From: Hanstruepera neustonica
GTDB taxonomy: Bacteria; Bacteroidota; Bacteroidia; Flavobacteriales; Flavobacteriaceae
NCBI RefSeq assembly: GCF_002895005.1
Contig: NZ_POWF01000001.1
Coordinates: 598,344-662,343, forward strand
Length of the DNA: 64,000 nt
Direction: 5' to 3'
Shown one piece after another: positions 1 to 64,000 of this stretch (position 1 is its first letter; each line of letters opens with the position of its first letter). Both the position numbers and the translations under genes were made by a program. Under the pieces are notes generated by a model, which searched no databases, was not told the origin of the DNA, and was given only the letters and a program-made list of their open reading frames with translations.

Positions 1-467
1 TGTATTTGCTCTTTAAGTGGGAATTGTTGGGCGATATGATGATTAATGGGTATTACTTTATCATGAGTATTTACGGCTGGTATGTTTGGACACGAAAAGT
101 TGATGATACACATGTAACGCCCGTTTCTACAACCACCAAAAAAGAAAAAATTGGGAGTATTGGCATCTTTTTAGCAACATTATTATTTGTTTTCTTTGTC
201 TATCAAACCTTTGACAAATGGAACGGTTTGGAAGCCTATATTGACACATTAACAACGGCTATTTTCTTTGTAGGGATGTGGCTTATGGCCCGACGTAAAA
301 TTGAAAACTGGATATTCTGGATAATTGGTGATATCATTTCAGTACCTTTATATTTCTATAAAGGATTCACCTTTACAAGCCTTCAGTATTTAGGTTTTAC
401 AATTATTGCCATATTTGGATATTTAGCATGGAAGAAGCACTTAAACAACGAGATAGCGACTGCATAA
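1..467 (+). CDS. pnuC: PnuC-family vitamin transporter (5' partial)
   Basis: Inner-membrane transporter of the PnuC family, which moves nicotinamide riboside or, in some branches (PnuT), thiamine. The visible 150-odd residues hold several hydrophobic segments and the family pattern of a tryptophan and a Gly-Asp pair in the last third (FWIIGDIISVPLYFYKG). The reading frame is open to the left edge, so the true start lies outside the window; the TTG near base 6 is not convincing. It overlaps the next gene, a NadR-like kinase, by 40 bases, which suggests coupled translation and a transport-plus-phosphorylation unit. Nicotinamide riboside is the default substrate from the kinase partner; thiamine is possible because a TPP riboswitch and receptor lie 2.5 kb downstream. 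Confidence 0.85.
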   Translation, partial: YLLFKWELLGDMMINGYYFIMSIYGWYVWTRKVDDTHVTPVSTTTKKEKIGSIGIFLATLLFVFFVYQTFDKWNGLEAYIDTLTTAIFFVGMWLMARRKIENWIFWIIGDIISVPLYFYKGFTFTSLQYLGFTIIAIFGYLAWKKHLNNEIATA

Positions 468-985
468 AAATAGTCTTGTTTGGTCCAGAATCTACGGGTA
501 AAACGGTTCTAGCCAAAGCATTGGCAGGGCATTATCAAACACTTTGGGTGCCAGAATATTCCAGAATTTTGGCAGAAAAAAAGAAAATGAGTAATGAGTT
601 TCTAACGGAAGATGATGTCATGACCATTGCAAAAGGACAAATGGATTTAGAAAATGAGTTAACGCAACAAGTAAAAAATCTATTGATTTGCGATACCGAT
701 TTATTGGAGACAAAGGTTTACAGCGAGTCTTATTATAACGGCTATTGTCCAAAGTCACTGAACAAATATGCTGTTCAAAATTCATATAATCTGTATTTTT
801 TGACTAATATTGATGTGCCTTGGGAAACTGATGGTATTCGAGATAAGCCAAATGACAGACAAGAAATGTTTGAAGTGTTTCAGAGAACTTTAATAGACCA
901 CAAAAAACCATATGTTTTGCTCTCGGGAACTTTTCAAGATCGTTTAAAAACAGCTATCGAGCATATTGATAAATTATTGAAATAA
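428..985 (+). CDS. NadR-like P-loop ATPase / ribosylnicotinamide kinase-type protein
   Basis: Small P-loop protein (185 residues) like the C-terminal nicotinamide riboside kinase domain of NadR. Walker A is GPESTGKT at residues 19-26, and a Walker B-like segment CDTDLLETKVY sits near residue 95. It lacks the N-terminal adenylyltransferase domain of full NadR, so it would phosphorylate nicotinamide riboside to NMN but not make NAD itself. The start overlaps the end of the PnuC gene by 40 bases; phosphorylating the imported nucleoside would trap it in the cytosol. A different vitamin substrate cannot be excluded from sequence alone. Confidence 0.8.
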   Translation: MEEALKQRDSDCIKIVLFGPESTGKTVLAKALAGHYQTLWVPEYSRILAEKKKMSNEFLTEDDVMTIAKGQMDLENELTQQVKNLLICDTDLLETKVYSESYYNGYCPKSLNKYAVQNSYNLYFLTNIDVPWETDGIRDKPNDRQEMFEVFQRTLIDHKKPYVLLSGTFQDRLKTAIEHIDKLLK

Positions 986-991
986 TGACAT

Positions 992-2548
992 ATGAGTTTT
1001 TCTGATAAAGACAAAAAACAAATTGAAAATAAAGGACTGACAATTAATCAAGTCTACAATCAAATTGAAATATTTAAAACGGGATTACCCTTTTCAAATT
1101 TGGTTTCCGCTGCTACAATTGATCATGGAATTTTAAGATTGAACGATCATGAGATCAATCATTACATTGAATTATTTGAGCAAGAAAAAGACCATAAATC
1201 CATTCTAAAGTTTGTTCCAGCTTCTGGTGCAGCAACTCGGATGTTTAAGTTTCTATTTACTTTTTTGGAATCATACAGTGTCGAAACCGAGAGTATCAAT
1301 GCTTATATCAATCATAACGACAACAAGGATTTGTATATCTTTTTTGTAGGATTGGAAAAATTCCCGTTTTATTATGAAGTTAAGGATAAACTGAATAGTT
1401 TATATCCCAATTATGACGAATTAAGTGTCAGCCAACAATCGCAGTTGTTTGTAAAGGCCATGTTGGATCCTACTATGTTGGATTATGGTAATTATCCTAA
1501 AGGGTTGTTGCCATTTCATGAGTATAAAAACCGGATTATTTCAACGGCATTTGAAGAGCATTTGTTTGAATCGGCTTTATATTCATCCACTAATGCAAAA
1601 ACGAAATTGCATTTTACAATTTCCGAACAGCATAAAGATAAGTTTACTGAAGAATTTTCTCGAATTGAAAAAAAGGTTGAAACCAAAACCAATTCATTGT
1701 TTGATATTTCATTTTCTTATCAAAAAGAATCTACTGATACCATTGCTGTAACTCCAAAGGATAAGCCTTTTAGAAATGATGATGGAAGCTTGTTATTCAG
1801 GCCGTCTGGTCATGGTGCACTTATTGAAAATTTAAACGATTTAGATGCCGATATCATTTTTGTTAAAAACATTGACAACGTGGTGGTTTATAAGTACAAG
1901 GATGATGTGGCAAAATACAAAAAGTTACTCGCTGGAAAATTAATTGAAATACAAAATCAGACTTTTAAGTATTTAGAAAAACTGGATGAGGGAAATTTAA
2001 GTTTTGATGAAATTGTTGAAATAGCCGAGTTTTTAACAAACAAGATGAGTGTTAGGATTTCACCTGAATTTGAAAAGTATGCTGAAAAGTATCAAATTGA
2101 ATATTTAAAGGAAAAGCTAAACCGACCCATTCGTGTTTGTGGCATGGTCAAAAATGAAGGAGAACCTGGTGGAGGTCCTTTTTGGGTTAAAGATGAAAGT
2201 GCTAATATATCATTGCAAATTGTAGAAGCTGCCCAAATAAATAAAAAAAATAAACATCAAAAGGACATTCTTAATAACGCCACCCACTTTAATCCAGTTG
2301 ATTTAGTCTGTGGTGTTAGAAACTATAAAGGTCAAAAGTTTGATATTACCAAATATGTCGATCACAAAGCCGCTTTTATCACCAAAAAAACAACTATGGG
2401 TAAGGATTTAAAAGCTTTGGAGTTACCAGGATTATGGAATGGGAGCATGGCAAATTGGAACACCATTTTTGTTGAAGTACCCTTAATCACGTTTAATCCT
2501 GTGAAGACGGTTAACGATTTACTTAAAGCACCGCATCAAATAAAGTAA
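992..2548 (+). CDS. DUF4301 family protein
   Basis: Cytosolic protein of 518 residues that resembles the DUF4301 family, found mainly in Bacteroidota; function unknown. No signal peptide or membrane segment. Visible conserved blocks include a glycine-rich stretch near residue 75 (FVPASGAATRMFK), RPSGHGALIENLNDLDADI in the middle and GEPGGGPFWVKD near residue 390, which together look like a nucleotide-sugar or nucleotidyltransferase-like fold, but that is only an impression. It begins 6 bases after the kinase gene and ends 1 base before arfB, so it is probably in the same transcript. Confidence 0.75.
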   Translation: MSFSDKDKKQIENKGLTINQVYNQIEIFKTGLPFSNLVSAATIDHGILRLNDHEINHYIELFEQEKDHKSILKFVPASGAATRMFKFLFTFLESYSVETESINAYINHNDNKDLYIFFVGLEKFPFYYEVKDKLNSLYPNYDELSVSQQSQLFVKAMLDPTMLDYGNYPKGLLPFHEYKNRIISTAFEEHLFESALYSSTNAKTKLHFTISEQHKDKFTEEFSRIEKKVETKTNSLFDISFSYQKESTDTIAVTPKDKPFRNDDGSLLFRPSGHGALIENLNDLDADIIFVKNIDNVVVYKYKDDVAKYKKLLAGKLIEIQNQTFKYLEKLDEGNLSFDEIVEIAEFLTNKMSVRISPEFEKYAEKYQIEYLKEKLNRPIRVCGMVKNEGEPGGGPFWVKDESANISLQIVEAAQINKKNKHQKDILNNATHFNPVDLVCGVRNYKGQKFDITKYVDHKAAFITKKTTMGKDLKALELPGLWNGSMANWNTIFVEVPLITFNPVKTVNDLLKAPHQIK

Positions 2549-2549
2549 C

Positions 2550-2957
2550 ATGTTTGATGAATCCCTGCTTTTATCTGAATTGGAATTCAAAGCTGTTCGA
2601 AGTTCTGGGGCTGGTGGTCAGCATGTCAATAAAGTATCGTCAAAAGTGGTTTTGAGTTTTGATTTAATAAATTCCCAGGTTTTTAAAGATGAACAAAAGG
2701 AACGGCTATTAACTAATTTGAAAAACCGATTGACCAGCAATGGCATTTTGATTTTGCAAAGTGATGAAAGCCGAAGCCAGCATAAAAACAAAGAGACGGT
2801 CATTAAAAGATTCGTAGAAATCATCAATGGTGGACTAAAAGTTGCTAAAAAACGAAAAAAAACGGCAGTTCCTAAAGCTGTGAAATTAAAACGTTTATCC
2901 AAAAAGCGACAACAATCAGACAAAAAAGCCAACAGAAAACCACCGGAGCTTCCATAA
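2550..2957 (+). CDS. arfB: Alternative ribosome-rescue peptidyl-tRNA hydrolase ArfB
   Basis: Release-factor-like protein of 135 residues that hydrolyses peptidyl-tRNA on ribosomes stalled without a stop codon. The catalytic GGQ motif is at residues 22-24 within SSGAGGQHVNKVSSKV. The C-terminal 30 residues are very basic (KKRKK, KLKRLSKKRQQ), matching the family's unstructured tail that enters the empty mRNA channel. Codon-recognition domains of true release factors are absent, as expected. The start is 1 base after the DUF4301 stop; the four genes from pnuC look like one operon. The next gene has its own promoter and riboswitch. Confidence 0.92.
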   Translation: MFDESLLLSELEFKAVRSSGAGGQHVNKVSSKVVLSFDLINSQVFKDEQKERLLTNLKNRLTSNGILILQSDESRSQHKNKETVIKRFVEIINGGLKVAKKRKKTAVPKAVKLKRLSKKRQQSDKKANRKPPELP

Positions 2958-2997
2958 AATATGAAGTTAATTTTATGGATAATCATTAATTGTTAGC

Positions 2998-3005
2998 TAC
3001 CTTTG
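2998..3005 (+). promoter_or_regulatory. Bacteroidota -7 promoter element before TPP leader
   Basis: TACCTTTG matches the TAnnTTTG -7 consensus and lies 8 bases ahead of the TPP riboswitch, so transcription would begin almost exactly at the aptamer. I do not see a good TTTG -33 box at the right distance, so support is from position and -7 match only. Confidence 0.45.
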
Positions 3006-3012
3006 TGGCGTT

Positions 3013-3092
3013 CTCAAAAAAGGGGTGCCAAATTACGGCTGAGATCATACCCAATGAACCTAGAACAGGTAATGCTGTTTAGGGACTGTGAA
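3013..3092 (+). promoter_or_regulatory. TPP (thiamine pyrophosphate) riboswitch
   Basis: The thi-box core is plainly visible: GGGGTGCC at 3022-3029, then GGCTGAGATCATACCC, then GAACCTAGAACAGGTAATGC, closing with AGGGA at 3081-3085. These are the conserved pyrimidine-sensor and pyrophosphate-sensor segments in the right order and spacing. The outer P1 stem is weak, so the ends are approximate. It lies about 100 bases upstream of the TonB-dependent receptor start, which it is expected to repress when TPP is plentiful. No obvious terminator hairpin follows, so control may act on translation initiation. Confidence 0.92.
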
Positions 3093-3192
3093 TATTAAAA
3101 CTGTATCCGGAACTGTTTAGATATTCCATTTAAAATCAATTATTAAACAAGAATAATGACCTCTTTTTATTCGGCAAAAATTATTTTATCGA

Positions 3193-5406
3193 ATGAAAAA
3201 TTTATTCACATTTTTAGCACTAATTGTAGTGTCTACAAGTGCGTTTTCACAGGAAGAACCAGTTGTTCAACCTAAAGACTCCACTGAACTGGAAGTGTTA
3301 AATGAAGTTATGGTAAGCGCTGTGCGTGTCAAAGCAACATCTCCCATTACTCATTCCAACCTCACAAAAGAAGAGATTGCCGAACGTAATTTAGGGCAGG
3401 ATATACCCATTCTGTTAAATTATTTACCTTCGGTGGTCACAACTTCTGATGCAGGCGCAGGTGTTGGTTATACAGGTATTCGCGTACGTGGTATCAATGC
3501 ACAATCAACAAATGTCACCATCAACGGAATTCCTTATAATGATGCTGAATCATTAGGAACTTTTTGGGTAAATTTAGGGGATTTTGCTTCATCAGTTGAA
3601 AGCTTACAGTTACAACGAGGCGTTGGAACATCATCAAATGGATCTGGAGCTTTTGGTGCCAGTATCAATGTATTGACTGATGCGATTTCTGAAAATTCCT
3701 ATGCCGAATTTGCTAATTCCTTTGGTAGTTTTAATACCAGAAAGCATACTCTAAAATTTAGTACGGGTTTGCTTAAAGACCATTTTGAAGTAGCTGGAAG
3801 ACTATCGGCAATTAAATCAGATGGTTATATCGATCGTGCTGAATCCGATTTAAAATCTTATTTCCTTCAAGGCTCTTATGTTGATGATAACCGTGTTATA
3901 AAGGCCATCACCTTTGCTGGTAAGGAAAGAACGTATCAATCATGGAATGGCCTGGAAGATTTAGAAAAGTTGGAAAACGATAGAACCTATAATACAGCTG
4001 GCGAGTATACTGATGCAAGCGGTAATATTCAGTTCTATGAAAATGAAGTAGATAATTACCAGCAAGACCATTATCAATTACACTGGAATGAGCGCTATAA
4101 CAATTATTGGTCTACAAACTTGGCACTGAACTATACCTATGGGCGAGGCTATTTTGAGCAATTTAGGGAAGATGAAAGTTTGGCTAGTTATGGTTTAGAA
4201 GATGTTGTAGTTGGAAATGAAACAGTTTCTGAAACCGATTTGGTACGCAGACGTTGGTTGGATAATGACTTTTATGTTATTAACGCCAATGCAAACTTTC
4301 AAAAGGATCAGATAGATGCCATTTTTGGAGGATCCTATAGCTTTTATGATGGTGACCACTTTGGTGAGATTATATGGGCACAATTTGCCAGTAATAGTAT
4401 GAATACCGATAGATACTACAATGGTAACGGCAAGAAAACGGATATTAATTTTTTTGGAAAGGGCAATTATAGACTCAATGATAAAATAAGCCTTTTTGCC
4501 GATTTGCAATTACGATTGGTAGATTACAAAACTACCGGACTCACCTCGGATAGAATACCGTTATTGGTTGATGAAAATTATACATTTTTTAATCCAAAAG
4601 CGGGTATCACTTATACGATAAACGCTAGTAGTAGCTTGTACTTTTCTTATGCTAGAGCGAACAGAGAACCTAATAGGGATGACTTCGAAAACAATGCGAC
4701 TGTAAAACCGGAACAGTTAAATGATTTTGAATTGGGTTGGCGTCTAAAAAAGGATAAGTTCAGATTGAATGCCAATACTTACTTTATGTTATACAACGAG
4801 CAGTTAGTGTTAACTGGAAATATCGATAATGTGGGTAATCCTATCCGAACTAATAGTGGCGAAAGTTATAGATTGGGACTCGAATTGGATGCCGCTATTC
4901 AACTGGGAAACAAATTTGCCATTCAGCCTAATCTGACGATTAGCACTAATAAAAATAAGGAAATGATCACATCAATTGATGGTGAATTGGTGAATTTGGG
5001 CAAAACAGATATTTCTTTTTCACCTAATCTGATAGTCGGAAATGCTGTGGTTTTTCAACCGATTTCAAATTTACAAATGAGTTTGTTAAGTAAGTATGTT
5101 GGTGAGCAATACATGAGTAATACGGAAGCTGAAGCCTCGATATTAGACAGTTATTTTGTAAACGATTTTAGTATCAACTACGAGTTGTCATTTCAACAAA
5201 ATGAAGGAAAGAAACCGTTTTTGGATGCTATTGTGTTTTCAGGATTGGTGAATAATATCTTTAACGAGAAATATGAATCCAATGGCTATTATTATACCTA
5301 TGATGACACGTGGTCTAATCCGCCAGAAGTAACCACCATCGAAGGCGCTGGTTTTTACCCACAGGCAACAACCAATTTCTTGTTGGGAATGACTTTGAAG
5401 TTTTAA
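3193..5406 (+). CDS. TonB-dependent outer-membrane receptor, probably for thiamine
   Basis: Outer-membrane receptor of 737 residues. Signal peptide at residues 1-19 (cut after AFS), a plug domain from about residue 35 to 160 with the GIRVRGINAQSTNVTINGIPYND block, then a 22-strand type barrel ending in a terminal phenylalanine (LLGMTLKF), the usual barrel assembly signal. The extra N-terminal carboxypeptidase-like domain of SusC proteins is absent, and no SusD partner is next to it, so this is a classical small-molecule receptor. The TPP riboswitch in its leader points to thiamine or a thiamine precursor as substrate; that is inference from regulation, not from the protein itself. Confidence 0.92.
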   Translation: MKNLFTFLALIVVSTSAFSQEEPVVQPKDSTELEVLNEVMVSAVRVKATSPITHSNLTKEEIAERNLGQDIPILLNYLPSVVTTSDAGAGVGYTGIRVRGINAQSTNVTINGIPYNDAESLGTFWVNLGDFASSVESLQLQRGVGTSSNGSGAFGASINVLTDAISENSYAEFANSFGSFNTRKHTLKFSTGLLKDHFEVAGRLSAIKSDGYIDRAESDLKSYFLQGSYVDDNRVIKAITFAGKERTYQSWNGLEDLEKLENDRTYNTAGEYTDASGNIQFYENEVDNYQQDHYQLHWNERYNNYWSTNLALNYTYGRGYFEQFREDESLASYGLEDVVVGNETVSETDLVRRRWLDNDFYVINANANFQKDQIDAIFGGSYSFYDGDHFGEIIWAQFASNSMNTDRYYNGNGKKTDINFFGKGNYRLNDKISLFADLQLRLVDYKTTGLTSDRIPLLVDENYTFFNPKAGITYTINASSSLYFSYARANREPNRDDFENNATVKPEQLNDFELGWRLKKDKFRLNANTYFMLYNEQLVLTGNIDNVGNPIRTNSGESYRLGLELDAAIQLGNKFAIQPNLTISTNKNKEMITSIDGELVNLGKTDISFSPNLIVGNAVVFQPISNLQMSLLSKYVGEQYMSNTEAEASILDSYFVNDFSINYELSFQQNEGKKPFLDAIVFSGLVNNIFNEKYESNGYYYTYDDTWSNPPEVTTIEGAGFYPQATTNFLLGMTLKF

Positions 5407-5410
5407 ACAA

Positions 5411-5444
5411 CAAAAAAGCGACCTCACTTGGTCGCTTTTTTTTT
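5411..5444. terminator. Bidirectional intrinsic terminator
   Basis: Stem AAAAAAGCGACC / GGTCGCTTTTTT with a short loop, A-run on one side and T-run on the other. It sits between the convergent TonB receptor and the minus-strand lipoprotein and can serve both; its 3' edge touches the lipoprotein stop codon. Confidence 0.9.
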
Positions 5445-5901
5445 AGTTATTCCAAACCCGGATTATATCCCCAGTTTTTTCAACAAAATAGCGTTTTAAA
5501 CCATAAATTCCAGTAGTCCCTTCTTGTGGTTGCCCTGTTAAAATATCGTATGTTTTAGAATCGTCACAATCACAAGTGGCCAAAACACCTTCAACCGTCA
5601 AAGTTGAACAATTACGTAGAGCGTGATTAGGGTCGGTTAATTCAAAAGCACTAAAATTATTGTTCCCAGCGTTATATACAACCACACCATTTACACCATA
5701 ATTGGAAGGTGTAATATAGTGGTTGCCAGCAAAACGAAGATCGGAATATTGTGGTAATGATAGATTAATAAGTTCACCAGTATCAAAAGCAATATCTGGG
5801 ATGTATTGATTGTTTTGTATAATATTATCATCATTTTTATTACATGACGATAGTGTCAAACAAAGAATTAACACCAAAGCAATTTTTTTCATAGTATTCA
5901 A
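5443..5901 (-). CDS. Lipoprotein with a degenerate Rieske-like domain
   Basis: Predicted lipoprotein of 152 residues (lipobox LSSC, Cys20, followed by NKNDD, an acidic patch like flavobacterial surface-export signals). The rest follows the layout of a Rieske domain: a VVVYNAG strand, a Cys-containing first loop (NCSTL), a second loop ATCDCDDSKTYDILTG and a closing YFVEKTGDIIRVW strand. The cluster-ligand histidines expected in the two loops (CxH and CxxH) are not there, so a 2Fe-2S Rieske cluster is unlikely. Start at 5901 (MNTMKK) or 5892 (MKK) cannot be separated. Monocistronic, facing the TonB receptor across a shared terminator. The function is unknown. Confidence 0.7.
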   Translation of the reverse strand: MNTMKKIALVLILCLTLSSCNKNDDNIIQNNQYIPDIAFDTGELINLSLPQYSDLRFAGNHYITPSNYGVNGVVVYNAGNNNFSAFELTDPNHALRNCSTLTVEGVLATCDCDDSKTYDILTGQPQEGTTGIYGLKRYFVEKTGDIIRVWNN

Positions 5902-6007
5902 TTTTCGGTTGCAATTTACGACAAAAAGCGTTCAGCTTTAAATATTTTGTATATTTGTCATGTTATCTCGTGTAAGCGGGATTTTTTTATTATAAAACGA
6001 TGAAGTT

Positions 6008-6481
6008 ATGAGTAAAGTATCTTATTACACAGCAGAAGGGTTAAAAAAACTACGAGACGAGTTAAAACAATTAAAAGATATAGAGCGCCCACGCGCATCG
6101 CAAGCTATTGCCGAAGCGCGAGATAAGGGTGATTTAAGTGAAAATGCCGAATATGATGCTGCTAAAGAAGCACAAGGTCTTTTGGAAATGAAAATTTCTA
6201 AATTGGAAGAAACCTTGGCTGGTGCTAGATTGATTGATGAATCACAATTGGACACTTCCAAAGTGTTGGTATTATCAACAGTTAAAATTAAAAACCAAAC
6301 CAATGGAATGGAAATGACCTACACGCTAGTTGCCGATGGTGAAGCTGATTTAGCTTCTGGAAAGATTTCTGTCAATTCACCTATTGGAAAAGGCTTGTTA
6401 GGGAAATCGGTTGGTGAAGTTGCCGAGGTCAAAGTGCCAAACGGCGTCATGAAATTTGACATCCTGGAAATCTCCAGATAA
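6008..6481 (+). CDS. greA: Transcription elongation factor GreA
   Basis: GreA (157 residues) binds the RNA polymerase secondary channel and stimulates cleavage of backtracked RNA. The N-terminal coiled coil carries the family signature with acidic tip GDLSENAEYDAAKE at about residues 39-52; the C-terminal FKBP-like domain ends with SPIGKGLLGKSVGEVAEV. Length and both domains are complete. A -7 element TATATTTG lies at 5950-5957. The gene is monocistronic and followed by two tandem hairpins. Confidence 0.96.
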   Translation: MSKVSYYTAEGLKKLRDELKQLKDIERPRASQAIAEARDKGDLSENAEYDAAKEAQGLLEMKISKLEETLAGARLIDESQLDTSKVLVLSTVKIKNQTNGMEMTYTLVADGEADLASGKISVNSPIGKGLLGKSVGEVAEVKVPNGVMKFDILEISR

Positions 6482-6482
6482 A

Positions 6483-6507
6483 ATTCCTGCAAAAGCAGGA
6501 ATCTTTT
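6483..6507 (+). terminator. Short hairpin, possible terminator (ATTCCTGC family)
   Basis: Perfect inverted repeat ATTCCTGC / GCAGGAAT with a 4-base loop, directly after the greA stop and followed by CTTTTA. The same half-sites bound the composite repeat after leuS and recur before the HIT gene, so this is both a terminator candidate and a member of a repeat family. Confidence 0.6.
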
Positions 6508-6513
6508 ATAGTT

Positions 6514-6550
6514 AAAAAACGATATGGTAAACTAGCATATCGTTTTTTGT
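6514..6550. terminator. Second intrinsic terminator after greA
   Basis: A 12-base stem AAAAAACGATAT / ATATCGTTTTTT with an 11-base loop, followed by further T residues. Tandem to the preceding hairpin. Confidence 0.75.
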
Positions 6551-6674
6551 TTTTATGGAAAACCTTAAAGACATCGTGTTTTTCATCGAAAATATACAAA
6601 TACTTGCATGTACGTATTTTACTAAAGGAAATAAATGGGTATATTTGAGATACTAGCAACTTAATTGCTTTGTT

Positions 6675-7109
6675 ATGAAAAAGCTTACAATCATATTGGC
6701 ATTGATTATTGTTGCCTGTAGTTCAGATGATAATAATGTTGTGCCACAGGGAAATAACGAACCTCAAGAAGATACCTTGATTGGGACTTGGAAATTAATT
6801 GCGTTAAACATACCTATTCAAAGTACAGGTGAAACCCAATGGCAATCTGTACCAGATTGGTATAGTCATTCTTATTCATTTAATGCTGATTTTACGGTAA
6901 CACGAACGGGTTATGACTGTGAAGGTACTTATGAAAATGATCCTGCTAATTATTTAGTAAGAACCTTTGACTGTCCTGGATTTCAAAATCCAGATGTTCA
7001 AGAATTTAATATATCTTTTGATAATCATAATTTAATATTAAGACCTCCAGGCAGTTGTGATGAATCAGGTGCTTGCGCTTCTAAATATGAGAAAGTAATA
7101 ATGAATTAA
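6675..7109 (+). CDS. Lipocalin-like lipoprotein
   Basis: Small lipoprotein (144 residues): signal peptide with lipobox IVAC, Cys16, followed by SSDDNN, which resembles the flavobacterial lipoprotein export signal for the cell surface. After a linker comes LIGTWKLIALN, the opening strand typical of lipocalin-like domains of Bacteroidota, and a C-terminal strand FDNHNLILRPPG. Four cysteines in the mature part (DCEG, DCPG, SCDESGACAS) could form disulfides. Ligand unknown. It stands alone between terminators. Confidence 0.7.
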   Translation: MKKLTIILALIIVACSSDDNNVVPQGNNEPQEDTLIGTWKLIALNIPIQSTGETQWQSVPDWYSHSYSFNADFTVTRTGYDCEGTYENDPANYLVRTFDCPGFQNPDVQEFNISFDNHNLILRPPGSCDESGACASKYEKVIMN

Positions 7110-7133
7110 ACCTTAATAATATTTATTTTTTAT

Positions 7134-7163
7134 AAAGATTCCTGTGATGCAGGAATCTTTTTA
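7134..7163 (+). terminator. Intrinsic terminator (ATTCCTG family)
   Basis: Eleven-base stem AAAGATTCCTG / CAGGAATCTTT with a 5-base loop and T-run. Lies after the lipocalin-like lipoprotein gene. Shares the ATTCCTG/CAGGAAT half-sites with the hairpin after greA and the repeat after leuS. Confidence 0.8.
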
Positions 7164-7184
7164 TATTTACAGAAACCTTACAGT

Positions 7185-7574
7185 ATGGCATCTATCTTCA
7201 CAAAAATTATTAGCGGCGAAATCCCATGTTATAAAATAGCGGAAACCGACAAGTTTTTTGCTTTTTTAGATATTAATCCCAATGCTAAAGGCCATACGTT
7301 GTGTATCCCAAAACAAGAAGTTGATAAGTTGTTTGATTTAGATGATGATACCTATTTGGAATTGATGGCTTTTTCAAAATTAGTGGCTCGCGCCATTGCC
7401 AAGGCTGTCCCTTGTAAACGAGTGGGCATGACCGTTATAGGATTGGAAGTACCTCATGCACACGTGCATTTAATTCCACTAAACTCTATGGAAGATGCAC
7501 GCTTTATTAGTAAACAAAAACTATCTGATGAGGATTTCAAAGAAATTGCATCTGCAATACGAGCCCAATTATAA
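7185..7574 (+). CDS. HIT family nucleotide hydrolase
   Basis: Histidine-triad protein of 129 residues, a cytosolic nucleoside phosphoramidase or dinucleotide hydrolase. The triad HAHVHLIP is at residues 91-98 (His91, His93, His95), and the N-terminal IFTKIISGEIPCYKI block is typical of bacterial Hint-like proteins. It is often found next to greA in Bacteroidota, as here. Its last 6 bases overlap the end of the convergent minus-strand gene. Confidence 0.93.
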   Translation: MASIFTKIISGEIPCYKIAETDKFFAFLDINPNAKGHTLCIPKQEVDKLFDLDDDTYLELMAFSKLVARAIAKAVPCKRVGMTVIGLEVPHAHVHLIPLNSMEDARFISKQKLSDEDFKEIASAIRAQL

Positions 7575-7922
7575 ATGATCCTTTAAAAGGAATAAAGCAA
7601 CTCCTGCAATAATTAAGGCAATAGCAATGCCTATCAATATCCAAGCCTTTTTATTTAATTTAAATGATGCTTTTTTAGGGACAAAAGCCCGTTGGTGATA
7701 TTTAAAGACGCGCTCAATATCGTCAGTCCAACTAATTGGGTAAATGGTGGTATTACAAGTTTTACAAGAGAGCACATGACTGGTTTCCGTTGTGAGGGAT
7801 TTGTAAAAATGGGTTTCAATAAATTTTTGCTTGAACGTCAAACGTAATCCGTCATTACTGTAACATTCCGGGCAGTTATTTTTTAGTGCAACTTCTTTGA
7901 TGGTGATAAAACTTTCTTTCAT
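7569..7922 (-). CDS. Zinc-ribbon single-pass membrane protein
   Basis: Unassigned protein of 117 residues. Two CxxC pairs (CPEC near residue 18 and CKTC near residue 53) suggest a zinc ribbon; a single hydrophobic helix (WILIGIAIALIIAGVALFLL) lies at the very C-terminus, making it a tail-anchored protein with the ribbon facing the cytosol. Its ATG overlaps the stop of the upstream sensor kinase (ATGA), which implies translational coupling and a shared job. No known function. Confidence 0.7.
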   Translation of the reverse strand: MKESFITIKEVALKNNCPECYSNDGLRLTFKQKFIETHFYKSLTTETSHVLSCKTCNTTIYPISWTDDIERVFKYHQRAFVPKKASFKLNKKAWILIGIAIALIIAGVALFLLKDHL

Positions 7923-9097
7923 GATGAAACCGATTTTAATTCAATTTGCATAGTAGTCCCTTTATTGGGTTCGGAATGCAATACCTTAATTTTACCACCA
8001 TGAAATTCTTCAATGATACGTTTGGCTAATGAAAGTCCCAATCCCCAACCACGTTTTTTGGTGGTAAAACCGGGCTCGAAAATCGTCCTGAACTGTTTTT
8101 TTGAAAGGCCTTTCCCAGTATCACTTACTTGAATTTTCACAGTCTCTTCCAGTTGCTGTATGGAAATAGAGAGCTTTCCTTTACCTTTCATAGCATCAAT
8201 GGCGTTTTTCACCAAATTCTCAATAGTCCAACTGTACAATTGCTTATTCAGTTGAACAAAAATAGCTTCACCTGGAGCTTGTAATTCAAAATCTATAAGG
8301 TCTGAAGAACGCGCTTTTAAATAATCGTAGGAGTCTATGGTTTCTTGCACAATGTCAGCTTTTTCAAGTGTTGGTAAAGACCCTATTTTACTGAAACGCT
8401 CGGTAATGGTTTGTAATCGGCTAATATCCTTCTCAATTTCGACGATGTAATCAGGATTGATATTTTCTGTTTTTAAAATTTCAGTCCATCCAATCAAGGA
8501 TGATAGCGGAGTGCCTATCTGATGGGCTGTTTCTTTAGCCATGCCAGACCAAAGTTTGTTTTGCGTTGCAATTTTTGAACTACGGTAAAAGAAATATACC
8601 ACGGCACCGAATAGAAAAATGATTAATAAAAGTGCTAAAGGATAATATTTTAGTTTATTTATCAATGGTGAATTACCATAATAAAGTTTGCCTAAATTCA
8701 CATTGGAGTTTAATTCTGAATCAAAATAGGCAAGTTCAATAGGTTTGTTTTCTTCTTTGAATTTATTGACCAGTTTAGTAACATAACCTTTATTATCAAG
8801 CATGGTACTATCAATATTGCGCCAAAACCCAACTTCATTTTGTTCATTAACCACAATCATGGGATTGTCATTTTTCGTATCAAAAAAAACTTTTGAAGAA
8901 ACTGGATTGATATTGTCCGTTAAAAAATTTTGCTGAATATCACTTTGTGCAGCAGCCCAAATATCCATTTTTTTGCGCTGTTCTTCTTTGAAATGCTGAA
9001 AAAACACATAAGTGTTCCAGAGTATTAATGATATTATTCCAAAGGACGCAATAACAATAATCCAACGCGTAATATTACGATGTTTCGAAAAAATCAT
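7919..9097 (-). CDS. Membrane sensor histidine kinase (orphan)
   Basis: Sensor kinase of 392 residues. One transmembrane helix near residues 12-31, an extracytoplasmic domain to about residue 150, a second helix near 152-171, then a HisKA-type dimerisation domain with the phospho-acceptor His192 in AKETAHQIGTPLSSL and an ATPase domain with NLVKNAIDAMKGKG, DTGKGLSKKQF and GWGLGLSLAKRI. The acceptor context AHQIGTPLSS differs from the common SHELRTPL. No response regulator gene is adjacent; the only partner is the coupled zinc-ribbon membrane protein. Signal unknown. Confidence 0.9.
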   Translation of the reverse strand: MIFSKHRNITRWIIVIASFGIISLILWNTYVFFQHFKEEQRKKMDIWAAAQSDIQQNFLTDNINPVSSKVFFDTKNDNPMIVVNEQNEVGFWRNIDSTMLDNKGYVTKLVNKFKEENKPIELAYFDSELNSNVNLGKLYYGNSPLINKLKYYPLALLLIIFLFGAVVYFFYRSSKIATQNKLWSGMAKETAHQIGTPLSSLIGWTEILKTENINPDYIVEIEKDISRLQTITERFSKIGSLPTLEKADIVQETIDSYDYLKARSSDLIDFELQAPGEAIFVQLNKQLYSWTIENLVKNAIDAMKGKGKLSISIQQLEETVKIQVSDTGKGLSKKQFRTIFEPGFTTKKRGWGLGLSLAKRIIEEFHGGKIKVLHSEPNKGTTMQIELKSVSS

Positions 9098-9217
9098 AGA
9101 GTCATTTACAAACGGTAATATAATGTAAATCTGTTAATAATATTGTGTGAGATGGCAACCAAATCATTTTTAGTTCATTATCAGATTAATTACATTTGTG
9201 CAAATTAAAAATAATTC

Positions 9218-10087
9218 ATGACATCATTCGAACCCAAAGAGCTTTCAACAGGCAAATTACACAGTTATTTGTTGTGTGCTGTTGCACCCAGACCAATTGC
9301 TTTTGCCAGTACGATTGATAAGGAAGGTAACCCGAATTTATCTCCTTTTAGTTTCTTTAATGTGTTCAGTGCCAATCCGCCAATCATGATATTTTCACCA
9401 GCAAGGCGTGTTAGGGATAATACCACGAAACATACTTTGGAAAATGTTTTAGAAACCAAGGAAGTGGTTATCAATGTTGTGAATTTTGATATGGTACACC
9501 AAATGTCTTTGAGCAGTACGGAATATCCAGAAAATATCAATGAATTTGAGAAAGCTGGGTTGCAAATGCAAAAGTCCGATATGGTCAAACCATTTCGTGT
9601 AGCAGAATCACCCATTCAAATTGAATGCAAAGTCAATGAAGTCATCTCTTTAGGACATGAAGGAGGTGCAGGGAATTTAGTGATATGCGAGGTTGTTAAA
9701 ATGCATATTGATGATGAGGTTTTGGATGAGAATGGCCATATTGTACAAGAGACGTTAGATTTAGTGGCGCGTGCTGGCGGAAGTTATTATAGCCGAGCTA
9801 AAAATGGGTTTTTTGAAATACCCAAGCCATTGTCAACATTGGGGATTGGCGTTGACAGTATGCCCGAACACATTAAAAACAGCATGATTTTAACTGGAAA
9901 TGATTTAGGCATGCTAGGAAATGTTGAATCGCTTCCCAGTGAGGAATCAGTTCGGGAATTTGTAGCATCGGTTAGTGAACGCTATCCCAATATTTCAGAA
10001 GCTACACATAGAGAAAAACATAAATTGGCACATAACTACTTAAGTTTTGGTGATGTAGAAAGTGCCTGGAAAATATTATTATCATAA
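9218..10087 (+). CDS. Flavin reductase-like FMN-binding protein
   Basis: Cytosolic protein of 289 residues of the flavin reductase-like split-barrel family. The N-terminal LLCAVAPRPIAFASTIDKEG and NLSPFSFFNVFSANPPIM blocks are the FMN-binding core of this branch, which is annotated in many Bacteroidota. The C-terminal 80 residues are helical. A -7-like TACATTTG lies at 9191-9198. Substrate unknown; such proteins reduce flavins or act on small aromatic or thiol substrates. Transcribed away from the sensor kinase. Confidence 0.85.
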   Translation: MTSFEPKELSTGKLHSYLLCAVAPRPIAFASTIDKEGNPNLSPFSFFNVFSANPPIMIFSPARRVRDNTTKHTLENVLETKEVVINVVNFDMVHQMSLSSTEYPENINEFEKAGLQMQKSDMVKPFRVAESPIQIECKVNEVISLGHEGGAGNLVICEVVKMHIDDEVLDENGHIVQETLDLVARAGGSYYSRAKNGFFEIPKPLSTLGIGVDSMPEHIKNSMILTGNDLGMLGNVESLPSEESVREFVASVSERYPNISEATHREKHKLAHNYLSFGDVESAWKILLS

Positions 10088-10108
10088 CACAGAAAATTAG
10101 AATAGAAA

Positions 10109-10486
10109 ATGGAAGTACAAGGGAGAATTAAATTAATTGGAGACACACAAACTTTCGGTGCAAACGGATTTAGAAAAAGAGAAGTGGTCGTAACAACTGA
10201 AGAACAGTATCCACAACATATCTTGATTGAGTTTGTTCAGGATAAAACAGACTTGCTAAACAATTTTCAAGTAGGGCAACAAGTAAAAGTCAATATCAAT
10301 TTACGTGGTAGGGAATGGGTGAATCCTCAAGGTGAGACCAAATATTTTAACTCTATTCAAGGATGGCGCATTGAAGCGTTACAAGCGGAATCATCTAACA
10401 CTGAAATGCCTCCTGTTCCACCAGTTGAAGCATTTGAGCCAGCAAATGATTTAAATGAAGACGATCATGACGATCTTCCTTTTTAA
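10109..10486 (+). CDS. DUF3127 protein
   Basis: Protein of 125 residues of the DUF3127 family, common in Bacteroidota. The core is an OB-fold-like barrel (MEVQGRIKLIGDTQTFGANGFRKREVVV, VNINLRGREWVNPQGETKYFNSIQGW) followed by an acidic tail ending DDHDDLPF. An acidic tip ending in DLPF is strikingly like the C-terminus of single-stranded DNA-binding proteins (DDDIPF), so a nucleic-acid role is a reasonable guess. It starts 21 bases after the flavin-reductase-like gene. Confidence 0.8.
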   Translation: MEVQGRIKLIGDTQTFGANGFRKREVVVTTEEQYPQHILIEFVQDKTDLLNNFQVGQQVKVNINLRGREWVNPQGETKYFNSIQGWRIEALQAESSNTEMPPVPPVEAFEPANDLNEDDHDDLPF

Positions 10487-10510
10487 AAAAATAAAGACTT
10501 ATAAAATGTC

Positions 10511-10540
10511 AATCCCAACTTTTGAAGTTGGGATTTTTTT
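10511..10540 (+). terminator. Intrinsic terminator
   Basis: Stem AATCCCAACTT / AAGTTGGGATT with a short loop and a run of seven T, just after the DUF3127 gene. Confidence 0.9.
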
Positions 10541-10544
10541 ATAT

Positions 10545-10572
10545 AAAAAAGCCTTGAATGAACAAGGCTTTA
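10545..10572 (-). terminator. Hairpin with T-run on the minus strand
   Basis: Stem AAAGCCTTG / CAAGGCTTT, loop of six. Its T-run is on the minus strand (TTTTTTATAT), so it would stop leftward transcripts, although no minus-strand gene is visible between here and aat. Confidence 0.5.
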
Positions 10573-10744
10573 GTTTTGTGGTTTTAGATTTGACCTTTAT
10601 AAACAAACTCAAAAAAAGCAATGATGAACAAAATTTATTGCACAAAGGCCACTGTAAAGATGGTGAAAAAAGTTGTATTTTCAAAAACTATAGAGGTATA
10701 AGAACTGCAACTAGGGGATTCAATGAATTCATTTTAAATGACTT

Positions 10745-11368
10745 ATGCATATTTTAGGAACTGAAATAGCTTTCCCAAACCCACGTTTAACCGATGAAAA
10801 TGGACTATTGGCTATCGGTGGCGACCTATCGGTTGAGCGGTTGCTGATTGCTTATAAAATGGGCATTTTTCCATGGTTTAATGATGACGAACCTATTTTG
10901 TGGTGGTCTCCCGACCCGCGTTTTGTGTTGTTTCCAGGTAAACTAAAAGTTTCAAAAAGTATGAAGCAGGTACTTCGAAATTCAGATTTTGAGGTAACAG
11001 TTAATCAAGAATTTGAAGAAGTCATTTCAGAATGTTCTAAAATAAAGCGAAATGGTCAAGGTGGAACTTGGATTACTTCTGGCATGATAGAAGCTTATTC
11101 AGAACTACATCACATGGGTTTTGCCAAATCAGTAGAAGTATGGTTGGAGGGTAAATTGGTTGGAGGTCTTTATGGTGTTGATTTGGGCAATGGCGTTTTT
11201 TGTGGTGAAAGTATGTTTTCAAAGGTTGCCAATGCCAGTAAAGTAGGATTTATAACTTATATACAAAATACCAGCTACGGCCTTATTGACTGTCAAGTTT
11301 ATACAAACCATTTGGCGAGTCTGGGTGCTGAAGATATTTCTAGGGAAGATTTTTTAAAGCATCTGTAG
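10745..11368 (+). CDS. aat: Leucyl/phenylalanyl-tRNA-protein transferase
   Basis: Aat (207 residues) adds Leu or Phe from tRNA to proteins with N-terminal Arg or Lys, marking them for ClpAP degradation. Family signatures are present: FPNPRLTDENGLLAIGGDLS at the start, YKMGIFPWFNDDEPILWWSPDPRFVLFP, and in the GNAT-like domain GGLYGVDLGNGVFCGESMFS. Length is somewhat shorter than the E. coli enzyme (234) but both motifs are intact. It ends directly next to the convergent tag gene. Confidence 0.95.
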   Translation: MHILGTEIAFPNPRLTDENGLLAIGGDLSVERLLIAYKMGIFPWFNDDEPILWWSPDPRFVLFPGKLKVSKSMKQVLRNSDFEVTVNQEFEEVISECSKIKRNGQGGTWITSGMIEAYSELHHMGFAKSVEVWLEGKLVGGLYGVDLGNGVFCGESMFSKVANASKVGFITYIQNTSYGLIDCQVYTNHLASLGAEDISREDFLKHL

Positions 11369-11932
11369 TTAGACTTCATCATACCTGAAACATGTCACCT
11401 CGTGGTCATTCACCATACCAGTTGCCTGCATGTGTGCATAAACAACGGTACTACCAACAAATTTAAAACCGCGTTTTTTTAAATCTTTGCTCAAAGCATC
11501 GGAAATAGCAGTTGTTGCAGGTGCATTTTTGTGGTTTTTTAGGTTGTTTTTTATGGGTTTATGGTCAACAAATCCCCAGATGTATTTAGAAAAGGAACCA
11601 AACTCCTCCTGAATTTTCATAAAAGCTTGAGCATTGCTCACAGTGGCATTGATTTTTAATTTGTTGCGAATGATTCCCGCATCTTGCAACAAGCTGTCGA
11701 TTTTAGGTTGTTGGTAAGAGGCTATTTTTTGGTAGTCAAAATTATCAAACGCCTTTCTAAAGTTTTCGCGCTTTCTTAAAATCGTAATCCAGCTTAATCC
11801 GGCTTGAAAGGTTTCCAGAATTAAAAACTCAAATAAGGTCTCATCATCATAAACTGGAACGCCCCATTCTTGATCATGGTATGCTTCGTATAAGTCATCT
11901 CCAACACACCAGCCACATCTGTGTTTTGTCAT
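11369..11932 (-). CDS. tag: DNA-3-methyladenine glycosylase I
   Basis: Tag removes 3-methyladenine from alkylated DNA. I use the ATG at 11932 because the family begins with MTKHRCGWC; a longer frame to 11977 has no similarity upstream. Zinc ligands are visible: Cys in RCGWC and His in YHDQEWG at the N-terminus, and His and Cys in NDHEVTCF at the C-terminus. The helix-hairpin core LFEFLILETFQAGLSWITIL is intact. About 187 residues, normal for the family. It faces aat with no gap. Confidence 0.95.
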   Translation of the reverse strand: MTKHRCGWCVGDDLYEAYHDQEWGVPVYDDETLFEFLILETFQAGLSWITILRKRENFRKAFDNFDYQKIASYQQPKIDSLLQDAGIIRNKLKINATVSNAQAFMKIQEEFGSFSKYIWGFVDHKPIKNNLKNHKNAPATTAISDALSKDLKKRGFKFVGSTVVYAHMQATGMVNDHEVTCFRYDEV

Positions 11933-12021
11933 TTTGTAAGGTTTAAAGATTCTTTCTACTAATGTAACAACTGTCACGCAAACGGCGGTAGAATAAATGT
12001 ATTTTTGTTTAAAATAATTAT

Positions 12022-12642
12022 ATGGAAATCACCCACGATAAGGACATTCAAACGATTATAGATAATAGTTTAAAAACAGCCATAAACTATAAGGACTACA
12101 AGGAATTGGTCAAAAATATGGTTGACAATAAATTGACTACTGGGAATGACAAATCAGAAGCTATGGTTAATTATACGATGCTGAATGATCGTCGAATGAA
12201 ACGCTGGGATAAAACGGTAAAAGTTTCTGAAGAGTCTAAAAAACGTTTAGAAGGATTTGATAAACAAGTTACTTGGTTAGTCATTACCGAAAGCTGGTGT
12301 GGTGATGCGGCACATGTTATTCCTGTTTTAAACAAAATTGCAGAGCTCAATCAAAATATTGATTTAAAATTGGTAATGCGAGACGACAATTACGACCTTA
12401 TGAATCAATTTTTAACCAATGGCGGCAGGGCCATTCCAAAACTAATTATGTTGGATAATAAGACCAAAGATGTTTTAGGAACTTATGGACCTAGACCAAG
12501 TCAAGCAACAAAACTGGTTAATGATTTTAAGAAAGTACACGGAAAACTAACCCCTGAATTTAAGGAGGACCTTCAACGATGGTACAATGCTAATAAAGGC
12601 CAGACTGCCATTGAGGACTTATTGCAACTGTTGGGAGTTTAA
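12022..12642 (+). CDS. Thioredoxin-fold protein with a single active-site cysteine
   Basis: Protein of 206 residues resembling thioredoxin family proteins of Bacteroidota. The active-site region reads VITESWCGDAAHVIPVLNKIA, so only the first cysteine of the usual CxxC is present and disulfide exchange by the classical mechanism is not possible. The cis-proline loop is visible in GGRAIPKLIM. No signal peptide, so cytosolic. Its last 4 bases overlap the end of the convergent TonB-like gene. Function unknown; a monothiol or glutathione/bacillithiol-type role is conceivable. Confidence 0.75.
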   Translation: MEITHDKDIQTIIDNSLKTAINYKDYKELVKNMVDNKLTTGNDKSEAMVNYTMLNDRRMKRWDKTVKVSEESKKRLEGFDKQVTWLVITESWCGDAAHVIPVLNKIAELNQNIDLKLVMRDDNYDLMNQFLTNGGRAIPKLIMLDNKTKDVLGTYGPRPSQATKLVNDFKKVHGKLTPEFKEDLQRWYNANKGQTAIEDLLQLLGV

Positions 12643-13358
12643 TTTTTTCCTTCAAAGTAAAACGTAATGGATCCTAATTGCGATTTTTTTGAAGCATCAG
12701 CACTAAATCGGGCATCTTTAGCGTAATCAATGGCATGATCGTGTAGGCAGACATTGTTTGTAGATGCTGCTTCATTTATTGAAGCATTAGTAACCTTTCC
12801 TACTGCATTAACAGTTATGTTGACAACTACTTTACCGCCCGTTTCGCATAGGTAAATGGGTGTTGGTAAATATCTATGTGTTCTATTTACCAACGAATAA
12901 TGCATCGAACTTTTTTTGTTTACGGACTGCTGACTTAAATTACTTTGCTGTTTTTTTAGCACCGAGTTTACATTGTCAAATGAGGATAAAACCTCATCGT
13001 CTATTTCAGGCTGCGAAGTGGTGGTTTCATTTGTACCATTGTTGTCTTCTCCTTGATTTTCAGAAGGTGTATATTCATAATCTTTTGGAGGTGCAATAGG
13101 TTGATAAGCTTGAGCAAACCGTTTGTAGTTTTCGGTTTCGTTGTAGGCTTTATTGGTTTCTGCTGCCTGTTTTTCAGCGGCTTCTTTTGCTAATGCTTCT
13201 TCTTGAAGTTCTTCTTCAGTCTTTGGTTCAACTAAATAATAGCTTTCCGTTATAAGGTCTTCCTGTTGTTTTAGCTGAAACGTAAACATACCCATAACCA
13301 TCGTTCCCGAAATTAGGGCCGTTATCAACATAGCTTTATGTTTATCGGTTAAATTCAA
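12639..13358 (-). CDS. TonB-like periplasmic protein
   Basis: Protein of 239 residues with one N-terminal membrane helix (MLITALISGTMVMGMFTF), a long Glu/Ala-rich linker, a Pro/Gly/Asn-rich segment, and a C-terminal domain (VVVNITVNAVGKVTNASI, YAKDARFSADASKKSQLGSITFYF) that matches the beta-alpha-beta TonB C-terminal fold. It lacks the usual Pro-rich EPKPEP spacer of E. coli TonB. It is the last gene of the minus-strand run after truB. No ExbB/ExbD genes are nearby, so it may be a TonB-like structural relative rather than the energy transducer itself. Confidence 0.65.
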   Translation of the reverse strand: MNLTDKHKAMLITALISGTMVMGMFTFQLKQQEDLITESYYLVEPKTEEELQEEALAKEAAEKQAAETNKAYNETENYKRFAQAYQPIAPPKDYEYTPSENQGEDNNGTNETTTSQPEIDDEVLSSFDNVNSVLKKQQSNLSQQSVNKKSSMHYSLVNRTHRYLPTPIYLCETGGKVVVNITVNAVGKVTNASINEAASTNNVCLHDHAIDYAKDARFSADASKKSQLGSITFYFEGKN

Positions 13359-13412
13359 AGATTTTAATTAGGCTAATCAAGCATGTTTCAATCTAATATA
13401 CGGAAAAAAGGC

Positions 13413-14108
13413 TTATTTGGTCGTTAAGCTTTTTATAAAGACCTCTGGAGAAAGGGCATTCGCAACATCAAAAGAACCGATTTTGGTTCGTCTTAAAACA
13501 GATAAATGAGCACCTGAATTCAGTGCTTTGCCAAAATCATGAGCCAAAGAACGAATATACGTGCCTTTACTGCAAATCACTCTAAAATCAAGATTATTGC
13601 CATCAATCTTGGTAATTTCAAATTCGGAAATAGTAACTGTTCGGGACTGTATTTCAACGTCTTCACCAGCTCGCGCAAATTCATACAATCGTTTACCATC
13701 TTTTTTGATAGCTGAAAAAACGGGTGGATATTGTTCAATATCCCCAATAAATTGTTGGGTGGTTTGATGAATCAGTTCTTCAGTAATATGATCCGTTGGA
13801 AAAGTATGATCGATTTCTGTTTCTAAATCATAGGAAGGCGTGGTGTTCCCAATGACAAAGGTTCCTGTATATTCCTTGTCCTGACCTTGAAAAGTGTTGA
13901 TTTGTTTGGTCATTTTTCCCGTACAAATCACCAGAAGACCGGTAGCCAAGGGGTCTAAAGTACCTGCGTGACCAACCTTTATTTTTTTGATGTTAAACGT
14001 ATGTCGTATTTCCCATCGTAACTTATTGACAACCTGAAATGATGTCCAATTCAAGGGTTTGTCAATCAGTAGGACTTCGCCATTAAGAAAATCTTCAGCA
14101 GTTTTCAT
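13413..14108 (-). CDS. truB: tRNA pseudouridine(55) synthase TruB
   Basis: TruB (231 residues) makes pseudouridine 55 in the T loop of tRNAs. The catalytic block VGHAGTLDPLATGLLVICTG with the nucleophilic Asp is near residue 52, preceded by the family opener LIDKPLNWTSFQVVNKLR. YPPVFSAIKKDGKRLYEFAR and SKGTYIRSLAHDFG are also typical. The C-terminal PUA extension of E. coli TruB is mostly missing, as in many Bacteroidota. Four bases separate it from uppP upstream. Confidence 0.96.
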   Translation of the reverse strand: MKTAEDFLNGEVLLIDKPLNWTSFQVVNKLRWEIRHTFNIKKIKVGHAGTLDPLATGLLVICTGKMTKQINTFQGQDKEYTGTFVIGNTTPSYDLETEIDHTFPTDHITEELIHQTTQQFIGDIEQYPPVFSAIKKDGKRLYEFARAGEDVEIQSRTVTISEFEITKIDGNNLDFRVICSKGTYIRSLAHDFGKALNSGAHLSVLRRTKIGSFDVANALSPEVFIKSLTTK

Positions 14109-14112
14109 ATCG

Positions 14113-14907
14113 TTAATTTACCCAGGCATAGATTATAGCAGCCAGACCAACAATGATACAATAAGCCGCAAAATAGGAGAGTTTACTTTTCTTAACAAGG
14201 GCTATCATCCAGGTACATGCAAATAAACCAGCTACAAAAGCGGCTATAAAACCGATACTCAATGATGTAAAATTGGAACTTTCATAGGTCAGTTCGCCAC
14301 TTAAAATATCCTTCGCAATTTTGCCAAATATCAATGGAATAACCATTAAAAATGAAAAACGTGCAGCACGCGATTTATCATTGCCAAGCAATACAGATGT
14401 TGAAATGGTAGCGCCCGAACGTGAAATACCTGGTAGCATGGCTATGGCTTGAGAAATCCCAATAACAAAGGCATTGCCAAAACTCACTTTTTTAAAGGTA
14501 TCCTTGGCTTTGTCTGCCAGTAGTAATAAAATAGCCGTTACGAGTAACATGAATCCAACCAACATAATATTCCCTCCAAATAGGCTTTCCAATTGCTCTT
14601 CAAAAAATAACCCGACAATGACGGCAGGTATCATGGAAAGGGCTATTTTTGCAGCAAATTGTAGGTCTTCATTCCATTGGAATTTTAAAATCCCTTTTAA
14701 CAATAACCAGAGATCCTTTCTAAAAACAACCATAGTGCTTAATGCCGTAGCAAAATGAAGAACTACAGTAAATAATAAGCTTTCCTTCGGAATGGATGCA
14801 TCACCCAAAATGGCCTTGCCTAATTCTAAATGACCGCTAGAAGAAACTGGTAAAAATTCAGTAAGTCCTTGAATAACACCTAAAATAATTGAATCTGAAA
14901 TATCCAT
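14113..14907 (-). CDS. uppP: Undecaprenyl-diphosphate phosphatase UppP/BacA
   Basis: Integral membrane enzyme (264 residues) that dephosphorylates undecaprenyl diphosphate to recycle the lipid carrier for peptidoglycan and O-antigen synthesis; its activity underlies bacitracin tolerance. Both signatures are present: GLTEFLPVSSSGHLEL at residues 14-29 and PGISRSGATIS in the second half. About eight hydrophobic segments. It is 4 bases upstream of truB and follows the DUF3098 gene, so it belongs to the envelope operon starting at ftsX. Confidence 0.97.
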   Translation of the reverse strand: MDISDSIILGVIQGLTEFLPVSSSGHLELGKAILGDASIPKESLLFTVVLHFATALSTMVVFRKDLWLLLKGILKFQWNEDLQFAAKIALSMIPAVIVGLFFEEQLESLFGGNIMLVGFMLLVTAILLLLADKAKDTFKKVSFGNAFVIGISQAIAMLPGISRSGATISTSVLLGNDKSRAARFSFLMVIPLIFGKIAKDILSGELTYESSNFTSLSIGFIAAFVAGLFACTWMIALVKKSKLSYFAAYCIIVGLAAIIYAWVN

Positions 14908-14961
14908 AGGGCAAAAATATCAAAATGCACTTATCAAAGTGTCCAATGAAGTAAATAAGTG

Positions 14962-15216
14962 TTATTTTTTATCAGGATTCAAAAGAATGGCATAAACCTC
15001 AATCCCAAAACCTATGAGAACTAAAGCAGGAGCCAAACGAATGCGACGCCAACTAAAAATATCGGGATTAAACACATTAGGGTCGTCGCTGCCACCTCCA
15101 GACATTAAAATAAAGCCCAACGCTATAAAAGCCAATCCAATCAACATGAATTTATAATTCTTTTTCCCAAATATAAATTCTGCTCTTGCTGCTTCTTTTC
15201 GTTTTTGTTCGCCCAT
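14962..15216 (-). CDS. DUF3098 small membrane protein
   Basis: Small protein (84 residues from the ATG at 15216, MGEQKRK; the frame extends further upstream but only this start fits the family). Two hydrophobic helices flank a Gly/Asp-rich loop (SGGGSDDPNVF). It resembles DUF3098, which in Bacteroidota is regularly found between ftsX and uppP, as here. Likely inner-membrane, function unknown; its location suggests a part in envelope assembly or division. Confidence 0.8.
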   Translation of the reverse strand: MGEQKRKEAARAEFIFGKKNYKFMLIGLAFIALGFILMSGGGSDDPNVFNPDIFSWRRIRLAPALVLIGFGIEVYAILLNPDKK

Positions 15217-15226
15217 AATCAATTTT

Positions 15227-15607
15227 TTAATCCTCCGTAGCTGTATCAGAGGAGGAAAATTCTGTAAAAATAATATCGTCACCAACTGCCAATTGCGCAA
15301 TGTGTTCTGATGTTCCTAACCATAATTTAGGTAAGTGCAAAGTAACCCTTTTATTTAAAACTTTTGCGTTAAGAGAATCTAAATTTAATCCGCGTTCTAA
15401 TCCACGGTTAATATAATAGTGGTCACCATGGCTGTCACTAAATACAATGTCGTAGGACGTCCCTTCACTAATCTTAATAATGGTTTCTGTTTCGACTACA
15501 CAGCTTTCGGGTTGTGGGTCTTGAATTATTAGAGATTTTATACCAAAAAAACTAATAATTCCCAAAAGTATTATCGAAATAAAAATGAATAGAACGGATT
15601 TTTTCAT
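15227..15607 (-). CDS. Unassigned membrane-anchored protein in the ftsX-uppP group
   Basis: Protein of 126 residues with an N-terminal hydrophobic helix (SVLFIFISIILLGIISFFGI) acting as anchor, and an extracytoplasmic beta-rich part (YDIVFSDSHGDHYYINRGLERGLNLDSL, KRVTLHLPKLW). I do not recognise a family. It starts about 170 bases after ftsX and ends 10 bases before DUF3098, so it is likely co-transcribed with the division and cell-wall genes around it. Confidence 0.65.
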   Translation of the reverse strand: MKKSVLFIFISIILLGIISFFGIKSLIIQDPQPESCVVETETIIKISEGTSYDIVFSDSHGDHYYINRGLERGLNLDSLNAKVLNKRVTLHLPKLWLGTSEHIAQLAVGDDIIFTEFSSSDTATED

Positions 15608-15741
15608 TTGAAGAAAATGTTGGTTATACCATTTTAACGAGGGATAAGTAAAATTAGTATTAACTAAAAATTAAAATCAGGGTTCTATATTTCGTATTTT
15701 ATGTGTCACTAGTCAACAATTAGATTCTTTTTTGCATTTTT

Positions 15742-15779
15742 CTAATCACTAATCACTAATCACTAATCACTAATCACTA
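15742..15779. repeat. Heptamer tandem repeat AATCACT x5
   Basis: Five perfect head-to-tail copies of AATCACT at 15744-15778 with partial units on each side. On the minus strand the first unit supplies the TAG stop of ftsX (15777-15779), so the array begins exactly at the 3' end of that gene. Not explained by any gene. Confidence 0.95.
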
Positions 15780-16655
15780 ATAATACAACTGATCCGTCTT
15801 TAAATTCAAAAACCGTTGTGTGGCAATAAACGTGCTAATCCAGGTAATAACAATACCCAACATAAAAATACCCGCAAACAATGCAACAATGAGTACCGTA
15901 TTGTTCAGTAAGTTGAGTTCAGGGAATGTTTTGTTGACGTAATAGAACACAATAGCCATACCTATCATGGCTAAAATTGCGCCGATAACACCCAAGCGTA
16001 CACTCTTCCAAACAAAGGGTCTACGTATAAACTGCTTCGTAGCGCCTACCATTTGCATGGTTTTGATGGTAAAACGTTTGGAATATACAGATAGCCTTAT
16101 GGAACTATTAATAAGCAGCACCGCAATAACCGTAAATAAGGCACTAATGACCAAAATCCAAAAGCTGATTCTCTTAACGTTATTATTCATTAAAGTGACT
16201 AAATCATTATCATACCGCACTTCATCTACAAAGCTTTTGGTCAATGCCTCTTCCGATATGGCCTGCAATTGGGTTTCATTCACATAATCGGCTTTAACAT
16301 GCACATCTATGGAATTTTGTAAGGGATTATAACCCAAAAACTCCATAAAATCCTCCCCATTTTCAGCTTTCATAGACTCCGCAGCTTGTTCTTTAGAAAC
16401 AAATTCCGTGGATTTAACGTATTCAGAAAGCGCTAAACTCTTCTCCAATTGTTTAATCTCAACATCTTTGGCAGAATCTTTCAAGTAAATAGTAACGACT
16501 ACCTGTTCTTTAAAATGATCTGAAACCTTTTTGGCATTTATTACCAGCATTCCTAGTAAACCCAATAGGAATAATACGAGACCAATACTCAAAACAACTG
16601 AAAAATAGGATGAAATTAAGCGGCGTTTTTGATACCTGTCAAATGATGAGCTCAT
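15777..16655 (-). CDS. ftsX: Cell division protein FtsX
   Basis: FtsX (292 residues) is the membrane half of the FtsEX complex, which couples division to activation of peptidoglycan hydrolases. Topology is right: a helix near residues 20-42, an extracytoplasmic domain with VVTIYLKDSAKDVEIKQLE and a Phe/Tyr-rich middle, then three C-terminal helices of the MacB/FtsX type with the MVGATKQFIRRPFVWKSV cytoplasmic loop. No ftsE is adjacent in the window, which is common in Bacteroidota. It heads the minus-strand group leading to uppP and truB. Confidence 0.92.
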   Translation of the reverse strand: MSSSFDRYQKRRLISSYFSVVLSIGLVLFLLGLLGMLVINAKKVSDHFKEQVVVTIYLKDSAKDVEIKQLEKSLALSEYVKSTEFVSKEQAAESMKAENGEDFMEFLGYNPLQNSIDVHVKADYVNETQLQAISEEALTKSFVDEVRYDNDLVTLMNNNVKRISFWILVISALFTVIAVLLINSSIRLSVYSKRFTIKTMQMVGATKQFIRRPFVWKSVRLGVIGAILAMIGMAIVFYYVNKTFPELNLLNNTVLIVALFAGIFMLGIVITWISTFIATQRFLNLKTDQLYY

Positions 16656-16781
16656 AGAGATGTTTGTTAATGACGTAAAAATATAAAAGAAATCTATTCT
16701 GTTAAGGATTACAACGTTTAAACTTTCAACATTGTTATAATAAGCTTAAATTTGCGCTTTTATAAGCGGAAAAACAGGACG

Positions 16782-19700
16782 ATGAAATACAATTTCAACG
16801 AGATAGAAGCCAAATGGCAAAAGTATTGGACAGACAACCAAACCTTTAAAGCGGACAACCATTCAGACAAACCTAAATATTACGTATTGGATATGTTTCC
16901 ATATCCAAGTGGTGCCGGACTGCATGTTGGGCATCCGTTAGGGTATATTGCTTCCGATATTTATGCACGTTTTAAACGCCATAAAGGGTTTAACGTTTTG
17001 CATCCACAAGGCTATGATAGCTTTGGATTACCAGCGGAACAGTATGCTATTCAAACTGGTCAGCATCCTGCCATTACCACTGAAGAAAATATTAAAACCT
17101 ATCGCAGACAGTTAGATCAAATCGGGTTTTCATTCGATTGGTCTCGTGAAATTCGTACCAGTGACCCGAGTTATTACAAATGGACCCAGTGGATTTTCAT
17201 TCAACTGTTCAACTCATGGTATAATTTTGATAGTGATAAAGCCGAAAACATTGAGACGCTAATTTCTGTTTTCGAAAAAGAAGGAAATGCTAACGTGAAT
17301 GGGGCTTGTGATGATGATGTAGTTGATTTTACTGCGGAAGAATGGAATGGTTTGTCTTCTGAAAAACAACAAGAAATTTTATTGCAATACCGATTAACCT
17401 ATTTAGCAGAAACCGAAGTCAATTGGTGTCCTGCTTTAGGAACGGTTTTAGCAAACGATGAGATTGTCAATGGCGTTTCAGAACGTGGCGGACATCCTGT
17501 GGTTAGAAAGAAAATGACCCAATGGTCTATGCGTATATCGGCTTATGCTGAACGCTTATTACAAGGATTGGAAACCATCGATTGGACAGATTCTCTAAAG
17601 GAGAGCCAACGCAATTGGATTGGTAAATCGGTTGGAGCCTCTGTGACTTTCAAGGTTAATAATCATGATGCTGTAATTGATGTCTTCACCACACGTCCTG
17701 ATACTATTTTTGGTGTGTCTTTTATGACTTTGGCACCAGAGCATGAATTAGTGGCGAAAATCACAACGGACGAACAAAAGGCTGAAGTAGAAGCCTACAT
17801 TGAAGCAACGGCTAAACGCAGCGAACGCGATAGAATGGCCGATGTTAAAACTATTTCTGGTGTGTTTACCGGTGCTTTTGCCGAGCATCCCTTTACTAAA
17901 GAACCCATTCCCATCTGGATTGGCGATTATGTTTTGGCAAGCTACGGAACAGGAGCTGTAATGGCCGTGCCATGTGGTGACCAGCGTGATTATGATTTTG
18001 CCAAGCATTTCAATATTCCAATCCCAAATATTTTTGAAGGTGTTGACATTTCTGAAGAAGCCTTTTCGGATAAGGAAAATACGGTGATTGCTAACAGCGA
18101 TTTCCTTAATGGTTTGAATTACAAAAAAGCAACCAAACGAGCTATTTTTGAACTGGAGCAAATAGGTCAAGGTAAAGGCAAAACCAATTACCGTTTGCGT
18201 GATGCCGTATTTTCGCGCCAGCGTTATTGGGGCGAACCATTCCCAGTGTATTATGTTAATGGCATGCCGCAGATGATTGATGCCAAGCATTTACCCATTA
18301 CCTTACCAGAAGTAGAAAAATACTTACCAACCGAAACTGGCGAACCACCTCTAGGTAATGCCACCACTTGGGCTTGGGATACAAAAAACAATAAAGTAGT
18401 TTCTAATGAGATGCTGAAACAAGTTCAGCATGACAGCAAGAGTTCTGTCTCGTCGAGCGGAGTCGAGACGTCTCAGCACAATGGTGTATATCCTTTAGAG
18501 TTAAACACCATGCCAGGTTGGGCAGGCAGTAGCCAGTATTTTAACCGTTATATGGACCCACATAATGACACCGAAATCTTCTCGCAGGAAGCGGTGAATT
18601 ACTGGCAGCAAGTAGATTTATATATTGGTGGCAGTGAGCACGCAACTGGGCACCTATTATACGCACGTTTTTGGCAAAAATTTATGTATGATTTAGGCTT
18701 GGTACCTGTAGATGAGTTTGCTAAAAAACTCATTAACCAGGGTATGATTTTAGGGACGAGTGCTTTTGTTTATGAATTTATGCCAAATTATTCTCCAAAC
18801 TTTGTTTTTCAACATAATAAAGTATTTGTTTCTTCTAAAATTTTTATTGAAAATGCAGGCAATGAGTTTATTCAGGAAGAAATTTTCAAAACAATTTTTA
18901 ACGAATTGTATTCTAATTATTCTAGCGAGGAAAGAATTGAGATTAGAAGGTTGATCGATAAAGAAGAAATAGGTATTGGTTATTTGACAAGGCATGTTGA
19001 TGTATCATTAGTCAATTCTTCCGATGAATTGAATATTGATGCTTTCAAGAATTGGCGTCCAGAATTTGAGGAAGCAATATTCATTAGTGAAGAAGGCGAA
19101 GTAATTTCGAGAAAAGGTGGAATTTATAAAGTAGGTCGCGACGTCGAAAAAATGTCTAAATCTAAATACAACGTCGTTAATCCAGACCAGATTTGTGAAG
19201 ACTATGGAGCAGACTCTTTACGTTTGTATGAAATGTTTTTAGGACCTTTGGAACAGTACAAACCTTGGAATACTGCTGGTATTACAGGTGTGCATGGGTT
19301 CCTAAAAAAACTCTGGAAATTGTATGTTGATGACAATGGTATTAAGGTTACAGATGCGGAGCCATCAAAAGATAGTTTAAAAACGTTACACAAAACCATT
19401 AAAAAAGTAGAAGAGGATATTGAGAATTTCTCCTTTAACACGTCTGTATCTACCTTTATGATTGCCGTTAATGAGTTAACGGCTCAAAAATGTACTTGTC
19501 GTGACATTTTAGAACCCTTGATAGTATTAATTTCACCGTATGCACCACACATAGCAGAAGAATTATGGAGTCAGTTAGGTCATAGTGAGTCTATTTCAAC
19601 AGCGCCATTCCCAAAATTTGAGGAGAAATATTTGGTAGAAAGTAGTAAAAACTACCCGATTTCCTTTAACGGTAAAATGCGTTTTACGTTAGAGCTATCC

Positions 19701-19829
19701 TTGGATATGAGTAAGGAGGATATTGAAAAAACCGTATTGGCACACGATAAAACACAAGAACAATTACAAGGTAGAACACCTAAAAAAGTGATTGTAGTGC
19801 CTGGTAAAATAGTAAACATAGTAGGATAG
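16782..19829 (+). CDS. leuS: Leucyl-tRNA synthetase with unusual inserts
   Basis: Class I leucyl-tRNA synthetase, 1015 residues from the ATG at 16782 ([16 protein letters not shown], the family start). HIGH-type motif LHVGHPLGY near residue 45 and KMSKS in [10 protein letters not shown] near residue 790. The editing domain contains TFGVSF-like [14 protein letters not shown] and [19 protein letters not shown]. It is longer than E. coli LeuRS (860). Two inserts stand out: about 25 residues at 18402-18480 coming from a palindromic intergenic-type repeat, read in frame as [20 protein letters not shown]; and an AT-rich insert at about 18780-18960. The frame is unbroken, so the enzyme is probably functional. 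A -7-like TAAATTTG is at 16747-16754. Confidence 0.96.
18405..18478. repeat. Palindromic repeat element inserted in leuS
   Basis: Two adjacent inverted repeats: ATGCTGAA / TTCAGCAT at 18411-18431 and GTCTCG / CGAGAC at 18447-18469 with a CGAGCGGAG centre. Both half-site types are those of dispersed intergenic repeats in flavobacterial genomes. Here they lie inside the coding frame without a stop codon. Confidence 0.8.
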
Positions 19830-19831
19830 TA

Positions 19832-19907
19832 CTGTCATTCCTGCGTGTCACATTGAGTAAGCCTGTGTTGAGCTTGTCGAAACATCGAAATGAAGGCAGG
19901 AATCTTT
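19832..19907. repeat. Composite palindromic repeat after leuS
   Basis: Outer inverted repeat ATTCCTGC (19837-19844) / GCAGGAAT (19896-19903), with an interior holding CACATTGAG and GTTGAGCTTGTCGAA-type segments. The outer half-sites match the hairpins after greA and before the HIT gene, and the interior resembles the CGAGC repeat inside leuS. It is non-coding, ends with CTTTT and may double as the leuS terminator. Confidence 0.8.
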
Positions 19908-19937
19908 TGGCTAAAAGGATTAAATTTAGAATTAAGC

Positions 19938-20462
19938 ATGAAAAAAATACTCATAATTCTATTGACTCTAGCTTGTTTCAGCTTGTCAGCCCAAACCGAC
20001 TCGTTACAATTCCCACAAGACTTCTACGGTATTTACAAAGGCGATTTACAGATTACGAATCCGCGAGGGAAGCAAACCATTCAAATGGAGTTTCATTTAA
20101 ATCCAACCGACTCCATTGGGAAATATCAATATATGTTGGTGTATATTATGGATGGGAATCGTCAGGAACGTCATTATAATTTGTTAGAAAAAGATGTTGC
20201 CAAAGGCGAGTACATTGTAGATGAAAACAACGGTATTTTATTGGACGCCAAATTAATGGGTAACACCCTGTTCTGCATGTTTGAAGTTCAGGGCAACATC
20301 CTGACAACTACCGAGCGTTTTTATAAAGACAGCATGGATTTTGAAATCACCTTTGCCAGTAAAGCCCAGCAAACCACATCAGGAACAGCAGGTGAAGATG
20401 CTACAGAAGTCATTTCCTATCCCATTTCAGTACTGCAAAAAGCCCATTTAATGAAGCAATAA
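19938..20462 (+). CDS. Secreted protein of unknown function
   Basis: Protein of 174 residues from the ATG at 19938 (MKKILIILLTLACFSLSAQ, a clear signal peptide cut after SAQ); a longer frame upstream runs into the repeat element and is rejected. The mature part is beta-rich (YGIYKGDLQITNPRGKQTIQMEFHL, YQYMLVYIMDGNRQERHYNL), reminiscent of a lipocalin or jelly-roll barrel, but I do not recognise a family. Probably periplasmic. It follows leuS and a repeat element; next is a zinc metalloprotease. Confidence 0.75.
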   Translation: MKKILIILLTLACFSLSAQTDSLQFPQDFYGIYKGDLQITNPRGKQTIQMEFHLNPTDSIGKYQYMLVYIMDGNRQERHYNLLEKDVAKGEYIVDENNGILLDAKLMGNTLFCMFEVQGNILTTTERFYKDSMDFEITFASKAQQTTSGTAGEDATEVISYPISVLQKAHLMKQ

Positions 20463-20541
20463 ACTGACAAAATATCTTAACGAATATTTGGCGCATTATT
20501 TGCTATATTACAACTAAATTTACAGTTTAAAACAGAACATA

Positions 20542-21237
20542 ATGATTGGATATTATATACTTATTGGTGGAATTGCTTTAGTGAGTTGGTTGGTTAGTAA
20601 TCAATTAAAGCAAAAATTTAAAAAATATTCCCAGGTACATTTACGAAATGGCATGAGCGGTAAAGAAATTGCTGAAAAAATGCTGTCAGATAACGGCATT
20701 TATGATGTTGAGGTCATTTCAACACCAGGGCAATTAACAGACCATTATAACCCAAAAAACAAAACGGTTAATTTAAGTGAGTCAGTTTACAGTCAGCGTA
20801 ACGCAGCAGCAGCAGCTGTGGCTGCCCATGAATGTGGTCACGCGGTGCAACATGCCCAAGCCTATAGCGCTTTGCAAATGCGTTCAGCGCTAGTTCCAGT
20901 AGTTTCAGTAACTTCAGGTATGTCACAATGGTTGGTGATTGGTGGTTTGATATTGGGTGCCGCAGCTGGTATGGGAATGGGCTTCTGGATAGCCGTTGCA
21001 GGCTTGATATTTATGGGTTTTGCTACACTGTTTAGCTTTATTACATTACCAGTAGAATACGATGCCAGTAACCGTGCTTTGGCATGGTTAAAAAATAAAA
21101 ACATGCTTTCCCAAGAAGAATATTCAGGTGCTGAAGATGCTTTAAAATGGGCCGCAAGGACGTATTTAGTAGCAGCTATTGGTGCTTTGGCATCCTTGTT
21201 ATATTGGGCGCTTCAAATTTTCGGAGGTAGAGACTAA
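20542..21237 (+). CDS. YugP-type neutral zinc metallopeptidase
   Basis: Membrane zinc metallopeptidase of 231 residues (YugP family). An N-terminal helix, then the HExxH zinc site AAHECGHAVQH with HECGH at residues 96-100, then two or three hydrophobic helices (residues ~128-175) and a C-terminal helix. The glutamate third ligand is probably in LPVEYDASNRA. Length matches the family. Followed by a strong terminator; monocistronic. Confidence 0.92.
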   Translation: MIGYYILIGGIALVSWLVSNQLKQKFKKYSQVHLRNGMSGKEIAEKMLSDNGIYDVEVISTPGQLTDHYNPKNKTVNLSESVYSQRNAAAAAVAAHECGHAVQHAQAYSALQMRSALVPVVSVTSGMSQWLVIGGLILGAAAGMGMGFWIAVAGLIFMGFATLFSFITLPVEYDASNRALAWLKNKNMLSQEEYSGAEDALKWAARTYLVAAIGALASLLYWALQIFGGRD

Positions 21238-21258
21238 AAAATAAAAAACAAGATATTT

Positions 21259-21290
21259 AAGTCGGATTCATACAATCCGACTTTTTTTTT
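21259..21290 (+). terminator. Intrinsic terminator
   Basis: Stem AAGTCGGATT / AATCCGACTT with a 6-base loop followed by a run of T, after the YugP-type gene. Confidence 0.95.
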
Positions 21291-21333
21291 GCTTAAATTT
21301 CATGAATAAATACTAACTAACACAATTAAATTT

Positions 21334-22038
21334 ATGGAAAATCAAGTTCAAGAGCCATTATTATTAAGCGAAGTGTCAGATGCAGAGCGCGTGGCATTTT
21401 ATAAAAAAACCTATGCACATGTAGCTGGAGGCGTATTAATTTTTATTCTTTTTGAATATTTATTATTACAAAGTGAAACGATTGTCAACTTTATGTTGTC
21501 TATGGTTGATGGGATAAAATGGTTGATTATGCTAGGTGGTTTTATGTTTATAACCAATTATGCAGAACGCATGACTATGAAAACTACCGATAAGAATACA
21601 CAATATTTAGCTTATACCTTGTACATTTTTGCTGAAGCCTTAATTTTTGTGCCACTTATTTATGTTGCTGCATTTTACATGGATTCTGGACCTGAAATTT
21701 TAAATCAGGCTGCCATAGTTACTTTGGCATTGTTCACGGGTTTGTCTGCAGTTGTTTTTGTGACAAAAAAAGATTTTTCATTTATAAAAACCAGTTTGAC
21801 CATTGGGTTTTTTATAGCCATCGGGTTGATTATAGCAGGAACCTTATTTGGTTTTAATTTAGGCCTATGGTTTTCTGTAGGCATGTGTTTGTTGGCAGGT
21901 GGCTCCATTCTATATCAAACATCAAACTTGGTAAATAAATATTCAACAGACGATTATATACCAGCTTCATTAGGGTTGTTCGCATCCTTAATGCTGTTGT
22001 TTTGGTATGTGTTATCAATCTTTTTGTCAAGAGATTAA
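21334..22038 (+). CDS. Bax inhibitor-1 / YccA-like membrane protein
   Basis: Integral membrane protein of 234 residues with seven hydrophobic segments, fitting the Bax inhibitor-1 (TMBIM, YccA) family. The N-terminal AERVAFYKKTYAHVAGGVLIFI is typical, with the family's FYKKTY-type opening. Bacterial members are calcium/proton leak channels or modulators of membrane proteases. A C-terminal SRD tail is present. Monocistronic between two terminators. Confidence 0.88.
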   Translation: MENQVQEPLLLSEVSDAERVAFYKKTYAHVAGGVLIFILFEYLLLQSETIVNFMLSMVDGIKWLIMLGGFMFITNYAERMTMKTTDKNTQYLAYTLYIFAEALIFVPLIYVAAFYMDSGPEILNQAAIVTLALFTGLSAVVFVTKKDFSFIKTSLTIGFFIAIGLIIAGTLFGFNLGLWFSVGMCLLAGGSILYQTSNLVNKYSTDDYIPASLGLFASLMLLFWYVLSIFLSRD

Positions 22039-22056
22039 TAAAACTAATAATATTGA

Positions 22057-22087
22057 AAAGCCCTACCAATTTGGTAGGGCTTTTTTA
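22057..22087 (+). terminator. Intrinsic terminator
   Basis: Stem AAAAGCCCTACCAA / TTGGTAGGGCTTTT with almost no loop and T-run. Confidence 0.95.
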
Positions 22088-22231
22088 TGGGCAATTTATA
22101 CCATATTTATGTCAACTATATACCCAGTATATGCCGACTTTATACCGAGCTTAATTCAGGTTATATCCATACCAACATCATGTCAACACCTTATATCTTA
22201 AGGTTGTACAGAGGGTGTCGGGAATTGATAG

Positions 22232-22705
22232 TTATAAAGATATCTGCCTATCTATCTGTTGAGCTAATGAAATAAAGGTTTCTGTTCGCGAAACACCCGG
22301 TATGGATTGAATGTTTTTATTGAGTAATTGCATGAGATGCTCATTGTCCTTACAGAGTATTTTGATAAAAATGCTCCAGTTTCCAGTGGTGTAATGGCAT
22401 TCTAAAACTTCAGGTATTTTTTTCAATTGCTTAACCGCATCGGGATTACTCATGGCCTTATCTAAATAAATACCGATGAATGCCATAGTAGTATAACCCA
22501 AAACCTTCGGATTAATCACAAATTTAGAACCAGAAATTATACCTGATTTTTCCAATTTGCGCAACCGCTGATGGATGGCAGCTCCAGAAATACCAACCTG
22601 TCTAGCAATTTCCAAAACAGGCGTTCTGGCATCTGCCATAAGGGCGCGTAAAATGGTTTTGTCTATGCCATCAATTTCAATATTCTGATTAATCAGTTTC
22701 ATCAA
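22232..22705 (-). CDS. Lrp/AsnC-family transcriptional regulator
   Basis: Regulator of 157 residues with an N-terminal winged helix (DKTILRALMADARTPVLEIARQVGISGAAIHQRLRKLEKSGII) and a C-terminal RAM/ACT effector domain (GYTTMAFIGIYLD, VLECHYTTGNWSIFIKILCKD). Such proteins sense amino acids. It lies 12 bases downstream of saccharopine dehydrogenase on the same strand, so it likely controls that gene and itself in response to lysine or a related amino acid; this is inference from the operon. Confidence 0.95.
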   Translation of the reverse strand: MMKLINQNIEIDGIDKTILRALMADARTPVLEIARQVGISGAAIHQRLRKLEKSGIISGSKFVINPKVLGYTTMAFIGIYLDKAMSNPDAVKQLKKIPEVLECHYTTGNWSIFIKILCKDNEHLMQLLNKNIQSIPGVSRTETFISLAQQIDRQISL

Positions 22706-22717
22706 GTTTTGCTAGCA

Positions 22718-24082
22718 CTATAAATTTAAGGGATTATATCCTAAATAGGGCACTTCCGTTTCCTTAAATGCTATGCCATAATTTTCCAATTCTTTTAAAA
22801 TGGGTTCGTAAACCTCTTTGGTAATTGGCATTTGAACACCTGGTGTGGTGATCTTTTCATTTAAAATGGCCAATGTAGCAATCGCTACAGGTAAACCAAC
22901 TGTTTTTGCCATGGCTGTATAGGTTTGATCCTCGCCAATAGTTACCATGGTAGAATCTATTTGATGTTTTTTACCATCTAGTTCATACCCAAATTTATGG
23001 TACATGACAATCATGTCTTTTTCATGAGCGTCTAAAGTCCATTTTTCCATCAATATTTTTTGTAAAATCTCGGCAGGCGTGGCGTTTTTTAGATTTACCA
23101 TTTTCTTACTACTGAAAATATCAAGTTCAATTAATTTATCCCAAACAATATCATCTTGATCTATTTTCAAAGCATGTCTAAATTTGAGTTCCACTGAATC
23201 TGTTGGGCTGTATGGTAAAAAGGCATTTACAAAATCACGATAACTCATGTTTTCACTGTCTTCGATAGTGTACTCATCATCGGTCATCCCCAATTGAACA
23301 AACATGTTCCATGCGCGACTAAATCCAACACGCCTCATGGTTCCACGATATAAGGTTTTGGCATTATCCAATCCATAAGCCGATTGGTATTTTAAGGAGT
23401 CTCTATTGGCATAAGCTTCAAAACGGCCATAACCTTCAACATCTAAAAACTCGGTCCGTCTAAACAATCTATTGTATGGGATGTATTTATAGGTGCCTTC
23501 TTGTAAAAATTTGGCAGCACCACCTTGTCCAGCAACAACAACGTTTCTAGGATTCCAAGTGAACTTATAATGCCACAAGTTGTTGTCACTCTCCGGAGCA
23601 ACCAAACCGCCAGTAAAGGACTCAAACAGGATGACTTTGCCGCCTTTACTACGAATACGGTCAATAACTTGCATGGCACTCATATGGTCAATACCAGGAT
23701 CAACACCAATTTCATTCATAAAAATCAGGCCTTTGTCTCGCGCAGCTTTATCCAGTTTATGCATCTCTTCACTGATGTAAGAGGCTGTAACCATGTTTTT
23801 ATTAAAGGCTACACAATCTTTAGCAACTTCAATGTGAAATCTAGCTGGTAGCATGGAAACTACAATATCACAGTTTTGTATCGCACTTTGTCTAGATTGT
23901 CTGTCATGAATATCAAGCATAATAGCTTGAGCATTATCGTGTTCGTTTGTGAGTTTTTTGGCATGAGAAAAATTAACATCCCCAACAATCACAATCAGAT
24001 TTTCAGATTCTGATTTTTCTAATAAGTATTTTATAAGATATGATGCCGATTTGCCAGCACCAATAACTAATATCTTTCGCAT
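22718..24082 (-). CDS. Saccharopine dehydrogenase family protein
   Basis: NAD(P)-dependent oxidoreductase of 454 residues, like LYS9-type saccharopine dehydrogenase. Rossmann motif VIGAGKSASYLI at residues 6-17; central catalytic domain with NEIGVDPGIDHMSAMQVID and FTGGLVAPESDNNLWHYKFTWNPRNVV; C-terminal GLPVAIATLAILN. In bacteria the enzyme converts saccharopine to aminoadipate semialdehyde and glutamate (lysine degradation) or the reverse. Co-transcribed with an Lrp regulator, and a glutaryl-CoA dehydrogenase is encoded 25 kb away, which together favour lysine catabolism. Confidence 0.92.
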   Translation of the reverse strand: MRKILVIGAGKSASYLIKYLLEKSESENLIVIVGDVNFSHAKKLTNEHDNAQAIMLDIHDRQSRQSAIQNCDIVVSMLPARFHIEVAKDCVAFNKNMVTASYISEEMHKLDKAARDKGLIFMNEIGVDPGIDHMSAMQVIDRIRSKGGKVILFESFTGGLVAPESDNNLWHYKFTWNPRNVVVAGQGGAAKFLQEGTYKYIPYNRLFRRTEFLDVEGYGRFEAYANRDSLKYQSAYGLDNAKTLYRGTMRRVGFSRAWNMFVQLGMTDDEYTIEDSENMSYRDFVNAFLPYSPTDSVELKFRHALKIDQDDIVWDKLIELDIFSSKKMVNLKNATPAEILQKILMEKWTLDAHEKDMIVMYHKFGYELDGKKHQIDSTMVTIGEDQTYTAMAKTVGLPVAIATLAILNEKITTPGVQMPITKEVYEPILKELENYGIAFKETEVPYLGYNPLNL

Positions 24083-24161
24083 AATGGTATTTCTTCAGTA
24101 TTTTTGTGTCCACGAATGTAACAAATACTAACTGTTATTAAAACTCAATTATTAAATTAAT

Positions 24162-24563
24162 ATGAACAAAAAAGTTATCATAACGGCATTGATTCTGGGT
24201 GCTACAGCAATTGTTTTAGGGGCCTTTGCAGCCCATGGCCTAAAGTCAGAAATCAATGAGGAATCTATCAGGGTTTTTGAAACGGGTGTGCGTTATCAAA
24301 TGTACCATGCTTTGTTCTTATTGTTTGTAGGCTCTTCGCAATTCATAAGTTCTAAAGCCAAACAACTGGTGCTATATTTAGTAATAATTGGTGTTCTTTT
24401 GTTTTCAGGCTCTATTTATGGTTTAGCAACCAATAGTCTGTCAGCTTTTGATTTTAAAACTATTGGTTTTATTACGCCAATAGGCGGAGTTTTGTTAATT
24501 TCTGCATGGTTGGTATTGTTAATAAAGTTTTTGAAAAACAAAGTTGATATTTCAGAAAATTAG
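24162..24563 (+). CDS. DUF423 membrane protein
   Basis: Small integral membrane protein (133 residues) of the DUF423/YgdD family: four hydrophobic helices and the signature LGAFAAHGLKSEI near residue 20, then VRYQMYHALFLLFVG. Function unknown. It is divergent from the saccharopine dehydrogenase gene and 54 bases upstream of pckA. Confidence 0.92.
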   Translation: MNKKVIITALILGATAIVLGAFAAHGLKSEINEESIRVFETGVRYQMYHALFLLFVGSSQFISSKAKQLVLYLVIIGVLLFSGSIYGLATNSLSAFDFKTIGFITPIGGVLLISAWLVLLIKFLKNKVDISEN

Positions 24564-24617
24564 ATGGGTATTTTAATATAATGTTTAATTTTGTACCCTA
24601 AAACAACACAATTTATT

Positions 24618-26234
24618 ATGGTAGATCATACCCAAGCATCGAAAACGATTTCGTTAGAGCAATACGGAATAAAAAATGCTAAAGTTCAGTATCAATTATC
24701 TTCAGAAGAATTACAGAATATTACAATAGAAAAAGGACAAGGCGTTGAAGCGTCATCTGGCGCATTGGCTGTAAATACAGGCGAGTTTACAGGACGTTCT
24801 CCTCAAGATAGATTTATTGTAAAAGATGATATTACTAAAGACCGTGTATGGTGGGGTAACATTAATATTCCATTTGATTCAGATGCATTTGCAAAACTTT
24901 ATGATAAAGTCGTTGGTTATCTATCTGAAAAAGAGGTATTTGTTAGAGATTGTTATGCTTGTGCCGATGAAAATTACCGATTGAATATTCGTGTTATTAA
25001 TGAATACCCTTGGAGCAATATGTTTGCTTACAACATGTTCTTGCGTCCAGAGACATCAGAATTAGAAAATTTTTCTCCAGAATGGACAATTGTCAATGCT
25101 CCTGGTTTTATGGCAAACCCTGAAGTTGATGGCACCCGTCAACATAATTTTGCTATTTTGGATTTCACTAGAAAAATTGCTTTAATTGGTGGTACAGGAT
25201 ATACTGGAGAAATTAAAAAAGGAATTTTTTCTGCATTAAACTTCATATTACCAGTATTTAAAAATACGTTACCAATGCACTGTAGTGCTAATGTTGGTGA
25301 AGACGGAGATACTGCCATCTTTTTTGGTTTGTCTGGAACAGGTAAAACAACGCTGTCTGCAGACCCTAGTAGAAAGTTAATTGGTGATGATGAACATGGT
25401 TGGACTAATGAAAATACCGTGTTTAATTTTGAAGGAGGATGTTATGCTAAAGCCATTAACTTGACAGAAGAAAACGAACCAGACATCTATAGAGCTATCA
25501 AAAAAGGGGCTATTCTGGAAAATGTTATAATGGATGAAAATGGTGTTGTAGATTTCACAGATACGTCCATTACGCAAAACACCCGTGTTAGTTATCCTAT
25601 ATTTCATATTGATAATATTCAAGTACCTTCAATAGGTCAGAACCCAAAAAATATATTTTTCTTAACTGCTGATGCTTTTGGTGTTTTACCTCCTATTTCT
25701 AAATTAACGCCAGGGCAGGCAGCTTACCATTTTATTTCCGGATATACAGCTAAAGTTGCTGGTACCGAAGCTGGAATTGATGAGCCTGTACCGAGTTTTT
25801 CAGCTTGTTTTGGGGCACCGTTTATGCCATTGCACCCAACAAAGTATGCCGAAATGTTAAGTGCTAAAATGAAAGAAACTGGTGTCAATGTTTGGTTGGT
25901 CAATACGGGATGGACAGGAGGTCCTTACGGTGTTGGAAGTCGAATTAAATTAAAATATACTAGAGCCATGATTAGTGCTGCGCTTAATGGGGATTTAGAT
26001 GAGGTTTCATATGAAACATATCATTCGCACTCAGTATTTGGATTACTACAGCCTAGACATTGCCCAGGTGTACCTTCAGAGGTATTAAGTTCCAGAAGAA
26101 CTTGGGATAATGATGAAGGTTATTATAAAGCAGCTTATAAATTATCAGAATCATTTAGAGCTAATTTCAAGAAGTTTGAGGAGTTTGCTAACGACGAAAT
26201 TCTAGCTGGAGCGCCTAACTTGAAGCCAGAATAG
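24618..26234 (+). CDS. pckA: Phosphoenolpyruvate carboxykinase (ATP)
   Basis: PckA converts oxaloacetate plus ATP to PEP, CO2 and ADP, the first step of gluconeogenesis. I take the ATG at 24618 (MVDHTQASKTISLEQYG) as start, giving 538 residues, the usual length. Motifs: the substrate loop GEFTGRSPQDRFIVKD, the kinase-1a P-loop GLSGTGKTTLSADPSR, metal-binding LIGDDEHGW (kinase-2), and TRVSYPIFHI and LVNTGWTGGPYGVG. All catalytic residues appear intact. Confidence 0.97.
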   Translation: MVDHTQASKTISLEQYGIKNAKVQYQLSSEELQNITIEKGQGVEASSGALAVNTGEFTGRSPQDRFIVKDDITKDRVWWGNINIPFDSDAFAKLYDKVVGYLSEKEVFVRDCYACADENYRLNIRVINEYPWSNMFAYNMFLRPETSELENFSPEWTIVNAPGFMANPEVDGTRQHNFAILDFTRKIALIGGTGYTGEIKKGIFSALNFILPVFKNTLPMHCSANVGEDGDTAIFFGLSGTGKTTLSADPSRKLIGDDEHGWTNENTVFNFEGGCYAKAINLTEENEPDIYRAIKKGAILENVIMDENGVVDFTDTSITQNTRVSYPIFHIDNIQVPSIGQNPKNIFFLTADAFGVLPPISKLTPGQAAYHFISGYTAKVAGTEAGIDEPVPSFSACFGAPFMPLHPTKYAEMLSAKMKETGVNVWLVNTGWTGGPYGVGSRIKLKYTRAMISAALNGDLDEVSYETYHSHSVFGLLQPRHCPGVPSEVLSSRRTWDNDEGYYKAAYKLSESFRANFKKFEEFANDEILAGAPNLKPE

Positions 26235-26333
26235 GGTTAATTTGAGGGTTTTTTAGACGTAATGCACGTTTTTGACTTGTTTGTGTAAAACAAATGTAGT
26301 AATTTTATCTATTGAATATAGAACCTCAATACT

Positions 26334-27284
26334 ATGAAAAAAACTACTTATCTATTGGCAATACTTATTGCTTTTCAAACATTAACTTTTGCGCAATATA
26401 CGGCTATACCCGATGCTAATTTTGAGCAAGCTCTAATTACATTTGGATATGATTCTGAAGGTACTTTGGATGGCCAAATCTTGACTGCTGATGCCAATGG
26501 AGCTTCTGGTTCTCTAGCTTTTGCGGGACAGAATATATCAGACATAACAGGCATTGAAGCGTTCATCAATATTGATGGGCTCAATATGTCTTATAACCCT
26601 ATTAATGTAGGTGTTGATTTGACCTCAAACACATTATTAACGAGTGTTAATTTTGAGGAATGCAACAGCTTGCCTAGCTTGACAATTACGAATTTAACAG
26701 CGCTTCAAGTTCTCAATATTTTTGGAACTGCTATTACCACGCTTGATGTGTCAACCAATACAGCCCTAGCTGATATTACGGCTAGAAACGGTAGCTTGAC
26801 AAGTTTAGATTTATCAGCTAATACTAATATTGTTGCGGTTAACGTAAGAAATTGTAATCTATCAAGCTTGGATATGCGTAATGGAAATAACGCAAATGTC
26901 ACAAGCTTTAATTCTGATTTCAATAGTGGGCTTACCTGTATTTTTGTTGATGATTCCGCTGAACCTAATTTAGGGACTTGGTCAATTGACGCAGGAAGTA
27001 ATTTTGTTGAAAACGAAGCTGAATGTGCGACATTGAGCACTACAACGTTTAAAGCAATTGCATTTGATTTATACCCAAATCCAGCAACCGATAGAATTAA
27101 TATTAGATCCAAAGCTCAAAATGCCTTTTTGGAGATTTTTAATATTACTGGAAAACAAGTTGTGTCTAAAAATTTAGGCTTTGGTGATAATACGATCAAC
27201 ATATCTCAACTTAAATCAGGAGTCTATTTGGTTAGATTAATTTCTGAAAGCAACATTGAAACGAAGAAGCTAATTATTAACTAG
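26334..27284 (+). CDS. LRR-type secreted protein with T9SS sorting domain
   Basis: Secreted protein of 316 residues. Signal peptide 1-20 (cut after TFA). The mature start YTAIPDANFEQALITFGYD is the same opening found in the 911-residue protein encoded at 42-45 kb. Then irregular leucine-rich repeats of about 21 residues (LTSLDLSANTNIVAVNVRNC, LSSLDMRNGNNANVTSFN). From about residue 245 a T9SS type A sorting domain: FDLYPNPATDRINI, ITGKQVVSKNL and LKSGVYLVRLISE. It would be exported through the type IX system and attached or released at the surface. Confidence 0.9.
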   Translation: MKKTTYLLAILIAFQTLTFAQYTAIPDANFEQALITFGYDSEGTLDGQILTADANGASGSLAFAGQNISDITGIEAFINIDGLNMSYNPINVGVDLTSNTLLTSVNFEECNSLPSLTITNLTALQVLNIFGTAITTLDVSTNTALADITARNGSLTSLDLSANTNIVAVNVRNCNLSSLDMRNGNNANVTSFNSDFNSGLTCIFVDDSAEPNLGTWSIDAGSNFVENEAECATLSTTTFKAIAFDLYPNPATDRINIRSKAQNAFLEIFNITGKQVVSKNLGFGDNTINISQLKSGVYLVRLISESNIETKKLIIN

Positions 27285-27306
27285 ATTTCGAATAAATATT
27301 ACAGAA

Positions 27307-27342
27307 ATAAAAAAGCCCAACTCGAAGAGATGGGCTTTTTTA
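27307..27342. terminator. Bidirectional intrinsic terminator
   Basis: Stem AAAAAGCCCA / TGGGCTTTTT with a loop of about ten, between the convergent LRR protein gene and hemD. Confidence 0.9.
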
Positions 27343-27357
27343 ATCTATAAAGTGTAA

Positions 27358-28107
27358 TTATTTTTTCTTGTTGTTTTCTATGATATATTTTTCAAGAGCC
27401 ATAGTCATAGAAGGCGTTTCTGGTGTTGGCGCAGCAATATCAACTCTTAATCCACGAGATTCAACGGCCTTAATGGTTGTGTTTCCAAAAACAGCAATAC
27501 GTGTATCGTTTTGTTTGAAATCTGGGAAGTTGTGAAATAAAGAGTCAATTCCTGATGGGCTAAAAAACACCAAAATATCGTAATATACATCAGCTAAATC
27601 TGATAAATCACTGATTACGGTTCTATAAAAAACGGCTTCTTTCCAATCAACATTCAGTGAGTTCATCGTTTCTGGAACTTCAGGCTTCAATTTATCAGTT
27701 GTAGGTAAAAGAAAATTTTCTCCTTTATACTTTTTGATTAAAGGTGATAAATCAGCAAAAGTACGTTTGCCGACATAAATTTTACGTTTTCTGTAAACCA
27801 CATATTTTTGTAAGTAGTAGGCAACGGCTTCAGACTGGCAGAAATATTTCATGGTGTCTGGTACCTTAAAACGCATTTCTTCAGCAACTCTGAAAAAATG
27901 GTCAACGGCATTTCTACTTGTTAGTATAATCGCAGTGTATTTTGTTAAATCAACTTTTTGCTGTCTTATCTCCTTTGCATCAACTCCCTCAACATGAATA
28001 AATGGCCTAAAGTCAATTTTAACTTTTTGCTTTTCTTGAAGATCAAAATATGGCGAATTTTCTATTTTAGGTTCTGGTTGAGATACTAAAATTGTTTTCA
28101 CTTTCAT
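27358..28107 (-). CDS. hemD: Uroporphyrinogen-III synthase
   Basis: HemD (249 residues) cyclises hydroxymethylbilane to uroporphyrinogen III in haem biosynthesis. This is a weakly conserved family; features seen are the paired alpha/beta domains, the mid-protein AIILTSRNAVDHFFRVAE and the C-terminal YDILVFFSPSGIDSLFHNFPDF followed by IAVFGNTTIKAVESRGLRVDIAAPTPETPSM, the usual carboxy signature. It follows the DUF4271 gene by about 24 bases on the same strand, an arrangement common in Flavobacteriaceae. Confidence 0.88.
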   Translation of the reverse strand: MKVKTILVSQPEPKIENSPYFDLQEKQKVKIDFRPFIHVEGVDAKEIRQQKVDLTKYTAIILTSRNAVDHFFRVAEEMRFKVPDTMKYFCQSEAVAYYLQKYVVYRKRKIYVGKRTFADLSPLIKKYKGENFLLPTTDKLKPEVPETMNSLNVDWKEAVFYRTVISDLSDLADVYYDILVFFSPSGIDSLFHNFPDFKQNDTRIAVFGNTTIKAVESRGLRVDIAAPTPETPSMTMALEKYIIENNKKK

Positions 28108-28131
28108 AAATAAAGTTCTTTTTTTAAAGCC

Positions 28132-28779
28132 CTAAACATCTACTATAACGCTAACTATAATAACGTAAGGTGCGATTTCAAGTGCGCAAAGATACAAAAT
28201 AAAATAAAACATGTTTTGTTTTATCAAATTTTGATACACCTTTAATGTGGTTAAAAGGCCTATTATAAAAACAAGAAGAATGATGGCTAAAATACTGTAA
28301 ATAATTACGGGACTGCTGTCAATACTATAGATTAATAATGCATTTAGGGGCAATAGCAGAATACCTACAAAATTTTTATAGCTTATTTTCTGGAACAAAT
28401 AATTATCTATTAAAAAATCAATATCAAACACACTGCCAATAAGCCGTTCTATTAAGATTTTCATGGTTATAAAAATAGCCACTGCCAAAAACAATTTTAA
28501 CAATAGCGTCAATGACAATGAGACACTTCCAAAAAGGGTTTCAAAGGATAAAATACCAAATATGGTAAATGTGAAAACAAAATTGATAAATAACAAGGCA
28601 TCAAAAACATCAAAAAACTTCTGATCTCTGGAGTATATTTTTAGGTATTTGGAATTCCCCAATACAAATACAAAGTCATCAAAACGTTTGGCAAACAATG
28701 CCTTTGAAATGGCGATCAAGATAAGGCCAATAACAATACTTACTGTAAATAAATCATTTGATATTAAAGGGCGTAGCAT
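28132..28779 (-). CDS. DUF4271 membrane protein
   Basis: Integral membrane protein of 215 residues with about six hydrophobic segments, resembling DUF4271. Function unknown; recurrent neighbour of hemD in Bacteroidota, which fits the spacing here. Nothing catalytic can be seen. Confidence 0.8.
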   Translation of the reverse strand: MLRPLISNDLFTVSIVIGLILIAISKALFAKRFDDFVFVLGNSKYLKIYSRDQKFFDVFDALLFINFVFTFTIFGILSFETLFGSVSLSLTLLLKLFLAVAIFITMKILIERLIGSVFDIDFLIDNYLFQKISYKNFVGILLLPLNALLIYSIDSSPVIIYSILAIILLVFIIGLLTTLKVYQNLIKQNMFYFILYLCALEIAPYVIIVSVIVDV

Positions 28780-28886
28780 ATTGTAAAATTATTATAAATA
28801 ATGACATGGTCAGAAAATATTTTAAGGAATATTTAAAAAAAAGTATGCGTCAAAAGGTTACATTTGCTAAAAATTAAAAGCCTTTA

Positions 28887-29612
28887 ATGCAGGATGCCAT
28901 TGTTATAATCCCAACTTTCAATGAGATTGAAAATATTGAAGCCATTATTAGGGCTGTGTTTTCTCAAAAAAAAGCTTTTGATATACTCGTAGTGGATGAC
29001 AATTCACCTGACCTTACAGCACTAAAGGTTAAGGAACTACAAACAGAATTTACTGGTCGTTTGCATTTATTGCAAAGAAAAGATAAAACGGGTTTAGGAA
29101 CCGCATATATAGCAGGTTTTAAATGGTGTTTGGAACGTGATTATGAATATGTTTTTGAGATGGATGCCGACTTTTCACATAACCCAAATGATTTGATTAA
29201 GCTCTATAATGCTTGTAAAAATGATCATGCCGATATGTCTATTGGTTCGCGTTACGTAAAAGGAATCAATGTTGTAAATTGGCCCATGAGTAGGATTTTA
29301 TTATCTTTTTTTGCTTCAAAATATGTCAGGCTAATTACTCAAATGAAGATTCATGACACTACTGCTGGCTTTGTTTGTTATAAAAAAAAGGTTCTAGAAG
29401 CTATAGATTTGGATAAGATCAAGTTTGTGGGATATGCCTTTCAGATTGAAATGAAGTTCAAAGCGTATTTGAAAAACTTCAAAATAGTCGAAATACCGGT
29501 TATTTTTACTGATCGGACTAAAGGGAAATCTAAAATGAGCGGTGGTATAATTTCTGAAGCGATATTTGGTGTGATAAGTATGAAGTTGAACAGTTTAATA
29601 AATAAGAGATAG
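28887..29612 (+). CDS. Polyprenol-phosphate mannosyltransferase-like GT2
   Basis: Family 2 glycosyltransferase of 241 residues, like dolichol-phosphate mannose synthase. The GT-A fold signs are present: IIPTFNEIENIEAIIRAVF, the DDNSPD motif at about residues 38-43, MDADFSHNP (the DxD-type metal site) near residue 92, and the C-terminal FTDRTKGKSKMSGG loop. It lacks a C-terminal membrane domain, so it is the soluble or peripheral class. It would move a sugar from GDP-mannose or similar onto a lipid carrier. A -7-like TACATTTG is at 28859-28866; dihydroorotase begins 2 bases after its stop. Confidence 0.93.
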   Translation: MQDAIVIIPTFNEIENIEAIIRAVFSQKKAFDILVVDDNSPDLTALKVKELQTEFTGRLHLLQRKDKTGLGTAYIAGFKWCLERDYEYVFEMDADFSHNPNDLIKLYNACKNDHADMSIGSRYVKGINVVNWPMSRILLSFFASKYVRLITQMKIHDTTAGFVCYKKKVLEAIDLDKIKFVGYAFQIEMKFKAYLKNFKIVEIPVIFTDRTKGKSKMSGGIISEAIFGVISMKLNSLINKR

Positions 29613-29614
29613 GT

Positions 29615-30955
29615 ATGGACTTAAATCGTTTAATTATAAAAAACGGTCTTGTAGTAAATGAAGGCAGTACACAACAGTTCGATATTTATATTGAAGGTGA
29701 GGTGATAAAGGAGATAGGACCTGCTTTAAATAAAGAGGGTGTCAGGGTTATTGATGCTTCGGGAAAATATGTCATTCCTGGTGTTATTGATGATCAAGTC
29801 CATTTCCGGGAACCAGGACTTACTCACAAGGCAGATATTGAAAGTGAATCAAAAGCGGCAATTGCAGGAGGCATAACATCTTTTATTGAAATGCCCAATA
29901 CCAATCCTCAAACAACTACTATTGAAAAGCTTCATGAAAAGTTTGAAATAGCGGCAAATAAATCATTTGCTAATTACTCCTTTATGTTTGGAGGTACCAA
30001 TGATAACCTATCTGAAATTTTGAAAGTCAATACAAAAGGGGTAGCTGGTTTAAAACTGTTTCTGGGATCTTCTACTGGTAATATGCTGGTTGATAATCCT
30101 GTAACGCTTGAAAAGATCTTTTCAAGTACCAATATGGTCATTTCAGTTCACTGTGAGGATGAAGCTACCATTCGCAAAAACACTCAAAAGTATATGGATT
30201 TATACGGAGATAATATTCCTCTTAAATACCATCCAAAAATAAGAAGCGAGGAAGCCTGTTATTTATCGTCTTCAAAAGCCATAGAATTGGCAAAAAAAAC
30301 TGGAGCAAGATTACATGTTTTTCATTTATCAACAGGCAAGGAAACCCATTTGTTTACTAACAAAATACCACTGAAAGATAAAAAAATCACAGCCGAAGTC
30401 TGCGTACATCACTTATGGTTCTCGGATGTGGATTATGAAGAAAAAGGTACGCGAATTAAGTGGAACCCAGCAGTAAAGACAGCACAAGATAGAGATGAGC
30501 TTTGGAAGGCTTTGTTGGACGATAGAATTGATGTTATTGCCACAGACCATGCACCACATACCATTGATGAAAAAAATAATCCATACACGAAAGCGCCTTC
30601 TGGTGGGCCATTGGTACAACATGCATTAGTTGCACTGCTTGAGGCTTATCATCAAGGGAAGATCACAATCGAAAAACTCGTTGAGAAAATGTGCCATAAT
30701 CCAGCGATTCTGTTTGAGGTTGAAAAACGCGGATACATAAAAGAGGGATACTTCGCCGATTTGGTTATTGTAGATACTAACAGTCCTTGGACCGTAAACT
30801 CAGAAAACATTTTGTACAAATGTGGTTGGTCTCCATTTGAGGGTACCACATTCCGTTCAAGAATTACTCATACCATTTTAAATGGTCATATTGCATACAT
30901 TAATAATGAAGTTAGTAAGGAGAAAGCTGCTAAAAGGTTAACATTTAATAGATGA
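29615..30955 (+). CDS. pyrC: Dihydroorotase
   Basis: Amidohydrolase (446 residues) of the type I dihydroorotase/allantoinase group, which closes carbamoyl aspartate to dihydroorotate in pyrimidine synthesis. Metal site DDQVHFREPG near residue 60, the carboxylated-lysine region GLKLFLGSS near 145, SVHCEDE near 175, LHVFHLST near 230 and IATDHAPHT near 310. All are intact. It is 2 bases after the glycosyltransferase and overlaps the DUF4296 start by 4 (ATGA). Confidence 0.93.
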   Translation: MDLNRLIIKNGLVVNEGSTQQFDIYIEGEVIKEIGPALNKEGVRVIDASGKYVIPGVIDDQVHFREPGLTHKADIESESKAAIAGGITSFIEMPNTNPQTTTIEKLHEKFEIAANKSFANYSFMFGGTNDNLSEILKVNTKGVAGLKLFLGSSTGNMLVDNPVTLEKIFSSTNMVISVHCEDEATIRKNTQKYMDLYGDNIPLKYHPKIRSEEACYLSSSKAIELAKKTGARLHVFHLSTGKETHLFTNKIPLKDKKITAEVCVHHLWFSDVDYEEKGTRIKWNPAVKTAQDRDELWKALLDDRIDVIATDHAPHTIDEKNNPYTKAPSGGPLVQHALVALLEAYHQGKITIEKLVEKMCHNPAILFEVEKRGYIKEGYFADLVIVDTNSPWTVNSENILYKCGWSPFEGTTFRSRITHTILNGHIAYINNEVSKEKAAKRLTFNR

Positions 30956-31419
30956 AAAAGGCATTGATATTTTCTACAGGTATTTTAATGGTCATCTTTT
31001 CTTGTAAGGATAATATGGAGCCAACAAAACCTGAAAATTTAATCTCACAGGATGAAATGGTCAATATTTTAATTGATTTATCATTAGTGTCCTCTGCGAA
31101 GGGATTAAATAAGAAAATATTAGAGAATAATGGGATTACACCTGATAGATATGTATTTGAGAAACACAAAATAGATAGTATTCAGTTTGCTGAAAGTAAT
31201 GCTTATTATGCTTATTTCATTGATGATTATTCCAACATTTATGTTCGAGTGAAGGACAGTTTGGAAAAGCTCAAAATGAAATATGTTAGATTGGAACAAG
31301 CTGAAAACAAAAAAGGAAATGACGCCAAAGCTGACAAAGCAAAGAGGGTTAAAAGAGATACCTTAAGAAAAAAACAAAATGACAGCTTACTTCAACCGCC
31401 AACTTTTGAAGAAAACTAA
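30952..31419 (+). CDS. DUF4296 lipoprotein
   Basis: Lipoprotein of 155 residues resembling DUF4296. Lipobox VIFSC (Cys18) followed by KDNMEPTKPENLISQDEMVNILIDLSLVSSAK, the family opening, then helices and a Lys-rich charged tail. Its ATG overlaps the dihydroorotase stop. Function unknown; gene order pyrC-DUF4296 is a recurrent one in this family. Confidence 0.85.
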   Translation: MKKALIFSTGILMVIFSCKDNMEPTKPENLISQDEMVNILIDLSLVSSAKGLNKKILENNGITPDRYVFEKHKIDSIQFAESNAYYAYFIDDYSNIYVRVKDSLEKLKMKYVRLEQAENKKGNDAKADKAKRVKRDTLRKKQNDSLLQPPTFEEN

Positions 31420-32427
31420 TTAGTAATCTTTTAAAAACTGTTGGGTGACTTTTTCAATACTCTTTTCAAATGGTATAAACTTGTAGCTCAAGACTTCTTT
31501 AATTTTAGTATTCTCATAGATAACGCTATTAAATAGAGAAGCAACCATTTGCTTGACTAGAACACGACGTTTACCTGTAATTTTATTTTTGAGCCAGTCC
31601 AATCGCCAAGCAATTGCCAATAACCAGGGTTTGGCTTCTTTTTTCGGCTGTTCAACATTTAGATGATTAGCAATGGTATTTAAAAACGTTTGATAGGAGA
31701 TATTTTCAGCCACAAGAACAAACCGTTCATTTTCGATGCTGCTGTTTAACAGGCTTATCATAATATTCACAACATCCAATACATCAATAACGCCAATACT
31801 TCCTTCGGTATAATATGGTATTTTGTTATAGACTTTTTTAATAATGTTGCCGCTGCCATGAGACCATATGCCGCCACCAATGATAACACCTGGATTTACT
31901 ATCACAGCAGGTAAACCTTCTTGAGTACCACGCCATACTTCCATTTCGGCTCCATACTTGGTGATAGCATAAACACTGTTATCGGCATCCGCATTCCAAG
32001 TAGTATTTTCGTTAATGATATTATTCTTGTTGGATTCCCCCAAAGCTGCAATGGAACTAACATAACACAGTTTTTTCACCTTATTGGAAATGCATAAGTT
32101 GACGATGTTTGCGGTGCCTTCAATATTAGTTCGTCTCAAAAGGTGGTACTTATCTGGTTCAAAGGATACAAAGGCCGCACAATGATAGACGTAGGTTATG
32201 CCATCAAAAACGTCCATTAATTTAGGAACATCCAATAAATCGCAATCAATCCAATCAATTTTATCATACAGTGCATCAACATGATCAGTATAATAGGAAA
32301 AAACCTTTTTAACAATGGAAAGTTTTTTTGGCCGTCTATAAATTGCCCTCACGGAATCGTTGGCATTAACCAATTGGTACAATAAGTGTGAGCCGACCAA
32401 ACCTGTTCCTCCTGTGACTAGTATCAT
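31420..32427 (-). CDS. NAD-dependent epimerase/dehydratase-type oxidoreductase
   Basis: Extended SDR protein of 335 residues. NAD-binding VTGGTGLVGSHL at residues 4-15, the central SSIAALGESN and catalytic YAITKYGAE (YxxxK) near residue 155. The substrate is not evident; relatives include dihydroflavonol reductase-like and sugar epimerase enzymes. It ends right against the DUF4296 stop. Confidence 0.9.
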   Translation of the reverse strand: MILVTGGTGLVGSHLLYQLVNANDSVRAIYRRPKKLSIVKKVFSYYTDHVDALYDKIDWIDCDLLDVPKLMDVFDGITYVYHCAAFVSFEPDKYHLLRRTNIEGTANIVNLCISNKVKKLCYVSSIAALGESNKNNIINENTTWNADADNSVYAITKYGAEMEVWRGTQEGLPAVIVNPGVIIGGGIWSHGSGNIIKKVYNKIPYYTEGSIGVIDVLDVVNIMISLLNSSIENERFVLVAENISYQTFLNTIANHLNVEQPKKEAKPWLLAIAWRLDWLKNKITGKRRVLVKQMVASLFNSVIYENTKIKEVLSYKFIPFEKSIEKVTQQFLKDY

Positions 32428-32516
32428 ACAAGCAAAATAAAGAATTATTCATTAAGACACGGTAATTATACATTGATTTTTATCTTTGCCAAGATTTAAA
32501 CTTCATTTATCAAATT

Positions 32517-33824
32517 ATGACAAATGCATTTGTAGAAGAGCTTCGTTGGAGGGGCATGTTACATGATATTATGCCTGGAACTGAAGAACAACTCAATAAA
32601 GAGATGACGACAGCCTATATTGGTTTTGACCCAACTTCAGATTCATTGCACATTGGTAGCTTGGTGCCTATTATCCTATTAGTGCATTTGGAAAAGGCCG
32701 GTCATAAACCTATTGCATTGGTTGGTGGCGCAACAGGAATGATTGGAGATCCATCTGGCAAGAGTGATGAGCGAAATTTATTGGATGAAGAAACTTTGAA
32801 TCATAATGTAAACGGAATTAAAAATGTGCTATCGCGATTTTTAAACTTTGAATCTAAAGAACCGAATGCACCTGTTTTAGTCAACAATTATGATTGGATG
32901 AAGGACTTCACCTTTATAGATTTTGCCAGAGATGTTGGTAAACGAATTACCGTTAATTACATGATGGCAAAAGACTCTGTAAAAAAGCGATTGTCGGGTG
33001 AGGAAGGTAGTGCAGGTATGTCATTCACTGAATTTACATACCAATTAATTCAAGGATATGATTTTTACCACTTGTATAAAACCCATAATTGCATGCTGCA
33101 AATGGGTGGGAGTGATCAATGGGGAAATATCACGACTGGAACAGAGTTGGTAAGGCGCATGAATGTTGGTGAAGAAGCTAAAGCATATGCCATGACGTGT
33201 CCCTTGATAACAAAGGCTGATGGCTCAAAATTTGGTAAAAGTGAAGGAGGAAATATCTGGTTGGATGCCGACAAAACTTCGGTTTACAAATTTTATCAGT
33301 TTTGGCTCAATACGTCGGATGTAGACGCTGAAAAATATATCAAGATTTTTACCTTTTTAGATAAAGAAACCATTAACGGATTAATTTCTGATCATCAAGA
33401 GGAACCCCATTTGAGATTGCTTCAAAAAAGATTGGCTGAAGAAGTAACCACCTTTGTGCATTCAAAAGATGATTTTGAGAATGCTGAAAAAGCATCAAAC
33501 ATCTTGTTCAGCAAGACATTCAAAGAAGATATTAAAACCTTGGATGAGAAAACATTTTTGGATGTTTTTGAAGGTGTGCCTCTAGCTGAAATTTCACGTT
33601 CCGATTATAATAATGGGTTGGATATGATTGGAGCACTTTCGGCTCAAACAAATTTTCTGACATCTAATAGTGATGCTAGAAGAGCCCTCAAAGAAAATTC
33701 TATTTCTGTTAATAAGGAGAAAGTGAATGAAAATTACCAATTAGGAGATTCAGACTTGATTAACAATCGTTATATCATTATCAATAAGGGGAAGAAAAAC
33801 ACTTACATAATTAAAGTGATATAA
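32517..33824 (+). CDS. tyrS: Tyrosyl-tRNA synthetase
   Basis: Class I TyrRS (435 residues, usual length). HIGH motif variant [11 protein letters not shown] near residue 43, tyrosine-binding [12 protein letters not shown] near residue 196, and KMSKS-type motif [12 protein letters not shown] near residue 235. The C-terminal S4-like domain is present ([22 protein letters not shown]). Monocistronic, with a terminator right after. Confidence 0.97.
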
Positions 33825-33828
33825 AGAC

Positions 33829-33856
33829 AAAACGCCCGGATATCCGGGCGTTTTCC
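33829..33856 (+). terminator. Intrinsic terminator after tyrS
   Basis: Very GC-rich stem AAAACGCCCGGAT / ATCCGGGCGTTTT, practically no loop. Confidence 0.9.
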
Positions 33857-33925
33857 ATTAACCAATCAGCTAAAAAAAATCTTTCTTTTTCTAGCTATCG
33901 TTTGGTCGAAATATGTTCTTGCAAC

Positions 33926-34906
33926 TTACAAGGCCATTAAGTTACAGCCTCTAATATCTGAATTATCAAACCGACCAATAATTTCAAAAGAACCATTCTG
34001 ATTTAAAGAACCTAAATCCTGTGTTGCAATAAATGAACACGAGTTGATATTGGCTAAATCGATAACATTAATGCCGCCGGTTTTATTGATTTTTTGAATA
34101 CTAAGGGCATCTTCTGGATCTCGGATTAAAACTTTCATCCAAGGCGGACATTCGAAAATGCCATTTCCTTTGGAATAGGCTTGACTCAATAATTCTGTCA
34201 TACCATATTCACTATGGATTGAATCAACCCCAAAACCAGATTTTAAAATAGTATGCAACTCATCTCGAACAAGCTCCTTGCGTCTTCCTTTCATGCCGCC
34301 AGTTTCCATGATGATTGTGTTTTTTAAATCGAACGGATAGTTTTCAACTAAATCTAAAAGCGCATAAGATACACCAATTAGTATGGTTTTTTTACCACTG
34401 CTGTCCAATGCCATTAATTTCGTTTTTAATTGGTCATAGTCATTTAAATAAAATCCGCTATGATTATTGTTTGAAGCCTTAATGAGATAGTCAACCATGT
34501 AAACCAATGAAGAGCCTTCACGTTCTAAATAAGATGGCAAAAGAGCCAGGATTGTATAATCCTCTATTTGACCATAAAACTGTTTGAAACCCTCATTAAA
34601 ACTGTTTTCATAGAGAGGCAAGTCCGTAATGCAATGCTTGCTTGTTATAGAACCCGTGGTCCCCGAACTGGTGAAAATTTTTTCTATAGGTTTGTGAGAA
34701 CTTATAATTTGCTTGGTCTTAAAAAATTCGATTGGCAAAAAGGGGATATCATTGACAGCATTCACTTCGCTTGGATGTTTGTAAAGCAAATCACAAAAAG
34801 ACCTGTAAACAATATTATTTTCAAATTGATACTCAAAGATTTTTAAGGCTAGTGTTTCAAAAGCTTCCTCTGATGTTATATTAAAAATAGCCTTGGGATC
34901 AATCAT
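33926..34906 (-). CDS. LuxE-like acyl-protein synthetase domain protein
   Basis: Protein of 326 residues in the adenylate-forming LuxE/acyl-protein synthetase family. The P-loop-like FTSSGTTGSITSKH near residue 80, a central LIGVSYALLDLV and IIMETGGMKGRRKE, and HSEYGMTELLSQAYS near residue 235 are the expected adenylation motifs. LuxE makes acyl-adenylates from fatty acids. No LuxC or other lux gene is near, so bioluminescence is not implied; annotated relatives in Bacteroidota are simply 'acyl transferase'. Real substrate unknown. Confidence 0.85.
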   Translation of the reverse strand: MIDPKAIFNITSEEAFETLALKIFEYQFENNIVYRSFCDLLYKHPSEVNAVNDIPFLPIEFFKTKQIISSHKPIEKIFTSSGTTGSITSKHCITDLPLYENSFNEGFKQFYGQIEDYTILALLPSYLEREGSSLVYMVDYLIKASNNNHSGFYLNDYDQLKTKLMALDSSGKKTILIGVSYALLDLVENYPFDLKNTIIMETGGMKGRRKELVRDELHTILKSGFGVDSIHSEYGMTELLSQAYSKGNGIFECPPWMKVLIRDPEDALSIQKINKTGGINVIDLANINSCSFIATQDLGSLNQNGSFEIIGRFDNSDIRGCNLMAL

Positions 34907-34921
34907 GGTGTAAAAATATGC

Positions 34922-34954
34922 AAAAAAAAAGCGCTACCTATTAGGTAGCGCTTA
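34922..34954. terminator. Bidirectional intrinsic terminator
   Basis: Stem AAGCGCTACCTA / TAGGTAGCGCTT between the LuxE-like gene and the next minus-strand gene; A-run on the left gives the T-run on the minus strand, fitting the T9SS gene upstream. Confidence 0.85.
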
Positions 34955-34973
34955 TATATTGAAAAGTGTTTAA

Positions 34974-36983
34974 TTACTTAATTACTAATTTTTTAGTAAT
35001 TGAATTACCGTTTTGAGAAATGCGCATCATGTAGATGCCAGTCTTCAAACTTGAAACATCAACACGTTTATTTGATACGTTGGTATTGATAACTTGTTTA
35101 CCTAAAATATCAAAGATAGCAACCGAAATATCATTATTGTCAGTTGATGTAATGTTCACAAACCCATTGGTTACAGGGTTAGGATAAACATTGAATTGTG
35201 CAGCATTAAATGAATCCACAGAAAGTGTAAAATCATTAGCTGATCCTGGAGTTCCTAAATCACCACCACCAAAAGGTGAAGATCCTTCACCCCAATTAGC
35301 ACCTATATCATTGTCATCAGCATTAAAGGCTGTTAATGACAATTCCATACTGATTCCAGTAGGATCTGGAAAATCAGTTCCTCCATCCCAAATAACTGTA
35401 TCAATCATGGTTCCACTACATTCAATTATTAATCCATCGGCTCCATTCCCTAAAGAAATACCAGCATATTCATAGTCAACTGGAACACCGCCATTGGTTC
35501 CCATATCTGCATTGATTCCAAAAACGGCATATCCGTTTGCAGGAACTATCAAAGCACTAATTACAAATTCTTCACCAGCTGAAGCATCATCTTTAATTAT
35601 CCAACCTTGCATATTTATGGGAGCTCCAGTAGTATTATAAACTTCAAACCATTCACCTTCAGAATCATTAACAACATTAGGGTTTTGCATAATTTCGGTT
35701 ATAATGATATCGCCGTAGCTACCACAAACAACACCACCAACACATGCAGGGCTTGTTATGCTTCTTGTGAAATCACAGCTACTGTCAGATATATCACCGG
35801 TAAAAGTAATCGTGAAATTTGTTCCTTCATCAACTCCAGTAATAGTAATTGTGCCATCAGTAACACTACTCGGATCATCACCTCCTACTGAACCAAAACC
35901 TTCGGTGTCGATAATATATGTGGAAGTTCCTCCACCTGTATATTCTATAGATACTGTGTAAGTGTCAACACCAGCAGTTTCGGTGTCACAAGTTGTAGTG
36001 ATTGTCCCAACCTGTAAATCACAAGGGAATTCTACAGAGAATGTTACAGTTTGCTCGACTGCAGGCATAATAGGAGTATGAGAATTATCAACTAATTGCA
36101 TAAAAACAGTATAAGACTCACCGTCAACAACAGTTATTGATTCTGGGTCTGTATTGTATTTCATCGGTTGGGAAACGCCATTTAAAGTCCAGTGAATGTG
36201 TCCATCAATTCCAGCACCAGGATTACCAATTACAAAATTCTGAACATCTATTGATACATCAACATTTGTTGTTCCAGAAGCAAAGGCAGTGCCATCTACA
36301 GGCGATGTAATCGTTAAAACAGGGTCAGAAGAACAACCAACATACGACCCTAGGTTATCCCAACCAGAGTCTATATCAGTTACTATCCATTCTGAATCAT
36401 TCGCATCTGTACCAGCAGAGGAAGCCCAATCATTGTTTGGTCCACAAACTGATGTTTTTCTAGTTAAAGTGTGATTGGCAGTTGCAGCAGTAACACCAGC
36501 AACGTCCCATCCAGAACCAGGATCACCATCAAAATCTCCTAACCAATCTAGTACTGTAAATCCAGTCATTTCACCTGCATCAACAGTTCCATTGGTATTG
36601 GCATCGTTCCAAGTACCGTCATTTGCAACTAGAGCAAAACCGTCATCACCATTACTTAAAAAGTTAAAAGTCATATCTGCAGCCGCAAGTATTGTAGCGT
36701 CAGCACTTCCGTGAGCAATTACAAAAACATCACCATCAGCTAAAATAAAACCTGAAGGGAAGGTGTTCCAAAATTCGTATTCGCCAACAACAGTAGGATC
36801 ATTTGATACATTAGGAAAAGCATAATCGTCAAGATTGACGTCAGAACCAGTTCCATTGTAGATTTCTAGAAATTTGTTGTTACTTGAACCTTCTCCATAC
36901 ATACTGAAATATAAATCAGAGGTTTGAGCAAATGATATTGCAGTTAAAAGGCAAGTAAAAAGTAAAAAGTAAATTTTTTTCAT
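34974..36983 (-). CDS. Lamin-tail-domain secreted protein with T9SS sorting domain
   Basis: Secreted protein of 669 residues. Signal peptide 1-19 (FAQ). First lamin-tail-like domain (DLYFSMYGEGSSNNKFLEIYNGTGSDVNLDDYAF) from residue 22; an Ig-like or bacterial Big domain in the middle (ITSPVDGTAFASGTTNVDVSI); a second lamin-tail domain (GDIIITEIMQNPNVVND, GEWFEVYNTTGAPINMQGWIIKDD) near residue 425; and a C-terminal T9SS type A domain (FNVYPNPVTNGFVNI, LKTGIYMMRISQ). Surface or extracellular protein; lamin-tail domains are often on secreted nucleases, but no nuclease domain is visible here. Confidence 0.88.
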   Translation of the reverse strand: MKKIYFLLFTCLLTAISFAQTSDLYFSMYGEGSSNNKFLEIYNGTGSDVNLDDYAFPNVSNDPTVVGEYEFWNTFPSGFILADGDVFVIAHGSADATILAAADMTFNFLSNGDDGFALVANDGTWNDANTNGTVDAGEMTGFTVLDWLGDFDGDPGSGWDVAGVTAATANHTLTRKTSVCGPNNDWASSAGTDANDSEWIVTDIDSGWDNLGSYVGCSSDPVLTITSPVDGTAFASGTTNVDVSIDVQNFVIGNPGAGIDGHIHWTLNGVSQPMKYNTDPESITVVDGESYTVFMQLVDNSHTPIMPAVEQTVTFSVEFPCDLQVGTITTTCDTETAGVDTYTVSIEYTGGGTSTYIIDTEGFGSVGGDDPSSVTDGTITITGVDEGTNFTITFTGDISDSSCDFTRSITSPACVGGVVCGSYGDIIITEIMQNPNVVNDSEGEWFEVYNTTGAPINMQGWIIKDDASAGEEFVISALIVPANGYAVFGINADMGTNGGVPVDYEYAGISLGNGADGLIIECSGTMIDTVIWDGGTDFPDPTGISMELSLTAFNADDNDIGANWGEGSSPFGGGDLGTPGSANDFTLSVDSFNAAQFNVYPNPVTNGFVNITSTDNNDISVAIFDILGKQVINTNVSNKRVDVSSLKTGIYMMRISQNGNSITKKLVIK

Positions 36984-37091
36984 AATTGTTTTAAATAAAA
37001 TTAGGTAAACAAATATATGCAGAAATTAGGTTTTTTTCTAATTTAAAAGGGAGTAAGAAGCTTTTTTACAATAAGTTAATATTAATAAAGA

Positions 37092-37433
37092 CTACTTAAC
37101 TATTAGTTTACGCGTGGCACTAACAGCATTTTCAGTAACTTTTATGATGTAGACACCCGGCTTTAATTTGGAAATATTTAGTTCTTTACTTTGAAGGGTG
37201 GCAGATATAACTTCTTTTCCTAAAACATTGTAAATAACAACATCTTTAGTAAAGTTATTTTTAGTAACAATGTAGAGTTTACCATTGGTAGTAGGATTGG
37301 GATAAATGGACAATCCATCAATGTTAGAGGTTTGGGAAGAAACATTTTTTTCAACAACAGATTGTGCGTTCGTTTCGTGAAGAAACAAACTAACTAAAAA
37401 AACAAAAATGAATAAAGTAATTTTTTTGCTCAT
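37092..37433 (-). CDS. Small T9SS-sorted protein
   Basis: Protein of 113 residues that is nearly all targeting signal: signal peptide 1-23 (TNA), a 20-residue linker, then a T9SS type A domain (GLSIYPNPTTNGKLYIV, VLGKEVISATLQ, KPGVYIIKVTEN). No other domain is present, so there is no visible cargo. Either a minimal surface protein or the remnant of a longer gene. Upstream of the T9SS lamin-tail gene on the same strand but separated by about 108 bases. Confidence 0.8.
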   Translation of the reverse strand: MSKKITLFIFVFLVSLFLHETNAQSVVEKNVSSQTSNIDGLSIYPNPTTNGKLYIVTKNNFTKDVVIYNVLGKEVISATLQSKELNISKLKPGVYIIKVTENAVSATRKLIVK

Positions 37434-37625
37434 AAATAATACCTAATCAATTACAAGTTACTAATTATCTTCAATTTGTATGCCAAAATTAATGTTAAAT
37501 TAGATTTGATACTTTTTAAATTAATGGAATTGTAAGGTTAAAGTTACCTAAATGTTATTTATCCAATAGGATGGGTTTAAAGTCTGTTATTAATTTTATC
37601 TTTACGTTTTGTATATCACTTTAAA

Positions 37626-38309
37626 ATGAAGAAAAAAGATATTAAAATACTGCTTGTAGATGATGAACCAGACATCTTGGAGATAGTTGGTTACAATTTG
37701 TCAGCTGAAGGGTATCAAATTATTACGGCTTCTGATGGTGTTGAAGCGGTAAAAAAAGCAAAAAAAGAACGACCTCACTTAATTGTAATGGATGTTATGA
37801 TGCCTGAAATGGATGGTATTGAAGCATGTGAGCAAATCAGAAAAGTGCCTGAATTAAGTGATACGATTATTACGTTTTTAACCGCTAGAGGGGAAGACTA
37901 TTCTCAAGTGGCTGGATTTGATGCAGGAGCAGACGATTACATAACCAAACCAATAAAACCAAAGGTGCTGGTTAGCAAAGTAAAAGCCCTGTTAAGAAGA
38001 CTAAAGGAAGAAGAGACATCAGATTCTGTTATGAAGATTGGATCTTTGGTGATTAATAGAGACGAATACAAGATCACCTTGAAAGGTCAAGAAATTATTT
38101 TACCAAGAAAAGAATTTGAATTGTTATCTTTATTGGCATCAAAGCCTGGTAAAGTTTTTAAACGCGAAGATATTTTAGATAAAGTCTGGGGCAATGAAGT
38201 TGTAGTTGGTGGTCGTACAATTGATGTACACATTAGAAAACTTCGGGAAAAAATTGGAGATAAATCGTTTAAAACTGTTAAAGGTGTGGGCTATAAGTTT
38301 ATTGATTGA
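37626..38309 (+). CDS. OmpR/PhoB-family response regulator
   Basis: Response regulator of 227 residues. Receiver domain with Asp12-Asp13 and phospho-acceptor Asp56 (LIVMDVMMPEMDG), Lys in DDYITKPIKP, and a C-terminal winged helix (FELLSLLASKPGKVFKREDIL, GGRTIDVHIRKLREKIG). Its stop overlaps the start of the kinase gene by one base (TGATG). Closest in plan to PhoB-like regulators; phosphate control is a guess because no pst or pho gene is near. Confidence 0.95.
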   Translation: MKKKDIKILLVDDEPDILEIVGYNLSAEGYQIITASDGVEAVKKAKKERPHLIVMDVMMPEMDGIEACEQIRKVPELSDTIITFLTARGEDYSQVAGFDAGADDYITKPIKPKVLVSKVKALLRRLKEEETSDSVMKIGSLVINRDEYKITLKGQEIILPRKEFELLSLLASKPGKVFKREDILDKVWGNEVVVGGRTIDVHIRKLREKIGDKSFKTVKGVGYKFID

Positions 38310-39346
38310 TGCAGAAACTAAAGAAAACCTATAAGTTTGCGATTAAAACATCGCTTTATCTGACCATGCTATTAACACTCCTTTTGAGTGTTTTTTTATA
38401 CTATACCAATGCACTCTCGTGGTTGGTTTTACCATTTATAGTGATTTTTTATATACTATCCTTTATAACCATTCAATATCGTGTTGAGCGATTTATTTAC
38501 AGACGGGTCAAAAAAATATACGATGATCTAACACTCTTGGAGGCAACTACTTTAAGGAATCAGCCCATAACAACAGATATGGCAACCCTTACCAAAGAAA
38601 TTGATAAATATGCCAAGGATAAAAAATTGGAAATAGAAACTTTAAAGGTCAGGGAAGAGTATAGAAAAGAATTTTTAGGGAATGTATCACACGAGTTGAA
38701 AACCCCTTTATTTACCGTTCAAGGCTATTTGCTTACCCTATTGGATGGCGCTGTTGAAGACAAGAAAATCCGAACCAAATATCTTAATCGCGCCAATAAG
38801 GGCGTTGAAAGATTGATATACATTGTCAAAGATTTGGATATGATTACGAAGTTGGAGGTTGGGGATTTGAGTTTAAATAAAGAGGTTTTTGATATTGTGG
38901 AACTCATCCAAAGTGTTTTCGATTTATTGGAAATGAAAGCTGCTAAAAAGAAGATAACCTTGACCTTTGATATGGATTATCCCGAACCCATCATGGTTCA
39001 TGCAGATAGGGAGCGTATTCAGCAGGTTTTGACCAATTTGATTGTAAACTCTATTAAATATGGAAGGGAAAAAGGAACTACAGAGGTCAGTATTGAAAAC
39101 TTAATAAAAAATAAAGTTATAGTTCGCGTAACGGATAATGGTGAGGGCATAGCCAGTGAGCATATCAAACGAATTTTTGAAAGATTCTATCGTGTTGATA
39201 AAAGTGGTTCTCGCAAAGAAGGAGGTTCTGGTTTAGGTTTGTCCATTGTAAAGCATATCATTGAGGCTCATGATGAACGTATTTATATTGAAAGTGAGGT
39301 AGACGTCGGTAGTGAGTTTTCATTCAGTATGGAAAAGGCTGAATAA
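38309..39346 (+). CDS. Sensor histidine kinase (PhoR-like)
   Basis: Membrane kinase of 345 residues starting at the ATG at 38309 (a TTG just upstream is less likely). Two hydrophobic helices at residues 12-33 and 37-56 with almost no loop, so the sensor is in or near the membrane. HisKA domain with His128 in FLGNVSHELKTPLFTVQGY, ATPase domain with VLTNLIVNSIKYG, VTDNGEGIASEH and GSGLGLSIVKHII. Pairs with the response regulator just upstream. Its last 27 bases overlap the convergent glycosyltransferase gene. Confidence 0.95.
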   Translation: MQKLKKTYKFAIKTSLYLTMLLTLLLSVFLYYTNALSWLVLPFIVIFYILSFITIQYRVERFIYRRVKKIYDDLTLLEATTLRNQPITTDMATLTKEIDKYAKDKKLEIETLKVREEYRKEFLGNVSHELKTPLFTVQGYLLTLLDGAVEDKKIRTKYLNRANKGVERLIYIVKDLDMITKLEVGDLSLNKEVFDIVELIQSVFDLLEMKAAKKKITLTFDMDYPEPIMVHADRERIQQVLTNLIVNSIKYGREKGTTEVSIENLIKNKVIVRVTDNGEGIASEHIKRIFERFYRVDKSGSRKEGGSGLGLSIVKHIIEAHDERIYIESEVDVGSEFSFSMEKAE

Positions 39347-40381
39347 GTTCTTATAATTAATGTCATATTGAAAGGTATCCAAACCTCTAAAATCCTTTCC
39401 TAGTTCTAATTTATTTAAGGAAAATTCGTCTTGGGAGCATGATGGCACGATTCTATTTTTGTGTAGTGTTTTAGCCAAATATTCCTGTTCAAACTGACCA
39501 GGTGTTGGTATGAAAAACGCCTGTTTACCTAATTTGGCTAAATCCATAATGGTGGTATATCCAGATCTTGAAATAACCAGATTGCTTTCATTTATAGCTG
39601 TTTCCAATATATCGCTAGTCAAATAGTTATAATAAGTAATGTGGTTTCTGATGTCTTTTTTTATGTCGCCATCTACCAAGCCTTTTACAAACAATACCTT
39701 TCCTGAATAATGAGAAAGTTCACTGGAAAGCTTCTCCTCCAATAATGTTCGTTGAGGTTCCGGACCAGACAATAAAACCATAATATCATAAACAATTGGA
39801 GTTTCAAGTTTGTTGAACCTACTAATTGGGCCAATGTATTTTAATTTAACATCTATTGATTCTACATGACCCAACTTACTACTTAAATTAGGTTTATCTC
39901 TGTTATCGGGCACCCAGCACTCATCAAATTTCTTGATGATCTTTTGGTGCATTTTGGTGCTAAACCATGTTGTACTACCACTCAGAACCTGCAATTGATG
40001 CGTCATAAATACACAGGGAATATTTTTGTTAAACACTCCAAAACGATTATCAGAAATAATACCCGCAATATTATGATTCGCTATGATATTGGCAGTAGCT
40101 TGTCTTTCTGCCTTAATATTCTTGAGAATCTTCGGAGAGTCCTTGAGGATTTTATATTTAAATCTACTGCCCTTCTTGGAATAGGTTATATTGTATGATG
40201 GTAACGACAAACACAGTAGGTCAGGGAATTCTCGTTTTAGTAATTCCAAAGCAACACCATCACTCGCTATAACAGGCTCAAAATGGTTTTCTTCGAGAGC
40301 TTTTATAATGGGGATGCAACGCGTGGCATGACCTAATCCCCAATTCAAAGGGGCTACTAAAATTCGCTTTTTTTCAGACAT
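39320..40381 (-). CDS. MurG-like glycosyltransferase
   Basis: GT-B type glycosyltransferase (353 residues from the ATG at 40381, MSEKKRILV). N-terminal LVAPLNWGLGHATRCIPIIKALEE is the acceptor-side glycine motif of MurG-like enzymes; the C-terminal half has AINESNLVISRSGYTTIMDLAKLGKQAFFIPTPGQFEQEYLA, the nucleotide-sugar site. It is not MurG itself. Acceptor unknown; similar genes are annotated as 'glycosyltransferase' or 'glycosyltransferase family 28 C-terminal'. Divergent from trmB. Confidence 0.85.
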   Translation of the reverse strand: MSEKKRILVAPLNWGLGHATRCIPIIKALEENHFEPVIASDGVALELLKREFPDLLCLSLPSYNITYSKKGSRFKYKILKDSPKILKNIKAERQATANIIANHNIAGIISDNRFGVFNKNIPCVFMTHQLQVLSGSTTWFSTKMHQKIIKKFDECWVPDNRDKPNLSSKLGHVESIDVKLKYIGPISRFNKLETPIVYDIMVLLSGPEPQRTLLEEKLSSELSHYSGKVLFVKGLVDGDIKKDIRNHITYYNYLTSDILETAINESNLVISRSGYTTIMDLAKLGKQAFFIPTPGQFEQEYLAKTLHKNRIVPSCSQDEFSLNKLELGKDFRGLDTFQYDINYKNLFSLFHTE

Positions 40382-40461
40382 TAAAAACAAAGGTAAGCAT
40401 ATATTCGCTTCAACATATTTCCGTAATTTTACCGAAAGTTTTTCAAATTATTAAATAAGTA

Positions 40462-41142
40462 GTGGGAAGTAAAAATAAGCTGAAACGATTCAAAGAAAAC
40501 GAGACTTTTAATAACGTGGTCCAACCAACGCGAGATATGTTGGTAAATCAAAAGTTTGAATTGAAAGGTAATTGGAATCGTGATTTTTTTAAAAATGAGA
40601 ATCCTATTGTGCTGGAGTTAGGTTGTGGTAAAGGTGAATATTCCGTGGCATTAGCTAAAAAGTATCCTGAAAAAAATTTTATTGGGGTTGATATTAAAGG
40701 GGCTCGATTTTGGCGTGGTGCTAAAACAGCTATTGAGGAAGGTATTGCCAATGTTGGATTTTTAAGAACGCAAATTGAACTCATTGATTGGGCGTTTAAT
40801 AAACATGAAGTTGATGAAATTTGGATAACCTTCCCTGATCCACAAATAAAATACAAGCGTACAAAGCATCGCATGACCAATTCCGAGTTTTTAAAGCGTT
40901 ACAAAACCATTCTTAAACCAGATGGTATCGTAAATCTTAAAACAGATAGTGAGTTCATGCATGGGTATACATTAGGGCTATTACATGGCGAAGGTCATGA
41001 GGTACTATATGCTAATCATAATGTATATAAGCAGGAAGGGAGCCCGGAAGAAGTGACGGGTATTCAAACGTTTTATGAGAGTCAATATTTAGAACAAAAC
41101 AAACCAATTACGTATATTAGGTTTAAAATCAAAGATTCTTGA
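40462..41142 (+). CDS. trmB: tRNA (guanine(46)-N7)-methyltransferase
   Basis: TrmB (226 residues) makes m7G46 in the variable loop of tRNA. GTG start at 40462 (MGSKNKLKRF). SAM motif LELGCGKGEYSVALA near residue 52, GVDIKGARFWRGAK, and the signature DEIWITFPDPQIKYKRTKHRMT near residue 117. Overlaps the LysE-type gene by 4 bases (TTGA). Confidence 0.95.
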   Translation: MGSKNKLKRFKENETFNNVVQPTRDMLVNQKFELKGNWNRDFFKNENPIVLELGCGKGEYSVALAKKYPEKNFIGVDIKGARFWRGAKTAIEEGIANVGFLRTQIELIDWAFNKHEVDEIWITFPDPQIKYKRTKHRMTNSEFLKRYKTILKPDGIVNLKTDSEFMHGYTLGLLHGEGHEVLYANHNVYKQEGSPEEVTGIQTFYESQYLEQNKPITYIRFKIKDS

Positions 41143-41768
41143 ATATCACCGTTGTTTTTTTAGCTGGATTTATTGCAACGTTTTTGGCAACATTGCCTCC
41201 CGGTTTATTAAATATGACGGCTGCTAAAATTAGTTTAAAAGACGGTCATACACGAGGTATTATGTTCTCTTTAGGAGCATGCCTTGTCATCATCTTTCAA
41301 GCGCTTATTGCAACTGTTTTTGCGCGTTATTTAAATAAACACCCTGATGTTATTGATGTATTACAACGTGTGGCCTTTGTTATTTTTGTGCTGATTAGTA
41401 TCTATTTTTTGTTGATTGCAAAAACCAACGAGAAGAAAGAAACGCATGTTGATATCAAAAGTAAATCTAGTCGATTTTTCCAAGGAATTTTTATGTCTAG
41501 CATCAATGTGTTTCCAATACCTTTTCAGGCTTATATTGCCATTACCATAGCATCATTTGGTTGGTTGGAGTTTGATAATTCTGGTATTACGGCTTATGTT
41601 GCAGGTGCTACTTCTGGAGCTTTTGTGGCATTATATATTTACATGTTCTTTTTTGAAAAAATAAAAGGCACTAAAATCACATCTCAAAAAGGCATGAATT
41701 ATCTCATTGGAATCATCACGGGAGTTATTGCTATCGTTACCTTCATTAATATTTTAAAGGAAATTTAA
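41139..41768 (+). CDS. LysE-family amino-acid exporter
   Basis: Membrane protein of 209 residues with six hydrophobic segments, LysE/RhtB type. The opening VVFLAGFIATFLATLPPGLLNMTAAKISLKDGHTRGIMFSLGACLV has the family's PPG and GxxxG pattern. TTG start overlaps the trmB stop, which with the next gene's 1-base overlap marks a trmB-lysE-atl operon. Substrate not determined. Confidence 0.85.
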   Translation: MNITVVFLAGFIATFLATLPPGLLNMTAAKISLKDGHTRGIMFSLGACLVIIFQALIATVFARYLNKHPDVIDVLQRVAFVIFVLISIYFLLIAKTNEKKETHVDIKSKSSRFFQGIFMSSINVFPIPFQAYIAITIASFGWLEFDNSGITAYVAGATSGAFVALYIYMFFFEKIKGTKITSQKGMNYLIGIITGVIAIVTFINILKEI

Positions 41769-42100
41769 TGAACCCAGAAACCTTAAATTTTTTTGAGAAA
41801 GTTTACGAAGTAGCTCGCCTGATTCCTTATGGTCGTGTTACTAGCTATGGCGCTATTGCCAAATATTTAGCGGCTCCCAGAAGTGCTAGAATGGTGGGTT
41901 ATGCCATGAATGGTTCTATGGGAAAGGATGTTCCAGCACATAGAGTGGTCAATCGAAACGGCTTATTAACTGGGAAGAATCATTTTGATGGCACCAACCT
42001 CATGCAACAACTATTAGAAAGTGAAGGCATAACCGTTATCAATAGCCAAATACAGGATTTTGATGTGGTCTTTTGGGATCCTCAAAAGGAACTGCGTTAA
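41768..42100 (+). CDS. Alkyltransferase-like (ATL) DNA-repair protein
   Basis: MGMT-like protein of 110 residues. It has the DNA-binding helix-turn-helix and arginine finger (YGRVTSYGAIAKYL, SARMVGYAMNGS), but the alkyl acceptor site that reads PCHR in MGMT is PAHRVV here, so the reactive cysteine is missing. This is the defining trait of ATL proteins, which bind O6-alkylguanine and hand it to nucleotide excision repair. Start overlaps the LysE-type stop by 1 base (TAATG). Confidence 0.93.
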   Translation: MNPETLNFFEKVYEVARLIPYGRVTSYGAIAKYLAAPRSARMVGYAMNGSMGKDVPAHRVVNRNGLLTGKNHFDGTNLMQQLLESEGITVINSQIQDFDVVFWDPQKELR

Positions 42101-44832
42101 TCTTTTATAACTTTTCTAACTGTTTCACCAAGAGCTGTCTGCAACTTCACAAAATAAGTTCCGGTTGTGAGGTTTTCAGTGGATATGGTCATATTGTTTT
42201 TAGCTCCCACAATAGCAATCTCTTGAATCATTCTTCCCGAAATATCAAAAATGGTCACATGTTCGATAGGCTGTTTTGATTCTAAATTCAAAATATTGGT
42301 CGTTGGATTTGGATATAATACCACGCTATTATCGGCAATTCCAAACTCATCAACACTTAAGGCAGCCACGGTTGTGGTGGCTTCATCTGTAATGATGGGG
42401 AAGTTATAATCAAAGTATATTTCGGCATTATTGTCAAAGGAATCTCCCAACACCAAAGTCTCGAGCGTTTTGATTTTAAAGGCTACATAGCCATCGTTGT
42501 TGGTATCGTCAAAAGGCAGGTTGATATCTTCAAATATAAACTCAATATAATGCTCGTTACCTTGATCTTTTACACGGGCAAAATAATCATGACTGGCGTG
42601 CAATGGTACCAAGGTTGACAGGTCATACTTGGTAATATCAATATCATCCTTTACAACGATGTTCACGGCACTGGCTGTTCCCGTATTTTCAAAACGAATC
42701 ATATAGTCCACATACTTGCCGACTTCTTCAGGTGTAATATAATCGCCTTGTAAACAGGTTTTATCATTCGGGTCATAGGAGTTTACGACTGTTTGGTTAA
42801 AGACAGCTATATTGTCATCAGGAGTTTCATCAGTTTCAGAATGGTTAACCGAAGCCTCAAAGACCAAGACATCATCACCATTAACAGGTGGCGTATCAGT
42901 TGGCGCGTTAATGCCCATAGTAAATGGAATCTCGCGCACTTCAAAAGGTGTCAAATCACTAAAGTTCCACGACAGCGAACCACTGGCTTGACTATCCGGA
43001 ACAGGATTGGCGGCAACAAAATCCATGAGGTCATCCTGAAATATCAAACCCACATTGCCTGATAAGGTCGTTGTTCCCTTGTTTTTATAAACCAGTTTAT
43101 AGTTTGTGTCAAAACCTGGTCTGGCGACCTCTATAGGTAGCACCGCAACTTCCAAATCGTTATAAGTACCATTGGCTGTTACACAAAAATCCTGAACATA
43201 AGGACTGGTGTCAGACGGAAAATTGACCGTAATACTACTCGGCGACACTGAAAAATATTCTGGGCTTTCAAGTGTTGGTGTGATAGTATGAGATCCTTCG
43301 GCAACAGGAATAAAATAATTGCCTGAATCGTTAGCAAAAATATTTGCGGTTTCAGAGCTGTTGGTAATTGATAAGTTAAGATGGGTAAAATTGATATCAT
43401 CTACATCACATCCATTATCATTTAGATCAAATTGGACAGTACCCTCAATTGCATAATAGTCTCCGCCAGGAACAAACGTGCAATAGGTGTTTACATGGCA
43501 ATTCGTGTAACCATTTTGTGCTACAATATTTTGAATTAGTGCCAATTCATTATAAGGATAATCATAATAATCGGCTTCATTGTCTGTACAGATGTAAATT
43601 AAGTCAGGATTATTCTGAATATTGAAAACCGTTTCGACGCCAGGAGCTATTTCAATAACTGAATTTACATAACCGTTTTTCACATTTAAGTAAACAAGTT
43701 GATTATTTGAACAGTTAATATCTTCAATTTGGGAATTACTAATGTCTAATTCAGTAAGAGAATTGAAGCTACAATAAAGTGAATTTAAAGATGGATGCAT
43801 TATCTCTAATTCACTTAATTGATTATTAGAACACCCTAGTGAGGTTAAATTTTGATTAATACTGATATCTAATTCGAAAAGTAAATTGTTAGAGCACCCT
43901 AAAACCTCTAACAAAACATTAGAACTTAAATCTATTATAGGAATTTGATTGTTATTAAAAACTAAAGTTTCTAACATAGCGTTTTGACTGACATCTAGTT
44001 CAGTTAGTTGATTGTCACTTATATATAAACTTTGTAGAGAAATTAAGGTTGATGTGTCAATTGATGTAAGAATATTATTATTACATTCAATTGAATTCAG
44101 ATTTTCAAGTCCATCAATTTCTAAAGAGATTAATTGATTATTGTTACATTTTAAACTTAAAAGATTAGGTGATAGGCTTGAGTCTAAAGTTGTTATTTGA
44201 TTACTATTACATTCTAGGTAATTCAAATTAGTTAAAGCACTAATATCTAATGCGCTTAAAGAATTATTGTTACATTTTAATACAGTTAAATTGGTTAATG
44301 TACTTACATCCAAAGCTGTCAAAAGATTGTTAGAGCAATGTAATTGATTGAGATTTGTCAAAGCGCTAACATCTATTGAAGTTAGGTCGTTTAAATTGCA
44401 ATTTAAAACGTTCAAATTGTTTAAACTGCTCAAATCTATTGAGGTTAAATCATTACCTACACAATTCAAAGATTCAAGACCAGGATTTAAGGTAATTGAT
44501 GTTATATCGTTATAAGAACAATCGAGATGAGTCAAACTTGGTAAAGCACTCACATCAATTTCCGTAAGTAGATTATCAAAAATAACAAACTCTTCCAAAT
44601 TTATAAAGTACTCTATTCCTACAACTGAACTAATAGAATTTCGGGCAATAAGCACAAAATTTAATGATGTTACAGATTGAGCTTCAGACACTTGAATTTC
44701 GTCATCATTATTGGAGTCCACACCACTATTTAACAATGCTTGTTTAAAATTGGGATCGGGAAAGTCAATTATCTGCGCTTTTAGGGAAAAAGAGAATAAC
44801 AGGGCAGCGATAAAAATGTAAAGTTTTTTCAT
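42097..44832 (-). CDS. Large LRR secreted protein with T9SS sorting domain
   Basis: Secreted protein of 911 residues. Signal peptide 1-19 (LKA), then IIDFPDPNFKQALLNSGVDSNNDDEIQVSEAQ, with a calcium-loop-like DSNNDDEIQVSE. About residues 60-390 hold some fifteen leucine-rich repeats of 20-22 residues with the pattern L..L.C..N.LT.LD.S (e.g. LTNLTVLKCNNNSLSALDIS). Then CSDN-type loop, beta-sandwich domains (DLEVAVLPIEVARPGFDTNYKLVYKNKG, DYMIRFENTGTASAVNIVVKDDIDITKYDLSTL) and a C-terminal T9SS type A domain (VVLYPNPTTNILNL, LTTGTYFVKLQTALGETV). Likely adhesin or surface protein. Confidence 0.92.
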   Translation of the reverse strand: MKKLYIFIAALLFSFSLKAQIIDFPDPNFKQALLNSGVDSNNDDEIQVSEAQSVTSLNFVLIARNSISSVVGIEYFINLEEFVIFDNLLTEIDVSALPSLTHLDCSYNDITSITLNPGLESLNCVGNDLTSIDLSSLNNLNVLNCNLNDLTSIDVSALTNLNQLHCSNNLLTALDVSTLTNLTVLKCNNNSLSALDISALTNLNYLECNSNQITTLDSSLSPNLLSLKCNNNQLISLEIDGLENLNSIECNNNILTSIDTSTLISLQSLYISDNQLTELDVSQNAMLETLVFNNNQIPIIDLSSNVLLEVLGCSNNLLFELDISINQNLTSLGCSNNQLSELEIMHPSLNSLYCSFNSLTELDISNSQIEDINCSNNQLVYLNVKNGYVNSVIEIAPGVETVFNIQNNPDLIYICTDNEADYYDYPYNELALIQNIVAQNGYTNCHVNTYCTFVPGGDYYAIEGTVQFDLNDNGCDVDDINFTHLNLSITNSSETANIFANDSGNYFIPVAEGSHTITPTLESPEYFSVSPSSITVNFPSDTSPYVQDFCVTANGTYNDLEVAVLPIEVARPGFDTNYKLVYKNKGTTTLSGNVGLIFQDDLMDFVAANPVPDSQASGSLSWNFSDLTPFEVREIPFTMGINAPTDTPPVNGDDVLVFEASVNHSETDETPDDNIAVFNQTVVNSYDPNDKTCLQGDYITPEEVGKYVDYMIRFENTGTASAVNIVVKDDIDITKYDLSTLVPLHASHDYFARVKDQGNEHYIEFIFEDINLPFDDTNNDGYVAFKIKTLETLVLGDSFDNNAEIYFDYNFPIITDEATTTVAALSVDEFGIADNSVVLYPNPTTNILNLESKQPIEHVTIFDISGRMIQEIAIVGAKNNMTISTENLTTGTYFVKLQTALGETVRKVIKD

Positions 44833-44986
44833 GTGATTGATTAATAAGCAATTAAATATACATATTAAAAATTAGAGATTGATAGCTAACATAAATTCGG
44901 GCATCAATCATTTCAATCAAACCGTTTCAAAATCTAAACAATTCACTGTATATTTGCACTTTAGAATAAATCTAAATTAGAATTCT

Positions 44987-46123
44987 GTGAAATTAAACAA
45001 ACAAGATATATTAAAAGCCCTTGAATCCATTTCGGTACCAGGTGAAGGTCAGAATATGGTGGAGAGTGGTGCTGTAAAGAATGTAGTGACTTTTGGTGAT
45101 GAGGTGGTAATCGATATTACCATAGCAAACCCTAGCTTGCAAGCCAAAAAGAAAACCGAGGTGGATATCATGAAAACCATTCATGATTTGGTATATGAAA
45201 AAGCCAAAATCACTGTCAATGTTAAGGTTGATGCCCCTACCAAGTCGGCACCTAATGTCATTAAAGGGAAGGCTATACCAGGTATTCAAAACATAATCGC
45301 CATAGCTTCAGGTAAAGGCGGTGTAGGCAAGTCTACGGTTACAGCCAATTTGGCCGTTACCTTGGCCAAGATGGGTTTTAAAGTGGGTATTTTAGATGCG
45401 GATATTTATGGACCATCGGTTCCTATTATGTTTGATGTCGAACATGAACGACCACTGGCCATCAATGTAGATGGTAAATCTAAAATGAAACCCATAGAAA
45501 ATTATGGTGTTAAGGTGTTATCCATCGGGTTTTTTACCCAACCCAATCAAGCAGTTGTTTGGCGTGGGCCTATGGCTGCCAAAGCCTTAAACCAAATGAT
45601 TTTTGATGCACACTGGGGAGAGCTGGATTTTATGCTTATTGATTTACCTCCTGGAACAGGTGATATTCATTTAAGCATTATGCAGTCCTTACCAATTACA
45701 GGTGCGGTGGTTGTGAGTACGCCTCAAAATGTGGCATTAGCCGATGCCAAAAAAGGGGTGGCTATGTTTCAGCAGGAAAGTATCAATGTGCCAGTTCTGG
45801 GTATCATAGAAAATATGGCCTATTTTACACCAGAAGAATTGCCAGACAATAAATACTATATCTTTGGACAAGAAGGGGCTAAAAATTTAGCTGAAGATTT
45901 ACAGGTGCCGTTTTTAGGCCAGTTACCTTTGGTGCAGAGTATACGTGAAGCGGGAGATGTTGGTAGACCAGCGGCTTTACAAACAGCAACTGTTTTAGAG
46001 CAGGCTTTTGAAACTTTAACACAGAACGTGGTTCAGGAAGTGGTTAGACGCAATGACAACTTACCACCAACTGAAGCTATAAAAATTACGACGATGGCTG
46101 GTTGTTCAGCAGTTAAAAAATAA
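44987..46123 (+). CDS. Mrp/NBP35-type ATPase (ApbC)
   Basis: Fe-S cluster carrier-type ATPase (378 residues, GTG start at 44987). N-terminal MIP18-like domain (residues 1-80), linker, then P-loop SGKGGVGKSTV at 108-118 and DLPPGTGD. The CxxC pair that normally bridges a cluster between two Mrp subunits is absent: the usual Cys segment reads IENMAYFTPEELPDNKYYIFG, and the only cysteine is in the C-terminal MAGCSAVKK. A -7 TATATTTG is at 44949-44956. Next gene is a NifU-like scaffold. Confidence 0.93.
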   Translation: MKLNKQDILKALESISVPGEGQNMVESGAVKNVVTFGDEVVIDITIANPSLQAKKKTEVDIMKTIHDLVYEKAKITVNVKVDAPTKSAPNVIKGKAIPGIQNIIAIASGKGGVGKSTVTANLAVTLAKMGFKVGILDADIYGPSVPIMFDVEHERPLAINVDGKSKMKPIENYGVKVLSIGFFTQPNQAVVWRGPMAAKALNQMIFDAHWGELDFMLIDLPPGTGDIHLSIMQSLPITGAVVVSTPQNVALADAKKGVAMFQQESINVPVLGIIENMAYFTPEELPDNKYYIFGQEGAKNLAEDLQVPFLGQLPLVQSIREAGDVGRPAALQTATVLEQAFETLTQNVVQEVVRRNDNLPPTEAIKITTMAGCSAVKK

Positions 46124-46126
46124 ACC

Positions 46127-46372
46127 ATGAATACAGAAGAGTTAAAACTGAATATAGAAAAGGCACTGGATGAAATCCGGCCGTTTTTGCAAAGTGATGG
46201 TGGTGATATTTCCTTATTGTCCATTGAAGACGACAATAAGTTAGTAAAAGTACAACTTCAAGGAGCTTGCGTGGGTTGCAGTGTGAACCAAATGACACTC
46301 AAATCTGGGGTAGAAATGACCATCAAAAAGTACGCTCCACAAATAGAACAGGTTATTAACGTAGAATCTTAA
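46127..46372 (+). CDS. NifU-like Fe-S scaffold protein
   Basis: Protein of 81 residues, the NifU C-terminal domain alone. The cluster-binding CxxC is in LQGACVGCSVNQMTLKSGVE, preceded by IRPFLQSDGGDISL, the family signature. It would assemble or carry Fe-S clusters. It lies 3 bases after the Mrp-like gene and upstream of a ferredoxin reductase and ferredoxin. Confidence 0.95.
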   Translation: MNTEELKLNIEKALDEIRPFLQSDGGDISLLSIEDDNKLVKVQLQGACVGCSVNQMTLKSGVEMTIKKYAPQIEQVINVES

Positions 46373-46451
46373 AAATTAAGATGTAATGTGACTTTTGTCA
46401 CATTCAATTAATAATGGAAGTAATAACTTTGTTTATCCAAAAATTCAATTC

Positions 46452-47513
46452 ATGATTAAAACTGATATTCTTATCATTGGAGCTGGTCCAACAGGACTTT
46501 TTACTGTTTTTGAAGCTGGACTGCTCAAGTTAAAATGCCATTTAATTGATGCATTACCGCAACCCGGTGGTCAATGCTCTGAAATATATCCCAAAAAACC
46601 GATTTACGATATTCCAGCCTATCCTGAAATTCTAGCTGGTGACTTAACCGATAAGTTACTGGAACAATGTAAGCAGTTTGAGCCTGGTTTTACGTTAGGT
46701 GAACGTGCTGAAACCATAGAAAAGCAAGAGGATGGAACTTTTATAGTCACAACCAACAAAGGGACACAACACCATGCACCTGTGGTTGCCATTGCAGGTG
46801 GTTTGGGCAGCTTTGAGCCACGCAAACCTTTAATTCACAATATTGCTGACTTTGAGGATAAAGGTGTGGAGTATATGATCAAAGAACCTGATATGTATCG
46901 CGGTAAAAAAGTCGTGATTGCAGGAGGTGGTGACTCGGCATTGGATTGGAGTATCTTTTTAAGTGATGTGGCCAGCGAAGTAACCCTTATTCATAGAAGA
47001 AATGAATTCCGTGGGCATTTGGATTCCGTTGAAAAGGCACAAGAGCTCAAAAATCAAGGAAAAATCAATTTAATCACACCAGCCGAAGTTACAGGCATAG
47101 TGGGAGATCATCATGTGAAGGCTGTAGTGGTTTCTCAAGCGGAACACATTCAAAAGGAGTTTGAGATTGAATGTGATCATTTTATACCCTTATTTGGGTT
47201 ATCACCGAAATTAGGACCAATTGCCAATTGGGGATTAGAAATAGAAAAAAATGCCATTAAGGTTAATAACGCCTTGGACTACCAAACCAATATCCCTGGT
47301 ATTTTTGCTGTAGGCGATGTCAATACCTATCCTGGTAAATTAAAATTGATTTTATGTGGTTTCCATGAAGCAACTTTGATGTGTCAGGCTGCTTATCAAA
47401 TCATCAATCCAGGAAAAAAATATGTCTTGAAATATACGACTGTGAGTGGTGTAGATGGTTTTGATGGTACGCGAAAAGAGGCTCCTAAAGCCGTTGTAAA
47501 AGCGATTGACTAA
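46452..47513 (+). CDS. Ferredoxin-NADP(+) reductase-like FAD enzyme
   Basis: FAD/NAD(P)-dependent oxidoreductase (353 residues from the ATG at 46452, MIKTDILIIGAGPTG). FAD motif IIGAGPTGLFTVFEAG at residues 7-22, NADPH motif IAGGGDSALDWSIFL, and the C-terminal GIFAVGDVNTYPGKLKLILCGFHEA. This is the thioredoxin-reductase-like FNR (YumC-type), which lacks a redox CxxC, consistent with the sequence. It overlaps the ferredoxin gene by 1 base, its likely electron partner. Confidence 0.92.
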   Translation: MIKTDILIIGAGPTGLFTVFEAGLLKLKCHLIDALPQPGGQCSEIYPKKPIYDIPAYPEILAGDLTDKLLEQCKQFEPGFTLGERAETIEKQEDGTFIVTTNKGTQHHAPVVAIAGGLGSFEPRKPLIHNIADFEDKGVEYMIKEPDMYRGKKVVIAGGGDSALDWSIFLSDVASEVTLIHRRNEFRGHLDSVEKAQELKNQGKINLITPAEVTGIVGDHHVKAVVVSQAEHIQKEFEIECDHFIPLFGLSPKLGPIANWGLEIEKNAIKVNNALDYQTNIPGIFAVGDVNTYPGKLKLILCGFHEATLMCQAAYQIINPGKKYVLKYTTVSGVDGFDGTRKEAPKAVVKAID

Positions 47514-47845
47514 TGGAACAGGATGTTACCTTAAAAATCACGGATAGAGATGGTGTGGCCCACGAAGTTCTGGCTCCAACCGATATGGCTATGAACCTTA
47601 TGGAAGTCGTACGAAGCTATGAGCTGGCTCCTGAAGGAACCATCGGCATTTGTGGTGGCATGGCTATGTGTGCCTCATGTCAATGCTATGTTTTGTCAGA
47701 CCATGAACTTCCCGAAATGCAGGATGACGAAGAAGCTATGTTGAGTGAGGCCTTTTACGTAAAGGACAATTCGCGTTTAGGTTGCCAGATTCAGATTACC
47801 CCTGAATTGGATGGTTTGGAAGTTGAGCTAGCACCGGAAAGCTAA
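47513..47845 (+). CDS. 2Fe-2S ferredoxin (adrenodoxin type)
   Basis: Ferredoxin of 110 residues. Cluster ligands C-x5-C-x2-C in ICGGMAMCASCQCY with the fourth in SRLGCQIQIT. Vertebrate-type (Isc/adrenodoxin) rather than plant type by spacing. It starts on the last base of the reductase gene (TAATG), so reductase and ferredoxin form a two-gene electron-transfer unit downstream of Mrp and NifU. A role in Fe-S assembly is plausible. It overlaps the end of the convergent phosphoesterase by 4 bases. Confidence 0.95.
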   Translation: MEQDVTLKITDRDGVAHEVLAPTDMAMNLMEVVRSYELAPEGTIGICGGMAMCASCQCYVLSDHELPEMQDDEEAMLSEAFYVKDNSRLGCQIQITPELDGLEVELAPES

Positions 47846-48741
47846 TCCGTTTTATAATCAATCAATTTTTGAGGTCCTTCCAGAAGAACTCGTACGATTT
47901 TAAGTGTCCCATCATCCGTAGTGGCAATTTGCCATTTAATTAGTGAGATTTCACCGTTTTCAATTTCTATTCCCGTAATACTTCTGGGGTGCACACAACT
48001 ACCATCGTTAAAGAAGGCAATATCTCCAGGCTCCGGAAAACGCGGTCTATGAGTATGGCCTACAATGGTGATTAAGTTATTATTATCAATAATCCATTTT
48101 TTGATGCGTCGTTCAACTTTAATAAGCTCCTTATAATTTTTTGCAGGACTGGTTGGGTCGGCAATGCCCATAACATTTAATGGCTTCCATAAAATGCGAA
48201 CCATAAACCGACTTAATTTCCAAAAAGTATAATTCCACCAATCGCCTTGGTGACCATGTGTTAGAAATAGTTCTTGATTCGTTTGTTGGTGTTTAAAAAT
48301 TAAGCCCTCATGGTATACTATATTTGAAAAGAGAGCTTCGTCCTTACCCGAAATTGGTTCAAAGTAAGTTGATAGATGTTTTTCGACGTAAGAAGTGTCT
48401 TTATAAACCATATCATGATTGCCATAGAGCATATGCAACCTATTATTATCATGAAAAGATTTTAGTAATAAATAAACATTTTTATGGGCTTCAAAAATGG
48501 ATTTAAAGGTTAAATTCTCCCAAAGTTCATCACCATCACCTAATTCACAGTAAGTAAACCCTTCAGCATAATAGTGTTTTAAAGCGTGAAAGTAAATATT
48601 GCGGTTATTGGCAAAATCATCTGCAAAGCTGTTGTCACCTCTGTGACAATCACTGAAAAATATAAACTTACTAGTATTGTCAAAGTTTATAACTTTGGCC
48701 TCTTTATAAGCTTTGTCTAGTCGTTTTTTAGATGAAAACAT
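47842..48741 (-). CDS. Metallophosphoesterase
   Basis: Calcineurin-type phosphoesterase (299 residues). Metal motifs in order: FFSDCHRGDNSFAD near residue 30, YCELGDGDELWE near 65, LYGNHDMVY near 105, FLTHGHQGDWW near 162 and IVGHTHRPRFPE near 233. Such enzymes in Bacteroidota may be lipid-A or UDP-diacylglucosamine-type hydrolases; the substrate is not given by the sequence. Confidence 0.88.
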   Translation of the reverse strand: MFSSKKRLDKAYKEAKVINFDNTSKFIFFSDCHRGDNSFADDFANNRNIYFHALKHYYAEGFTYCELGDGDELWENLTFKSIFEAHKNVYLLLKSFHDNNRLHMLYGNHDMVYKDTSYVEKHLSTYFEPISGKDEALFSNIVYHEGLIFKHQQTNQELFLTHGHQGDWWNYTFWKLSRFMVRILWKPLNVMGIADPTSPAKNYKELIKVERRIKKWIIDNNNLITIVGHTHRPRFPEPGDIAFFNDGSCVHPRSITGIEIENGEISLIKWQIATTDDGTLKIVRVLLEGPQKLIDYKTD

Positions 48742-48755
48742 AAAGTAAATCTAAA

Positions 48756-48789
48756 TAAAAAAAGCGAACCTAAATTAGATTCGCTTTTA
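48756..48789. terminator. Intrinsic terminator hairpin
   Basis: Stem AAAAGCGAA / TTCGCTTTT with a loop containing CCTAAATTAGA, between the acyl-CoA dehydrogenase and the phosphoesterase; on the minus strand the A-run becomes the T-run, so it ends the acyl-CoA dehydrogenase transcript. Confidence 0.8.
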
Positions 48790-48814
48790 TAAGTTTTTTA
48801 TTTATTGAGGAGCT

Positions 48815-49993
48815 TTATTTAAAGGCATTTAAACCGGTAATGTCTAAACCTGTAATCAACAAGTGAATATCGTGGGTACCTTCATACGTAATCACACTTT
48901 CCAGGTTCATGGAATGGCGCATAATGCTGTATTCTCCTGTTATGCCCATGCCGCCTAACATTTGTCGCGCTTCACGAGCTATGTTAATGGCCATATCAAC
49001 ATTGTTCCGTTTTGCCATAGAGATTTGAGCTGAAGTAGCTTTACCCTCATTACGTAAAACACCTAATCGCCACGTTAATAATTGGGCTTTTGTTAATTCA
49101 GTAATCATTTCAGCCAATTTCTTTTGTTGAAGTTGAAATTGACCAATAGGCTTTCCAAATTGAATACGCTCTTTACTGTAGCGTAATGCCGTATCATAAC
49201 AGTCCATAGCGGCTCCGATGGCTCCCCAGGCAATACCATAACGAGCAGAATCCAAACAACCAAGAGGTGCGCCTAATCCAGATTTATTGGGTAATAAGTT
49301 TTCTTTTGGAACTTTGACATTATCAAAAATCAACTCACCAGTAGCACTGGCACGAAGGGACCATTTGTTATGCGTTTCAGGTGTAGAAAAACCTTCCATA
49401 CCACGTTCTACAATTAAACCATGGATGCGACCTTCTTCATTCTTTGCCCATACAACAGCTACTTGTGCAAAAGGGGCATTACTAATCCACATTTTGGCAC
49501 CATTCAATAAGTAATGGTCACCCATATCCTTAAAGTTGGTAACCATGCCTCCAGGATTGGATCCGTGATCAGGCTCTGTTAACCCAAAACAACCCATCCA
49601 TTCACCACTTGCTAATTTTGGCAAGTACTTTTGGCGTTGCTCTTCGTTTCCATACTTCCAAATTGGATACATGACTAATGATGACTGCACAGAAGCTGTA
49701 CTACGAACGCCAGAGTCACCTCGTTCTATTTCCTGCATGATTAAGCCATAAGAAATTTGATCTAATCCAGCACCACCATATTCAACTGGGATATAAGGGC
49801 CAAAAGCACCAATTTCAGCAAGACCACCAATAATTTGATTTGGGAATTCTGCTTTTTGTGCGTATTCTTCAATAATTGGTGAAACGTCACGCTTTACCCA
49901 TTCTCTTGCGGCATCACGCACTAATTTATGTTCTTCAGAAAGCAACTCGTCAAGATTGTAATAATCAGGTGCTTCAAATAAGTCTGGCTTCAT
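48815..49993 (-). CDS. Glutaryl-CoA dehydrogenase-type acyl-CoA dehydrogenase
   Basis: Acyl-CoA dehydrogenase of 392 residues, best matched to glutaryl-CoA dehydrogenase, which converts glutaryl-CoA to crotonyl-CoA in lysine and tryptophan breakdown. FAD/substrate motifs MGCFGLTEPDHGSNPGG near residue 135, WISNAPFAQVAVVWA and the catalytic Glu in ITYEGTHDIHLLI near residue 370. With saccharopine dehydrogenase elsewhere in the window it supports a lysine degradation route. Monocistronic. Confidence 0.92.
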   Translation of the reverse strand: MKPDLFEAPDYYNLDELLSEEHKLVRDAAREWVKRDVSPIIEEYAQKAEFPNQIIGGLAEIGAFGPYIPVEYGGAGLDQISYGLIMQEIERGDSGVRSTASVQSSLVMYPIWKYGNEEQRQKYLPKLASGEWMGCFGLTEPDHGSNPGGMVTNFKDMGDHYLLNGAKMWISNAPFAQVAVVWAKNEEGRIHGLIVERGMEGFSTPETHNKWSLRASATGELIFDNVKVPKENLLPNKSGLGAPLGCLDSARYGIAWGAIGAAMDCYDTALRYSKERIQFGKPIGQFQLQQKKLAEMITELTKAQLLTWRLGVLRNEGKATSAQISMAKRNNVDMAINIAREARQMLGGMGITGEYSIMRHSMNLESVITYEGTHDIHLLITGLDITGLNAFK

Positions 49994-50135
49994 GTTTTGT
50001 TCAATTTTTAAGTCTCGCCAAATTTAACCAAATACATATAAAAAGGGGAAACATTTTATCAGAAATATTTTAATCGTACATTTAACGAGCCTCATTTTTA
50101 ATAATTATTAAAATAACGTCATTCAGCTATCAAAA

Positions 50136-51440
50136 ATGGGGAAACCTCCACCTAAAATTGGTTTAATAACCGCAACATCCATTGTCATCGGAAATATGAT
50201 CGGTGTTGGAATTTTTATATTACCAGCCGCTTTATCGAAATATGGAAGTATAAGTTTACTGGGATGGGTTTTTACTACCATTGGTGCGTTGATTCTAGCT
50301 AAAATTTTCAGTAATTTTAGTAAAATAGTCAAAAAGAGTGGTGGTCCTTATGCCTATCCGAAATCAGCATTTGGTGACTTCATCGGTTTTTTAATAGCTT
50401 GGGGATACTGGTTGTCTTGTTGGATTGGTAATGCGGCATTAACAGTTGCCATAATAGGCGCCCTAAGTTTCTTTTATCCCATACTTGAAACAAATGCCTT
50501 GTATAAAGTAATCATTGGTCTGGGATTAATTTGGTTTTTCACTTGGATTAATACGAGAGGAATTAAAGAGTCGGGTAAAGTTCAGGTGATTACTACCATA
50601 CTCAAGTTGACACCATTATTATTTGTTATTCTGGTAGGTGTATTCTTTTTCAGGCTTGAAAATTTCCCTCAATTTAATTTAACATCAGAAAGTGATTTTG
50701 AAACCTTTCCCATGGTGGCAGCTCTAACCCTTTATGCCTTTCTTGGTCTTGAGTGTGCTACCATTCCATCACAAAGTATTAAAGATCCTGAAAAAACAAT
50801 TCCCAGAGCAACCATGATGGGAACCTTAATTACGGCAAGTGTTTATATTTTGGGAACGGTTGTCTTGTTTGGGATTTTACCAATAGATAGACTGCAAACT
50901 TCGGCAGCCCCTTTTGCTGAAGCTGCCAGAATTATTGCTGGTGATTTCGGTGGTTATTTTGTAGCTATTGGAGTTATTATTTCGGGTATAGGTGTCTTAA
51001 ATGGTTGGATTATGGTAACGGGACAAGTACCATTGGCGACTGCTAAAGATGGTTTGTTTCCTCGCGTATTTGGTAAAGAAAATAAGAAAGGAGCTCCAGC
51101 ATTAGGGCTTATTATTGGTAGTTTATTGACAACAGCTGTGCTTTTAATGAATTTATCAGAAGGGTTGGTCAATCAATTTAAGTTTATTGTTGATATTGTG
51201 GTCTTTGTCGCTTTAGTGCCATATCTATTCACTGCAGCGGCATATATCTTAATTCTAATCGAGAAAAAAGTTCATGTTCATAGTTGGGTGAAAACGTTTG
51301 TTCTCGGGAGTTTAGGCTTTTTATATTCGTTATGGGCGATTTTTGGGTCGGGTCAAGAAACCGTTTTTTATGGTTTTATTCTGTTAATGTTGGGTATTCC
51401 CTTTTACGTTTTAATGAAATGGAATAAACGATTTGATTGA
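50136..51440 (+). CDS. APC-type amino-acid permease
   Basis: Transporter of 434 residues with twelve hydrophobic helices. The first helix carries the unwound GNMIGVGIFILPAAL motif, and FLGLECATIPSQSIKDPEKTIPRATMMGT is the conserved TM6 region of APC amino-acid transporters. Substrate unknown. Divergent from the acyl-CoA dehydrogenase, suggesting possible linked amino-acid use, but there is no direct evidence. Confidence 0.93.
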   Translation: MGKPPPKIGLITATSIVIGNMIGVGIFILPAALSKYGSISLLGWVFTTIGALILAKIFSNFSKIVKKSGGPYAYPKSAFGDFIGFLIAWGYWLSCWIGNAALTVAIIGALSFFYPILETNALYKVIIGLGLIWFFTWINTRGIKESGKVQVITTILKLTPLLFVILVGVFFFRLENFPQFNLTSESDFETFPMVAALTLYAFLGLECATIPSQSIKDPEKTIPRATMMGTLITASVYILGTVVLFGILPIDRLQTSAAPFAEAARIIAGDFGGYFVAIGVIISGIGVLNGWIMVTGQVPLATAKDGLFPRVFGKENKKGAPALGLIIGSLLTTAVLLMNLSEGLVNQFKFIVDIVVFVALVPYLFTAAAYILILIEKKVHVHSWVKTFVLGSLGFLYSLWAIFGSGQETVFYGFILLMLGIPFYVLMKWNKRFD

Positions 51441-51448
51441 TAAAGAAC

Positions 51449-52159
51449 TTACATTTTAATGTAAAAATCTTTTGTAAGGTCAATATACGCTTTGGTGTAT
51501 TGATGGCGATCTGTCTCAATAATCAGGATGTTTGTTTCTATTTTGGTTTTAGTAAATGAGAATTCAATCAAGCTTCTTTTTATTTCAGAATTAGGATTGC
51601 CTTTAACAAGTAAAATAGTGTTTGGGAATAGGCCTTGCTTTGAAGCCAATTCAATGAAATTGTGTTCTTCTTTATGAGGAATAATGACACAAAACTGGCC
51701 ACTTTCGGATAATAGTTTTGAAACATTTACAATCAAATGTTCAAAAGGCATGGCTTCTTGAAATCTAGCAATATCACGTTGGTTATTTTGTGTTTTGTAG
51801 TCTTCTGAATAAAATGGTGGGTTACAGATTATCAAGTCATACTTATCTTCAATCTCTTCGGTAAACTCATCAAGTGAAGCATGATAACAGAATAGCCTAT
51901 CAGACCAATTGGATTGTTCAAAATTATCGACACATTGCTCGTAAGCTTTATCGTCAATTTCAATGGCATCAATTATTCCGGCTTGGCTGCGTTGCGCCAT
52001 CATGAGTGATAAAACACCTGTGCCAGCACCTATGTCCAAAATTGAAAAAGGACTACGTTTTAAGGAGGTCCAACTACCTAACAAAACGCTATCAGTTCCG
52101 ATTTTCATGGCACATTGGTCTTGTTTAACAGTAAATTGTTTAAACTTGAACTCAGACAT
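51449..52159 (-). CDS. trmN6: tRNA1(Val) (adenine(37)-N6)-methyltransferase
   Basis: SAM-dependent methyltransferase (236 residues from the ATG at 52159, MSEFKFKQF), YfiC/TrmN6 type. Motifs ILDIGAGTGVLSLMMAQR near residue 40 and the adenine-methylase CNPPFYS (NPPF/Y) near residue 116. It modifies adenine 37 in tRNA1(Val). It begins just after the rimM stop (TAGTGATG), so the two are likely coupled. Confidence 0.93.
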   Translation of the reverse strand: MSEFKFKQFTVKQDQCAMKIGTDSVLLGSWTSLKRSPFSILDIGAGTGVLSLMMAQRSQAGIIDAIEIDDKAYEQCVDNFEQSNWSDRLFCYHASLDEFTEEIEDKYDLIICNPPFYSEDYKTQNNQRDIARFQEAMPFEHLIVNVSKLLSESGQFCVIIPHKEEHNFIELASKQGLFPNTILLVKGNPNSEIKRSLIEFSFTKTKIETNILIIETDRHQYTKAYIDLTKDFYIKM

Positions 52160-52161
52160 CA

Positions 52162-52689
52162 CTATGCTAAATATAGGTCTATCAATCCTTCAGGTGTATC
52201 GACTAATATTTCCTTTTTGACTTTGTCAACCTGAACAATGAATTCATCATTCATTGGGATTAAAATTTCCTTACCACCATGGTCAATTTCAAACAAGGCT
52301 TGAGCTGTAGAATCATTAACAGATTTTATAACACCAATATTTCCGCGAGATTTGTCAATTACCTTGAAGCCTATAATTTCGTGGAAATAAAATTTGTCAC
52401 CTTCAAGTTTCGGTAAAAACTCCAAAGGCAAATAGACATCACACTTGATAAGTGCGTTAGCATCAGCTTCCGCATCGACATCTTCAAATTTTACACGTAA
52501 CAGATCTGATTTGTGTAATTGGGAGGATTCAATAAAAAAAGGCACGAGATTATTCCTTAAATCAACGAATAATGCATCAATATTTTCATAGAGTTCAGGT
52601 TCGTCAGTATCTAATTTTATGAGTAACTCTCCTTTAAAACTATATTTTTTAACAATCTTCCCGAGATAAAAACAATCTTCTTTTTTCAT
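52162..52689 (-). CDS. rimM: Ribosome maturation factor RimM
   Basis: RimM (175 residues from the ATG at 52689, MKKEDCFYLGKIVKKYSFKGE) helps mature the 30S 3' domain and binds S19. The N-terminal barrel opening GKIVKKYSFKGELLIKLDTD and the PRC-type C-terminal domain (KFYFHEIIGFKVID, ILIPMNDEFIVQVD) are present. The frame extends upstream into rpsP but the family start is at 52689. An intrinsic terminator lies in the 60-base gap between rpsP and this start. Confidence 0.95.
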   Translation of the reverse strand: MKKEDCFYLGKIVKKYSFKGELLIKLDTDEPELYENIDALFVDLRNNLVPFFIESSQLHKSDLLRVKFEDVDAEADANALIKCDVYLPLEFLPKLEGDKFYFHEIIGFKVIDKSRGNIGVIKSVNDSTAQALFEIDHGGKEILIPMNDEFIVQVDKVKKEILVDTPEGLIDLYLA

Positions 52690-52698
52690 ATGGCTCAA

Positions 52699-52730
52699 AC
52701 AAAAAACCCAGACCGAAAAGTCTGGGTTCA
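52699..52730 (-). terminator. Intrinsic terminator between rpsP and rimM
   Basis: Read leftward: stem AACCCAGAC / GTCTGGGTT, 7-base loop, then TTTTTTG. It is only 10 bases before the rimM ATG and 20 after the rpsP stop, so most transcripts from rpsP should stop before rimM unless it is read through. Confidence 0.9.
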
Positions 52731-52750
52731 AAGGTATAAAATAAAATTTT

Positions 52751-53275
52751 CTACTCTTCTTCGTTTGAAGCTTCTGCTTCAACTTCAGGAGCTTCTTCTG
52801 TTGCTTCTTCGGCAACTTCTTCTTCTACAGGAGCATTGGCAGCAATTCTGGCTTCATTAGCAGCTTTTTCTGCTTCAATGGCTTTTGCTTTTGCTTCTGC
52901 TTCAGCTTTTGCTAAACCTTCAGTTTTAGCTTCAACTTTACCAGCTTTTTCTTCTAACCAAGCATTGAATTTTTCTTCAGCTTGCTCTTCGGTTAAAGCA
53001 CCTTTTCTGACACCACCTGCTAAATGATTTTTCAATAAAGCACCTTTGTAAGATAGGATAGCTCTGGCTGTGTCGGTTGGCTGCGCACCATCCTGTAACC
53101 ATTTAACGGCACCATCAACATCCAATTCAATGGTAGCTGGGTTCGTATTTGGATTGTAAGCACCTATTTTCTCTAGGTATTTACCATCTCTCTTTGCTCG
53201 TGCATCTGCTGCTACGATCCAGTAATAAGGTTTTCCTTTTTTACCGTGTCTTTGTAATCTAATTTTAACTGACAT
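52751..53275 (-). CDS. rpsP: 30S ribosomal protein S16 with long Ala/Glu tail
   Basis: Ribosomal protein S16 (174 residues). The first 80 residues are standard (SVKIRLQRHGKKGKPYYWIVAADARAKRDGKYLEKIGAYNPN). The rest is a Bacteroidota-type extension, Ala/Glu/Lys-rich and then strongly acidic (PVEEEVAEEATEEAPEVEAEASNEEE), predicted helical and then disordered. E. coli S16 is about 82 residues, so the tail doubles the length. A terminator follows it. Confidence 0.96.
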   Translation of the reverse strand: MSVKIRLQRHGKKGKPYYWIVAADARAKRDGKYLEKIGAYNPNTNPATIELDVDGAVKWLQDGAQPTDTARAILSYKGALLKNHLAGGVRKGALTEEQAEEKFNAWLEEKAGKVEAKTEGLAKAEAEAKAKAIEAEKAANEARIAANAPVEEEVAEEATEEAPEVEAEASNEEE

Positions 53276-53419
53276 AAAAATTAATTAGTGAGGTTCACGA
53301 CCTCGATTATTAATAAGGGCGCAAAGATACTATATTTTTTTTGATTTTTAAATAGTTACAAGAAATTCTATCTTTTTTCGTTTTTTATATTATTTTTGAG
53401 ATTCTAAATAGGTCAGATT

Positions 53420-54097
53420 ATGAAGAGAGTAACTGTTTTATTGTTGATCCTAATGACGGTTTTAAGCTGTAGTGATGAAATAAAATTCAATACCCCAGCA
53501 GTCCAAGGGAAAAAGGATGGCGATTTTTGGCGAGCTGTTTATTATGATGCAAGTTATAACGAAGCTGGTAGAGTTGTTTTAATTGGAGGTAGTGGAAATG
53601 AAGAGCTTAAATTCACTGTTCCTAATCTTGAGTTAGGGGCCAAATGGTTAGGAAGAGGGAGTTCTAGTAAAGCAGAGTTTGAAGATTCTGACGGTGTGTT
53701 TTATTCAACCAATAGGTTACCTGATCCGGAACTTTCTTTCTATCCACCTGACGGAGAGATTGAAATTACCCAAGTGACAGCAACTTCAGTTTCTGGACGT
53801 TTTTGGTTCAATGCTTTTTCAAATTCTGGAATGGAAACCGTTAATTTTAGTCAAGGTGTTTTTTTTGACATTCCCTTAAATAATTTAGAAGGAGGATTAA
53901 TGTCCTGTGATGAAGTTGTTGCTGAAGCTCAAGCGGCAGAAGAACTATATAATAATACTGATCCTGGAAGCACTCAATATACGGAAGTCTGTTTGGCATA
54001 TAAAGAAGCTTTGGAACAACAAATAGCTACTTGTGGTGGTGGTGGAGCAAATAGCCCTCTTCAAATCATTATTAACGGATTGGGAGATTGTCAATAA
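53420..54097 (+). CDS. DUF6252-like lipoprotein
   Basis: Lipoprotein of 225 residues. Lipobox VLSC (Cys17) followed by SDEI, an acidic surface-export-like signal. The mature start FNTPAVQGKKDGDFWRAVYYDAS is typical of DUF6252 proteins of Bacteroidota. It then has beta strands and a Cys/Gly C-terminus (ATCGGGGANSPL, IINGLGDCQ). Function unknown. Own terminator. Confidence 0.75.
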   Translation: MKRVTVLLLILMTVLSCSDEIKFNTPAVQGKKDGDFWRAVYYDASYNEAGRVVLIGGSGNEELKFTVPNLELGAKWLGRGSSSKAEFEDSDGVFYSTNRLPDPELSFYPPDGEIEITQVTATSVSGRFWFNAFSNSGMETVNFSQGVFFDIPLNNLEGGLMSCDEVVAEAQAAEELYNNTDPGSTQYTEVCLAYKEALEQQIATCGGGGANSPLQIIINGLGDCQ

Positions 54098-54124
54098 TCT
54101 TTCAATTGAATTAAAAAATTAACA

Positions 54125-54152
54125 AACGCGGCTATTGAGCCGCGTTTTTTGT
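54125..54152 (+). terminator. Intrinsic terminator
   Basis: Stem AACGCGGCT / AGCCGCGTT with a short loop and T-run. Confidence 0.93.
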
Positions 54153-54285
54153 TAAATTATCTTAAAGATTCCAAGATTTTACCCTAAAAACTTGACAAGT
54201 ACATGTTTGTCTCTTATACTATTAATGCAGATGTGAAACAATACGCATCTTTAAAGAACCTATTGAAATTTAAATGTAAAAGATT

Positions 54286-54735
54286 ATGAAGTATTCAAAA
54301 GAAATTTCAAACAAACTAAACGAATTATTAATCAAGAATTATGATGCAGAAAAGGGATACCTTAATGCTATGGATAATGTAGATTCTTCAACCTTAAAAA
54401 TGTTCTTCAAACGTCGAGCATCTGAAAGAAGCGAATTCGCCAAAGAGTTACGAACAGAAATTCTACGTTATGGCGAAATTCCTGAAGATTCAGGAAGCTT
54501 CAAAGGTACTGTACACAGAAATTGGATGAGCCTTAAAACGTTATTTTCATCTAACGATGAAGAAGCTATTTTAGAAGAGGCCATTCGAGGTGAAGAAAAA
54601 AATCTTGAGGAATATAAAGATATTCTTAAGGATAGAACTTTACCACCAAGTATCGATTCTATATTGATCAAGCAAAAAAACGCTATTCAAGCAGCTATCA
54701 ATACAGAGAAAGTTCATGAAGAATTAGTATCATAA
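54286..54735 (+). CDS. DUF2383 four-helix-bundle protein
   Basis: Protein of 149 residues, all helical, like PA2169-type DUF2383 proteins related to ferritin-like bundles. The opening KLNELLIKNYDAEKGYLNAMDNV and FFKRRASERSEFAKELRTEILRYG are the family blocks; acidic and histidine residues that bind metal in ferritins are mostly absent. Thought to be a general-stress protein. It is bracketed by terminators and is monocistronic. Confidence 0.85.
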   Translation: MKYSKEISNKLNELLIKNYDAEKGYLNAMDNVDSSTLKMFFKRRASERSEFAKELRTEILRYGEIPEDSGSFKGTVHRNWMSLKTLFSSNDEEAILEEAIRGEEKNLEEYKDILKDRTLPPSIDSILIKQKNAIQAAINTEKVHEELVS

Positions 54736-54754
54736 ATCTATAATTAGATTTATT

Positions 54755-54785
54755 AAAAGTGCGGCTTTTAAGCCGCACTTTTTGT
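54755..54785 (+). terminator. Intrinsic terminator
   Basis: Stem AAAAGTGCGGCTT / AAGCCGCACTTTT followed by TGTTT. Confidence 0.93.
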
Positions 54786-54869
54786 TTACAACTGTTTATA
54801 ACTTTCGTTCGAAAAACTAATAATTATTCCTAATTTTAACCTTCTTATTTTTCAAGAAAAATCAGCTTT

Positions 54870-57800
54870 ATGTACTTAATTTTTGATACAGAAACAACTG
54901 GATTGCCAAAGCGTTGGGATGCACCTATTTCGGATACCGATAATTGGCCTAGAGCCATTCAAATTGCTTGGCAGCTGCATGACGAAATGGGTCGTTGTAT
55001 AGATCATCAGGATTATTTAATAAAGCCCGATGGTTTTAATATTCCGTTTGATGCCGAAAAAATTCATGGTATTTCAACCGAGTTGGCAGAAGAAAAAGGT
55101 ATGCCGTTATCAGAAGTTCTTGAAAAATTTAATGAAGCCTTAAATAAAACCAAGTTTATTGTTGGTCAAAACGTTGGGTTTGACATCAACATCATGGGTG
55201 CTGAATTTTTCAGAGGTGATGTTGCAAATAAATTGCAGGAATTACCAGTGCTCGATACCTGTACCGAACACACTGCTGAACTCTGTCAGATCCCTGGTGG
55301 TAGAGGCGGTAAGTTTAAACTGCCAACGTTAACCGAGCTTCATGAATTTTTGTTTGATACGCCCTTTGCGGAAGCCCATAACGCTACTGCCGATGTTGAG
55401 GCTACAACACGTTGTTTTTTCGAGCTAATCCGACGAGAAGAATATACTCTTGAACAATTGGATGTTCAGCCAGATTATTTTCAGAAATTTTCAGCAGCCA
55501 ATCCGCAGGAAATTGAACTCATCGGTTTAAAGCACATCAATCTTCAAAGAGAAAGTGCTAAAATTCGTGAGCGCATTCAAAGGCAGCAAACCGATACGAT
55601 TTCCACAGAGGAAATAAAACAAAATATATCTGATTTAGCTGACGTTGATTTTGTGCATTTGCATAATCATTCTCAATTTTCAATACTACAATCTACCATT
55701 AGTATTCCAAAACTGGTGGCATCTGCAGCTAAACATGGCATGTCTGCCGTTGCATTAACGGACCATGCGAATATGATGGGTGCCTTCCACTTTGTAAAAG
55801 CAACTAATAATCATAACAAATCGGTTGAAGAGAAGAATAAGGCAGCTATTGAAAAGGGTGAGCAACCAACTGCAAAAAAAATAAAACCAATTATTGGCTG
55901 TGAGTTTTTTGTTTGTGAAAATCATTTGGACAAAAACCGAAAAGATAATGGCTATCAAGTAGTCCTAATAGCCAAAACAAAAAAAGGCTATCACAATATG
56001 GCCAAGTTGTCCTCTATTGCCTACACGCAGGGATTTTATTATGTGCCACGAATTGACAAGGAGCTTATCAAGCAATATAAGGAAGATATATTGGTGCTAA
56101 CCGGTAACCTTTATGGCGAAGTTCCCAGTAAGGTCTTGAATGTTGGAGAAATTCAAGCCGAAGAAGCTCTTTTGTGGTGGAAACAAGAGTTTGGGGATGA
56201 TTTGTACATTGAAATTATGCGCCACAATCAAGAAGATGAAAACCGGGTAAACCAAGTCTTGATTGAGTTTTCAAAAAAACATAACATTAAGTTAGTTGCC
56301 ACTAACAACACGTATTATACTGAAAAAGAAGAAGCCAACGCGCATGATATTCTACTATGTGTAAAAGATGGTGAAAAGCAAGCCACACCGATTGGTCGTG
56401 GACGTGGTTATCGTTATGGATTACCAAATCAGGAGTACTATTTTAAGTCTTCTGAAGAGATGAAAGCGCTCTTTAAGGATATTCCTGAAGCCATTTTAAA
56501 TATTCAGGAGTTGGTTGATAAGGTAGAATCCTATGAACTGGCACGTGAAGTTTTGCTTCCAAAGTTTGATATTCCTGATGAGTTTAAGCACCCTGAAGAT
56601 TTGAACGATGGTGGTAAACGTGGAGAAAATGCCTTTTTAAGACATTTAACTTATGAAGGCGCTAAAAAGCGCTATGGTGAAATTACGAATGACATCAAAG
56701 AACGCCTTGATTTTGAGCTTGAAGTTATAGAAAAAACAGGATATCCAGGCTATTTCCTGATTGTTGAAGATTTTATTCGAGAAGCCAGAAATATGGATGT
56801 CTCGGTTGGTCCAGGGCGTGGTTCGGCAGCAGGATCTGTGGTAGCATATTGTTTATGGATTACCAATATTGACCCTATTAAGTACGATTTACTTTTTGAG
56901 CGCTTCTTGAATCCTGATCGTGTGAGCATGCCTGATATTGATATTGATTTTGATGATGAAGGTCGCGGTCGCGTTATGGATTACGTAATTAAAAAATATG
57001 GTAGTAGTCAGGTAGCACAAATTATAACCTACGGAACCATGGCAGCCAAGTCTTCAATTCGGGATACGGCTCGGGTGTTAGATTTACCGTTATTTGATGC
57101 TGATAGAATTGCCAAATTAATTCCAACCATGTCCAAATTAGGAAAGATTTTTGGTTTAGACGAAAAGGAATTAAGCAAAAAGTTTAGAGCTGAAGATTTA
57201 GAAAAGGTTAACCAACTCCTCAATATTTCAGATGGAGAAGATTTAGAGGCTGAAACCGTAAATCAAGCGCGCGTTTTGGAAGGTTCGGTTCGTAATACAG
57301 GCATTCATGCCTGTGGTGTGATTATTACACCTGATGATATAACCAATTTTGTTCCAGTTTCAACAGCCAAAGATTCTGAACTTTATGTCACGCAATTTGA
57401 CAACTCGGTTGTTGAGGATGCTGGTTTGTTGAAAATGGATTTCTTGGGATTAAAAACCTTGACGCTGATTAAGGATACTGTGAAAATTGTAAAAGCTAAA
57501 CATGGTATCGAACTGGATCCTGATAATTTTCCATTGGATGATGAAAAAACTTATGAATTGTTCCAACGTGGTGAAACAGTAGGTGTGTTCCAGTACGAAT
57601 CTCCTGGAATGCAAAAACACATGAAGGATTTAAAACCAACGGTTTTTGATGACCTTATTGCCATGAATGCCTTGTATCGTCCAGGACCTATGGAGTACAT
57701 CCCAAGCTTTATTGCACGTAAGCATGGACGTGAAGACATTGTTTACGATTTACCTGCCATGGAAGAATACTTAAAGGAGACCTATGGTATTACAGTCTAT

Positions 57801-59255
57801 CAAGAGCAGGTGATGTTATTGTCTCAAAAGTTGGCAAGTTTTACCAAAGGTGAAGCGGATGTTTTACGTAAAGCCATGGGTAAAAAAATATTTGCTTTAC
57901 TGGAAAAACTCAAGCCCAAATTTTTAGATGGTGGTGAAGCCAATGGTCACCCACGTGATGTTTTGGAGAAAATCTGGAAAGACTGGGAGGCTTTCGCGAG
58001 TTATGCCTTTAACAAGTCGCACTCTACGTGTTATGCTTGGATTGCTTATCAGACAGCATATCTTAAAGCCCACTATCCTGCGGAATACATGGCAGCTGTG
58101 TTGTCCAATAATATGAATGATATCAAGCAGGTGACTTTCTTTATGGAGGAGTGTAAGCGTATGAAATTAAACGTTCTTGGGCCAGACATTAATGAAAGTT
58201 ATTATAAGTTTTCAGTAAACCAGGATAATGCTGTGCGTTTTGGCATGGGTGCCATCAAGGGTGTTGGACATGGAGCCGTTAAAACCATTGTAGAAAATCG
58301 GAAACAAGAAGGGAATTATAAATCCATTTTCGACTTTGCCAAGCGCATTGATTTGCGTGCGGCTAATAAAAAAGCTTTTGAAAATTTAGCATTGGCTGGA
58401 GGATTCGATTGTTTTAAAACAACACACAGGGCACAGTATTTTCATGATGATGGTGATGGTATTACCTTTTTGGAAAAAGCCATTAAATATGGTGCCAAAC
58501 ATCAAGAAAATGAGAATTCTGCACAAGTCAGCCTGTTTGGAGAGTCCAGTGATGTGCAAATAGCAGAACCTCAAGTCCCACCATGTGAAGAATGGGGAAC
58601 TATGGAGAAGTTGGCTCGCGAAAAGGAGGTTGTTGGTATTTATATCTCTGGTCATCCATTGGATGATTTTAAAATTGAAATGAAAACATTCTGTAATGCT
58701 ACAATTGGCTTATTTAATAACTTGGAGCCTTATGTCAATAGGGAGTTAACATTTGGTGGTGTCGTAACCGATGTTCAGCATCGTGTGAGTAAACAGGGTA
58801 AAGGTTGGGCATTGTTCACCGTGGAAGATTATACCGATAGCTATGAATTTCGAATATTTGGTGAAGAATATTTGAAGTTCAGGCACTTCCTGTTAAAAAA
58901 TTCATTCGTGTATATAAAAGTGTTTGTTAGAGAAGGATGGACCAATAGAGAAACTGGCAAAAAGAGTGATCCGAGACTTCAGTTTAATAATTTTCAATTG
59001 TTGCATGATGTAATGGATACTTATGCTAAAAAGCTTTCAGTTCAATTGAATATCAATGATTTGATAGAGTCTAGAATAGAAACCCTAAAGGAATTGTTTA
59101 CCATGCATAGAGGTGATCATGCGCTCAATTTTGTGATTTATGATAATGATGAACAAATTAAATTAAGTATGCCAAGCCGCAAACAAAAGGTCAAAATATC
59201 TCAAGAGTTATTGGATGAATTAGAGAATAATGAGGTGTATTATAAGTTAAATTAA
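54870..59255 (+). CDS. dnaE: DNA polymerase III alpha with N-terminal exonuclease domain
   Basis: Replicative polymerase of 1461 residues. Residues 1-190 are a DEDDh proofreading exonuclease (Asp6 and Glu8 in FDTETTG, Asp105 in VGFDINIMG, His170 and Asp175 in AHNATADVE), a domain that in E. coli is the separate epsilon subunit. PHP domain from about 258 (HLHNHSQFSILQ). Polymerase C family palm with the catalytic PDIDIDF at 688-694, fingers and the helix-hairpin-helix region, then an OB domain (ELTFGGVVTDVQHRVSKQGKGWALFTVED). All parts are intact; E. coli DnaE is 1160. Confidence 0.97.
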   Translation: MYLIFDTETTGLPKRWDAPISDTDNWPRAIQIAWQLHDEMGRCIDHQDYLIKPDGFNIPFDAEKIHGISTELAEEKGMPLSEVLEKFNEALNKTKFIVGQNVGFDINIMGAEFFRGDVANKLQELPVLDTCTEHTAELCQIPGGRGGKFKLPTLTELHEFLFDTPFAEAHNATADVEATTRCFFELIRREEYTLEQLDVQPDYFQKFSAANPQEIELIGLKHINLQRESAKIRERIQRQQTDTISTEEIKQNISDLADVDFVHLHNHSQFSILQSTISIPKLVASAAKHGMSAVALTDHANMMGAFHFVKATNNHNKSVEEKNKAAIEKGEQPTAKKIKPIIGCEFFVCENHLDKNRKDNGYQVVLIAKTKKGYHNMAKLSSIAYTQGFYYVPRIDKELIKQYKEDILVLTGNLYGEVPSKVLNVGEIQAEEALLWWKQEFGDDLYIEIMRHNQEDENRVNQVLIEFSKKHNIKLVATNNTYYTEKEEANAHDILLCVKDGEKQATPIGRGRGYRYGLPNQEYYFKSSEEMKALFKDIPEAILNIQELVDKVESYELAREVLLPKFDIPDEFKHPEDLNDGGKRGENAFLRHLTYEGAKKRYGEITNDIKERLDFELEVIEKTGYPGYFLIVEDFIREARNMDVSVGPGRGSAAGSVVAYCLWITNIDPIKYDLLFERFLNPDRVSMPDIDIDFDDEGRGRVMDYVIKKYGSSQVAQIITYGTMAAKSSIRDTARVLDLPLFDADRIAKLIPTMSKLGKIFGLDEKELSKKFRAEDLEKVNQLLNISDGEDLEAETVNQARVLEGSVRNTGIHACGVIITPDDITNFVPVSTAKDSELYVTQFDNSVVEDAGLLKMDFLGLKTLTLIKDTVKIVKAKHGIELDPDNFPLDDEKTYELFQRGETVGVFQYESPGMQKHMKDLKPTVFDDLIAMNALYRPGPMEYIPSFIARKHGREDIVYDLPAMEEYLKETYGITVYQEQVMLLSQKLASFTKGEADVLRKAMGKKIFALLEKLKPKFLDGGEANGHPRDVLEKIWKDWEAFASYAFNKSHSTCYAWIAYQTAYLKAHYPAEYMAAVLSNNMNDIKQVTFFMEECKRMKLNVLGPDINESYYKFSVNQDNAVRFGMGAIKGVGHGAVKTIVENRKQEGNYKSIFDFAKRIDLRAANKKAFENLALAGGFDCFKTTHRAQYFHDDGDGITFLEKAIKYGAKHQENENSAQVSLFGESSDVQIAEPQVPPCEEWGTMEKLAREKEVVGIYISGHPLDDFKIEMKTFCNATIGLFNNLEPYVNRELTFGGVVTDVQHRVSKQGKGWALFTVEDYTDSYEFRIFGEEYLKFRHFLLKNSFVYIKVFVREGWTNRETGKKSDPRLQFNNFQLLHDVMDTYAKKLSVQLNINDLIESRIETLKELFTMHRGDHALNFVIYDNDEQIKLSMPSRKQKVKISQELLDELENNEVYYKLN

Positions 59256-59399
59256 TGTTTTGAAGTTTTTGAGTAGGCTCATTATAACACCAAACAATAA
59301 AACTATAGTTAAAACAAATTGTCAGTGTGTAAGCTTTCGCATTTTTTTTGACTAATTTTGCATAGAAAATTGAAGTAAAACAGATTTAAAAAATAAATT

Positions 59400-59717
59400 A
59401 TGGCATTAGAAATAACAGATGCAACGTTTGAAGAAACAGTATTAAAAAGTGACAAGCCAGTAATGGTAGATTTTTGGGCTGCTTGGTGTGGTCCATGTAG
59501 AATGGTTGGTCCAATCATTGATGAGATTAGTAACGAGTATGAAGGTAAAGCCGTTGTTGGTAAGGTTGATGTAGATGCTAATCAAGAGTTTGCTGCTAAA
59601 TATGGTGTACGAAATATTCCAACAGTTTTAGTTTTTCAAAACGGAGAAGTTGTAGGTCGTCAGGTAGGTGTAGCTCAAAAAAGTGCTTACACGGAAGCTA
59701 TCGACTCGCTTTTATAA
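59400..59717 (+). CDS. trxA: Thioredoxin
   Basis: Thioredoxin of 105 residues with active site WCGPC in VDFWAAWCGPCRMVGPIIDEI (residues ~31-35) and cis-proline in NIPTVLVFQNGE. Full-length, cytosolic disulfide reductant. It lies between dnaE and a DUF58 gene, with a terminator after. Confidence 0.97.
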   Translation: MALEITDATFEETVLKSDKPVMVDFWAAWCGPCRMVGPIIDEISNEYEGKAVVGKVDVDANQEFAAKYGVRNIPTVLVFQNGEVVGRQVGVAQKSAYTEAIDSLL

Positions 59718-59738
59718 AATACTTTCTAAAAGAAATGA

Positions 59739-59771
59739 TAAAAGGTTTGCCCAAACGGCAAACCTTTTTTA
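59739..59771 (+). terminator. Intrinsic terminator after trxA
   Basis: Stem AAAAGGTTTGCC / GGCAAACCTTTT with a 5-base loop and T-run. Confidence 0.95.
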
Positions 59772-59783
59772 GTTTAGACACCA

Positions 59784-60713
59784 ATGGATTTACAACAGGA
59801 ACTCAATAAAGCAGGTGGATTCAAAAATCTAGAGCTACTGGCAAAGCAGGTAGTTGAGGGTTTTATTGCAGGTATGCATAAAAGTCCATTTCACGGGTTT
59901 TCTTCAGAATTTGCCGAACACAAAATCTATAATCAAGGTGAGAGCACGAAGCACATTGATTGGAAACTATTTGCTAAAACTGATAAGTTGTTTACCAAGC
60001 GGTATGATGAGGAAACCAACCTTCGTTGTCACTTGATTATTGACAATAGTAGTTCCATGCATTATCCTAAATTATCGAGTTTTAGTTTGGATAGTTTAAA
60101 CAAAATAGCATTTTCAGCTTTGGCGTCCGCCTCTCTAATGCACATTTTAAAAAAGCAACGTGATGCTGTGGGTTTAAGCATTTATAGTGATAATTACGAT
60201 TACTATGCTCCCGAGAAAGGCAGTGAACGACACCACCAAATGCTGTTACATCAATTAAGTGATATGGTTGTCAATCAGCCTATAAATAAAAATACAGATA
60301 CCTACACCTATTTACATCAAATAGCTGAAAAGATTAAAAGACGTTCCTTGATTTTCTTTTTTACCGATATGTTTCAGACATCTGAAAGTCAGACTAAATT
60401 ATTTGAGGCTCTACGGCATTTGAAGTTCAATAAGCATGAAGTGGTTTTGTTTCATGTGTTTGATAAGAAAAAGGAACAGCAATTTGAGTTTAGCAATACC
60501 CCGAAACGATTTGTGGATGTTGAAACAGGGGAGCATATCAATCTGTATGCGGAGAATATTAAGGAAAATTATGAAAATGCCGTTACAGCATATTTTAATG
60601 ATATCAAACTAAAATGTACCCAGTACAGAATAAAATATGTAGAAGCGGACATCAATAAAAATTTTAATCATATTTTGACTACCTATATGATTGAGCGGCA
60701 AAAGTTTTTGTAG
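59784..60713 (+). CDS. DUF58 domain protein
   Basis: Cytosolic-type protein of 309 residues with a DUF58 domain and a von Willebrand A-like fold. The DUF58 signature GESTKHIDWKLFAKTDKLFTKRYDEETNLRCHLIIDNSSSMHYP has the MIDAS-like DNSSSM. In most genomes DUF58 follows a MoxR ATPase gene; here no MoxR or Bat gene is next to it, so it is detached or its partner lies elsewhere. Confidence 0.9.
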   Translation: MDLQQELNKAGGFKNLELLAKQVVEGFIAGMHKSPFHGFSSEFAEHKIYNQGESTKHIDWKLFAKTDKLFTKRYDEETNLRCHLIIDNSSSMHYPKLSSFSLDSLNKIAFSALASASLMHILKKQRDAVGLSIYSDNYDYYAPEKGSERHHQMLLHQLSDMVVNQPINKNTDTYTYLHQIAEKIKRRSLIFFFTDMFQTSESQTKLFEALRHLKFNKHEVVLFHVFDKKKEQQFEFSNTPKRFVDVETGEHINLYAENIKENYENAVTAYFNDIKLKCTQYRIKYVEADINKNFNHILTTYMIERQKFL

Positions 60714-60740
60714 GAAACTTTAAAATAATTTTAAAAAAGG

Positions 60741-60771
60741 TTTGACTTATAAAAAAAGCCGTGTATATTTG
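60741..60771 (+). promoter_or_regulatory. tRNA-Asp promoter
   Basis: TTTG at 60741-60744, 19 bases, then TATATTTG at 60764-60771: a perfect match to the Bacteroidota consensus (TTTG-N19-TAnnTTTG). Transcription would begin about 10 bases before the tRNA. Confidence 0.85.
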
Positions 60772-60789
60772 CATCCGCAATTAAGCAAC

Positions 60790-60863
60790 GGTCTGGTAGT
60801 TCAGTTGGTTAGAATGTCGCCCTGTCACGGCGAAGGTCGCGGGTTCGAGTCCCGTCCAGACCG
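60790..60863 (+). tRNA. tRNA-Asp (anticodon GTC)
   Basis: Full cloverleaf: acceptor GGTCTGG / CCAGACC with discriminator G, D arm with AGTTGGTTA, anticodon stem TCGCC / GGCGA enclosing CTGTCAC (anticodon GTC), T arm GCGGG-TTCGAGT-CCCGT. CCA is not encoded; the base run continues as CAAAA. 74 bases. Confidence 0.97.
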
Positions 60864-60873
60864 CAAAATTGCT

Positions 60874-60900
60874 TAAGCTCCTAAACTTGGAGCTTTTTTT
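60874..60900 (+). terminator. Intrinsic terminator after tRNA-Asp
   Basis: Stem AAGCTCC / GGAGCTT, loop TAAACTT, T-run. Confidence 0.93.
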
Positions 60901-61387
60901 AGCAATAAAATTTAGTTGTGTTGTTTCTGACAATTTTGTCAGAATGTAGTGAGATTCCTTATTTAATTAGGGGCTTACCGATGGAAAGCTTTCCTTTTTT
61001 CTTCTTGAAAATAGGGATGCTTTTTTGTTTTGGAGCTGATTTCAAGAACAATTAAAATGTAAGAAAAATCCGTTATATGTGTATTTTATCGACATAAAAA
61101 GTATTTCATCGATTATTTAATACAATCACATTACCTAAATCTATATTTACAGACCTTCAAATAAGTCCCTAAATCGAATTATTCAGCTTATTTTAGGTAA
61201 ATTAATCCATTTTAGACATAATTTTGTCTGTTTCCCTCATGTTATAAATATTGATTTAAAGCCTTTTGGCATTTAAATATTTAAGGTTAATAATCCATTC
61301 TTCCCTCGACAGCGATTTTTAATTTAAAAATCAATTTAATAGTAAAAAATTAATAGCAAACTGTTGTTTAACCCTAAATCAACTAAC
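60901..61387. other. Intergenic stretch without a gene
   Basis: About 490 AT-rich bases between the tRNA terminator and the small secreted-peptide gene. It holds a perfect palindrome TTCTGACAATTTTGTCAGAA at 60927-60946, a smaller AGACA/TGTCT hairpin near 61214-61229, and a -7-like TAATTTTG at 61219-61226 which could start the transcript of the following gene. I see no open reading frame with signs of coding. Confidence 0.7.
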
Positions 61388-61573
61388 ATGAAAACCTTAA
61401 AAATTACTTTGATGGCAGCCATTTTTTGTACAACCCTTACTGGATTAAGTATTAAAAGTGACGTGCCTACCACTGAACCTAAACAAGAAAAAGTAACATC
61501 ACAAGAAGATTTTTCTTATGCCTTTGCAGTTAAAAGGCATGTTAAGAGAGGAGAGGTTCCTTCAAACGGATAA
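61388..61573 (+). CDS. Small secreted peptide (61 residues)
   Basis: Protein of 61 residues from the ATG at 61388 (MKTLKITLMAAIF; an upstream in-frame start adds nothing). Residues 1-20 form a signal peptide-like segment (LMAAIFCTTLTGL). The mature part is short and charged: acidic middle (SDVPTTEPKQEKV), then SYAFAVKRHVKRGEVPSNG with clustered basic residues. No family recognised. It stands 130 bases before a TPR sensor kinase gene, so co-regulation or signalling is possible but unproven. Confidence 0.55.
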   Translation: MKTLKITLMAAIFCTTLTGLSIKSDVPTTEPKQEKVTSQEDFSYAFAVKRHVKRGEVPSNG

Positions 61574-61702
61574 TTTCTTGCCATATTATATGATTCTCAT
61601 GAGCCTCTACTTGTTGTAGGGGTTCATTTGTTGTATATAATTTTATAGGCATTATCATTATTGCACTAAAATTTGATACATTTGAGAACATAGCTAACGA
61701 TT

Positions 61703-63736
61703 ATGTTCCCAAAAAAACTATTTTTTTTATTTTTTTTCCTCTCTTTTTGGACTCTTGACGCACAAGAGTCCAAAACAATTTCTGTTCTAGATAGCCTTTT
61801 TTATTATCGGTCTTTAGCTGAAGATCAATCGCAAGATTTGGATTATCGTATCAAAAGTGTTAAGCGAGCTATTCACTTTGCCAATATATCCAAACGAGAT
61901 ACGTCAATATTGAAAACCAAACGTTTATTGGCAACCCTCTACTTAAATAAGATTAGTAGAAATGAGATGGGTGTTGATTCTTTATATACCTTAAATCATC
62001 AAAACCTCAAATTAGCAAAAAAACTAAAAGATACAGTTGCTCTTGGGTATATAAGTAATGTTTTAGCATATTGCTCGAGGAAAAAGTTTTATGCAGACAG
62101 CGCTTATTTTTATTACTATAATACATCAAAGTATTTTGAATCTCAAAATATGCTGGATCAGCAAGCTGACGCCATTTATTATATGGCCGATATCCAATTT
62201 GAAGAGCGCGATTATGTGGGCTGTGAGAATACAGCAGCAAGAGCCATTAAGCTCTATGAAGAAATGCCTCAAACCGAAACTACACTTGATAATCTTTGGG
62301 GTTTATATAACCTAATTGCTATTTCGGCTGACGAACTAAAACTATTTGATCAAGCGATTGAATATCATTATAAGGCATTGTCTTTTAGTGATAAAATGGA
62401 AGATAACTATCTCTATACTTTATATTCCAATAGTAATATTGCCCTTATTTACAAAGAATTAAAACAGTATGATAAAGCTTTAAAAATCTATCAAGATTTG
62501 TTTGAAAATAAGTCTCTTTTGATGGAGGAACCCAATAATTATGCCCTGATTCTGGGTGACTATGCGCATTTAAAACATTTAATGGGGAACTATCCGGATT
62601 CTGAAATAAAAAGTATGCTTCATGAGGCCTATAAAATTAGCGATAGTATTAACAGCAAATCCGGAATAATGTCAGTTGCTTTAAATGCTTCTGAATACTA
62701 TTTAGACAAAAATGAACTAGACTCTGCTAAATATTTTTCCGCGATAGCTTATAATCTAGGTAAAAAGTCTTCTACGCATGATGTCGTGTTAAATGCATTA
62801 AAACTAAAATCAAAAATTGATACCACTGATACCTCTTATTTGAATGAATATGTCAAATTAAGTGATAGTTTGGTCAACAAGGAACGCGCCATTAGAAATA
62901 AGTTCGCGCGAATTGAATTGGAAACAGATCAATTGGAGTTAAAAAATCAGCAAATAACACGCGAACGTATGTGGCTGTTGATTTTATCCGCTGGGTTATT
63001 GATAACATTAGTGTTGTTATATATCATTATTTCTCAACGTGCCAAAAACAAGGAGTTGAAGTTGGTTCAGCAACAACAGGAAGCCAATGAAGAGATTTAT
63101 AACCTCATGCTGTCACAACAAGACAAGATTGATGAAGCCCGATCCATTGAAAAGAAACGCATATCTGAAGAATTACATGATGGCATTTTAGGACGATTAT
63201 TCGGAACACGATTGAGTCTGGATAGTTTAAATTTAAGCACCAGTGAAGAAGCTATAAAAAGCAGAGAAGGCTACATCGTTGAGTTAAAAAACATTGAACA
63301 GGAAATTAGAAAGGTGTCCCATGAATTAAATACAGAATTTGTTTCAGGTTCTGGGTATGAAGATATTATTGCCACATTAATTGAAACCCAGTCGGATGCC
63401 TATGGTTTCAAGAGCGATATCAGTATTGAAGGGGATATTGTTTGGGAAGATGTACCGAATAAAACAAAAATTCACATCTACAGAATTATTCAGGAGTCGT
63501 TGCAAAATATTTATAAACATGCCCATGCTACCCATGTAGAGATTAGTTTTAAACTAAAAAATAATGTAATTTGCTTGTTCATTACAGATAATGGTTCCGG
63601 CTTTGATGTCAATAAAGCCAAAAAAGGTATTGGTATTAAAAACATGAATTCCAGAGTAAAGGAAATTCAAGGAGACTTGGAAATTACTTCAGAAAAAGAT
63701 GTAGGAACCAGCATTTTAATTAAAATCCCAATCTAA
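61703..63736 (+). CDS. TPR sensor histidine kinase (HisKA_3 type)
   Basis: Sensor kinase of 677 residues. Signal peptide 1-20 (cut after LDA), a periplasmic sensor region with tetratricopeptide repeats from about residue 30 to 400 (e.g. LFDQAIEYHYKALSFSDKM, LKQYDKALKIYQDLFENKS), one transmembrane helix at about 422-442, coiled coil, then the NarL-partner-type HisKA_3 domain with His492 in KRISEELHDGILGRL and an ATPase domain (RIIQESLQNIYKHAHATHVEI, ITDNGSGFD). Such TPR kinases are frequent in Bacteroidota. A response regulator follows 21 bases after. A -7-like TACATTTG is at 61677-61684. Confidence 0.93.
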   Translation: MFPKKLFFLFFFLSFWTLDAQESKTISVLDSLFYYRSLAEDQSQDLDYRIKSVKRAIHFANISKRDTSILKTKRLLATLYLNKISRNEMGVDSLYTLNHQNLKLAKKLKDTVALGYISNVLAYCSRKKFYADSAYFYYYNTSKYFESQNMLDQQADAIYYMADIQFEERDYVGCENTAARAIKLYEEMPQTETTLDNLWGLYNLIAISADELKLFDQAIEYHYKALSFSDKMEDNYLYTLYSNSNIALIYKELKQYDKALKIYQDLFENKSLLMEEPNNYALILGDYAHLKHLMGNYPDSEIKSMLHEAYKISDSINSKSGIMSVALNASEYYLDKNELDSAKYFSAIAYNLGKKSSTHDVVLNALKLKSKIDTTDTSYLNEYVKLSDSLVNKERAIRNKFARIELETDQLELKNQQITRERMWLLILSAGLLITLVLLYIIISQRAKNKELKLVQQQQEANEEIYNLMLSQQDKIDEARSIEKKRISEELHDGILGRLFGTRLSLDSLNLSTSEEAIKSREGYIVELKNIEQEIRKVSHELNTEFVSGSGYEDIIATLIETQSDAYGFKSDISIEGDIVWEDVPNKTKIHIYRIIQESLQNIYKHAHATHVEISFKLKNNVICLFITDNGSGFDVNKAKKGIGIKNMNSRVKEIQGDLEITSEKDVGTSILIKIPI

Positions 63737-63757
63737 CCGAATAAAAAGTAACACCGC

Positions 63758-64000
63758 ATGGAAGAAACGATTCGTATACTCATGACTGATGATCACCCAA
63801 TTATTATTGAAGGGTATCAAAACACACTGTTGGCAACTAAAAAAGACAATCAAAAGTTATTGATTGATATCGCTAATAATTGTGATGAATCGGTGAAGTT
63901 TATGCAACGTGCTGTTGATTCGAACAAGCCTTATGATGTATTGTTTATGGATATTAGTTTGCCACCATCGGCTGATGGGAAATTTAATTCAGGCGAAGAT
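63758..64000 (+). CDS. Response regulator receiver domain (3' partial)
   Basis: The window ends inside this gene after 81 codons. Acidic pair in LMTDDHPIIIEGYQ and phospho-acceptor Asp in DVLFMDISLPP mark a NarL/FixJ-type receiver, the expected partner of the HisKA_3 kinase just upstream. The receiver has an insertion of polar residues after ISLPPSADGKFNSGED. The DNA-binding half is outside the window. Confidence 0.9.
   Translation, partial: MEETIRILMTDDHPIIIEGYQNTLLATKKDNQKLLIDIANNCDESVKFMQRAVDSNKPYDVLFMDISLPPSADGKFNSGED

Follow-up and report, generated by a model that had tools for sequence, protein, structure and literature searches.

Short palindromes lying in frame within the genes of functional proteins were reportedly described in Rickettsia by Ogata in 2002 and by Claverie and Ogata in 2003, as the Rickettsia palindromic elements (RPEs). 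In REPIN/RAYT systems, pairs of hairpins are spread over the genome. A further group, the CGTC-tagged REPs, was surveyed in 2013 (Di Nocera et al. 2013, PMC3733652), and Bacteroidetes and G. forsetii are named there as carriers. In the parts of this survey used here, most, but not all, CGTC REP tails fit CCA, and intragenic CGTC and GTAG REPs are described, some of them in the tRNA synthetase genes of three species, Xanthomonas oryzae among them. The RPEs are treated as already described, and coding palindromes have been on record since the Rickettsia work; a dedicated transposase for the CGTC kind was not found in that survey. The same parts of the survey do not describe repeats that recur at a single codon site in one gene across a family. 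In the portions consulted, PMC2864250 treats CRISPR only and PMC2635572 only tabulates RPE-bearing proteins. In the open-licence literature, to the extent of the text retrieved, we found no account of flavobacterial proteins in which REPs recur at one site, and the matches listed by a search with the repeat sequence look unrelated by title. What is known, from RPEs and CGTC REPs, is that such repeats can be coding; what is new is their recurrence at one enzyme site across a family.

The repeats studied here lie in leuS of Hanstruepera neustonica, within a 64,000-nt stretch of DNA that was analysed as a whole and is referred to as the window. Its relevant features are as follows.

16782..19829, + strand: leuS, leucyl-tRNA synthetase (LeuRS), 1015 aa (NCBIfam TIGR00396, E 2.8e-272; Pfam LeuRS editing and anticodon domains)
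17640..17684, + strand: editing-domain hairpin of leuS, residues 287-301 (site 2); empty in the window, with REPs or DUF559 in many relatives
18408..18435, - strand: REP of kind A, reversed (site 1); other rows of the LeuRS set carry this hairpin at the corresponding leuS position
18436..18445, + strand: spacer between REPs A and B, from the sequence
18446..18474, + strand: REP of kind B (site 1); 16 genome copies with covarying stems
19833..19904, + strand: intergenic REP 3' of leuS, TGTCATTCCTGC...GCAGGAATC; a plain hairpin in the same-genus genome G398

The start of leuS was taken as the homologous MKYNF; the listed ORF (16752-19829) starts at an upstream TTG. The initial annotation had placed two inverted repeats in frame inside leuS, with no stop and with about 25 added residues. 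The repeats, their coordinates and their peptide were correct, and the reading frame 16782-19829 is uninterrupted, with no internal stop. The net gain is 19 residues rather than 25, the interval from WAW to NTMP(GWAG) holding 42 residues in the window LeuRS and 23 in most relatives. What had been taken for one palindromic element is indeed repetitive, but it consists of two separate repeats joined as a head-to-head pair, in which the TGTC tags of A and B face each other (18408-18474). Kind A has an 8-bp stem, ATGCTGAA/TTCAGCAT, at 18411-18418/18424-18431, which is 100% complementary, with a loop of 5 nt; its TGTC tag is the reverse complement of GACA at 18432-18435, and it codes for EMLKQVQHD. 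Kind B comprises the tag TGTC, one T, the stem CGTC/GACG, the loop GAGCGGAGTCGA and the tail TCTC, and codes for VSSSGVETS; the GTCTCG/CGAGAC inverted repeat is placed at 18447-18452/18464-18469.

Measured against the CGTC REPs, as far as the consulted parts of PMC3733652 characterize them, A and B share a TGTC/CGTC tag adjoining the stem, and head-to-head dimers and intragenic units occur in both systems. Kind A agrees further, since an 8-bp stem reading ATGCTGAA corresponds to the stem of 8-9 bp beginning with AT, and its 5-nt loop to the loop of 4-5 nt. In contrast, the unpaired tails in the window (CTC in A, TCTC in B) do not fit CCA, and the variable 4-5 bp stem and 12-nt loop of kind B fall outside the descriptions; because its stem and loop lack these CGTC REP features, we call kind B a variant. 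The leuS repeats, and a repeat in hemW described below, resemble the RPEs in being in frame and missing in orthologues, with a working protein suggested by the conservation of the enzyme. They differ in their Bacteroidota host and in that one enzyme loop was hit repeatedly by several kinds. Hairpin pairs are likewise a point of resemblance to REPIN/RAYT systems, from which the H. neustonica genome differs in having no match to the Y1 transposase (PF01797), whereas controls were positive in 5 of 14; a resident Y1/RAYT transposase was therefore rejected as the mover. For the TGTC kinds, no mover was found with PF01797 in this genome or at 54 DUF559 loci.

In an alignment with 1h3n (T. thermophilus LeuRS), residues 461 and 493 bracket site 1, and site 2 lies directly before FTTRPD (residues 246-251). 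An AlphaFold model of LeuRS was built from 30 near rows; its mean pLDDT of 63.9 makes it informative on residues 547-565 only, and there the pLDDT was below 50. The extra peptide in these residues is thus probably disordered, as predicted by the model, and it most likely has no function for LeuRS.

We scanned the genome of H. neustonica (3.05 Mb, 16 contigs) for both kinds. Loops of the B type occurred at 19 places with at most one mismatch, at least three of which (L022, L023, L025) are chance matches judging by their surroundings. The loop was exact in 16 copies, and TGTC precedes it in 15 of the 16. Across these 16 copies, 74 of 80 positions of the 5-bp stem were paired, with 11 distinct stems, and none of 10000 shuffles did as well; the stem measures 4-5 bp in most copies and the loop 12 nt. 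Nine of the 16 copies lie within open frames, namely leuS, hemW, purL (two, paired), metH (two, paired), a CusA/CzcA-like gene and two further ORFs, of which one matches SusC/RagA over its first 117 residues and the other is a membrane ORF that NCBIfam does not name. A tenth copy, which overlaps the C-terminus of an ORF of 121 aa (L027), was left out of the nine. The coding copies use at least four reading frames (VTLSGVERS and LSPRAESRGL forward; RPLDSARGD and EFSTALKQT reverse), and head-to-head pairs are found in purL and metH as well. Kind A is rare, with three sites at up to three mismatches, and its only exact site is that in leuS. The annotation had also interpreted the segment as a repeat insertion, and the alignment and genome search run here argue for this: most related LeuRS are without the segment and read like VVSNDLIDNETVFPLELNT, and further copies exist in the genome. 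The absence of the segment from most relatives also led us to reject the idea of an old shared protein segment.

Within the genus, leuS differs from genome to genome. The A+B pair is common to H. neustonica and G385 (L117), while G230 has no repeat at site 1; no leuS was seen in either of the two stretches retrieved from G397. G398 (L235, sequence identical to L092) carries the B hairpin at site 1 with its length unchanged, which implies either overwriting or an insertion accompanied by an equal loss. For hemW, the search covered 16 genomes, of which one gave a weak match only. The in-frame REP was present in three of five genomes of the genus (H. neustonica and the congeners L208 and L209), missing in the congeners L210 and L211, and absent in all ten genomes outside the genus with a hemW that was read. 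The intergenic REP 3' of leuS holds a 47-nt REP block (19846-19892) within its loop, and this block is missing from G398 (L235, L092), so that the two genomes present a filled site and an empty site. In L117, another palindrome occupies the loop of the intergenic hairpin downstream of the leuS stop, and hairpin loops themselves may for this reason be targets.

To describe how often site 1 is occupied, a strict codon pattern was applied to genomes of the family, and a lengthened site was found in 31 of 397 (two pattern scans, 9 + 22). This is a lower bound owing to the strictness of the pattern; three of the 31 are longer by one residue only, L126 and L144 without a recognised repeat and L140 with kind E. 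An aligned LeuRS set of 123 rows was made up of the window, the best 80 of 587 confirmed LeuRS, 26 non-duplicate loci picked for longer segments and 16 loci picked for DUF559, two of which replaced shorter pieces of the same genomes; the duplicate rows L114, L118 and L137 were dropped. Site 1 was long in 42 of the 123 rows, and site 2, called by length, in 52 of the 106 rows without DUF559, proportions that are not rates because the set was partly picked. The site-1 count of 31/397 and a count of 16/199 for DUF559 within LeuRS, given below, are the sole counts from even samples.

A recognised loop was present in 33 of the 42 long site-1 rows and lacking in nine, several of which have other hairpins. 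Sixteen of the 33 hold B, six A+B, four A+E, two each D, C and F, and one E2, so that the hairpins are of five or more kinds (A/E, B, C, D and F). Stems of at least 6 bp were seen in 22 of 42 long rows (controls, 170 of 799 windows); for the short rows and their controls, the figures were 5 of 81 and 163 of 1584. The claim that a repeat adds residues holds in the window but does not extend to every occupied row: L092 and L039 hold a B-type repeat with no change in net length, and, with E, L094 and L140 likewise gained no residue or one. One-mismatch matches to the E or A core at site 1 in L035, L048, L109 and L112 consist of ordinary codons and were not counted. The peptide MLKQVQHD, which had been suspected of being a recurrent tag, does recur: MLKQVQHD or MLKQVQHE stands at site 1 in eight rows (the window, L078, L115, L116, L117, L119, L121 and L122), and in L113 and L132 it stands at the site in the editing domain. 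The number of B copies per genome had a median of 9 where B is in leuS (the leuS copy itself being counted in some genomes) and 0 in the others (17 genomes each, one-sided p 4.8e-4, kinship uncorrected). The first group took in all but one (G326/L134) of the 18 genomes with B in leuS and included H. neustonica, which scores 0 under the stricter B pattern of this comparison; the second was drawn from the first genomes without a match to the lengthened pattern. Site 1 forms a hotspot across the family, a feature beyond the initial annotation, which had missed it.

Four rows (L049, L070, L086 and L096) have DRLKAEVV (DRLKARVV in L070) at site 1 in place of DTKTNTVV. The coding DNA in L049, L086 and L096 is the palindrome-like CCGCCTCAAGGCGG, with the length unchanged, possibly another overwriting repeat.

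At site 2, a recognised loop of a TGTC kind was found in 31 of the 52 long rows and none in 21, and the peptides there include NVTLSAVEGS and IASEAKQS. On the leuS tree, the long state at site 2 took 34 changes, 21 of them forced, against 35 for shuffled labels, and is therefore not clustered.

We consider the segment in the window to be an in-frame, head-to-head dimer of TGTC repeats in a tolerant LeuRS loop, one of at least two loops hit recurrently, and put the probability of this reading at about 0.85. The segment is a repeat, is coding in frame, agrees with the genome's own repeat stock, recurs across species and differs within a genus, where the site can be occupied without a change in length. 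Two TGTC-tagged palindromic repeats would have entered the loop in frame, as a dimer, and would have been retained because the loop tolerates extra residues and that frame has no stop. Such hairpins may move or copy as single strands; most insertions into genes would be lost, while those in tolerant loops would remain. On a wider scale, hairpin repeats resident in the genome would insert into or overwrite at least two flavobacterial leuS loops repeatedly. The leuS loops look like recurrent landing places of mobile DNA because relatives hold different repeats, or a nuclease domain, there. Movement as a hairpin and neutrality of the insert would fit this reading, and the choice of site 1 may reflect tolerance rather than a target preference. 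Members of one family, with congeners among them for each case, differ in whether the loops of this single essential gene are filled, overwritten or empty, so that insertion, overwriting and loss can be tested directly.

How many separate insertions took place is uncertain, since some of the data also fit few old insertions or horizontal spread of lengthened leuS alleles. It could be supposed that leuS received one or a few ancient insertions, which were inherited or passed between species, while the repeats were later replaced, by concerted evolution or gene conversion, with those common in the respective genome, and were lost many times. We regard this as the main alternative and as rather unlikely, although several observations point towards it. 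Nearly all long TGTC-repeat rows end in N-G-[IV]-[YF] or nearly so, irrespective of the repeat kind, which favours shared ancestry or exchange, and the left junction is identical across several genera. The long state at site 1 is also somewhat clustered, with 10 to 15 of 500 label shuffles being as low. In addition, H. neustonica and G385 differ at none of 56 hairpin sites, as compared to 122 of 971 in the flanks; with the spacer included, 1 of 67 sites differs (p 0.003), and 30 of 2659 other windows are equally similar. Instead of neutrality, the unchanged hairpins may reflect a recent exchange or selection acting on them. Against a single origin, the leuS tree, computed with the two variable loops removed, required 29 changes in the long state, at least 18 of them forced by well-supported branches, which is little below the 35 for shuffled labels; an earlier tree of 109 rows gave 23 changes, 12 forced. 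Such changes do not separate gain from loss, and the trees make a single origin of the site-1 segment less likely. Furthermore, the kinds differ in reading frame and orientation, and the hemW repeat differs within the genus, its site being without repeats in 12 other genomes.

The identity of both hairpins in H. neustonica and G385, along with the covariation of the stems across coding and non-coding copies, would also be expected if selection acted on the hairpin at the level of leuS mRNA or DNA, where it might, for instance, have a regulatory or pausing role, with the peptide as a by-product. We find this improbable: the covariation is equally expected from multiplication of a repeat, 80 of 122 rows are without a long site-1 segment, the hairpins vary in kind, orientation and number, and folding of the window is modest (z -1.81, with 8 of 200 shuffles equally good), hence not extreme. 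The other window-level statistics are similarly weak. A 17-mer with three mismatches allowed had 2 matches in the window versus 0.44 expected from composition, and the B 15-mer had 1 versus 0.19. Taken by themselves, these values would suit an ordinary variable loop that looks palindromic by chance or codon-level coincidence, but the genome-wide B family, with covarying stems unequalled in 10000 shuffles, and the presence of the same hairpins at the identical leuS site in other species exclude a chance palindrome, an explanation to which we give almost no weight.

A concrete candidate for a moving enzyme lies in the same leuS loops in the form of nuclease cassettes. DUF559 (Pfam PF04480), which we take to be kin of the Vsr nucleases, was found in frame at LeuRS site 2 in L122, L127 and L133 (E 1e-16 to 1e-35). 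Among 199 genomes of the family, 68 reach E 1e-8 or better for DUF559; it lies within LeuRS in 16 genomes, within RecG in five and within MetH in four, and is fused before HemD in six, behind HisD in one and before a PLP-dependent dehydratase in one. The 17 LeuRS rows are L122, L127/L205, L133/L206, L147, L148, L152, L168, L176, L177, L179, L181, L183, L186, L188, L194, L196 and L203. In RecG (L163, L197, L198, L199, L200) and in MetH (L154, L158, L180, L195), the domain occupies one fixed site each, and in the examples of these two hosts the host model is matched by two stretches on either side of DUF559. It stands in front of HemD in L150, L178, L182, L190, L191 and L201, behind HisD in L149 and in front of the dehydratase in L202. 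For every kind of host, one or two members had their names confirmed with Pfam or NCBIfam, and the remaining names were taken from host motifs and trees. The residues DF..E-x-DG are kept in 15 of the 17 LeuRS-embedded copies, as in Vsr-like nucleases with the same domain, and in 4 of 4 MetH and 5 of 5 RecG copies. Catalytic residues are lost in the LeuRS copies of L122 and L168, and in L203, from a genome that is 64% complete, the frame is broken inside the domain.

In a tree of the DUF559 domain, from which L185 (a duplicate of L206) and L169, L170, L174 and L204 (fragments or distant matches) were dropped, the RecG, MetH and HemD copies each form one clade with full support and the LeuRS copies form two groups. 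The seven host labels required six changes, the minimum possible. On the LeuRS tree, the presence of DUF559 took 14 changes for 17 rows, 13 of them forced, versus 16.2 when shuffled, with 22 of 500 shuffles as low. Residence at fixed sites of LeuRS, RecG and MetH with site-specific lineages recalls homing endonucleases, where for DUF559 cleavage of the empty allele is predicted. The hosts differ from those of inteins in that the nuclease stays as an in-frame domain; a Pfam scan of three hosts (L154, L163 and L205) at E <= 1e-8 found host domains and DUF559 only, and no splicing domain. If the domain is active, this would be homing without splicing. Among the matches listed, titles and the beginnings of abstracts naming DUF559 or PF04480 mention neither flanking hairpins nor residence in essential proteins, and in the open-licence literature, to the extent of the text retrieved, we found no account of DUF559 as a mobile element.

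Strong, mostly C-rich hairpins accompany the nuclease. They were found on both sides of DUF559 in 13 of 20 free-standing copies and 12 of 34 embedded or fused ones, compared to 10 of 708 control windows, and on at least one side in 17 of 20, 22 of 34 and 52 of 708, respectively. The free-standing DUF559 of H. neustonica (L145, G000:C1:723943-724263, outside the window) has an internal TAA and lies between two C-rich hairpins that are inverted relative to each other. At site 1, a C-rich hairpin stands alone (kind F) in L139 and L206, both of whose genomes also hold DUF559, and C-rich hairpins occur there in L071, L104, L179 and L194 as well. At site 2 of L090 and L085, the flank peptides are present and the nuclease core is missing, and these look like the remains of a DUF559 cassette. 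A DUF559 nuclease lying between two such hairpins would most likely be the mover of the C-rich kind. Only 1 of 54 DUF559 loci (L176, kind D) has a TGTC-kind loop within 250 nt, and a link between DUF559 and the TGTC repeats of the window is therefore not favoured.

A broader proposal, which we hold tentatively and at somewhat less than even odds, is that DUF559 in Flavobacteriaceae forms hairpin-nuclease-hairpin cassettes that home without splicing, and that the coding palindromes of leuS, including the C-rich ones at site 1, are their miniatures or remains, a similar nuclease perhaps moving the TGTC repeats. The cassette would insert in frame into fixed loops of the LeuRS editing domain, RecG and MetH, be translated as a permanent extra domain, cut alleles without it, and decay into short in-frame hairpin scars. 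In one genus of eight genomes, several of them drafts, the DUF559 sets vary between members: G406 and G410 have none, G405 and G408 hold other copies only, G409 has the domain in RecG, G176 in MetH, G350 in LeuRS and RecG, and G407 in MetH and LeuRS.

A further stretch of LeuRS is variable as well. Between NQGM and KMSKS (window 18735-19163), its length ranges from 83 to 201 residues among the rows that were read; it consists mostly of sequence that is not repeat-like, and it looks exchangeable as a block.
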